DNA of 35,695 bases from Actinomycetota bacterium. GTDB lineage: Bacteria; Actinomycetota; Actinomycetes; Streptosporangiales; Streptosporangiaceae. Of the stretch, positions 1 through 35,695 are shown piece after piece (positions within the stretch are counted from its first letter, which is position 1; each line of letters begins with the position of its first letter). A program made the translations under genes and the position numbers. Below the pieces are notes generated by a model. The model searched no databases. It saw only the letters and a program-made list of their open reading frames with translations, and was not told where the DNA came from. The stretch lies in NCBI GenBank assembly GCA_027314515.1, contig DAHVAR010000214.1:1-35695 (forward strand). The letters run 5' to 3'.

Positions 1-1
1 G

Positions 2-178
2 GCACTGAAGAACGAGCTGGTCCACCGCACCCAGTATCCGACCCGCGAGCACGCACGCCGTGACATTGCAAGGTATATCGAATTCTGGTACAATTCAAGG
101 CGCAGGCACTCCGGGCTTCAGTATCGGACCCCGCAGCAGGCCCGCAACGACTATCTGGAACGCCAGCTCACAGCGTGA
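2..178 (+). CDS. IS3-family transposase (OrfB), C-terminal end only
   Basis: The first 59 codons of this frame read as the end of an IS3-type DDE integrase (rve core). The segment FWYNSRRRHSGLQYRTPQQA is the typical tail: an FYN-like stretch, then RRRHS-L-Y-TP, which follows the catalytic glutamate in this family. The frame enters from the left edge, so the start, the catalytic residues and OrfA lie outside the window. It ends at a TGA, and an IS3-like terminal repeat follows about 14 bases later, as expected for the right end of such an element. Whether the element is intact or active cannot be judged from this piece. The family assignment is firm; the exact IS name is not known. Confidence 0.85.
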   Translation, partial: ALKNELVHRTQYPTREHARRDIARYIEFWYNSRRRHSGLQYRTPQQARNDYLERQLTA

Positions 179-191
179 ATTAGCCACAAAT

Positions 192-220
192 ACGCTGTCC
201 GAAATGTTCGGGGCAGATCA
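192..220 (+). repeat. Probable right terminal inverted repeat of the IS3-type element
   Basis: Read on the minus strand from 220, this begins TGATCTGCCCCGAAC, matching the TGA-CTGCCCC pattern common at IS3-family ends. It lies just downstream of the transposase stop. The left end is outside the window, so neither the match between the two ends nor a target-site duplication can be tested. Confidence 0.6.
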
Positions 221-324
221 AACCTCTCCGTGGAAGCCTTCGAGCAAGCCGAGGGTCACCATCAGCAAGGAAGATCGTGATCCAGAACATGGTTGGGCCC
301 ACAGCACCTCATGTGCGAAATACG

Positions 325-572
325 GGTCTAGAGGAACTGGGCATCGACATCACGGCGCCATCGGGTCCGCCCGTGCAAGAGGTTCGTGCCGACACGTTCG
401 ACATGCAGATCTGGCTGATCGAAGCGTGGACGGGGTCTCCGGTCAACGTCGCGCCAGACGAACACGATGCCGTCGCGTGGTTCACCGAAGATGCGCTTGG
501 AGAACTGTCCCTAGCTCATGACAGCTACCTGCCCCCATGTTCAGCAAGGTTCTTGCCGAGCATCGAGCCTGA
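325..572 (+). pseudogene. Remnant of a Nudix hydrolase (5' half missing, 3' frameshift)
   Basis: The frame from about 325 reads LEELGIDI, which looks like the last part of a Nudix box (the REx2EELG region). It continues with DTFDMQIWLIEAWTG and EHDAVAWFT, typical of the second half of a small Nudix hydrolase. The first half, including the GGxxE part of the box, is absent; sequence upstream does not resemble a Nudix domain and the IS3 end lies only 100 bases away. Near the 3' end the frame breaks in the C-run at 532-536. The other frame continues as MFSKVLAEHRA and stops at 572, the kind of C-terminus expected for the family. I infer a dead gene, truncated at its 5' side and then frameshifted. 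A translated open frame does run from 277 to 582, but it is unlikely to make a functional enzyme. Confidence 0.6.
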
Positions 573-729
573 CCACGACTGAACAAGCGCTTCTCATGCA
601 TGAGCGCGCGAGCCGCGAGAGAGCAGATCGACCGGATCTGTGACTGGCGCGCGCCGTTGCAGCCGCAGAGGTTAGGCCGCCCCGAACGGCAGGTCGGTGC
701 GCGGCCATCGATTACGTTCCGCGCCGTGA

Positions 730-970
730 CTACCCCGCGTTGGGCCGGTTGGCCAGGACAGCGGCGGCGCACTGGCGGGTGGTCATCCGCTCGGTATCAA
801 AGGTCCAGTCGTAATCGTGCGGCAACCGCGTGTCAGCGGCCAGAGACCAGCGACCGAAGCCCAGCTGGTAGCCGCGTCGCATGCAGCGAGCTGCGTTGCC
901 AGGGAGCGACGGTAGGCAGCGAGAATTGCGGCGCCAGTCGGCCCGACTGTGATCTCCGTGCGCGTCAGCC
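730..970 (-). pseudogene. Possible remnant of a P-loop kinase/phosphotransferase C-terminus
   Basis: On the minus strand, the frame covering 903 down to 730 reads HDYDWTFDTERMTTRQCAAA before a stop. This resembles the final YDL-VDT...ECA segment of chloramphenicol-phosphotransferase-like kinases. Just upstream a different minus-strand frame reads TEITVGPTGAAILAAYRRSL, which could be the preceding part, implying a frameshift near 903. No Walker A motif is seen further upstream. The call rests on pattern resemblance only. The surroundings (583-1145) otherwise show no convincing gene; the overlapping plus-strand frames are Arg/Ser/Ala-rich and lack any recognisable motif. Confidence 0.25.
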
Positions 971-1145
971 CGTCAGTGCCGGAATAACGGACTGACCCCC
1001 CGACGAACTTACCGGACTACTCGCTAAGCGATCTTGGACATCGTCGTGCAGCAGCACGCAGCAGGGATGCGGCGTGCTAGGCCGTCTTGCAGGTCAGCCT
1101 CTTTCACGGCGCCCAGGCTTAGTCAAGCCACCGGCACCGTAGGGC

Positions 1146-1475
1146 TCAGAAGCACAGACAGAACGGATGCCCCGACAGGTCGCTGTAGACCCGGAAAGTC
1201 GCACCGCCACCAGGCAGCCGCATAGCCCCGAGCGAGAAAGCCTGTTCCTCGGCCTGCTCGATGTCCTCCACGGCGATGTCCAGATGCATCTGCTGCGGGG
1301 GACCACCGCCCGGCCAGCCGGGCGGCTGAAGATTAGGAGCAAGCTGGAACGCCAGGCCTGGCCGGTCTACGGCGTCACCGATGACGACCCAGTGGTCGTC
1401 GTCTTGCGCCCGGACGAAGCCGAGGAGCTCTTGATAGAACGTCGCGAGCCCGCGCGGGTCGGGGGTGTCGATCAC
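1146..1475 (-). CDS. VOC-superfamily (glyoxalase/bleomycin-resistance-like) protein
   Basis: A 109-residue protein with the layout of a small vicinal-oxygen-chelate domain. It opens with VIDTPDPRGLATFYQELLGF, the usual first beta strand and helix. It continues with a central QMHLDIAVEDIEQAE segment and ends RVYSDLSGHPFCLCF, the typical last strand. Many actinobacterial proteins of this type are annotated only as glyoxalase-like or dioxygenase-like; the substrate cannot be told. The start is a GTG at 1473-1475, directly after an in-frame stop, with GGAAAG about 12 bases upstream. Relatives usually have a few more residues before this point, so the N-terminus may be slightly shortened. The family is clear; a specific function is not. 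Confidence 0.8.
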   Translation of the reverse strand: MIDTPDPRGLATFYQELLGFVRAQDDDHWVVIGDAVDRPGLAFQLAPNLQPPGWPGGGPPQQMHLDIAVEDIEQAEEQAFSLGAMRLPGGGATFRVYSDLSGHPFCLCF

Positions 1476-1688
1476 AAGGCCGTGTCACTTTCCGGTCGTA
1501 TCCGCAGTATGCCAGCGGAAGTCGGCCTACTCAGGGAGCTGGTACTTCGCGAGCGCACCAGCTTGGCCGGACAAAGGCACCTCAGCGCAATCGCATTGCG
1601 TGTCCGCGCGCGTTCGGTTAGATCATCGAGTGCTCTCCTGCGGGTGGCAGGCCGGGTTTGCAGGCGGGTGGCCGGACCGCGCCGACGG

Positions 1689-2063
1689 TCAAGGGTGGCC
1701 GGGCTCAAGGCCCCAGCAGATGACCTGCGCAGGGCGGATGCGGATGATTGCCCCGGGCGGCTCGCCGTCAGGGCCGGCCGCCTGGCTCAGAGCCTCTGCT
1801 TGGCCGCGCACCATGACTGCCCGGGGCCGCCATGGCGGGAGCACGTCATCGATGACCAGCGCCACGCTATGGTTGGCGACCGCGTTGCGGAATTTCCTTG
1901 TCCTGCCCAGATCCCGGCCGGTCACGTCGATCGTGTCCAGGGCCGGGTTGTAGGTCCAGCCGAGCGGAACCACGTGCGGGATGCCGTCCGCGCCGATGGT
2001 CGCCAGCCGCCCCAGGCGCCGCTCGGATAGGTATGCCAGCTCTGGCGGTGAGAACCCGGTCAT
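1689..2063 (-). CDS. PPOX-class F420-dependent (split-barrel) protein
   Basis: A 124-residue split-barrel protein of the pyridoxamine-phosphate-oxidase-like fold. Features seen are the opening LSERRLGRLATIGADGIPHV, the central LGRTRKFRNAVANHSVALVI and the VLPPWRPRAVMVRGQAE strand, ending IRIRPAQVICWGL. These match the actinobacterial subfamily usually annotated as PPOX-class F420-dependent proteins, which bind deazaflavin F420 or a flavin and reduce small molecules; the substrate is unknown. A strong ribosome site (GAGGAGG) lies seven bases before the ATG at 2063. The gene is divergent from the MarR gene at 2218, and the space between carries operator-like repeats, so MarR control is likely. 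Confidence 0.82.
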   Translation of the reverse strand: MTGFSPPELAYLSERRLGRLATIGADGIPHVVPLGWTYNPALDTIDVTGRDLGRTRKFRNAVANHSVALVIDDVLPPWRPRAVMVRGQAEALSQAAGPDGEPPGAIIRIRPAQVICWGLEPGHP

Positions 2064-2140
2064 GGTGCTTCCTCCTCGCTGTAATGAGCGGGAACTGGCG
2101 CAGCACGGCGGCCAGCGCCTGAGGCCATCACAACGTTCCG

Positions 2141-2177
2141 TTCTCTAGATGGTTGTTCTCTAGAGAATATTATCTAG
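2141..2177. promoter_or_regulatory. Operator-like cluster between the PPOX gene and marR
   Basis: Three copies of TCTAG sit at 2144, 2159 and 2173, spaced 15 and 14 bases. The middle one is the core of a perfect 12-bp palindrome, TTCTCTAGAGAA (2156-2167). The surrounding AT-rich stretch stands out from the GC-rich context. Its place between divergent genes, one encoding a MarR protein, suggests autoregulation and control of the PPOX gene. This is inference from position and symmetry. Confidence 0.6.
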
Positions 2178-2217
2178 GGCATCTTTCTCTTGTCAACTTT
2201 GGACTACGCTTGGGCGG

Positions 2218-2697
2218 GTGACGCAGAACGCGACCGAGCGGCCGGCCGGCCTGGCCGCCTGGGCCGAGCTGAGCGGGCTTGTTGACCAGGTGCGGGTACT
2301 GCTCAACCGGGACCTGCAGGCCGCCGCGGGACTGACGCTTGCCGAGAATCTGGTGCTTTGCCAGGTCGCTATGGCGCCCGGAGGACGCTTGCGGATGGCG
2401 GACATCGCCGCCACCCTGACCATCGCCAAGAGCGCGGTCACCAAGACCGTCGACCGGCTTGAAGAACGCGGCCTGCTGCGCCGCGAGCGCGACCTCGCCG
2501 ACCGCCGCGCGGTGTACGCAGCGCTCACGCCAGCAGGTGAGAAGGCGTTCGGCGTAGCGCAGCCGGCCTACCTCGACTCAGTCGAGCGCCACTTCGCTGG
2601 CTACCTCGGCGACGCGGCCAGCCGCCAGCTCTGCCAGCTTTCCAACCGGATCCGCACCAGCGGCCGTCCTGGTCCGCAGGGAACTGCCGGCGGCTGA
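2218..2697 (+). CDS. MarR-family transcriptional regulator
   Basis: A 159-residue winged-helix regulator. The reading-head region is seen as LRMADIAATLTIAKSAVTKT followed by VDRLEERGLL and the wing RRERDLADRRAVYAALT, with TPAGEKAF beginning the C-terminal dimerisation helices. MarR proteins usually repress a divergent gene and release DNA on binding a small ligand or on oxidation. Start is the GTG at 2218; no strong ribosome site precedes it. The divergent PPOX-class gene and the TCTAG palindromes between them suggest the two form one regulatory unit. The ligand is unknown. Confidence 0.88.
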   Translation: MTQNATERPAGLAAWAELSGLVDQVRVLLNRDLQAAAGLTLAENLVLCQVAMAPGGRLRMADIAATLTIAKSAVTKTVDRLEERGLLRRERDLADRRAVYAALTPAGEKAFGVAQPAYLDSVERHFAGYLGDAASRQLCQLSNRIRTSGRPGPQGTAGG

Positions 2698-2760
2698 CCG
2701 AAGGCCGCCGCCGGGTTCCCAGTGCGGGTGTTCAGGAGGACCCGGCAGCCGGGCAGTGGG

Positions 2761-3207
2761 TCAAGTGCACCAGCCGACGAGCCGCAGCCCCGTGATGATC
2801 TCGGGCTTGATGGCGATGACGTAGTCCATCTGGTCACCCACCCACGGCTCCAGAATCTGCTCGTACCGGCTGATCGCAGCAGGATCGTTGACCAGCCGAG
2901 CCATCCCGGTCGCGATCACGCTCCACCCGGTGTGCCGCACCGGGTCGATTGCATCGGCCTCATAGCAGACCACCGTGCCGTCTCCGGCGGCAGCCCGCGC
3001 CACGATCGCTGCCCCCAGATGCGACCGGATGACGATGGTCTGGTCGTCGACCTGGTGATTGACCGGGCGGATCGCAGGCAGTGCGTGCTGGGTGAATACG
3101 ATCCGGCCGAGCGACACGCCGCTCAGCAGCTGCCAGCACTCGGACTCGACCAGTTCCACGGTCTGCCGCCGCATGACCCTAGCTCGGATCTGCTCCTCTG
3201 TTGCCAC
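2761..3207 (-). CDS. Pyridoxamine 5'-phosphate oxidase-like flavin-binding protein
   Basis: A split-barrel protein of about 148 residues. Signature segments are ECWQLLSGVSLGRIVFTQ, LPAIRPVNHQVDDQTIVIRS and GWSVIATGMARLV, as in actinobacterial nitroreductase/PPOX-like proteins that bind FMN or F420. Start choice: the GTG at 3207 gives VATEEQIRARV before the conserved region; an in-frame ATG at 3174 (MRRQTVELV) and a GTG at 3258 are alternatives, and none has a clear ribosome site. The gene faces the marR gene tail to tail, 63 bases apart, so it is not in the same transcript. The substrate is unknown. Confidence 0.78.
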   Translation of the reverse strand: MATEEQIRARVMRRQTVELVESECWQLLSGVSLGRIVFTQHALPAIRPVNHQVDDQTIVIRSHLGAAIVARAAAGDGTVVCYEADAIDPVRHTGWSVIATGMARLVNDPAAISRYEQILEPWVGDQMDYVIAIKPEIITGLRLVGWCT

Positions 3208-3685
3208 GAACCCCTCTGTCGATCTACGTACGAGCCCTGGGCCACGCAGCCTCGGCACGCAAGCGCTCGCATATTAGCTACCGCGAGCATCAGGAGCCAG
3301 GGACCAAGGTCCCGAACCGCTCGATGCTGACGGGATCGCGCGGCATGATCTCCGCGCCAGGCAGGAAACCACTCCTCCACATCGGCTCCACACGCCCGGC
3401 AGCCGGTCTGCATGGCTATGCGGTCTTCTAGTGCACGAAGGCGGCGGCAGGCAAACTTTCTGGGGCGATGGCGCCGCGTGGGGGGTAGGTGTCTGGACGG
3501 TGCCCGCACGCTAGGCGACTGCGTCACCGATGGCCGGGGGGCAACTCGGTGATGGTCGGGGGTAACGCTGAGGCGGGTGCCGCCAGCACATCCACAGAAG
3601 CAGTGAGCGCGAGGGTGAGCGACGGCCCGGTGCACGGGCGATGAGTCGCTGAGAGCCCATTGCGTCCAGCTAACCGGCCGAATCG
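3208..3685. other. Region without a recognised gene
   Basis: About 480 bases with no frame that looks like a real protein. The open frames here are rich in Arg, Ser, Pro and Ala and show no family motif. The only structure noted is a 7-bp inverted repeat, TCACCGA at 3524-3530 and TCGGTGA at 3546-3552, around a G-rich 15-base loop. It could act as a weak terminator for the kinase gene downstream of whose stop it lies (minus-strand direction). Confidence 0.4.
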
Positions 3686-4267
3686 CTAACCAGCCGCGGT
3701 GAGTGCCGCATCGACCTCCGCTTCGGTTCGGCGGGTCAGCACTTGCGCCACGGTCTGCTCGGGGGTCAGCGCGGAAGTTTCCAGCCATAGCCCGATGCGG
3801 GGCGTCTCGGCGAGGAACCGGTCGAGGTCCTCGGGCGAGAATCCGCCCGGCCGGTAGGCCACTTTCCCGGTAGCCGCATGCCGCTCCTGCTCGCGTTGCC
3901 GCACTACTGCCATCGTCGGGCGAAGGACGACGAGATACCGCGGCCGCGCGGACAGCGACCGCAGCCAGCGGCTCACGTCGGCACCGAAGATGTTGTCCTG
4001 CACAACCGTGCAGAAGCCTGCTCGGCAGTACTCATCGGCGGCTCCGGCGGCCAGCCGGTAGCGCAGGTCAAGAAGCTGACGTGCCTCGGCGACGCGCTCG
4101 TCGCCGGCATGTACCCAGCCGCGAACGGCCCACCGGTAGAACTGCCCGCCGCGGATATGGACGCCGCGGGCGAACTGGCGGGCGAGCAGGTCCGCGATGG
4201 TCGACTTGCCTGCCGCTTGCACGCCGGTCACCAGCCACACGCCGTGTCCGGATCGGCTAGCCCGCAT
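3686..4267 (-). CDS. P-loop kinase / chloramphenicol-phosphotransferase-like ATPase
   Basis: A 193-residue P-loop protein. Walker A is GVQAAGKST at residues 15-23. A basic lid-like segment (VVRQREQERHAATGKVAYRP) and a C-terminal IGLWLETSALTPEQTVAQVL end resemble chloramphenicol phosphotransferase and related small-molecule kinases, which transfer phosphate from ATP to a hydroxyl group. The true substrate cannot be told. The ATG at 4267 lies inside the end of the upstream GNAT gene, overlapping by 11 bases, so the two are translationally coupled. Longer in-frame extensions upstream run antiparallel to the GNAT coding frame and are not credible. Confidence 0.8.
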   Translation of the reverse strand: MRASRSGHGVWLVTGVQAAGKSTIADLLARQFARGVHIRGGQFYRWAVRGWVHAGDERVAEARQLLDLRYRLAAGAADEYCRAGFCTVVQDNIFGADVSRWLRSLSARPRYLVVLRPTMAVVRQREQERHAATGKVAYRPGGFSPEDLDRFLAETPRIGLWLETSALTPEQTVAQVLTRRTEAEVDAALTAAG

Positions 4268-4928
4268 CGCGCCGACCAGGTGCCAGGTCGAACAGCGGCA
4301 GGCACGGCTCAAGGCCGGTGATCGTGACGGGAAGGGTTTGCCGTGATGCCCACGTCTGGCGGTCGAGCCGCAACCGCAGAGTCCGGACCGGCTGCCCCCG
4401 GCTGACTTGCCGATCCTCGCCATCGGCGGCGTAGCCGAGCTTGCGCGAGACGCCGAGCGACGCCGGGTTGTCGGCGAAGGCTCGAGATGTCGCATATTCC
4501 GCTCCCAGCCCGGCAAACGCCAGATGGAGCACAGCGGCCCGCATCTCAGTCCCTATGCCCAGGCCCTGATGGTCCAGGCCGAGCCAGGACCCGGTGCTGA
4601 CCTCGCGGAGCACGGCGAAGTCGCGGGCGGACATGCCCTGAGTTCCGACAACCGTGCCCTCACGAACCACGACCAGGTCGAGTGACCAGTGCTCTGACTT
4701 CCAGGCCGCCCGCTGTGACCAGTGATACCGAAGTACGCTGCGGGCCCGCTCTGGCGCCGGGACATCGGTCCATGCGACCGCGAACGGCTGCACTGCCGGA
4801 TCGTGCACACCAGAAGCAGCGAGCCTGGCGAGCGCATCCAGGTCGCTGTCGGACGGCACTCGCAATTCCAGCCTCGGCGTTCGCAGCCGCAACTGAGGCA
4901 GGGGCCACCATGCACTCATAGGGGTCAT
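4257..4928 (-). CDS. GNAT-family N-acetyltransferase (RimJ/RimL-like)
   Basis: A 223-residue acetyltransferase. It starts with LRTPRLELRVPSDSDLDAL, the usual RimJ/RimL opening. The acetyl-CoA-binding motif is in SWLGLDHQGLGIGTEMRAAV (the Q/RxxGxG pattern), followed by AEYATSRAFADNPASLGVSR, typical of this subfamily. It ends with strand-rich sequence past the usual end point. It acetylates an amine on a small molecule or a protein N-terminus; the acceptor is unknown. Start is ATG 4928, with another ATG three codons later. It is followed directly by the overlapping P-loop kinase, so the pair may modify the same class of compound, perhaps in resistance; that is inference. Confidence 0.82.
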   Translation of the reverse strand: MTPMSAWWPLPQLRLRTPRLELRVPSDSDLDALARLAASGVHDPAVQPFAVAWTDVPAPERARSVLRYHWSQRAAWKSEHWSLDLVVVREGTVVGTQGMSARDFAVLREVSTGSWLGLDHQGLGIGTEMRAAVLHLAFAGLGAEYATSRAFADNPASLGVSRKLGYAADGEDRQVSRGQPVRTLRLRLDRQTWASRQTLPVTITGLEPCLPLFDLAPGRRDAG

Positions 4929-5191
4929 TGTCGGCTGACCGCCTGGCTGGCGGCACCCGATTTTCGCCACGGGGGTCCAGCGCCCTCTAGGCCCGAGTCG
5001 CTCCGCGGCAGGCAGGGCGACATATCGGTTATGTTCCGAGGCGTGCGATGTGCGACAGCGGAGCTGACAGGACGCCAAGATCAGCGGTCCCGGACGGCGC
5101 TGACGGCCGGGCTATCTGGCGAGCCCGGCTAATCTGTGACTGCCATGCGGGATGGCCGGAGCTTCCCGCGCACATCTCGGCGGGAGGCTGC

Positions 5192-5905
5192 GTGCAGTAT
5201 CGGTTGTCCAGGGCGCTTGCAGGGCCGTTTCTCCGGCTGCTGGCCAGGCCCACGGTGATTGGCGCGGAGCACATCCCGGCTGCCGGGCCAGCCATCCTGG
5301 CATCGAACCACCTCTCCGTGATCGACTCGATCTACCTGCCGCTCATGCTGGAACGGCCAGTCAGCTTCGCGGCCAAGTCGGAGTACTTCAACGGCACCCG
5401 GTTGCGGGACCGAGCCGTTGGTGCGTACCTGCGATCGACTAATCAGCTCTCTACCGACCGCACCGGCGGCCGGGCCGCCCTGGCGATGCTCGATGCCGCC
5501 GTGCGCCATCTGAACTCCGGGGAGCTGTTCGGCATATACCCGGAGGGAACGCGGTCGCCCGACGGTCGGTTGTATCGTGGCCGGCCCGGTATCGGGTTCC
5601 TCGCACTGCAGTCGGGCGCGCCGGTGATACCGGTCGCGATGATCGGGACCGACCGCATCCTGCCGCCGGGACGCCGGGTGCCCAGGCCAGGCAAGATCGA
5701 GATCAGGATCGGCGAACCGCTCGAGTTCCCCGAACTCCGCGGTCAGCCCGCTGGGGCGAGGCAGCGGCGTGCGGTCACCGACCAGGTAATGCATGCCATC
5801 CAGCAGTTGTCCGGGCAGGAGTTCGTGCCGATGTATGCCTCGGCCCGCAAGGAGGAACTCGCGGCCGCCCGCGCGAACCATCACAAGGGAACGGCTGCGA
5901 GCTGA
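5192..5905 (+). CDS. 1-acyl-sn-glycerol-3-phosphate acyltransferase (PlsC family)
   Basis: A 237-residue acyltransferase. The HX4D catalytic motif is in LASNHLSVIDSIYLP, and the second glycerophosphate-binding motif is GIYPEGTRSPDGRLYRGRPG. A later APVIPVAMIGTDRIL segment is also typical. The enzyme places the second acyl chain on lysophosphatidic acid at the inner face of the cytoplasmic membrane; other acceptors are possible in this broad family. The start is GTG 5192, preceded by GGGAGG five bases upstream; a longer frame back to 5048 exists but has no ribosome site or family similarity. An 8-bp inverted repeat, GCCGGGCT (5106-5113) and AGCCCGGC (5122-5129), lies in the 263-base gap shared with the divergent GNAT gene. 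Confidence 0.88.
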   Translation: MQYRLSRALAGPFLRLLARPTVIGAEHIPAAGPAILASNHLSVIDSIYLPLMLERPVSFAAKSEYFNGTRLRDRAVGAYLRSTNQLSTDRTGGRAALAMLDAAVRHLNSGELFGIYPEGTRSPDGRLYRGRPGIGFLALQSGAPVIPVAMIGTDRILPPGRRVPRPGKIEIRIGEPLEFPELRGQPAGARQRRAVTDQVMHAIQQLSGQEFVPMYASARKEELAAARANHHKGTAAS

Positions 5906-5941
5906 CCGGCTTACGGGTGCTGACTGGCCGGCTGCGTCCGG

Positions 5942-8284
5942 CTAGTCGCGGTGCACTTCGGGTAACCCGGCCGGCGGGTAGCCCGGTGCGGGCGGCCCGG
6001 CCGCGGGGTTCCACACGTAGATCGGGCGGCCGCCGGCATCCCCGTCGTCGCCAGGGGAAGTGTCGGGCTCGCTTCCGGCCGGCTCCCACAGCGACCCGCT
6101 CGGCGACAGCGGCGCTGCCCTGGCCGGGCGCGGAGTCCGGACCGGCAATCCGTCCGGGCCCGCAGGGGCCTGGCCCGTGTCCGGCTGGTGCGCGCTCATA
6201 CCGCCCGCCGACTCCGGCCGGCTGCCGCTAAGCGGGGTGGCGCTCCACGTATGCCGTCCGTGCGCATCGGGCTCGCGGTACTGGCTGGGCTGGTACTGGC
6301 TGGGCTGGCGGCTGCCGCTCAGCACCGAGCCTTCGATGACCGGTCCGGCAGCCGGCGCCGGGTGCCACCTGGCAGCATCCCGGCCGATGTCGCCCCGGTC
6401 GGGCCAGGCACCGTGGCCTGCTGGGGGACTGCCAACGGGCGAGTTCCAGGTAGCCGGTGCCTGGCTGCCGGCTGTCGGCCGGATCGGCCGACCCGGCTGA
6501 TCCGGCCGATCCGGGCCGGGCTGACTGCCAGGCTGGTCGTCTGGCCGGAACAGCGACTGGGAAGGCTCAGCCTGCAAGCTCTGCCCGCCCGGCTGGCTCG
6601 GCCGACCGCCTGGCAGCGCGGCTGGCGGCGGCGTACCACCGATCGCGTGCCGGCCCGCGGTGGCCGTCCACGGCAACTCCGTGTCCGGAGCTGAAGCAGG
6701 CTCCCACGGAGGCGACCCGGAGACCACGGGGCGTCGGCTCACGGCTCGCGTAGCCGGGCCGTGAGCCAGCAGTCCGCCAGACTCCGGCGTTGCGGCCGGC
6801 GTGACGGCGGCGATTGCTGCAGCGCCCCCAGCCTGCCGCCCTGCCGCCGTGGCGAACAATCCGTCGGCAGTCCCGCCGCGGGAGGTGCCCACCCTGCCTG
6901 TGTAGCTGCGGTCGGCTGGGACGCCAAGGCCGGATTGATCCGGCTGGTAGAGCGGCGAGGTGAAGACCTCCAGCATCCGGTCTCCATCGGCGGCAGCGGC
7001 AGCCGCCTGGGGGTAACGAGACTGTCCCTGACGGTGCGCCCACTGAGGGGTCACCGCTGGCGGGCTGGTGGCGGGTCGCCGGCGCCGCGCGGCGACCGCG
7101 TACCCGCCGATCAGCAACAGCAGCACCGCCAGCAAACCTGCCGAGACCTCGCCGGCCTGGAGCAGCTGGGACCCGATGCCTGCGGTCGCGGAGGCTGCCG
7201 GGATGGCACGGGGTGCCACCAGCGGCCGGGCGCCAGCCCCTGCGCGAGCGCCCGGCGGCGTGGCCAGCGCGGCCGCGGCCGCTATCGCATTCTGGGCATC
7301 GACCGTGCCGTAGCCGGATCCGTCTGCCCGGCCACCCGCCGGGCGGTAGACGGTGCTGGAGGTGATGGCCTTGCGGACCTGGCTGGCCGGCAGGCCCGGA
7401 TACTGGGCTCTGATCAGCGCGGCGACTCCGGCCACGATGGCGCTGGCCGCGCTCGTGCTGCTGATGGTCTGGTAGCCGCCCGTGCTGGCGGCGGCCACCA
7501 CGCCCGCTCCAGCGGCCGTCACCGCGACGTAACTGCGATGACTGGACCAGGGAGCCTTGATGAAGGCTGAGTCGAAGGCGCCTACTGCGATAACGCCCCG
7601 GTACGCCGCCGGGTAGTTGGGCGCGTCTGACGAGGTTCCGTCATCACCGGCGGGCGCGACGAGGACAACGTCGTGCGCTAGCGCGTAGTTCACTGCCGAT
7701 TGCTCCGCCCGGCTCCCGCCGGCTGCCGCCGGCGCGCCGCCAGTTCCGGAACTGCCCGGCTGGCCGGGATCGATGGGCAGGTCGATGACGCTGGCACCGT
7801 GCCCTACCGCGTACCGGATCCCGGCGGCGATCGCGTTGGGGATCGCCGCTGCGGTAGCGGCGAGGCCGAGTTCGGGGTCGTCAGCCGGGAGCGTCACCGG
7901 GATCGACAGGATCCTCGCGGCGGGCGCCACGCCGAGGATGCCCGAGCCTTGGCCGCGCCCTGCAATGAGACTCGCGATCGGGGTGCCCTGCTCGCCGAAG
8001 TACTGGCCGGATGCGACCGGGGCTCCGGCCGGGGCTGGTGCCGTCGTGAGGGCTCCGGCCAGGTCGGCGTAACGAGCCTGGACGCCGTCGCTCAGCACGG
8101 CCACGGTCACGCCTGCGCCGCGCGACGTATCCCACGCAGTCGTGACGCCCAGGGCGCGAAGCCACCACTCTTGCCGCCGGACCTGGTCAGCATGCGCGAC
8201 GGGCATGCCAGCCACGCCGATCGTGACGACCGCGGTCCCGGTGGCGATCAGTGCCAGGGCGGGGCGGGGGAACCTCAGCGGCAC
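5942..8284 (-). CDS. Membrane-anchored subtilisin-fold (S8, mycosin-like) protein, catalytic residues degenerate
   Basis: A 780-residue protein with a signal peptide (residues 1-33, ending VAHAD), an S8-like domain (about 35-340), a transmembrane segment (about 381-398, GLLAVLLLLIGGYAVAARRR) and a long cytoplasmic Pro/Gly/Ser/Gln-rich tail of about 380 residues. The domain order matches mycosin-like proteases of Actinobacteria. The active site does not. The DTG motif reads SDG (Ser65-Asp66), HGTxxA reads QGTPIA (Gln99 in place of the catalytic His), and the oxyanion Asn is Asp214 in PAGDDG. Only the nucleophile region STSAAS (Ser278) is kept. I infer a pseudoprotease with a binding or scaffold role. 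The GTG at 8284 has GGAAGG ten bases upstream; an in-frame ATG at 8326 is an alternative. It lies downstream of the DUF62 gene on the same strand. Confidence 0.85.
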   Translation of the reverse strand: MPLRFPRPALALIATGTAVVTIGVAGMPVAHADQVRRQEWWLRALGVTTAWDTSRGAGVTVAVLSDGVQARYADLAGALTTAPAPAGAPVASGQYFGEQGTPIASLIAGRGQGSGILGVAPAARILSIPVTLPADDPELGLAATAAAIPNAIAAGIRYAVGHGASVIDLPIDPGQPGSSGTGGAPAAAGGSRAEQSAVNYALAHDVVLVAPAGDDGTSSDAPNYPAAYRGVIAVGAFDSAFIKAPWSSHRSYVAVTAAGAGVVAAASTGGYQTISSTSAASAIVAGVAALIRAQYPGLPASQVRKAITSSTVYRPAGGRADGSGYGTVDAQNAIAAAAALATPPGARAGAGARPLVAPRAIPAASATAGIGSQLLQAGEVSAGLLAVLLLLIGGYAVAARRRRPATSPPAVTPQWAHRQGQSRYPQAAAAAADGDRMLEVFTSPLYQPDQSGLGVPADRSYTGRVGTSRGGTADGLFATAAGRQAGGAAAIAAVTPAATPESGGLLAHGPATRAVSRRPVVSGSPPWEPASAPDTELPWTATAGRHAIGGTPPPAALPGGRPSQPGGQSLQAEPSQSLFRPDDQPGSQPGPDRPDQPGRPIRPTAGSQAPATWNSPVGSPPAGHGAWPDRGDIGRDAARWHPAPAAGPVIEGSVLSGSRQPSQYQPSQYREPDAHGRHTWSATPLSGSRPESAGGMSAHQPDTGQAPAGPDGLPVRTPRPARAAPLSPSGSLWEPAGSEPDTSPGDDGDAGGRPIYVWNPAAGPPAPGYPPAGLPEVHRD

Positions 8285-8397
8285 GCCGTACTTGCCTTCC
8301 GTTATGAGTACCGCACATTGTGCCACGTAATGACCATTTGCGTGCTATCTGAGCGCAGCGAGGATGCTGGTCGCAGGTGGGCGCGACGTGCCGCCTC

Positions 8398-9216
8398 TCA
8401 GGCGCCGTGCGCCTGGGAGATCTTGACGTGCGCTCCCGGCGGCAGGCCGAGTTGCTGCGCGGCATCTCCAGCGTTGATTGCGAGCGAGATAAGTCCGGCA
8501 CTGTCCGTGAAAGCGACGATCTCGCCCGGCGCCCCGGCCGCGAACGTATCGAGGTAGGGCACCGTGAACTGGCGCCGTCCACAGCGCACGATGACTGGCG
8601 AACCGATCCCGATGCCCAGCATTCCGGCGTCGGCGGCCGGAATCGACAACTGCACGTTCCCGAACCTGTCGACGGACATCACCTCGCCCTCCGCGGCTCC
8701 GTCGTGCAGCCTGCTCGTGGGAGCCGGCAGCGCGATCAGGTCATCGATGCCGATCTGCTCGCCTGCTTCGCGCAGGTTTAGTCCCGCAGCCAGGTGGGCG
8801 GCTGCTGGCATGAAAATGTCGCGACCGTGGAAGGTGGCCGACACCGGGTGCAGCCAGAGGTCGCCATTGGTCAGTTGCACGGCCTCCTTGGCGCCGCCGA
8901 GGGCGGCTATCGCCCAGGACAGCAGGCCGTTGTCCGGGCCGACGAAGATGCTATCCGCCGCCGCCACGGCAATCGCCCGGCGGCTCGTGCCGACACCCGG
9001 ATCGACCACTGCCACATGCACTGCGGGAGGCAGGTATCCGACTGTCTGGGCGAGCACCGCCGCGCCCCGGCGCACGTCGCCTGGCTGTACAAGGTGCGTG
9101 ATGTCGATGACCCGAGCGGCCGGCTCGATCCTGGCTGCCGCGCCGTGGCAAGCTGCCACGAAGCCGTCCTCTAGGCCGTAGTCGGTAAGAAAGCTGATGT
9201 AGCTGTAGGCGGTCAC
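8398..9216 (-). CDS. SAM hydroxide adenosyltransferase / SAM hydrolase (DUF62)
   Basis: A 272-residue protein of the DUF62 family, relatives of fluorinase and chlorinase that use water or hydroxide to cleave S-adenosylmethionine to adenosine and methionine. It opens ISFLTDYGLEDGFVAACHG with the conserved Asp. VVDPGVGTSRRAIAV and IFVGPDNGLLSWA are family signatures, FHGRDIFMPAAAHLA follows, and a C-terminal beta domain with DRFGNVQLSIP closes it. The GTG at 9216 (VTAYSYISF) is preferred because relatives begin there; an ATG at 9252 is possible. It lies divergent from the DUF3263 gene, with 106 bases between. The physiological role of these enzymes is poorly known. Confidence 0.9.
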   Translation of the reverse strand: MTAYSYISFLTDYGLEDGFVAACHGAAARIEPAARVIDITHLVQPGDVRRGAAVLAQTVGYLPPAVHVAVVDPGVGTSRRAIAVAAADSIFVGPDNGLLSWAIAALGGAKEAVQLTNGDLWLHPVSATFHGRDIFMPAAAHLAAGLNLREAGEQIGIDDLIALPAPTSRLHDGAAEGEVMSVDRFGNVQLSIPAADAGMLGIGIGSPVIVRCGRRQFTVPYLDTFAAGAPGEIVAFTDSAGLISLAINAGDAAQQLGLPPGAHVKISQAHGA

Positions 9217-9322
9217 GACTGGCCAGCGTACGTTGCCGGTGGCGTGGCGCATAGGGACGGGCCATCGCCTGGCCGCAGCCCTGCAGCCTACTATGGGGTC
9301 GGGCGGGTTGCCGGGAGGCCGG

Positions 9323-9565
9323 ATGGCTGCATTGTCCGAGCGTGATATGCGCATCCTGGCATTCGAGCGGAGCTGGTGGCGGCTGGCTGGCGCTAAGGAG
9401 CGGGAGATCCTGGAGGTGTTCAGCATGCCTGTCACCAGGTACTACCAGCTGCTGAACGAGCTGATCGACCGGCCAGAGGCGGCCGAGTTCGACCCGGTGC
9501 TGGTCACCAGGCTCCGGCGGCAGCGCGCCAGGCGCCAGCGGATGCGCTCGGCCCGGCCTGACTGA
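9323..9565 (+). CDS. DUF3263 small helix-turn-helix-like protein
   Basis: An 80-residue actinobacterial protein. LSERDMRILAFERSWWRLAG, followed by AKEREILEVF and TRYYQLLNELIDRPEA, matches DUF3263 across its whole length. The KEREI...TRYYQLLN stretch reads like a helix-turn-helix, so DNA binding is plausible but unproven. The tail is strongly basic (RLRRQRARRQR). Start ATG 9323 has GGGAGG six bases upstream, and a TACTAT -10-like box sits at 9288-9293. Its stop lies five bases before the otsB start, so the two are co-transcribed. Confidence 0.88.
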   Translation: MAALSERDMRILAFERSWWRLAGAKEREILEVFSMPVTRYYQLLNELIDRPEAAEFDPVLVTRLRRQRARRQRMRSARPD

Positions 9566-9570
9566 CGGCC

Positions 9571-10446
9571 GTGCCGGGCCAGGATCGCAGCCAGGTGGCC
9601 GCGCACGGACTGCCGGTACCGCCGACTGCCGAGGGCAAGGCCGGGCTGGCTGCGCTGGTAGCTCATCCCCGCCGGTCCCTGATCGCGGTCGATTTCGACG
9701 GTACGCTGGCGCCGATCGTGGCGGACCCCGCCCGAGCGAGGGCCACGCCCGCCGCCACTGCCGCGCTCACGCGCCTGGCCGGGCTGGCCGGAACCGTCGC
9801 CATCATCACCGGCCGCCCCGCTGCCGACGGCGCGTCGTTCGCCGGGGTCGCCGCGGTGCCCGGCGTGATCGTTCTCGGGCATTACGGCAGGCAACGCTGG
9901 GAACGGGGCCGGTTGTCCGGCCCGGAACCGCCGCCCGGCCTGGAGACCGCGCGGACTGAGCTCCCGGCCGTCCTGGCCGGCGCCGGCGCCGGGGCCGGCG
10001 TCTTCGTCGAGGACAAGGACGATGCGCTGGCCGTCCACACCCGGCGGGCCGCCACGCCGCAGGCAGAACTGGACCGGCTCCGGGGTCCGCTCGCCGCGCT
10101 GGCTGCACGCACTGGGCTGGCCGTGGAACCCGGCCGGCTGGTGCTGGAGCTTCGGCCGCCGGGCGCTGACAAGGGCGGCGCGATCCGGGAACTAGCGGCC
10201 GAGCGCCGACCGTCGGCGATCTTGTTCTGCGGTGACGACCTCGGGGACTCACCAGCGTTCGCCGCGGTGCGTGAGCTGCGCGGCCGGGGCATCCCTGGAC
10301 TGCTGGTGTGCAGCGGCTCGGCCGAGGTGCCCGACCTCGGCGTGGCGGCCGATCTGGTAGTGGATGGTCCGGCCGGCGTGGCCGGGCTACTGGCCGGCCT
10401 GGCCGACGCTTTCGCGGCCGCGGATCACGGCGGGCTCGCCGACTGA
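9571..10446 (+). CDS. otsB: Trehalose-6-phosphate phosphatase
   Basis: A 291-residue HAD-superfamily enzyme. Motif I is AVDFDGTLAPI with the catalytic Asp41 and Asp43. IITGRPA (motif II region) follows, then Lys201 in GADKGGAIREL, and motif IV is CGDDLGDSPAF (Asp222, Asp223). It removes phosphate from trehalose 6-phosphate to give trehalose, the second step of the OtsA-OtsB pathway. The GTG at 9571 follows the DUF3263 stop by five bases. The C-terminal end faces the end of otsA only seven bases away. Confidence 0.92.
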   Translation: MPGQDRSQVAAHGLPVPPTAEGKAGLAALVAHPRRSLIAVDFDGTLAPIVADPARARATPAATAALTRLAGLAGTVAIITGRPAADGASFAGVAAVPGVIVLGHYGRQRWERGRLSGPEPPPGLETARTELPAVLAGAGAGAGVFVEDKDDALAVHTRRAATPQAELDRLRGPLAALAARTGLAVEPGRLVLELRPPGADKGGAIRELAAERRPSAILFCGDDLGDSPAFAAVRELRGRGIPGLLVCSGSAEVPDLGVAADLVVDGPAGVAGLLAGLADAFAAADHGGLAD

Positions 10447-10453
10447 GTCGCTG

Positions 10454-11953
10454 TCAGCCCACGGGCAGCTGGTCAAGGGCGGCTAGCTGGCCGCCCAGCC
10501 AGCGGCTCGGCGGCATCGCGGCGGCGGCCGCGGCCAGTGCCGCGTTTCGCCGGGTGCGCTCGGCCGAGCTCATGGCCAGCGCCTCGTGCAAGGCCCGCGC
10601 TGTCTGGCCGATGTCGAACGGGTTGACCATCAGCGCATGCTCGCCGAGCTCGTCCGCCGCGCCAGCCTCGGTGGACAGCACCAGCGCGCAACCTCGGTCG
10701 GACAGGACAGGGCCCTCCTTTGCGACCAGGTTCATCCCGTCCCTGATCGGGTTGACCAGCATCACGTCGGCCAGCCGGCACGCGGCCAAGGAACGTGGGT
10801 AGTCGTCGGTTACTTCCAGCAGCAGCGGATCCCAGCCCGGAACGGCGAACTCGTCTTCGATCTGCCGCGCCATCCGCTGCACGGCCGCGGTGTACTCCCG
10901 GTACTCGGGCAGGTCATGCCGGGATGGATAGGCGAACGCCACGTGTACCACCTTGCGGTGCCACTGCGGCCGGGTGCGGAGCAGCTCGCGGTAGGCCTCC
11001 AGACCGCGGACGATGTTCTTGGAGAGCTCGGTCCGGTCTACCCGGACGATCAGCCGCAGCCCAGCGGTCGCCTCGGCCAGGGCCGCCATCCGGCTCACCA
11101 CATCCCGCTCGGCAGCCCGCGCGCGGAGCTGGTCCGCATTCACGCCGAGCGGGTGGACGCCGATGCTCGTGACGTGGTCGGCGTACCTGACCTGGCTGCG
11201 GGCCGAGTCGACCTCCGCATCCAGGAACTCCGCGCAGCAGTCTATGAAGGCGTCTGCCCAGCGCCGGCAGAGGAAGCCGGCGTGATCAGCGCCGAGAATC
11301 CCGGCCAGCACCTCGCGGCCGACGTCGTGCGGCAGCATGCGGTAGTAATCCGGCGGCGCCCACGGGGTATGCGAGAAATGCGCGATCGGCGTACCCGGTG
11401 CCCGCTCCGCGAGCATCCGCGGGGCCAGGCACAGGTGGTAGTCCTGGATGACGGCCCTGGCCGGCCGGCTGGGCCTGGCTGCCGCAGCCGTGTCTGCCGT
11501 GGCGCTGGCCGCGTCGGCAAGGGCGTCCGCGAACATCTCGTTGTAGCTGCGGAAGGCGGCCCACTCGCGGGCGAAGGCCGGTCCGAAGGCCGGCCGGTTC
11601 GGCGTGTCGTACAGCATGTGGTGCACGAACCAGAGAGTCGAATTGGCGACCGCGTTGTAAGCCCGCTGAAACATCGACGGCGGGATGTCGAGCATGCGCA
11701 CTGCCGCGCCGTCCCCGGCTTGACCCGGATCGAGCATCCCGTCTGGCGCGGCACGCGCCGCAGCCCGGTCTCCGTCGCCCAGCGCCGCGCAGACCCACAG
11801 CATGTCCGATTCGTCAGCCACCGCAGACAAGCCCGACACCATGCCTCCGCCGCCGCGGCTCGCCGACAGGCGTCCGTCATCTCCGCGCGTGAAGGAGACC
11901 GGCCCCCGGTTGGAAGCGATCAGTACTGGCGCGGCGGCCCGTGCTTCGCCCAT
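10454..11953 (-). CDS. otsA: Trehalose-6-phosphate synthase (GT20)
   Basis: A 499-residue glycosyltransferase family 20 enzyme that joins a nucleotide-activated glucose to glucose 6-phosphate to make trehalose 6-phosphate. Signatures seen are VLIASNRGPVSF with the GGGGMVSGL loop, WFVHHMLYD, VIQDYHLCLAPRML, HFSHTPWAPPDYYRMLP, RVDRTELSKNIVRGLEAYRE (the actinobacterial form of the donor-binding segment) and the C-terminal NPIRDGMNLVAKEGPVLSDR. The ATG at 11953 follows the GrpB gene by 11 bases on the same strand, so these two are probably co-transcribed. No ribosome site is obvious, so coupling to the upstream gene is likely. Length is normal for bacterial OtsA. Confidence 0.93.
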   Translation of the reverse strand: MGEARAAAPVLIASNRGPVSFTRGDDGRLSASRGGGGMVSGLSAVADESDMLWVCAALGDGDRAAARAAPDGMLDPGQAGDGAAVRMLDIPPSMFQRAYNAVANSTLWFVHHMLYDTPNRPAFGPAFAREWAAFRSYNEMFADALADAASATADTAAAARPSRPARAVIQDYHLCLAPRMLAERAPGTPIAHFSHTPWAPPDYYRMLPHDVGREVLAGILGADHAGFLCRRWADAFIDCCAEFLDAEVDSARSQVRYADHVTSIGVHPLGVNADQLRARAAERDVVSRMAALAEATAGLRLIVRVDRTELSKNIVRGLEAYRELLRTRPQWHRKVVHVAFAYPSRHDLPEYREYTAAVQRMARQIEDEFAVPGWDPLLLEVTDDYPRSLAACRLADVMLVNPIRDGMNLVAKEGPVLSDRGCALVLSTEAGAADELGEHALMVNPFDIGQTARALHEALAMSSAERTRRNAALAAAAAAMPPSRWLGGQLAALDQLPVG

Positions 11954-11964
11954 GTTTCAGGAGA

Positions 11965-12525
11965 CTAACCGGCCGCGGCCGTGGTGCCAGCGGCCGGCCT
12001 GCCGCGCCGCGGCTGCCGGGCCGGCTGGCGAGCCAGCCGCAGTAACTCGGCGACAAGATCCGCCTTGCCGGCGACGTAAGCCTCCCGGTCAGTCGCCAGC
12101 AGCGGTGCCAAGCTGAGCTTCAGCGCGGCATACCGCTCGCGCTCGGCTGGCTGCCTTCGCAAATAGTCAAGCAGGTCCACGTGGTCGTGGTACGCAGGGC
12201 TGCCGGCCACAACCAGATACAGATGGTGATAGGGCAGGTCAGGCACCGCTTCGAAGGCCTCCCGGCCGGGGATGCCCTGATCGCCGTTATGCCGCCACCC
12301 GGCCGCTGCCAGCCCGGCTATTGCCGGGGGGACTAGAGCCTGGCCGGGCACGACGACATCGAGGTCGATGATCGGCTTAGCTGCCAGGCCCGGCACGGAC
12401 GTACTGCCGACGTGGATCGTCTCGTGCGGAACCGCTCTCAGCGCGGCGTCCACCCGCAGGCGAAGGGACACAAACTGATCAGGCCAGCGTGGGTCATACG
12501 GGACGACAGCCGCCGCGATGGTCAT
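11965..12525 (-). CDS. GrpB family protein (UPF0157, nucleotidyltransferase-like fold)
   Basis: A 186-residue protein of the GrpB/UPF0157 family. VVPYDPRWPDQF, the signature IHVGSTSVPGLAAKPIIDLD (a polymerase-beta-like GS motif followed by D-x-D), and YHHLYLVVAGSP with the later HVDLLDYLRRQPAERERYAALK all match. Members are sometimes fused to CoaE (dephospho-CoA kinase), but their own reaction is unknown. The start is ATG 12525 (MTIAAAVVPYD); a longer frame to 12579 has no support. The tail is rich in Arg, Gln and Ala. It lies just upstream of otsA on the same strand. Confidence 0.87.
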   Translation of the reverse strand: MTIAAAVVPYDPRWPDQFVSLRLRVDAALRAVPHETIHVGSTSVPGLAAKPIIDLDVVVPGQALVPPAIAGLAAAGWRHNGDQGIPGREAFEAVPDLPYHHLYLVVAGSPAYHDHVDLLDYLRRQPAERERYAALKLSLAPLLATDREAYVAGKADLVAELLRLARQPARQPRRGRPAAGTTAAAG

Positions 12526-12734
12526 CCGGTCATCGTGGCACAAGCTACCTGAATAGCGCGCCGCGATGGCATCCGGCACTGCGCAACGCTCGCATCGCAG
12601 GCATGGCCTGACAGGGGATCACGACCCCTGTATTCGCTCCATCTCGGCCGTTCGTGTTACAGTCCCGGTGGACAACATGCGACCGAGCCCCAGGTCAGCC
12701 GGGGTTCGGCGGTTACTTACCTAACTGAATATTG

Positions 12735-12918
12735 CTCATCCAGAGGGGTGGAGGGAACGGCCCGATGAAGCCCCGGCAACCATCACGTTGAAGTGCGCCT
12801 GACGTAGCCAGACTTACTGGCGCGGCGCACTGAACGACGCAGCGCAGCGAAGGCGGCGAGGCCGTCACGTGACTGGTGCCAACTCCGGCCCGCGGCACAA
12901 GCCGCCGGGACAGATGAG
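12735..12918 (+). promoter_or_regulatory. SAM-I (S-box) riboswitch with an enlarged P3 arm
   Basis: P1 is formed by CTCATC (12735-12740) and GATGAG (12913-12918), exact complements. The core follows the S-box consensus: AGAGGGGTGGAGGGAACGGC, then CCGATGAAGCCCCGGCAACC, and GGTGCCAACTCC starting P4. P3 is unusually long. TCACGT (12783-12788) pairs with ACGTGA (12867-12872), enclosing two further helices: AGTGCGCC/GGCGCACT (12792-12799 with 12824-12831) and GACG/CGTC (12836-12839 with 12863-12866). The 3' P1 strand runs into the ribosome site of the following GTG (GAGGAGAGAGG), and no terminator separates them. SAM binding would therefore stabilise P1 and block translation; that mechanism is inference. 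A leader hairpin sits upstream (12683-12709). Confidence 0.92.
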
Positions 12919-12934
12919 GAGAGAGGCCTCGCCA

Positions 12935-14275
12935 GTGAGTTCCACGCTGACCAATCAAGCAAGTTCATCGGCTGCGCCTGCGGCCCCGACCGCAGCCGCA
13001 TCGCCGGATGCCACCCCGTCCAGGTTCGGGTTCGCCACCCATCTCGCCTGCCGCGAATGCGGGCACACCCGCACTCTCGGTTCGACTCACGCGTGTGACC
13101 AGTGCTTCGGGCCGCTTGAGGTGGCTTACGACCTGCCGCCTCTCACCCGCGCGCGCATCGAGCGCGGCCCGCTGAGCATGTGGCGGTACGCCAGCCTGCT
13201 GCCGGTGCCGCCGGACGTAGCGAGCCGCCCGAACCTCGACCCGGGCTGGACCAGGCTGATCCGCGCGGATCAGCTCGCGCAGGTGCTCGGCATGCGGGAG
13301 CTGTGGATCAAGGATGAACGCGGTAATCCCACGCACTCCTTCAAGGACCGGGTTGTGGGGGTCGCGCTCGCGGCCGCCCTCGAGCTCGGCTTCAAGGTTC
13401 TGGCCTGCCCGTCTACTGGCAACCTGGCCAACGCCGTGGCGGCCGCGGCGGCCCGCGCGGGCATCCGTTCCGTGGTCCTCATCCCGGCCGACCTCGAGCC
13501 GCAAAAGGTCATCGGCTCCGCCGTTTACGGGGGCTCGCTGGTCGCGGTAAAGGGCAGCTACGACGATGTCAACCGGCTCGCGTCCGAACTCGCGGACGAG
13601 CGCGAGGACTGGGCGTTCGTCAACGTGAACGTGCGGCCCTACTACGCCGAGGGCTCCAAGACCATCGGCTTCGAGATTGCCGAGCAACTCGGCTGGCGGT
13701 TGCCGGAGCAGATCGTGGTGCCCGTCGCGTCCGGTGCGCAGCTAGTGAAGATCGACAAGGCATTTCGCGAGCTCATTGCCACCGGCCTGGCCGACCAGGC
13801 TCCCTACCGGGTGTACGGAGCGCAGGCGACGGGCTGCTCGCCGGTCGCCGCGGCGTTCCGGGCCGGGCACGACGTCGTGCAGCCGGTCCGGCCCGCGACC
13901 ATAGCCAAGTCGCTGGCGATCGGGAACCCGGCAGACGGCCCGTATGTGCTCGACGTGGTGCGCCGCACCGGGGGCTGCGTCGCGGATGTCGATGACGGCG
14001 AGCTGGTGGCTGCCATCAAGCTGCTGGCAGCCACCGAGGGCGTGTTCGCCGAAACCGCCGGCGGGGTGACCCTGGCCGTTCTCCAGAAGCTGCTGAAGGA
14101 GGGCCAGATCGACCCGGACGCGCGTACGGTGATCGTCAACTCGGGTGACGGGCTGAAGACACCGGATGCGGTAAGCAGCGCAATCGAGGGGGTATCCGCC
14201 ATCCCGCCGACGCTGGCGGCCTTTGCCGAGCGCGTGCCGGGGCTCGCGGTGAGCGCTGCAAGAAAGGCAGGCTGA
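12935..14275 (+). CDS. thrC: Threonine synthase-family PLP enzyme (ThrC-like; candidate SAM-regulated homocysteine-forming enzyme)
   Basis: A 446-residue fold-type II PLP enzyme. After a low-complexity Ala/Ser/Pro N-terminus comes a zinc-ribbon-like CxxC pair (Cys39, Cys42, Cys54, Cys57). The PLP lysine is in NPTHSFKDR (Lys137), and STGNLANAV (residues 160-168) is the phosphate-binding loop. Later segments match long-form ThrC. That enzyme converts O-phosphohomoserine to threonine. Two contexts do not fit plain threonine synthesis: the SAM-I riboswitch immediately upstream, which normally governs methionine supply, and the sulfur-carrier gene two bases downstream. A homocysteine-forming role with that carrier is therefore possible. 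The GTG at 12935 has GAGAGG eight bases upstream; an in-frame ATG at 12914 lies inside the riboswitch P1. The family is certain; the reaction is not. Confidence 0.88.
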   Translation: MSSTLTNQASSSAAPAAPTAAASPDATPSRFGFATHLACRECGHTRTLGSTHACDQCFGPLEVAYDLPPLTRARIERGPLSMWRYASLLPVPPDVASRPNLDPGWTRLIRADQLAQVLGMRELWIKDERGNPTHSFKDRVVGVALAAALELGFKVLACPSTGNLANAVAAAAARAGIRSVVLIPADLEPQKVIGSAVYGGSLVAVKGSYDDVNRLASELADEREDWAFVNVNVRPYYAEGSKTIGFEIAEQLGWRLPEQIVVPVASGAQLVKIDKAFRELIATGLADQAPYRVYGAQATGCSPVAAAFRAGHDVVQPVRPATIAKSLAIGNPADGPYVLDVVRRTGGCVADVDDGELVAAIKLLAATEGVFAETAGGVTLAVLQKLLKEGQIDPDARTVIVNSGDGLKTPDAVSSAIEGVSAIPPTLAAFAERVPGLAVSAARKAG

Positions 14276-14277
14276 GC

Positions 14278-14553
14278 ATGTCCGTGTCCGTCCGCATCCC
14301 GACGATATTGCGGAGCTACACCGGCGGGACAGCCGTGGTAACCGGCGCGCCGGGCACGGTCCGTGAGCTCATCGCCGGCCTCGATGCCGACTATCCGGGG
14401 ATCGCACGGCGGCTGCTCGACGACACTGGGCAGTTGCGCAGGTTTGTCAACGTCTACGTCGGCGAAGAGGACATCAGGCTGGCGGACGGCCTGGACACGC
14501 CGGTGCCGGCCGGCGGCCAGGTCTCGGTGATTCCCGCAGTGGCAGGGGGCTGA
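14278..14553 (+). CDS. MoaD/ThiS-like sulfur carrier protein
   Basis: A 91-residue beta-grasp protein. It opens SVSVRIPTILRSYTGG and has TVRELIAGLDADYPGIARRL in the helix region, RFVNVYVGEEDIR in the middle, and ends VSVIPAVAGG with the C-terminal Gly-Gly (90-91) that is adenylated and converted to a thiocarboxylate in MoaD, ThiS and CysO. No activating E1-like enzyme or JAMM protease is nearby. The ATG starts two bases after the ThrC-like stop, with AGGCAGG inside the end of that gene, so the pair is translationally coupled. I infer that it delivers sulfide to the PLP enzyme beside it, as CysO does for CysM. A role in molybdopterin or thiamine synthesis cannot be excluded, but no such genes are here. 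Confidence 0.88.
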   Translation: MSVSVRIPTILRSYTGGTAVVTGAPGTVRELIAGLDADYPGIARRLLDDTGQLRRFVNVYVGEEDIRLADGLDTPVPAGGQVSVIPAVAGG

Positions 14554-14847
14554 GAGCTGCCCGGCCGGGTCCCTCGCGTCCCTGACCAGTGGCGGGCGGC
14601 TCCGTGCGGGCGGCAGCGTCATCGGCGGCGGATTTCTGCCGCGAATACGGTGCACATTGCGATGGAGACGGACACAAGTTGCCGCAGTGCAACAGCGCAC
14701 GATGTAAAGTCGTGTCCGGTCGCTGTTGGTACAAGGAAGAGCGGCAAGCTGAGCTTGCCGATGAAGCCAAGGACTGCGTCGCGATCAACGGGTTTCCGCA
14801 AGCAAGGGCGGGACCCACAGCCCGAGCAGAGTTAGGGAGTTGTTGGT
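14554..14847. other. Leader region of the cold shock gene
   Basis: About 290 bases without a credible gene. It holds a perfect 9-bp inverted repeat around one base (14742-14760, CGGCAAGCT/AGCTTGCCG), which could fold in RNA or bind a dimeric protein. A TAAAGT box at 14705-14710 could be a -10 element, leaving a leader of roughly 130 bases before the cold shock ATG. Long structured leaders are common for cold shock genes. These assignments are tentative. Confidence 0.4.
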
Positions 14848-15048
14848 ATGGCTCAGGGCACCGTCAAATGGTTCAACGCGGACAAGGGCTACGGCTTCAT
14901 CGCGGTCGACGGTGGTAGGGACGTCTTCGTTCACTTCTCGGCTATCCAGTCGGATGGTTACCGCACCCTCGAAGAGGGCCAGCGGGTCGAGTTCGACATC
15001 ACGCAGAGCGACCGCGGCCCGCAGGCCGAGGCCGTGCGGGCTGTCTAG
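14848..15048 (+). CDS. CspA-family cold shock protein
   Basis: A 66-residue cold shock domain. RNP1 is KGYGFI (with [15 protein letters not shown]) and RNP2 is DVFVHFSAI; the end is [19 protein letters not shown], as in actinobacterial CspA. These proteins bind single-stranded RNA and DNA and melt secondary structure. Length is standard. GGGAG lies eight bases upstream of the ATG. A long leader with a perfect inverted repeat precedes it and a strong terminator hairpin follows, so it is probably a monocistronic transcript between the ThrC/sulfur-carrier operon and groEL. Confidence 0.95.
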
Positions 15049-15073
15049 TCCGGTAAACAGGACACACCTACCG

Positions 15074-15112
15074 CAAGAGCCCGGCACCCATGGCCTGGGT
15101 GCCGGGCTCTTG
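15074..15112 (+). terminator. Strong hairpin terminator after the cold shock gene
   Basis: AAGAGCCCGGCACCCA (15075-15090) pairs perfectly with TGGGTGCCGGGCTCTT (15096-15111), extended by one more pair, around the loop TGGCC. No T-tract follows, which is common for actinobacterial terminators. It starts 26 bases after the cold shock stop. Confidence 0.85.
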
Positions 15113-15260
15113 GCATGGGCTGGGCGGCATCGTGCCGGCCAGCGCGCCGCGAAGCGGAATGCGATGCTGATCCTCGTCCAGGCGAGCTGCGCGGCGTTAA
15201 TTAGTCGCCGCTGACATTACCTCGCTGACCTGCGTGTATATCGCCCGAAAAGAACTGCGG

Positions 15261-15287
15261 CTTGCACTCTCAGCATGAGAGTGCTAA
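15261..15287 (+). promoter_or_regulatory. CIRCE operator 1 (HrcA site) of groEL
   Basis: CTTGCACTC, nine bases, GAGTGCTAA: close to the CIRCE consensus TTAGCACTC-N9-GAGTGCTAA. It overlaps a possible promoter (TTGCAC at 15262-15267, 17 bases, TAAACA at 15285-15290). HrcA binding here would repress groEL except under heat stress. Confidence 0.92.
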
Positions 15288-15295
15288 ACATGTCG

Positions 15296-15322
15296 TTGGC
15301 ACTCTCGGGGTGAGAGTGACAA
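15296..15322 (+). promoter_or_regulatory. CIRCE operator 2 of groEL
   Basis: TTGGCACTC, nine bases, GAGTGACAA: a second, slightly weaker CIRCE eight bases after the first. Both half-sites keep the GCACTC or GAGTG core. Two copies suggest tight or cooperative HrcA repression. Confidence 0.85.
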
Positions 15323-15376
15323 CGCAGTGACGTGATCGGGGCGATGAGGCCTCCGCTGGCGGCGGGCAGGGACTGA

Positions 15377-17077
<1,701 letters not shown>

Positions 17078-17136
17078 TCCGGTCAAGCCCGCTAGGGCAG
17101 CTGGTGATGAAGTCAGCACAGCTGATCAAGAGTGCA

Positions 17137-17170
17137 GAAGGCGGTCCCGGGCTTATCCGGGGCCGCCTTC
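17137..17170 (+). terminator. Hairpin terminator after groEL
   Basis: GAAGGCGGTCCCGG (17137-17150) pairs with CCGGGGCCGCCTTC (17157-17170) over 14 positions with one G-T pair, around a six-base loop. It lies 60 bases after the groEL stop and before the next gene on the same strand. Confidence 0.75.
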
Positions 17171-17291
17171 GGCTTGACGTGGCGAAACCTCGCGTCGCAA
17201 CCGCCTGGTGTTCATCACCAGTTTGCCGCGCACCGGTTAATTCTCCGGCGAGCGGCTCCACAATGCCCGCCGGGAGAGGGATTATCAGCGC

Positions 17292-18410
17292 ATGGGCCCG
17301 CCAGCGGAACAGCTCATCCGCGACTACCTGAACCGCTTGTCGGTAGCCGCTCGCGGGCAACTCGTCCCCGACGACCGCCGTGCCCTGGTCGACCGTACCC
17401 GCGAGTTCATAGAGCGGAAGACCGGATTCCGCGGCCCGCCGACCGCGGTGGATGTCGCCAGGCTGCTGTCTGGGCTCGGCGATCCGGCCGAGCTCGTCAG
17501 CCAGGAGCGGCACCGGCTTGCGGCGCTGCGCGGGGAGGACCTGGAGCCGGTCAGCCGGGGGCGCCTGGCCAGGGTTTTGTTCGGACAACCCGGAAAATTG
17601 CGCGGCGCGAGCTGGCGCTGGCCAACCCAGCCAGGTGGCCGTGCGGATCTGCAGCTCACGCTGTTCGACGGCGGTGCCCAGGCGAGCCTGCCGGGGGCCA
17701 CCGCCAGAACGCCCGCTGGCCGGGAAGCCTGGCCGGCCGCTGCGCGGCCGGCGCTGGGCCCCGTCCCGCCCGGCGATCGCGGCTCGGCGCGCCCGCAGTG
17801 GCCGGCCTTAACGGCCGCAAGCGCTGACGGCGACCTGCCGCGAGACATCCTGCCGGGCACCGGGCAGCCGGACAGCTGGCCGTCGGTCACCGGGCAGCCG
17901 CTTGGCGCCGATCAGCTGGCCGCCGGGCCGGTCGCCGAGCAGGCGGGCCTCCCGCCTGCCAGCGCCGCAGTGGCCACCGGGCAGCTGGCGGTGCCCGTGG
18001 TGCCGCGGGCGGAGCGCGCCCGGCAGATCCTGGTGACGGTGGCTGCCTGGTCGCGCCGTAACAAGCTCGAGGCCGTGGCCATCGTATTGCTCGGCCTTGG
18101 CGGCGTGATCTTCCCGCCGGTCTGGCTCCTGGGCGCCGCGGTGGCGCTGGCCTCGCGACTGTGGGACTACCGGGATAAGTGGACCGGCCTGGCGGCGCCC
18201 GTCCTGCTGATGGTGATCGGGACCGCGGTGGGTGTCGCCGTGGGCGGCCGGGGGTCATTCAGCCACGGCATGCACGACGGCTGGGCCTTCGCCGTCGGCA
18301 CCAGCCGCGTCATGGCCGTGCTGAGCGCCTGGTATCTGGCCTGGCGGGCGGCCCGCGGCCGGCGTCCGCCGGCCGTGCCGCCGTGGGACAAGCCGCACCG
18401 GGTTGCCTAG
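17292..18410 (+). CDS. HAAS-like membrane protein with proline-rich linker
   Basis: A 372-residue protein. Residues 1-80 (LIRDYLNRLSVAARGQLVP, then DVARLLSGLGDPAELV) resemble the HAAS fold found before membrane domains in signalling proteins. Residues 100-240 are a low-complexity Pro/Gly/Ala linker. Three probable transmembrane segments follow, near residues 262-290, 298-318 and 335-355, and the tail is short and basic. It probably sits in the cytoplasmic membrane with its helical domain inside. No enzyme motif is seen. It lies alone between the groEL terminator and a repeat-rich gap. Start ATG 17292; GGGAGAGGG lies some 13 bases upstream, a little far. Its stop codon falls in a 14-bp tandem repeat. 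Confidence 0.7.
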   Translation: MGPPAEQLIRDYLNRLSVAARGQLVPDDRRALVDRTREFIERKTGFRGPPTAVDVARLLSGLGDPAELVSQERHRLAALRGEDLEPVSRGRLARVLFGQPGKLRGASWRWPTQPGGRADLQLTLFDGGAQASLPGATARTPAGREAWPAAARPALGPVPPGDRGSARPQWPALTAASADGDLPRDILPGTGQPDSWPSVTGQPLGADQLAAGPVAEQAGLPPASAAVATGQLAVPVVPRAERARQILVTVAAWSRRNKLEAVAIVLLGLGGVIFPPVWLLGAAVALASRLWDYRDKWTGLAAPVLLMVIGTAVGVAVGGRGSFSHGMHDGWAFAVGTSRVMAVLSAWYLAWRAARGRRPPAVPPWDKPHRVA

Positions 18411-18446
18411 CCGGTAACGCCTAGCCGGTAACGCCTAGCCGGCACT
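18405..18446 (+). repeat. 14-bp tandem repeat overlapping a stop codon
   Basis: GCCTAGCCGGTAAC occurs at 18405-18418 and 18419-18432, with a third, diverged copy at 18433-18446 (GCCTAGCCGGCACT). The TAG stop of the HAAS-like gene lies in the first copy. It opens a gap of about 430 bases (18411-18841) that has no credible gene. Confidence 0.85.
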
Positions 18447-18616
18447 CGCCGGCTTGCGGCGGACCTAGCCAGTCGGCTCGCCCGGCTGGTGATTGGCCGC
18501 AGCTGGGCTTGGGTATCAACCGACCGGTCTTGCTGGCGGCAGTCCCTAGCCAGCCGATTTCCCGGCTTCGCGCGCGATCCCGTCCCAGCAACATCTCACG
18601 TGTGAGGCCGTGGAGA

Positions 18617-18646
18617 ACGTGGTCCCGGCATCCGCTGGGACCACGT
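18617..18646 (+). terminator. Perfect 10-bp hairpin in the gap before the second cold shock gene
   Basis: ACGTGGTCCC (18617-18626) pairs with GGGACCACGT (18637-18646) around a 10-base loop. It sits about 200 bases after the HAAS-like stop. It may end that transcript, but no T-tract follows, so a protein-binding or other RNA role is possible. Confidence 0.5.
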
Positions 18647-18681
18647 CCATGTGCCGGGCCGGCGGACCCGGCGGACCCGGC

Positions 18682-18727
18682 GGCCGGCGGACCTTGCAGC
18701 CGACGGCCGGCGGACCTTGCAGCCGAC
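18682..18727 (+). repeat. 23-bp tandem duplication
   Basis: The 23-base unit starting GGCCGGCGGACCTTGCAGCC is present twice without a mismatch (18682-18704, 18705-18727). A shorter GGCGGACCC repeat precedes it. No coding role is apparent. Confidence 0.85.
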
Positions 18728-18828
18728 GGTCGGTCACTGAGTTTGCCGGCAGCGGGAGGCGACTTAAAACCGATACCCTTGACAGGCGCAGGCGCAAGGC
18801 GCGTGCGCTCACATCGTTCCTTCTCGCG

Positions 18829-18834
18829 TAAGGT
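18829..18834 (+). promoter_or_regulatory. Probable -10 box for a leaderless cold shock transcript
   Basis: TAAGGT ends seven bases before the GTG at 18842, which places the transcription start at or next to the start codon. No ribosome site precedes the GTG. This is the usual arrangement of leaderless actinobacterial genes. No clear -35 element is seen at the right distance. Confidence 0.5.
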
Positions 18835-18841
18835 CCCGCTC

Positions 18842-19225
18842 GTGCCTACTGGCAAGGTCAAGTGGTATGACGCCGGCAAGGGCTTCGGCTTCCTCACCCG
18901 TGACGACGGGGGTGAGGTCTTTGTGCACTCAACGGCGCTCGATTCGGCCGCCGCGCCGCTGAAGCCCGGTCAGCGCGTTGAATTCGGTGTTGCTGAAGGC
19001 AGGCGCGGGACTCAGGCTCTACAGGTCCGTGTCCTCGAGCCGCCGCCGACGGTGGCGAAAACAGCACGCAAGAGCCCGGATGAGATGATTCTGCTCATCG
19101 AGGACTTGATCAAGCTGCTGGACGGAGTGTCGAACACCTACCGCCGGTCGAAGCACCCGGATAGCCGCGACGCTAAGAAGATCGCTGCCGTCTTGCGTGC
19201 CGTAGCGGCTGACCTGGAGACGTGA
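18842..19225 (+). CDS. Cold shock domain protein with C-terminal extension
   Basis: A 127-residue protein. Residues 1-65 are a cold shock domain (GKVKWYDAGKGFGFL with RNP1, EVFVHSTAL with RNP2, KPGQRVEFGVAEGRRG). Residues 75-127 form a helical extension (PDEMILLIEDLIKLLDGVSN, ending AAVLRAVAADLE) found in longer actinobacterial CSD proteins. Nucleic-acid binding is expected; the extension may dimerise. GTG 18842 is chosen because the domain starts there and a -10 box lies seven bases upstream. The frame continues upstream to 18509 but crosses repeats and lacks similarity. The stop is three bases from the end of the facing MFS gene. Confidence 0.88.
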   Translation: MPTGKVKWYDAGKGFGFLTRDDGGEVFVHSTALDSAAAPLKPGQRVEFGVAEGRRGTQALQVRVLEPPPTVAKTARKSPDEMILLIEDLIKLLDGVSNTYRRSKHPDSRDAKKIAAVLRAVAADLET

Positions 19226-19228
19226 GCG

Positions 19229-20875
19229 CTAGCGTGCCGGGCTGGCAACCGCGGCCCTGCCCCGCAGGATCCGGCGGCGTCGGCTGAGCAGGAGCGATAG
19301 CAGCGCGATGAATAGCCCGGCAGCGGCCACGGTGAGACCGGTGAAACCGCTGCCCGTCAGCGAGAGCAGCAGCCCGAGCAGGCCGCCGCCGACCAGCGCA
19401 AGCTGGTGCAGGGTCTCGGAGAACGCGAAGGCGGAGGACCGGGTCTGCGCCGGAATCTCGTGCTGCAGGATCGAATCCAGCGCTACTTTGACGAGCGTCG
19501 AGGCGATCACCGCGGCCATGGCCACGGCCAGGACCGACCACAGGCTGAACAGCGCCGCGCATGCGGTGCTCGCCGCGGTAGCAAGTGCGAGCACAGTGAA
19601 CATCATCACCTGCGGCGACCTGGAACGCAGCGCCGAGCCGATCCCTGTGCCCAGCATGCCGCCGGTCGCGACGGCAACTGCCAGCCCGCCTAGCGCGATC
19701 GTGTCCGAGAAATGACCGAAGTGCTCGATGCGCAGGGTGAACGCCAGGAAGAAAAGCATGAATCCGTAAAAGACCCTGGTCGCGGCGTTGGCCCGGATAG
19801 CTTCCGCGACGATAGGTCCGACGTGCGGCACGGCGAGTAGCGCGCGCCCGCCTTGTCGCTGGCCGGCGCGCTCGCTCCGGCGGCCGCTGGCCGGGAATGC
19901 AGCGCCCGCCCGAGCGAAGCCGGCGCTGGCGTCAGCAGCCTGATCGCCGGGGACGGCGGTGCTGGAGAAAATCGTGCCGGGAATAGTGCCATTCGGGCCG
20001 GACCGAACGCCGGCCCCGCTGCCGGCCGCGCCGCCGGCCCCGCCCGCCAGATTCCCGGCCGCGGCCGGCCCTGCGCCATGCCCGTCCGGCTGACTGGCGG
20101 CATCGGCGACCTGGTAACCGGGTCTGGTGCCGTGGCCGGGAACATCTACAGTGTCCGGCAGCCTGATTGCCAGCGCCATCGCGGCGAGATAGATCACCGT
20201 CCCGACTCGCAGTACCCAGGCCGCACCCTGCCCATCGCCGCCCAAGATCTTGTCCAGCCCGAGAGCGACTGCCGCTCCGGTGGAGGTGGCAAGCAGCGAG
20301 GCCATGTTCGACCGCGCATTCGCCGAGACCAGGGTGATCTGCTCTGGCAGCAACCGCGGCGTCACCGCAGCCCTGGTGACGACGTAGGCCTTCTGCAGCA
20401 CCAGCACGCCGAACGCCGCTGGCAGCAGCGTCAGTGCGTCCTTGTACTCCACGGAGGTCGACATCCCCCAGCACAGCAGGCCGCGCGCCAGCAAGGTGCC
20501 CATGAATACGAACTTGTTGCCCTGCTTGACTCGGTCGAGCAGGGGGCCGATGAGCGGCGCAAGAATCGCATAAGGCGCAATAGTTATCAGCAAGGCGAAT
20601 GCCGCGTGCCCCCGCGCTTCGTTGACGGAGGCGCCGAAGAACAGGCTGCCGGCCAGCGCGACAGTGACGAACGCGTCACCGGCTCCGCCCGCCGCGGTCA
20701 TTTCGAGAAGAGTAGAGAAGCCGGTCCGGCTCGCGCCGGACGCCCCGCTCAGCCGGTGCACGATCCGCCCGGCGCCGCCAGCCGCCGCCGCGCTGGCCCG
20801 GCCTGCCCGCTGTGATGCCGAGTACACCGAACGACCGGCCCGCCGCACTCGCGCTCCGGTGCCGGTGTCTCCCAT
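19229..20875 (-). CDS. MFS transporter-like membrane protein
   Basis: A 548-residue polytopic protein with hydrophobic segments typical of the major facilitator superfamily: AFALLITIAPYAILAPLIGP followed by LLDRVKQGNK, the motif-A-like loop between helices 2 and 3. Residues about 250-345 are a Gly/Ala/Pro-rich cytoplasmic loop between the two six-helix halves, unusually long. The first 50 residues are basic and Ala/Gly-rich, and the C-terminus ends with a basic cluster (LSRRRRILRGRA). No substrate is suggested; no cation or drug motif is specific. Start ATG 20875. It is divergent from the DUF3027 gene (111 bases) and meets the cold shock gene end to end. Confidence 0.82.
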   Translation of the reverse strand: MGDTGTGARVRRAGRSVYSASQRAGRASAAAAGGAGRIVHRLSGASGASRTGFSTLLEMTAAGGAGDAFVTVALAGSLFFGASVNEARGHAAFALLITIAPYAILAPLIGPLLDRVKQGNKFVFMGTLLARGLLCWGMSTSVEYKDALTLLPAAFGVLVLQKAYVVTRAAVTPRLLPEQITLVSANARSNMASLLATSTGAAVALGLDKILGGDGQGAAWVLRVGTVIYLAAMALAIRLPDTVDVPGHGTRPGYQVADAASQPDGHGAGPAAAGNLAGGAGGAAGSGAGVRSGPNGTIPGTIFSSTAVPGDQAADASAGFARAGAAFPASGRRSERAGQRQGGRALLAVPHVGPIVAEAIRANAATRVFYGFMLFFLAFTLRIEHFGHFSDTIALGGLAVAVATGGMLGTGIGSALRSRSPQVMMFTVLALATAASTACAALFSLWSVLAVAMAAVIASTLVKVALDSILQHEIPAQTRSSAFAFSETLHQLALVGGGLLGLLLSLTGSGFTGLTVAAAGLFIALLSLLLSRRRRILRGRAAVASPAR

Positions 20876-20986
20876 GGCTCAAGTATTCTTCCACTGTGGG
20901 CATGCACAACACAGCCCGAGGATCTGCCAGCAGGTAGCTGGCCCGAGCAGGCGCGCCCACCTGCGGATAAGGAACAATTAGCTAAC

Positions 20987-21946
20987 GTGAGTCCTACTCG
21001 TATCCGTGCCGCGGTTCCGGATCAGGCCTGCGTCGATGCGGCTGACCTAGCTCGCGGCGCCGCGGAGGAGCTAGCCGGCGCGGCGAACGTCGGCGAGCAC
21101 GTCGGCGTGCTGGCCGACGATGAGCGCGTAGTGACGCACCTGTTCAGCACTACGGACCTGGCCTACTCGGGCTGGCGCTGGGCGGTGACGGTCAGCCGCG
21201 CGTCCCGCGCAAAGGCAGTCACGGTCAGTGAAGCCGTGCTGCTGCCAGGGCCCGACTCCCTGCTCGCACCGGACTGGGTGCCCTGGAGTGACCGGGTCCT
21301 GCCCGGTGACCTCGGTGTCGGCGACCTCATGCCGACCGCAACCGACGATGAGCGCCTCGTCCCGGTCAGCATGCTCGAGGGCGACGACGGGATGCTCGAC
21401 TGGGACGACAGCGCGGCCTGGGATCAGGGCAGGGAGCTGGCCGCGTCGCTGGGCATGACCGCGGCCGGCTCCGGTGAGGCCGGCCCTGGCGCCAGCGCGG
21501 ACGTGGCAAGCGTGGCAAGCGCGGGGCCGCTGACCGCGGCGGAGGGCGGGCAGAGCGCCGTCGGCGCCTCGCCTGGCCGCCGGACCAGGGAACTATCCGC
21601 GATCGGCCGGGACGAGGCCGCGGCCAGGTGGTATTCAAGCGAGCACGGGCCGGGAACGCCGCTTGCCCGCGCCGCGCCTGGGCCGTGCAGCACGTGTGGC
21701 TTCCTGGTCCGGCTTGCCGGGCCGCTCGGTCGGGTCTTCGGCGCGTGCGCAAACGAATACGCCCCGGACGACGGCCGGGTGGTCTCCCTGGACCATGGTT
21801 GCGGAGCGCACTCTGAGGCCGTGTTCGCGTGGGCCGGGACAGGTGCGGTCGCGCCAGTCATCGACGAGGTCGGTTACGACCTAGTGGACATGCCGGGAGT
21901 CGCGCTCCCGGATACGGTCTTCGAGTCACTCGACCACGAGTCCTAG
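20987..21946 (+). CDS. DUF3027 protein
   Basis: A 319-residue actinobacterial protein of unknown function. Family segments are GWRWAVTVSRASRAKAVTVS, LLAPDWVPWSDRVLPGDLGV, GDLMPTATDDERLVPV and the C-terminal part CSTCGFLVRLAGPLGRVFGA with CxxC, then CANEYAPDDGRVVSLDHGCG. The Cys/His arrangement (CSTC ... CAN ... DHGCGAH) suggests a metal site. The central 160-200 region is low-complexity. The start is GTG 20987; AAGGA lies about 13 bases upstream. The stop codon lies in a 14-bp tandem repeat shared with the facing DUF2530 gene. Confidence 0.85.
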   Translation: MSPTRIRAAVPDQACVDAADLARGAAEELAGAANVGEHVGVLADDERVVTHLFSTTDLAYSGWRWAVTVSRASRAKAVTVSEAVLLPGPDSLLAPDWVPWSDRVLPGDLGVGDLMPTATDDERLVPVSMLEGDDGMLDWDDSAAWDQGRELAASLGMTAAGSGEAGPGASADVASVASAGPLTAAEGGQSAVGASPGRRTRELSAIGRDEAAARWYSSEHGPGTPLARAAPGPCSTCGFLVRLAGPLGRVFGACANEYAPDDGRVVSLDHGCGAHSEAVFAWAGTGAVAPVIDEVGYDLVDMPGVALPDTVFESLDHES

Positions 21947-21978
21947 TCCTGGTGGCCTAGTCCTGGTGGCCTCGTCCT
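21942..21978 (+). repeat. 14-bp tandem repeat carrying two stop codons
   Basis: CCTAGTCCTGGTGG occurs at 21942-21955 and 21956-21969, with a partial third copy to 21978. CTAG contains TAG on both strands: the DUF3027 stop is in copy 1 (plus strand) and the DUF2530 stop is in copy 2 (minus strand). Confidence 0.85.
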
Positions 21979-22298
21979 AACGCTTGGTCCTGGTCGCCAT
22001 GGCTGGCGGCAGCCGAGTGGTCCGGCTCCGCCGGCCGGCTGGCTCCCCGCGCCGCCTGCTGGCGGCGTGCTGCCCTGGCGCGCGAGCGCTTGAGGTGCGG
22101 CACGTAGACGAGCCCGAACAGGCCAATGCCCGTGCCGACCACCGCGACCCACACCCACCAGCGGTCGGCCGGGGCGAGACTGTCCCGTACCACCAGCAGG
22201 ACGATGAGGGCCACCAGGAAACCCGCCGTGATCACGGCGGTGATGAGCCGGTCATCGCCTTCCAACGGGGGCGGGACCGGGCGCTGTGTGCGGCCCAC
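21957..22298 (-). CDS. DUF2530 small membrane protein
   Basis: A 113-residue protein with two transmembrane segments (about residues 20-39, ITAVITAGFLVALIVLLVV, and 49-66, WVWVAVVGTGIGLFGLVYV) followed by a basic cytoplasmic tail (LKRSRARAARRQQAARG). VPPPLEGDDRL and RWWVW fit DUF2530. Function is unknown. GTG 22298 is the only reasonable start. The last dozen residues are encoded by the tandem repeat region, so the C-terminus may vary between strains. It faces DUF3027, with stops only 11 bases apart. Confidence 0.75.
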   Translation of the reverse strand: MGRTQRPVPPPLEGDDRLITAVITAGFLVALIVLLVVRDSLAPADRWWVWVAVVGTGIGLFGLVYVPHLKRSRARAARRQQAARGASRPAEPDHSAAASHGDQDQALGRGHQD

Positions 22299-22448
22299 CG
22301 GCTCAGGCTAGCCGATAGCGCGATGTGCCATTCGCGCCATTCGGCTTGAGCGGCCCGACCGGCTGCGCCAGCGCCCCCGCCGTGCGACGATGCTGGCCTC
22401 ACCTTCAAACGCTAGCTAGCTGCCGGGGCGGAATGCCCGAATGCCGCC

Positions 22449-22454
22449 TATAGT
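22449..22454 (+). promoter_or_regulatory. Probable -10 box of the marR/MFS operon
   Basis: TATAGT at 22449-22454 is a near-consensus -10 in an AT-rich patch 25 bases before the marR ATG. A perfect palindrome GCTAGCTAGC lies at 22411-22420. No convincing -35 is seen, which suits a regulated promoter. Confidence 0.45.
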
Positions 22455-22478
22455 TAGCAAGAGTAATGACTCAGGTTA

Positions 22479-22937
22479 ATGAAAATGACGACGCCACAGG
22501 AGACCAGGTCCGATGCGGGTCTGGCGAGCACACTGCGGATCTCGGTTACTCGGCTTGCTCGCCGGCTCCGGGCCGAACGACGGACCGGAGGCTTGGAGCC
22601 AGACCTCTCGGACACCCAGCTGGCCGCGCTCGCGGCGCTCGAGCGGCACCAGACGATGACGCCCGGCGAGCTCGCCGACCACGAGAAGGTGCAGCCGCCG
22701 TCGATGACGCGGGTTATTACAGTGCTCGAAGAGCGTGGCCTGGTCATGCGGGCACCGCACGCCTCCGATCGGCGTCAGGTAGTGCTGACCGCGACGGACT
22801 ACGGCCGGGAGGTGGTCCAGCAGTCGCGCCGGCTTCGGGAGGCATGGCTGGCGAAGCGGCTGCACGAGCTGACCCCGCAGGAGCGGGCGGCGCTGCGGGC
22901 AGCGGCGCCGATCCTGGAGAAGCTCAGCCAGTCCTGA
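22479..22937 (+). CDS. MarR-family transcriptional regulator
   Basis: A 152-residue winged-helix protein. MTPGELADHEKVQPPSMTRV is the helix-turn-helix region, VITVLEERGLVMRAPHASDR the recognition helix end and wing, and QVVLTATDYGREVV the wing return. It differs clearly from the first MarR (2218-2697). Start ATG 22479, with another ATG two codons later. It overlaps or abuts the MFS gene, so it probably regulates that transporter, a common MarR arrangement. The ligand is unknown. Confidence 0.9.
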   Translation: MKMTTPQETRSDAGLASTLRISVTRLARRLRAERRTGGLEPDLSDTQLAALAALERHQTMTPGELADHEKVQPPSMTRVITVLEERGLVMRAPHASDRRQVVLTATDYGREVVQQSRRLREAWLAKRLHELTPQERAALRAAAPILEKLSQS

Positions 22938-24205
22938 CCGGCAGGAGGCACGCCGGCAGCAAGACCTTCGGCTCGCTGCAGACCAGGAATTACCGGCTCT
23001 TCGCGGCAGGCCAGGTGGTGTCCAACACCGGTAGCTGGATGCAGCGGGTGGCGCAGGACTGGCTTGTCCTGCAGCTGACGCATGACAGCGGCACAGCCCT
23101 TGGCCTCACCACCGGCCTGCAGTTCCTTCCGTTGCTGCTGTTCAGCCTGTGGGGCGGCGTGATCGCCGACCGGTACTCCAAGCGCGGCATCCTGATGGCG
23201 ACGCAGACGGCCATGGGTGCGCTGGCGCTGCTGCTCGGCGTCCTCGCGCTGACCGGATCGGTTCGCATCTGGCAGGTTTACCTGCTGGCATTCGCGCTCG
23301 GCATGGTGACCGTGGTGGACAACCCGACCCGCCAGGCGTTTGCCGTGGAAATGGTGGGCCCGGAGGCAATGTCGAACGCCATCGCCCTCAACAGCGCGGT
23401 GTTCAACCTGGCCAGGATCGCCGGGCCGGCCGTGGCCGGGCTCGTGATCGGCCTCGTCGGCACGCCGGCCGCCTTCCTGCTCAACGCCGCTTCGTACGGC
23501 GCGGTACTGATCGGGCTGAAGCTGATGCGCCCAGATGAGCTGTACCCCGCTCGGCGGGCCCAGCGCGGCGGCGGCCAGCTGCGCGAGGCACTGTCGTATG
23601 TGCAGGCCAGGCCGGGCTTGTGGATGCCGCTCATCCTGATCTTCTTTGTCTCCACGTTCGGCATGAACTTCCAGGTCACTACCGCGCTGATGTCCCGGAC
23701 GGTGTTTCACACCGGCGCGAGCGCATTCGGGCTCGCCTCTGCGGTGTTCGCGCTGGGAGCCCTCGGCGGCGCGCTGCTGGCGGCCCGGCGGGGCAGGCCT
23801 ACGCTCCGGCTGCTGCTGGCAACCTCGTTCGCCTTCAGTGTCTTCGAGATCATCACCGGCATGGTGCCCAGCTACCTGACGTTCCTGGTCGCGCTCGTGC
23901 CCACGGGGGTTGCCATGATCACGTTCACCACTGCGGCGAACTCCAGCACGCAGCTGAACACCGCCCCGGAAATGCGCGGCCGGGTGATGGGCTTGTACAT
24001 GCTCGTCCTCCTGGGCGGGACCCCGATCGGCTCGCCGCTGGTCGGCTGGCTCGCCGAGGTCTCCGGCGTGCGGCTGAGCCTGATCGCCGGTGGCGTGATC
24101 TCGTTGCTGGCCACGGTGGTCGTCGCCTATCTTCTGGCCAGGAACGGGGGGGTGCGGGTCCGCCGCTACCTTCGGCCGGCCGAGCTTGCCCGGCTGACAA
24201 CCTGA
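22844..24205 (+). CDS. MFS transporter (MFS_3/EntS-like)
   Basis: A major facilitator protein of about 450 residues. The conserved start of the family is TFGSLQTRNYRLFAAGQVVS, NTGSWMQRVAQDWLVLQLT follows, and motif A is GVIADRYSKRG. It ends with a basic tail (VRRYLRPAELARL). Such proteins export drugs, siderophores or metabolites. The start is uncertain. Relatives begin near the TFGSL segment, and an AGGAGG lies just before it at 22942-22947, but no ATG, GTG or TTG follows at a usable distance. The ATG at 22844, inside marR, is listed; a CTG at 22934 overlapping the marR stop is another possibility. It is coupled to marR either way. Confidence 0.87.
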   Translation: MAGEAAARADPAGAGGAAGSGADPGEAQPVLTGRRHAGSKTFGSLQTRNYRLFAAGQVVSNTGSWMQRVAQDWLVLQLTHDSGTALGLTTGLQFLPLLLFSLWGGVIADRYSKRGILMATQTAMGALALLLGVLALTGSVRIWQVYLLAFALGMVTVVDNPTRQAFAVEMVGPEAMSNAIALNSAVFNLARIAGPAVAGLVIGLVGTPAAFLLNAASYGAVLIGLKLMRPDELYPARRAQRGGGQLREALSYVQARPGLWMPLILIFFVSTFGMNFQVTTALMSRTVFHTGASAFGLASAVFALGALGGALLAARRGRPTLRLLLATSFAFSVFEIITGMVPSYLTFLVALVPTGVAMITFTTAANSSTQLNTAPEMRGRVMGLYMLVLLGGTPIGSPLVGWLAEVSGVRLSLIAGGVISLLATVVVAYLLARNGGVRVRRYLRPAELARLTT

Positions 24206-24321
24206 GCGCCGGACGGCCAGGCGAGCGCCTGACCGCGACCGTGACCGCAACTGCTCGTACGGGGCTGTCTTGCGCGCGCGTCGAGCACACCGTCCTGCAG
24301 TCGCGGGGCGACGGCCAGGGT

Positions 24322-24361
24322 CGGCTCGGGCAGGGCGGCGCCGGCTCGGGCAGGGCGGCGC
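24322..24361 (+). repeat. 20-bp tandem duplication
   Basis: CGGCTCGGGCAGGGCGGCGC is present twice in a row (24322-24341, 24342-24361) in the gap between the MFS gene and the phosphodiesterase gene. Confidence 0.85.
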
Positions 24362-24396
24362 CTGCGCCCGCGGCCGCGGCTGATACCAATGGCGGC

Positions 24397-24966
24397 ATGA
24401 GGCTGTTCGTCGCGATCGAGCCCCCGGACCAGGTGCTGACTGAGCTGTCGGCCGCCGCTGGCCGGCTCCGCCCGGCGGCGGCGGAGCTGCGCTGGACTCG
24501 CCCGCAGTCCTGGCACCTCACCCTTGCCTTCCTGGGCGAGGTCGACGAGCGGGTGCTGCCGGATCTGAGCATCAGGCTCGAGCGCGCTGCGCGGCGGCAC
24601 CCGCCGCAGCGGCTATCGATTGCCGGCGCCGGCGCATTCCCGTCAGCGACCAGGGGGCGCGTGCTGTGGGCTGGCATTCGGGCTGACCGCCAGTCGCTAG
24701 CCGCACTCGCTGACTCGGTTGCGGCCGGCGCCCGCCGGTCTGGCGCGCCCCCGCCGGACGAGGGCCGAAGATACCACCCGCACCTCACGCTAGCGCGCTG
24801 CCGGGAGCCAACGGACCTGACTGAGCTGGCAGCGGATCTGGCGGGCTTTGCCGGGAGCACCTGGACTGCCAGCGAGATCTCGCTGATCACCAGCTACCTG
24901 GGCGCGGAGCCGAGATACACCGAACTCCAGCGCTGGCCGCTCGGCGCCGGAGCCCGAGGGCAGTAG
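24397..24966 (+). CDS. thpR: RNA 2',3'-cyclic phosphodiesterase (LigT/ThpR family)
   Basis: A 189-residue 2H phosphoesterase. The two catalytic HxTx motifs are HLTL at residues 40-43 (WHLTLAFLGEVDE) and HLTL at residues 129-132 (YHPHLTLARCREP). The opening MRLFVAIEPPDQV and the ends of both repeats match ThpR. The enzyme opens 2',3'-cyclic phosphates in RNA to 2'-phosphates; its physiological substrate is unclear. Start ATG 24397 is set by the family N-terminus. The gene follows the MFS gene on the same strand after 191 bases that hold a tandem duplication, and it faces serC. Confidence 0.92.
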   Translation: MRLFVAIEPPDQVLTELSAAAGRLRPAAAELRWTRPQSWHLTLAFLGEVDERVLPDLSIRLERAARRHPPQRLSIAGAGAFPSATRGRVLWAGIRADRQSLAALADSVAAGARRSGAPPPDEGRRYHPHLTLARCREPTDLTELAADLAGFAGSTWTASEISLITSYLGAEPRYTELQRWPLGAGARGQ

Positions 24967-24993
24967 CCGGGCTGCCGGCCGCGGCAGCTGGCC

Positions 24994-27223
<2,230 letters not shown>

Positions 27224-27341
27224 TCGCGCTTCCTCCGTCTCGTCGTTAGCAGGCCGAAGCTGGCCGGGGGATCAGGCCGCAGGTCGGGGCGGCGGGGGAA
27301 ACCGCCGGCTCTGGTGGCCTGCGTCCCTATTCAACCGTGCG

Positions 27342-27396
27342 CGGCCTGCGGATCGGTAACCCGGCCTGCGGATCGGTAACCCGGTCCGCGGATCGG
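27342..27396 (+). repeat. 20-bp tandem repeat upstream of pdxH
   Basis: CGGCCTGCGGATCGGTAACC is at 27342-27361 and 27362-27381, with a diverged partial copy at 27382-27396. It lies in the 293-base gap between the divergent citrate synthase and pdxH genes, so it may affect their promoters. Confidence 0.85.
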
Positions 27397-27516
27397 CCGG
27401 GTGCGCGGGCCGGGTGCGGCGGGCCGGGCGATCATGCCGGGCGATCGGGACTTGTCCGCCACCGCTGGGGTCCTCCGGTGGCGGGACGCGGCGGGGATGC
27501 GAGAGGATCATTAGCC

Positions 27517-28245
27517 GTGGAGCGCGCCGGAGATCCGAGTGAGGCCGCCGGTACTGGCCCGGCAGCACCAGGTCCGCCTGGTAACTCCGGCCCGGCAGCT
27601 TCCCCCGGCGCTCCCGGCCTGCCCGGCGCTCCTGGCCTGCTGGCCACGCTGGACGAAGCGATGCTGCCCGCCGACCCGATGGACCTGTTCGGCGCGTGGA
27701 TGGACGACGTGGTCCGGGCCGGCCTGCCAGAGCCGACCGCGATGGTGCTGTCCACGGTGTCGGCCGATCAGCGGCCGCGTGCCCGGATGGTGCTACTCAA
27801 GGCCGCCGATGTGACGGGATTCACCTTCTATACCAACCGCACCTCGCGCAAGGCCAGGGACCTGACCGAAGTGCCCGTTGCCTGCCTGGCATTCCCATGG
27901 CACGCCCTGCACCGGCAGGTGATCGTCGAGGGTCCGGTCGCGCCGATGTCCACCGCGGAGAGTGAGCCGTACTTCCACAGCCGGCCGCGCGGTTCTCAGC
28001 TTGGCGCCTGGGCTAGCCGGCAGTCGGCAGTGCTGTCGTCGCGGACCGAGCTCGAGGAGCGCTACGCCGAGCTGGACCAGCGCTGGCCGGAGGGAACGCA
28101 GGTGCCGATGCCGGACTTCTGGGGTGGCTACCGGCTGCGCCCGGAGCGGATGGAGTTCTGGCAGGGCCGCCCGAGCAGGCTGCACGACCGGTTCAGGTAC
28201 ACCCGGCAGGGACCGGCCTGGAGTGTTCGCCGCCTGGCCCCCTGA
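27517..28245 (+). CDS. pdxH: Pyridoxamine 5'-phosphate oxidase
   Basis: A 242-residue FMN-dependent oxidase that makes pyridoxal 5'-phosphate. DPMDLFGAWMDDVVRAGLPE, PRARMVLLKAADVTGFTFYT, NRTSRKARDL, SRPRGSQLGAWASRQS and the C-terminal PDFWGGYRLRPERMEFWQGR are all standard, and RLHDRFRYTR closes it. The first 38 residues are odd: Gly/Pro/Ala-rich, with the run PGAPGLPGAPG giving short collagen-like Gly-X-Y triplets. The GTG at 27517 has GAGAGGA nine bases upstream. PLP made here serves SerC next door and the ThrC-like enzyme. Confidence 0.92.
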   Translation: MERAGDPSEAAGTGPAAPGPPGNSGPAASPGAPGLPGAPGLLATLDEAMLPADPMDLFGAWMDDVVRAGLPEPTAMVLSTVSADQRPRARMVLLKAADVTGFTFYTNRTSRKARDLTEVPVACLAFPWHALHRQVIVEGPVAPMSTAESEPYFHSRPRGSQLGAWASRQSAVLSSRTELEERYAELDQRWPEGTQVPMPDFWGGYRLRPERMEFWQGRPSRLHDRFRYTRQGPAWSVRRLAP

Positions 28246-28365
28246 CACCGCGAGCGGTCGGGGCGCAGTGACCGGAATATGCCCGTTCCCGCTATTACGG
28301 TCGGTCAGCCGACGGGTACGTTACGCGGGCAGACCGGCATAGCATCATGGTGGAGGTAGCCGCTC

Positions 28366-29085
28366 GTGACAGCGCATGGCCTGATCGACACCACCGAGAT
28401 GTACCTTCGCACGATCTTCGAGCTCGAAGAGGAAGGTATCGTCCCGTTGCGCGCGCGGATTGCCGAGCGACTCTCGCAGAGTGGCCCGACGGTCAGCCAG
28501 ACGGTTGCGCGGATGGAGCGCGACGGCTTGCTGCGGGTGGAGGGAGACCGTCAGCTCGCGCTGACCGCCGATGGCCGGCAGCAGGCGACGCGGGTGATGC
28601 GCAAGCACCGGCTGGCCGAGTGCCTGCTGGTCAGCGTCATCGGGCTGGCATGGGAAGAAGTTCATATCGAGGCATGCCGCTGGGAGCACGTCATTTCTGA
28701 CAACGTGGAACGGCGGCTGGTGGAGCTCCTCGATTATCCAGTTCGCTGCCCGCACGGAAATGTCATTCCCGGGCTGGCTGAACTCGGCGTGCCCGACGAG
28801 GCCGCCAAGCGGGCCGATGTCGCGATCGGCGAGCCGGACATTGCGATGACGTCCATTGCCATTCCCCGCGCTGAGCAGGTGCTGGTGAGCCGTATCAGTG
28901 AGCAAGTTCAAAGCGATGCGGCACTGATGCTTAGACTCAAGAACATCGGGATACAGCCCGGACGCGAGGTTACGCTTGCGGCCAGCGACAACGGTGTGCG
29001 GGTGACAGGTGCGCGGACAGCTGACGACGCCGGGGCGGTGCTGCCCGTCGATATCGCCTCGCATGTATTCGTCACCCGGCTGTAA
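28366..29085 (+). CDS. ideR: Iron-dependent regulator, DtxR/IdeR family
   Basis: A 239-residue metal-activated repressor. The N-terminal winged helix (LIDTTEMYLRTIFELEEEG, PLRARIAERLSQSGPTVSQT, ERDGLLRVEGDRQLALT) is close to M. tuberculosis IdeR. The metal ligands are all present, shifted by two: Met12, His81, Glu85, His100, Glu102, Cys104, Glu107 and His108. A C-terminal SH3-like domain (LKNIGIQPGREVTLAASDNG) follows. With Fe(II) bound it should repress siderophore genes. It could also be a paralogue with another role, such as DesR-like. The GTG at 28366 has GGAGGT upstream, and TAGCAT at 28340-28345 is a possible -10. No clear iron box is seen nearby. Confidence 0.88.
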   Translation: MTAHGLIDTTEMYLRTIFELEEEGIVPLRARIAERLSQSGPTVSQTVARMERDGLLRVEGDRQLALTADGRQQATRVMRKHRLAECLLVSVIGLAWEEVHIEACRWEHVISDNVERRLVELLDYPVRCPHGNVIPGLAELGVPDEAAKRADVAIGEPDIAMTSIAIPRAEQVLVSRISEQVQSDAALMLRLKNIGIQPGREVTLAASDNGVRVTGARTADDAGAVLPVDIASHVFVTRL

Positions 29086-29106
29086 GGGCGGCCAGGTGAC
29101 ACCGGG

Positions 29107-31362
29107 ATGAGGCCGCCGGATGAGCTCTCGCACTCGCTGCTCACCGCAGGCGAAGTGCTCGACCAGGTGTCCGCTGGCGTGGTCGTGATCGACCGGGACT
29201 GCGCCTTGCTGTACGCCAATTCCTTTGCTGTCACTCTGTTCGGCTTCCCCGACGACAGCGCGCACCTGGCCGGGCTGCCGCTCCTCTCACTGGGCATCGA
29301 GCAGTCGGATGCCGCCACGGTGCAGCACATGGCGGAGAACGTACTGCGGGGCTGGCCGTGGGAAGGCACGTTCGCCAGTCAGCGGATCGACGGATCGCGG
29401 GTTTTCGTGCGTGCGCATGCCGCGCCGCTGAGGTCCCCGCAGGGCGAGATCGCCGGCATCGTGATCATGGCCAGGGAGGCGACCAGACGCGGCGGCCAGC
29501 GGGCCAGCGACCGGATCGGCCTTCTTGAGCGGATCGGCGAGCGGTTGTCGAGCTCGCTTGAGCTAGACACAACGCTGCGCCAGGTCGCTGAGACGCTCGT
29601 GCCCCAGTTTGCCGACCACTGCTTCATCGACCTGCTGCACGGAGATGCGCTAATCCGGCGGGCGCAGCTGCACTCGCGCGGCTGGATGCCCGATGCCGGC
29701 ACGTGGGCGCTCGTCGGTGAGCCCATCAAGTACCCCAAGGGTCATTTCTGTCAGCTCGCGATGTCCCGGCAGGAAACGATGGTCGTCGCCGACCTGGGCG
29801 AGGAGCGGTTCCCCGCGCCGACGCCGGAGAGCATGCAGGCCTCCAAGGAGGTCAGGCTGACCTCGGTCATGGCTGCTCCGCTGGTTGCCCGCGGACAGCT
29901 GCTCGGCGTCATGAGCCTGGCGCTGTCCTGGCTGACGGAGCGGGAGGAGCGGCATTACAGCGCTGACGACCGGGACTTCCTCTCGGCGATCGCGAGCCGG
30001 GTGGCCATTGCCATCGACAACTCGCTGCTGTTCGAAGAGGAGCGGCGGACAGCGCTGGCGTTCCAGACCAGTCTGCTGCCGAGGGACCCGCCGTTCGCCG
30101 ACGGGCTCGAGGTGGCCTACAAGTACGTTCCCGCCAAGCCGCTGGAGACGCACGGCCAGGGCATCCAGACCCAGGTGGGCGGTGACTGGTACGACATCAT
30201 CCCGCTGTCCGCCGGGCGGGTCGGCATCGTGATCGGTGATGTCGAGGGACGCGGTGCGCGGGCCGCGGCGGTCATGGGCCAGCTACGAGCCGCGTTGCGG
30301 GCATTCGCCCAGGACGACAAGTCACCGGCGGAGATCTTGCGGAAGCTCGATGACTGGGTCCGCGCGCTCGGTCCGGCGGCCGCCGACGCACACGGTCTCG
30401 GCGAGGTCGACCCACCCACGGTCAGCTGCACGTACCTGGTCTATGACGCCTGGGCGCGCACGCTGTCGTTTTCCAATGCCGGGCACGTGCCGCCGCTGAT
30501 CGTGCACGGCCGCGACGTCAGCCAGCTGGAGATCCGGGATCGCGGCGTGCTGCTCGGCGTGCGGGGCAAGGGCGTGCCAGGCCTGCCCACCTACCGCGAG
30601 GAGATGCGCTACCTGGCACCGGGCTCGACGCTGATCTTCTACACCGACGGGCTCATCGACCGGCGGCAGCGAGCCGACGGAAGCGGCCTTTACTCCGACG
30701 CCGAGGTCATGGACATGCTGCGGCGGGCGGTGCGGGCGGCGGCCGACGGCACCGTGGAGCAGATCGCGGAGGCGGCCGAGCGCGCTGTGCCGGGCGAGAT
30801 CGACGACGACATGGCCGTCGTCGTGGTGCGCACCTCCGAAGTCGATCTGGCAACCTGGGAGGGCCAGTTCCCGGCGGAGCCCATCCGCGTCTCCGAGGCC
30901 CGGCGACTGGCCCACGAGACGTTCACCGCCTGGGGCATGGATGCCGAGCAATCGGATCTGACGTGCCTGCTGGTCTCGGAGGTTGTCACCAACGTTGTGC
31001 TGCACGCGGCAGTCTCGCCGACGCCCCGGCATGAGCTGGTGCTGGAGGGCGCCGGTCCCGGCCCGCTGGGTATTCTCGGCGACTGGGAGATCCCGCCGTT
31101 CGACGAGAACTTCACCGGCGTGCCCGGCAAGGATTTCACCCTCCGGTTGCGCCGCGGGCACGAGGCCATCTGGGTTGAGGTGTTGGACTCCGACCTGCGG
31201 CTGCCCAGGATCCGCAGCGCTGGCGAGAGCGACGAGGGCGGTCGCGGCCTGTACCTTGTCGATCAGCTCGCGAGCCGGTGGGGCTCGCGGCCGACCAAGG
31301 ATGGCAAAGCCGTCTGGTTCGAGATGCCGATCAAGGGCGGCGCCGACGCCGGCCGGCTCTAG
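29107..31362 (+). CDS. PAS-GAF-SpoIIE phosphatase with C-terminal HATPase domain
   Basis: A 751-residue cytoplasmic multi-domain regulator. A PAS-like domain is at about 10-125, a GAF domain at about 150-312, a PP2C/SpoIIE phosphatase domain at about 320-575 (metal-binding aspartates in VGGDWYDIIPL, Asp360, and IGDVEGRGARAAAV, Asp378, plus the late IDDDMAVVVV), and an anti-sigma-type HATPase at about 590-745 (LLVSEVVTNVVLHA N-box, DEGGRGLYLVDQLA). Such proteins control partner-switching circuits: the phosphatase acts on an anti-anti-sigma protein and the kinase-like end may bind a sigma factor. No sigma or STAS gene is nearby. ATG 29107 lies 21 bases after the ideR-like gene, so the two may be co-transcribed. 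Confidence 0.9.
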   Translation: MRPPDELSHSLLTAGEVLDQVSAGVVVIDRDCALLYANSFAVTLFGFPDDSAHLAGLPLLSLGIEQSDAATVQHMAENVLRGWPWEGTFASQRIDGSRVFVRAHAAPLRSPQGEIAGIVIMAREATRRGGQRASDRIGLLERIGERLSSSLELDTTLRQVAETLVPQFADHCFIDLLHGDALIRRAQLHSRGWMPDAGTWALVGEPIKYPKGHFCQLAMSRQETMVVADLGEERFPAPTPESMQASKEVRLTSVMAAPLVARGQLLGVMSLALSWLTEREERHYSADDRDFLSAIASRVAIAIDNSLLFEEERRTALAFQTSLLPRDPPFADGLEVAYKYVPAKPLETHGQGIQTQVGGDWYDIIPLSAGRVGIVIGDVEGRGARAAAVMGQLRAALRAFAQDDKSPAEILRKLDDWVRALGPAAADAHGLGEVDPPTVSCTYLVYDAWARTLSFSNAGHVPPLIVHGRDVSQLEIRDRGVLLGVRGKGVPGLPTYREEMRYLAPGSTLIFYTDGLIDRRQRADGSGLYSDAEVMDMLRRAVRAAADGTVEQIAEAAERAVPGEIDDDMAVVVVRTSEVDLATWEGQFPAEPIRVSEARRLAHETFTAWGMDAEQSDLTCLLVSEVVTNVVLHAAVSPTPRHELVLEGAGPGPLGILGDWEIPPFDENFTGVPGKDFTLRLRRGHEAIWVEVLDSDLRLPRIRSAGESDEGGRGLYLVDQLASRWGSRPTKDGKAVWFEMPIKGGADAGRL

Positions 31363-31402
31363 CGCACGGCTGGCTTGCCTGGCCCGGCTGGCATGTCCGG
31401 CG

Positions 31403-31570
31403 TCAGTGCGTCTGGCTGGCCCACAGCGCCAGCGCGACGATGACGACGCCGAGCATGACCATCAGCCAGGTCTTGCCGGTGACCAGAAGGCCCATCCGGC
31501 GGCGCGTCCGCACCACCACGTAGGCGATGATCAGCGCGATCACGACCAGCAGGATGAAGCCCTGAGTCAT
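31403..31570 (-). CDS. Small two-helix membrane protein (55 aa)
   Basis: Not found by a length cut-off, but convincing. The ATG at 31570 has GGGAGG six bases upstream. The protein begins MTQGFILLVVIALIIAYVVV (first transmembrane helix), then a basic loop RTRRRMG, then WLMVMLGVVIVALALWAS (second helix), and ends QTH before a TGA at 31403-31405. It is 55 residues long. The hydrophobic pattern and ribosome site make a chance frame unlikely. No family is recognised. It faces the SpoIIE gene, and its stop lies 40 bases after that gene's stop. Confidence 0.75.
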   Translation of the reverse strand: MTQGFILLVVIALIIAYVVVRTRRRMGLLVTGKTWLMVMLGVVIVALALWASQTH

Positions 31571-31705
31571 GGCCGCCTCCCGTCTTTTAGCTCAGCATAG
31601 AACCGGGAGCGAACGGCCGCGCCGAATCAAGATCACTCAGCGGGTGCGGGTGCCTCGGCTGGCGCGCAGGGCTGCACCCGGCAGCCGGTCAATGATCGGG
31701 GACAG

Positions 31706-32149
31706 TCAATGATCGGGGACAACGGAAAGGCTAGGGCGTCCGCCGGCACTGCCCAGCACCGCCCCGACTGGCAGTTCGCTGTCGGCCGCTCGCACCGATG
31801 CGTGCAGCCGCCGGAGAACTGTGACCTGCCGGGCGAGCGACTCGATCTTCTCTTCCACCAGGCGCGCGGCCGCGTCGCGCTGGCCCTGGCTCACCGAACG
31901 CCCGGCGGCCAGCCTGGCCAGCGGCCTGACCTCCTCGAGCCGGAAGCCGAGATCCTTCAGCGCCAGCGCGGCCGCGATGTAGCCGGAGTACTCGCGCGGG
32001 TACTTCCGCGTGCCGCCCGGCGACCGCCTCGGCTCCGGCAGGATGCCAAGCTCCTCGTAGTAGCGAATGGTGCGGCTGCTGACGCCAGTTTCCCTGGCCA
32101 GCTGGCCGATGCTGACCAGGCTGGCTGTGTCGTCGCTGAGCTTCGTCAT
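31706..32149 (-). CDS. MerR-family transcriptional regulator
   Basis: A 147-residue MerR protein. The helix-turn-helix is VSIGQLARETGVSSRTIRYY, the wing is EELGILPEPRRSPGGTRKYP, and DLGFRLEEVRPLARLAAGRS leads into a coiled-coil dimerisation helix (RLVEEKIESLARQVTVLRRL). There is no CxxC or Cys cluster for metal at the C-terminus, so a small-molecule or redox ligand is more likely. Start ATG 32149 has GGGGGAA upstream; an ATG at 32167 is an alternative. A 16-bp dyad about 110 bases upstream (32261-32276) could be its operator. The next gene upstream is the thiolase on the other strand. Confidence 0.87.
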   Translation of the reverse strand: MTKLSDDTASLVSIGQLARETGVSSRTIRYYEELGILPEPRRSPGGTRKYPREYSGYIAAALALKDLGFRLEEVRPLARLAAGRSVSQGQRDAAARLVEEKIESLARQVTVLRRLHASVRAADSELPVGAVLGSAGGRPSLSVVPDH

Positions 32150-32260
32150 GAGCGGCGGTTCCCCCATCCGGGCGCTGGTCTAGCTGATCGTCACGGTGCC
32201 GGCATACGTTGCGCCCGGCACGCGCTGCGCGACCCGCCCCCAGGGCCGCATTCACGGATA

Positions 32261-32276
32261 GTAGTCGCATGACTAC
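32261..32276. promoter_or_regulatory. 16-bp dyad, possible MerR operator
   Basis: GTAGTC, four bases (GCAT), GACTAC: a perfect inverted repeat in the 342-base gap (32150-32491) between the divergent merR and thiolase genes. It is the only strong dyad there, and the rest of the gap shows no credible gene. Assignment to the MerR protein is inference. Confidence 0.5.
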
Positions 32277-32491
32277 AAGTCAGGGCGGTAATCGGAGACA
32301 AGGCGCAGCGCAGGCGGCTAGCTTCGGTCATTCGGGCCAGGACTACCCGGAACAACCCGGAACTACCCATGACGGGGCTATGGCGTCTGCCAGCCGGCGC
32401 GGTAGCCTCGGTGTGACGGCATAGATCCGCGCGCGAGGTCCCGGCTCGCGCATGACGGCGGGTTCGGCGCCGCTGTCTTGGAGGTTGCGTG

Positions 32492-33640
32492 GTGTCAGAG
32501 GCATACATCGTCGGTGCAGTGCGGAGTCCCATCGGCAAGCGGAACGGCGGCCTCTCGGCAGTCCACCCGGTAGACCTGGCAGCTCATGTACTGCGCGAGC
32601 TGATCGCGAGGACGGGAGTTGACCCCGGTGCCGTCGAAGACGTGATCATGGGCTGTGTTTCTCAGGTCGGCCCGCAGGCCATCGACATTGCCAGGAATGC
32701 CTGGCTGTCGGCCGGGCTGCCGGAGAGCGTGCCCGGAGTGACAATCGACCGGCAGTGCGGCTCGTCTCAGCAAGCCGTTCACTTCGCCGCGCAGGGCGTG
32801 CTCGCCGGCACTCAGGATCTGGTGATCGCCGGCGGTGTGGAGAGCATGAGCATGGTGCCCATGGGGAGCACGGTTGCGCTGCCGCATAAGGAGGGCATGG
32901 CGCTGCCGTTCGGCCAGGGCTGGCGGGACAGGTACGGCGACCAGGAGATCTCCCAGTTCCGCGGCGCGCAGCTGATGTGCGAAAAGTGGGGCATCAAGCG
33001 CGCTGAGCTAGAGGAGTTCTCGCTGGAAAGCCACGCGCGCGCCATCCGGGCCATTGACGAAGGCAGGTTTGACCGGGAAATCACCCCCGTCGGCGGCGTC
33101 GCCACCGACGAAGGCCCGCGGCGCGACTCGACCCTGGAGAAGATGGCCGAACTCAAGCCGCTGCGGCCGGGCTGGGAGCTCACGGCCGCGACCGCGTCGC
33201 AGATCTCCGACGGCTCCGCAGCGCTGCTGATCGCTTCTCCGGCCGCGATGCGCAGGCACGGCTTCACGCCGCGGGCCCGGATCCGCACGCTCGCGGTCAC
33301 CGGCTCGGACCCGGTTTACATGCTGACCGGGCCGATCCCCGCGACCGAGATGGCGTTGTCCAAGGGGCACCTCACGGTCGACGACATCGATGTGTTCGAG
33401 GTGAACGAGGCGTTCGCGCCGGTGCTGATCGCGTGGTCAAGGGACACCGGCGCGCCGCTGGAGCGGACCAACCCCAACGGCGGCGCGATTGCACTCGGCC
33501 ATCCGCTCGGCGCAACCGGCGCGATCTTGATGACCAAGCTGCTGCACGAACTTGAGCGCACCGGCGGGCGGTTCGGCTTGCAGACCATGTGCGAGGGTGG
33601 CGGGCAGGCAAACGCCACCATCATCGAGTGCGTCGCGTAG
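32492..33640 (+). CDS. Acetyl-CoA acetyltransferase (thiolase)
   Basis: A 382-residue thiolase. The acyl-accepting Cys is in VTIDRQCGSSQQA (about Cys89), the catalytic His in GGAIALGHPLGATGA (about His337) with NEAFAPV before it, and the second Cys in LQTMCEGGGQANA (about Cys367). It either condenses two acetyl-CoA or cleaves 3-ketoacyl-CoA; the genomic context does not decide. The TCA after GTG-GTG leaves two possible starts; GTG 32492 is seven bases from GGAGG, better spaced than GTG 32489. It is monocistronic, divergent from the MerR gene. Confidence 0.92.
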   Translation: MSEAYIVGAVRSPIGKRNGGLSAVHPVDLAAHVLRELIARTGVDPGAVEDVIMGCVSQVGPQAIDIARNAWLSAGLPESVPGVTIDRQCGSSQQAVHFAAQGVLAGTQDLVIAGGVESMSMVPMGSTVALPHKEGMALPFGQGWRDRYGDQEISQFRGAQLMCEKWGIKRAELEEFSLESHARAIRAIDEGRFDREITPVGGVATDEGPRRDSTLEKMAELKPLRPGWELTAATASQISDGSAALLIASPAAMRRHGFTPRARIRTLAVTGSDPVYMLTGPIPATEMALSKGHLTVDDIDVFEVNEAFAPVLIAWSRDTGAPLERTNPNGGAIALGHPLGATGAILMTKLLHELERTGGRFGLQTMCEGGGQANATIIECVA

Positions 33641-33770
33641 CAGCCCGCCCCGGGCCGTAGGTCCGCCATCCGCTGTGACCCCGGCAGTCGCCTAGCGCGC
33701 GGAGGGGCTGCTCCGTGCGTGCCCCGTGAGCCGAACCCGGTCATCGGCAGCCCCTGTTGTCAGGCGATAG

Positions 33771-33805
33771 CCAGGTGCGGCGACGGGCTGAAGCCTGGCA
33801 CCTGG
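33771..33805 (+). terminator. Possible hairpin terminator after the thiolase gene
   Basis: CCAGGTGC (33771-33778) pairs with GCACCTGG (33798-33805) around a 19-base loop. It lies 130 bases downstream of the thiolase stop, in the 323-base gap before hsp20. The same gap has a 15-bp direct repeat, GTGCCCCGTGAGCCG, at 33719 and 33832. Confidence 0.4.
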
Positions 33806-33851
33806 ATCCGTGGCGGCTGGCCCAACCCCTGGTGCCCCGTGAGCCGGGCGG

Positions 33852-33891
33852 TTGCGAATTGTCACTCAGGAAACATACAATCTGAGTTGTA
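33852..33891 (+). promoter_or_regulatory. Promoter and overlapping operator dyads of hsp20
   Basis: TTGCGA (33852-33857), 18 bases, TACAAT (33876-33881) form a plausible promoter. Two dyads overlap it: ACTCAG (33864-33869) with CTGAGT (33882-33887), 12 bases apart, and TACAA (33876-33880) with TTGTA (33887-33891), six bases apart. They flank or cover the -10 box, as expected for repressor or MerR-type control of a heat-shock gene. The site is not the HAIR element (CTTGAGT-N7-ACTCAAG) of HspR, nor a CIRCE. Confidence 0.55.
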
Positions 33892-33963
33892 AGTTTGCTT
33901 CCAGCGTGGAGACATGGAACCGCAGCCAACCAGGCTGAGGGGCGTGCAGGAGGGTACAGGGAC

Positions 33964-34377
33964 ATGCTGCTTACCTCATTCGACCCGCTCGCCGAGTTTC
34001 AGCGGGCACTGCGGGCCGCGGACAGCGGCCACGCGCCGATGCGGATGGACGCCATCCGCCGTGAGGGCGAGGTCGAGCTCCGGTTCGACCTGCCGGGCAT
34101 CGACACCGACAGCATCAACGTCACGGTCGAACGTGGCGTGCTGACCGTCACCGCGCAGCGTGCCGAGGAGTACGCGGACGCAGAGAAGCCGTTCATCCGG
34201 GAGCGGGTCATGGGCTCGTTCACGCGCCGGATCCGGCTGTCCGACAGCGTCGACGCCGGGAAGGTCAGTGCGGCCTATGACCGCGGCGTACTGCGGGTAA
34301 GCGCTCCGCTGCTGGAGCGGGCGCAGCCGCGCAAGATCGAGGTCAGCACGACGGCAAGGGCGGCTGTCGGAGCCTGA
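33964..34377 (+). CDS. Small heat shock protein (Hsp20/alpha-crystallin)
   Basis: A 137-residue small heat shock protein. The alpha-crystallin domain runs from about residue 28 to 120: ELRFDLPGIDTDSINVTVER, GVLTVTAQR, RVMGSFTRRIRLSDSVDAGK and AAYDRGVLRVSAPLLE (the GVLxVxAP end). The C-terminal RKIEVST keeps the I-x-V anchor that docks subunits. It holds unfolding proteins soluble in the cytoplasm. The ATG at 33964 has AGGAGGG nine bases upstream. The operator-like promoter and the MerR gene 169 bases downstream suggest a regulated pair. Confidence 0.92.
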   Translation: MLLTSFDPLAEFQRALRAADSGHAPMRMDAIRREGEVELRFDLPGIDTDSINVTVERGVLTVTAQRAEEYADAEKPFIRERVMGSFTRRIRLSDSVDAGKVSAAYDRGVLRVSAPLLERAQPRKIEVSTTARAAVGA

Positions 34378-34392
34378 TCATTGCCATAACCG

Positions 34393-34457
34393 CCGAGGGG
34401 TTCTCCTCGGGGTACCCTGCGAAGGACCCGTGCGGCACAGCCTGCGCGGGTCTTTCG
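34393..34457 (+). terminator. Tandem hairpins after hsp20 (terminator)
   Basis: First hairpin: CCGAGG (34393-34398) with CCTCGG (34405-34410). Second and stronger: CGAAGGACCCG (34420-34430) with CGGGTCTTTCG (34447-34457), 11 pairs with one G-T. They lie between hsp20 and the MerR gene and probably end or attenuate the hsp20 transcript. Confidence 0.7.
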
Positions 34458-34545
34458 CCGTGAACCTGCTCCGGGCGGCCGCGGCTCGGTGCGCTGGCCC
34501 TGAGCCGCTGTGCCGTTGCGGGCATCATCGAGCCGGGAGGTAACC

Positions 34546-34875
34546 GTGGCGCCGCTGCCGTTCGATGACGCGAACATGCCGCTGTTTACCGTCGGCCAGG
34601 TGTCGGAGATGCTGGAGGTCCAGCAGGCGTTCTTGCGGCGGCTTGATGAGTTCCGGGTCGTCCGGCCGTCGCGCTCAGCGGGCGGCCAGCGTCGATACAC
34701 CAGGAACGAGATCGTCGCCGTCAGGTACGTGGTCGAACTGATGGACGATGGCCTGACGCTGTCGGCCGTCCGCCGTGTACTGCAGCTTGAGGCGAGGGTC
34801 CGCCAACTGGAGGCGGAGCGCGACGAACTGCGCGCGCAGATTGCCCGACTGTCGGCCAGGGCACACGAGACGTGA
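34546..34875 (+). CDS. MerR/HspR-like transcriptional regulator
   Basis: A 109-residue MerR-type protein. The helix-turn-helix and wing are TVGQVSEMLEVQQAFLRRLD and VVRPSRSAGGQRRYTRNEIV, followed by MDDGLTLSAVRRVLQLEARV and a coiled coil (RQLEAERDELRAQIARL). The order and length are like HspR, the repressor of dnaK and clpB operons, but the recognition segment is different. Its place after hsp20 suggests that it controls hsp20 and perhaps itself; the hsp20 promoter dyads are a candidate target. The GTG at 34546 has GGGAGGT directly upstream and is preferred over a GTG at 34510. Confidence 0.85.
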   Translation: MAPLPFDDANMPLFTVGQVSEMLEVQQAFLRRLDEFRVVRPSRSAGGQRRYTRNEIVAVRYVVELMDDGLTLSAVRRVLQLEARVRQLEAERDELRAQIARLSARAHET

Positions 34876-34909
34876 CGAGGGCAGCGGGAGCGCGAGGCCG
34901 GCCGCCGGG

Positions 34910-35197
34910 TCAGTCAGCAGGGGCGAGCGCGCTGACGGCGGCATCGGCGTCGCGTTCGTGCTGGCTAGCCCGGCTTACGAAGACTTGCGGGCTGATCGTG
35001 TGCAGCGCGGTGAGCATGTCGCCTAGCTCGTCGTCGCGCGGTAGTTCCAGCACGACATCGCCAGACAACTCGGCCTCGGTCCCTGCCCGAGGCGTCAGCC
35101 GGACAGCGCTGACGTGCTGCCGGGCTAGCACCTCGGTGAGCCGGGCCCTGCTCCGCGGATCATCGGAGAGGTTGATCCTTATCCTCCACATGGCCAT
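34910..35197 (-). CDS. Small protein, possibly ACT-domain-like
   Basis: A 95-residue protein starting MAMWRIRINLSDDPRSRARL, then TEVLARQHVSAVRLTP, DVVLELPRDDELGDMLTALH and ISPQVFVSRA. A beta-alpha-beta pattern beginning with a short strand and a D-x-x-x-x-L helix start fits an ACT domain, which senses amino acids, but the match is not firm. The C-terminus is helical and Asp/Ala-rich. GGGAGGG lies eight bases before the ATG at 35197. It faces the MerR gene, with stops 34 bases apart. No target is known. Confidence 0.5.
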   Translation of the reverse strand: MAMWRIRINLSDDPRSRARLTEVLARQHVSAVRLTPRAGTEAELSGDVVLELPRDDELGDMLTALHTISPQVFVSRASQHERDADAAVSALAPAD

Positions 35198-35365
35198 GAA
35201 ACTGGCCCTCCCAGTCTGAGTTGCTCGTAGCGACCAACCTGCCGCGTACCCGTTGCCGAGGTAATTCGAGTTCGTAACGGCAAAGTGAAATGGGCACTGA
35301 CAGGGCGGCGGTCAATGCCGTCACACTCGGTCGTAGATCATTTACGCTAGCCGCCGAAGTTCAGC

Positions 35366-35695
35366 TCAGACTTTGGATCGGTAGAAATTTAGGTAAGACT
35401 TGGACGGGGTAGGGCCTCGCTGGCCCTGGTAGCGAGAGCCGTAGATTTGTGAGCCGTACGGATGCTCGGCAGGCGAACTGCACCGGAACAGGCAGAGCTG
35501 CCCGATCTTCATGCCAGGCCAGAGCTTGATCGGCAGCGTGGCCACATTCGACAGCTCCAGCGTCACGTGCCCGGTAAAGCCGGGGTCGATCCAGCCGGCC
35601 GTGGAGTGAGTCAGCAGCCCGAGCCGCCCTAGCGAGCTCTTGCCTTCCAGCCGTCCGGCTACGTCGTCCGGCAGCGTGATGACCTCGTAAGTGGA
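35366..35695 (-). CDS. dcd: dCTP deaminase (3' end only; start lies beyond the right edge)
   Basis: The last 109 residues of a dCTP deaminase, in frame up to the window end. [20 protein letters not shown] is the active-site segment, [15 protein letters not shown] carries the catalytic Glu, [17 protein letters not shown] follows, and the tail AEHPYGS...[14 protein letters not shown] is characteristic. The [12 protein letters not shown] form resembles the actinobacterial enzymes; those characterised in mycobacteria are bifunctional dCTP deaminase/dUTPases, giving dUMP directly. Whether this one is cannot be told here. The ribosome site and first half are missing. The next gene on the same strand, the ACT-like one, starts 169 bases after its stop. 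Confidence 0.95.

Follow-up and report, generated by a model that had tools for sequence, protein, structure and literature searches.

A SAM riboswitch, a threonine synthase-like enzyme and a sulfur carrier form a probable homocysteine-making operon in a Streptosporangiaceae genome

The window analyzed here is a 35,695-nt stretch of a Streptosporangiaceae genome (assembly GCA_027314515.1, contig DAHVAR010000214.1). It carries a SAM-I riboswitch, a gene for a pyridoxal phosphate (PLP) enzyme of the threonine synthase (ThrC) family and a gene for a small sulfur carrier, in that order and on the same strand. The features are as follows, with positions counted from the first nucleotide of the window.

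12733-12920, + strand: SAM-I riboswitch aptamer (RF00162, detected with cmscan), one hairpin of which carries a long insertion
12733-12740, + strand: P1 5′ strand, TGCTCATC, paired with 12913-12920 in the Rfam alignment
12913-12926, + strand: P1 3′ strand, GATGAGGA (12913-12920), and purine-rich presumed ribosome-binding site, read from the sequence
12935-14275, + strand: MetM-like ThrC-family PLP enzyme, presumed O-phosphohomoserine-dependent homocysteine synthase; GTG start, 446 aa (TIGR00260, PALP)
13049-13105, + strand: putative Cys4 zinc-ribbon-like N-terminal motif (C39, C42, C54, C57), invariant in 12 MetM rows
13343-13345, + strand: presumed PLP lysine, K137 in SFKDR, invariant in both alignments and aligned with the SFKDR of solved threonine synthases
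14278-14553, + strand: MetO-like sulfur carrier of the ThiS family (PF02597), 91 aa, ending in AVAGG (GG codons at 14545-14550)

The RF00162 match has E = 5.6e-14 and a score of 68 bits, above the gathering score of 44.4, and covers model positions 1 to 108 of 108. It is the sole Rfam match at the gathering threshold in the window and the only SAM riboswitch found across the whole 5.86-Mb genome. Between the end of the aptamer and the GTG codon at 12935 lie 14 nt; an alternative GTG at 12869 would extend the frame into the aptamer and is an unlikely start. The riboswitch was located directly upstream of the enzyme gene in all 20 relative loci scanned with Rfam, out of 29 kept from the class search, and the layout of the P1 3′ strand and the purine-rich stretch is similar in the leaders of these 20 relatives. 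In 21/21 leaders, those of the 20 relatives and of the window, the long frame has its first start codon 9 to 16 nt past the aptamer, too close for a terminator to fit in between, which points to translational control. The switch would thus most likely act on translation, with P1 closing over the ribosome site. The free minimum-energy fold of positions 12725 to 12945 has a z-score of -2.08 (4 of 200 shuffled sequences were at least as stable), and in this ligand-free prediction the 5′ strand of P1 pairs with the start-codon region instead.

The enzyme exceeds the cut-off of the TIGR00260 threonine synthase family (269 versus 167 bits), matches Pfam PALP with 235 bits and falls just under the cut-off of the threonine synthase family NF006050 (293 versus 303 bits). 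It shares 37% identity with the separate ThrC of this genome, 67 to 72% with 11 aligned orthologues, 60 to 71% with the matches listed in class genomes and 62 to 80% with 80 named loci, which are the best 80 of at least 586. A metM-like gene that is 71% identical was also found on a record titled Spirochaetaceae bacterium isolate CAN_BIN15, which is probably a misplaced actinobacterial contig. The SFKDR motif and the stretch VNVRPYYAEGSKT, around residues 229 to 243, are invariant in the 12-row MetM alignment, whereas SVNPxRxxGQKT replaces the latter in the genome's own ThrC and in two threonine synthases of solved structure (2zsj and 1uim). In threonine synthase, we take this stretch to help bind phosphate; a literature search on such a role for residues 229 to 243 returned nothing. 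A site altered in this way is what we would expect of an enzyme with a different second substrate, while being no proof of the reaction.

The carrier gene starts two bases past the stop codon of the enzyme. The best PDB sequence matches of its product are 3dwg chain C (E = 1e-22), labelled culture filtrate antigen in the PDB listing, and 4n6e chain B (E = 2.5e-19), which we take to be the CysM-CysO complex of Mycobacterium tuberculosis and CysO with a thiosugar synthase, respectively. The protein is 56% identical to the genome's own CysO, and it has the attributes of a CysO-type carrier, namely membership in the ThiS family, a GG tail and an E1-rhodanese partner (ThiF plus rhodanese) encoded in the genome. 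A cold-shock protein gene and groEL (15455-17077) follow metM-metO at window positions 14848 to 17077, and of the 63 named loci whose sequence continues for at least 2.9 kb past the genes, 34 likewise have a groEL match there. The first-pass annotation, prepared from the sequence letters alone, had described a SAM-I riboswitch whose P1 3′ strand reaches into the ribosome site, a PLP enzyme of the threonine synthase family and, two bases further on, a GG-tailed MoaD/ThiS-like protein. All three descriptions agree with the profile matches and coordinates given here, and its remark that streptomycetes have groEL2 beside such genes finds a counterpart in the groEL of the window.

The pairing of enzyme and carrier genes was examined in two sets of relatives. 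The carrier adjoins the enzyme in 21/30 class loci (the window included) and was not found beside it in the other 9; among the 80 named loci it is beside metM in 64, a count that includes three carriers touching or overlapping the enzyme match, and absent from that position in 16, two of which offer merely 1.0 to 1.2 kb of downstream DNA. Nine of these 16 loci are Pseudonocardiaceae by name (Lentzea, 3; Actinokineospora, 2; Pseudonocardia, 2; Saccharothrix, 1; and Crossiella, 1), and these nine are all the Pseudonocardiaceae noticed among the 80 titles. In the 9 class loci without a linked carrier, cold-shock-like frames and, in some, groEL were seen by eye downstream of the enzyme. All 9 of these genomes, which may represent families other than Pseudonocardiaceae, have ThiS-family genes elsewhere, and each encodes a CysO 72 to 77% identical to that of the window's genome, next to cysM. 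Two of the 9 (G012 and G031) have an extra unlinked carrier that is nearer to MetO (44 to 47% identity) than to CysO (38 to 39%). C termini could be compared for 63 of the 64 linked MetO proteins, since one (L148) is cut by a contig end. The sequence ends in GG in 53 and extends beyond GG in 10 (L093, L104, L105, L128, L132, L143, L151, L153, L159 and L161): six end in GGC, one in GGAR, one in GGSR and two are longer. A MetO with residues past GG may need trimming or a different chemistry.

The remaining steps from homoserine to methionine were sought in the rest of the genome, which is 97.9% complete and in 280 contigs. A separate contig (C110) bears hom, thrC and thrB together, all scoring above their cut-offs (PRK06349 homoserine dehydrogenase, 554.5 bits; TIGR00260, 294.9 bits; TIGR00191 homoserine kinase, 193.4 bits). 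The enzyme at 12935-14275 lies outside this unit, which has its own thrC. The first-pass annotation had proposed looking for another thrC accompanied by hom and thrB, and had named a finding that this enzyme is the only thrC, complementing a threonine auxotroph, as evidence against its proposal; the other thrC exists, and the enzyme as sole thrC is excluded. A third ThrC-like gene is split between two contig ends, one of C59 (7141-7955, two frames, one piece of which matches PRK08197 best, with 226 bits) and one of C218 (15207-15425, C-terminal part), and is probably the product of an assembly break or a damaged gene.

The search of this genome for metX returned three weak pieces, the best with 29 bits, and that for metA returned no match; the metX matches listed in relatives score 400 to 449 bits. 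The formal metX cut-off of 500 bits was passed by none of 296 genomes and by no control, so it does not discriminate in this search. Given the completeness and fragmentation of the assembly, metX could have been missed but probably was not. The first-pass annotation had also proposed checking whether metX/metA and metY/metB are missing from the genome; this holds for the former pair but not for the latter, since PF01053 (metB/metY-type) is represented by two strong genes and nine weaker matches. A single metH was found (311.5 bits, in a 1,244-aa frame of which the first 299 residues match methionine synthase models). A MoeZ equivalog is encoded elsewhere in the genome (726.6 bits versus a cut-off of 647), and four ThiS-family matches include CysO next to CysM. 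The genome's CysO (L025:1492-1785, - strand, contig C77) ends in GGRR, not GG; a JAB-type peptidase gene is located just upstream of the cysO-cysM pair, and its product could trim this tail. A 528-aa ThiF-domain protein (L175:1338-2924, - strand, contig C275) was noted by eye beside a ClpP-like gene; its N-terminal half looks JAB-like, with no Pfam match there, and it seemingly stands outside the methionine pathway. This inventory covers the whole path between homoserine and methionine, provided that the enzyme of the window makes homocysteine.

To place the operon in a wider context, 296 genomes of the class were searched for the enzyme (E ≤ 1e-60), metX (E ≤ 1e-60) and the SAM riboswitch (E ≤ 0.001), which were found in 191, 188 and 201 genomes, respectively. 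Co-occurrence was counted per genome, not by position, and the Fisher values ignore shared ancestry and are not to be read as probabilities. Enzyme and riboswitch occur together in 190 genomes, the enzyme alone in 1, the riboswitch alone in 11 (G002, G021, G027, G056, G071, G226, G233, G243, G250, G258 and G274) and neither in 94. The lone enzyme-positive genome without a riboswitch (G007) has a weak enzyme match (2.2e-69), and because a few matches are weak or partial (G007, and G293 near 1e-70), some other type of ThrC-like gene may be among the 191. Enzyme and metX are both present in 88 genomes, the enzyme only in 103, metX only in 100 and neither in 5. The enzyme thus occurs in 103 of the 108 genomes that gave no metX match. 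Within the family to which the window belongs, 31/31 sampled genomes have the enzyme and 9/31 have metX. The class-wide pattern fits an enzyme able to stand in for metX, but the 88 genomes with both indicate that it is not a strict replacement.

Taken together, these results make it very probable that the operon is a SAM-repressed homocysteine-making unit, probably orthologous to MetM-MetO of Streptomyces albulus. The parts and their order, their conservation, the other pathway genes and the lack of a metX or metA match were observed directly; from these we infer what the enzyme catalyzes, where its sulfur comes from, that MoeZ charges the carrier and in which direction the switch works. Under this model, MoeZ would adenylate and sulfurate the GG tail of the carrier to yield a thiocarboxylate, while Hom and ThrB would supply O-phosphohomoserine. 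The ThrC-like PLP enzyme would then exchange the phosphate of O-phosphohomoserine for the sulfur of the carrier (or for sulfide), giving homocysteine that MetH would methylate to methionine. Abundant SAM would bind the leader, P1 would close over the ribosome site and translation would stop. The homocysteine interpretation offered in the first-pass annotation is supported by the separate thrC, by the failure to find metX or metA and by the class-wide metX pattern.

Several other explanations were weighed. The enzyme could simply be a second threonine synthase of the usual kind, placed under a SAM riboswitch by chance. Its score above the TIGR00260 cut-off would agree with such a role, as would the threonine synthase and threonine deaminase activity reported for a cyanobacterial homologue in the account of PMC12172450. 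The complete hom-thrC-thrB operon already present, the replacement of SVNPxRxxGQKT (own ThrC and two solved enzymes) by VNVRPYYAEGSKT in all 12 MetM rows, and the riboswitch and metX pattern, which indicate methionine, make this very improbable. Homocysteine could instead arise mainly by transsulfuration from O-phosphohomoserine via the PF01053 enzymes, as in plants, leaving MetM an accessory role. One of the two strong PF01053 proteins (L015) exceeds the cut-off of the PRK07811 cystathionine gamma-synthase family (630 versus 513 bits), and a second (L016) is at hand, which leaves room for other homocysteine routes. However, L015 adjoins a cystathionine beta-synthase (CBS) gene (616.7 bits versus a cut-off of 510.25), a layout that we take to be that of reverse transsulfuration; L016 reaches the cut-off for none of the 25 families shown; and the genome's only SAM riboswitch found is the one at metM. 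We consider this route improbable as the main source, though less so than a second threonine synthase.

A further alternative concerns the sulfur donor and is a variant of the preferred explanation, compatible with its core: the enzyme would make homocysteine from O-phosphohomoserine with sulfur drawn mainly from free sulfide or CysO, and the linked carrier would be merely helpful or would serve another enzyme. The 16 of 80 named loci in which no carrier is beside the enzyme, the cysO-cysM pair in all 9 searched class genomes without a linked carrier and the 56% identity between the carrier and the genome's CysO speak for it. The adjacency of the two genes in 64/80 named loci argues, on the other hand, for a working partnership, and we regard this variant as somewhat doubtful. 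Since the carrier is not adjacent in 16/80 named and 9/30 class loci, it may not be obligatory, and the cysO-cysM pair in 9/9 class genomes that have no linked carrier points to possible sharing of a carrier. We therefore raise, as a tentative proposal that is more apt to fail than to hold, that in several actinobacterial lineages, Pseudonocardiaceae above all, MetM lost its own carrier and takes sulfur from CysO. One carrier would then serve both cysteine and homocysteine synthesis, whereas lineages with MetO would split the two flows, with SAM controlling the methionine branch alone. Lineages without a carrier gene beside metM may be the less explored aspect of this system, and their loci provide a natural comparison for testing carrier sharing. 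Among the titles and opening lines of abstracts listed in searches of open-licence papers, there was no further paper on the MetM route and none on the use of CysO by MetM.

Returning to the homocysteine-making operon, its distribution offers a possible explanation for methionine synthesis in many actinobacteria without homoserine acetyltransferase. It also illustrates that enzymes of another function can score above the TIGR00260 threonine synthase cut-off; automated annotation may misname MetM and report a false methionine gap.

The system most similar to that of the window is MetM-MetO. According to PMC12172450, the homocysteine synthase MetM was identified in Streptomyces by Hasebe et al. 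(2024, AEM 90:e01247-24) and has homologues in cyanobacteria. In the same account, a SAM riboswitch is located upstream of metM, MetM prevents methionine auxotrophy in S. albulus, and a putative sulfur carrier gene adjoining Microcystis thrC has S. albulus metO as its closest match. The first-pass annotation had mentioned possible work on a ThrC-like homocysteine synthase with a carrier partner, which corresponds to MetM and metO of S. albulus. Its caution that the locus would then be one more example of a known system was justified, as the route was published in 2024 and is described in PMC12172450, which rules out a reading as a new system. The Microcystis homologue is reported there to be 51.6% identical to MetM and to lack the SAM riboswitch. 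It has threonine synthase and deaminase activity, forming threonine and 2-oxobutyrate in vitro, and when given O-phosphohomoserine it yielded a peak of unassigned identity near methionine, also when no sulfur source was supplied; the authors doubted that it fully plays the role of MetM in the cell. The Microcystis result counts against a uniform function across the family. As described there, the S. albulus locus shares with the window a ThrC-like enzyme, O-phosphohomoserine as substrate (presumed here), a carrier gene and an upstream SAM riboswitch, and Streptomyces fildesensis has the enzyme (64% identical) and the carrier (57% identical) side by side (L170). The window differs in being Streptosporangiaceae-like by its nearest named loci and in the long hairpin insertion of its riboswitch, and it probably holds the Streptosporangiaceae orthologue of MetM-MetO.

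The CysM-CysO-Mec-MoeZ route of M. tuberculosis likewise combines a PLP enzyme, a phosphorylated amino acid and a thiocarboxylated GG carrier charged by MoeZ. In the Wolinella succinogenes HcyS route, a carrier thiocarboxylate leads to homocysteine, as proposed for the window; its enzyme is of the MetY type and uses O-acetylhomoserine, unlike that of the window. Sulfuration of CysO by mycobacterial MoeZR is described in PMC3227635. The likeness to the CysM-CysO route extends to the carrier, the best PDB match of which is 3dwg chain C, but the enzyme of the window is of the ThrC type and not the CysK/M type, its substrate is presumed to be O-phosphohomoserine, and its gene is preceded by a SAM riboswitch. 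The genome has, in addition, its own cysO-cysM pair with the JAB-type peptidase gene upstream. With canonical ThrC, finally, the enzyme shares its sequence family, its PLP site and its presumed first substrate, and it is set apart by its separate operon, by the different conserved stretch around residues 229 to 243 and by its zinc-ribbon-like N terminus.
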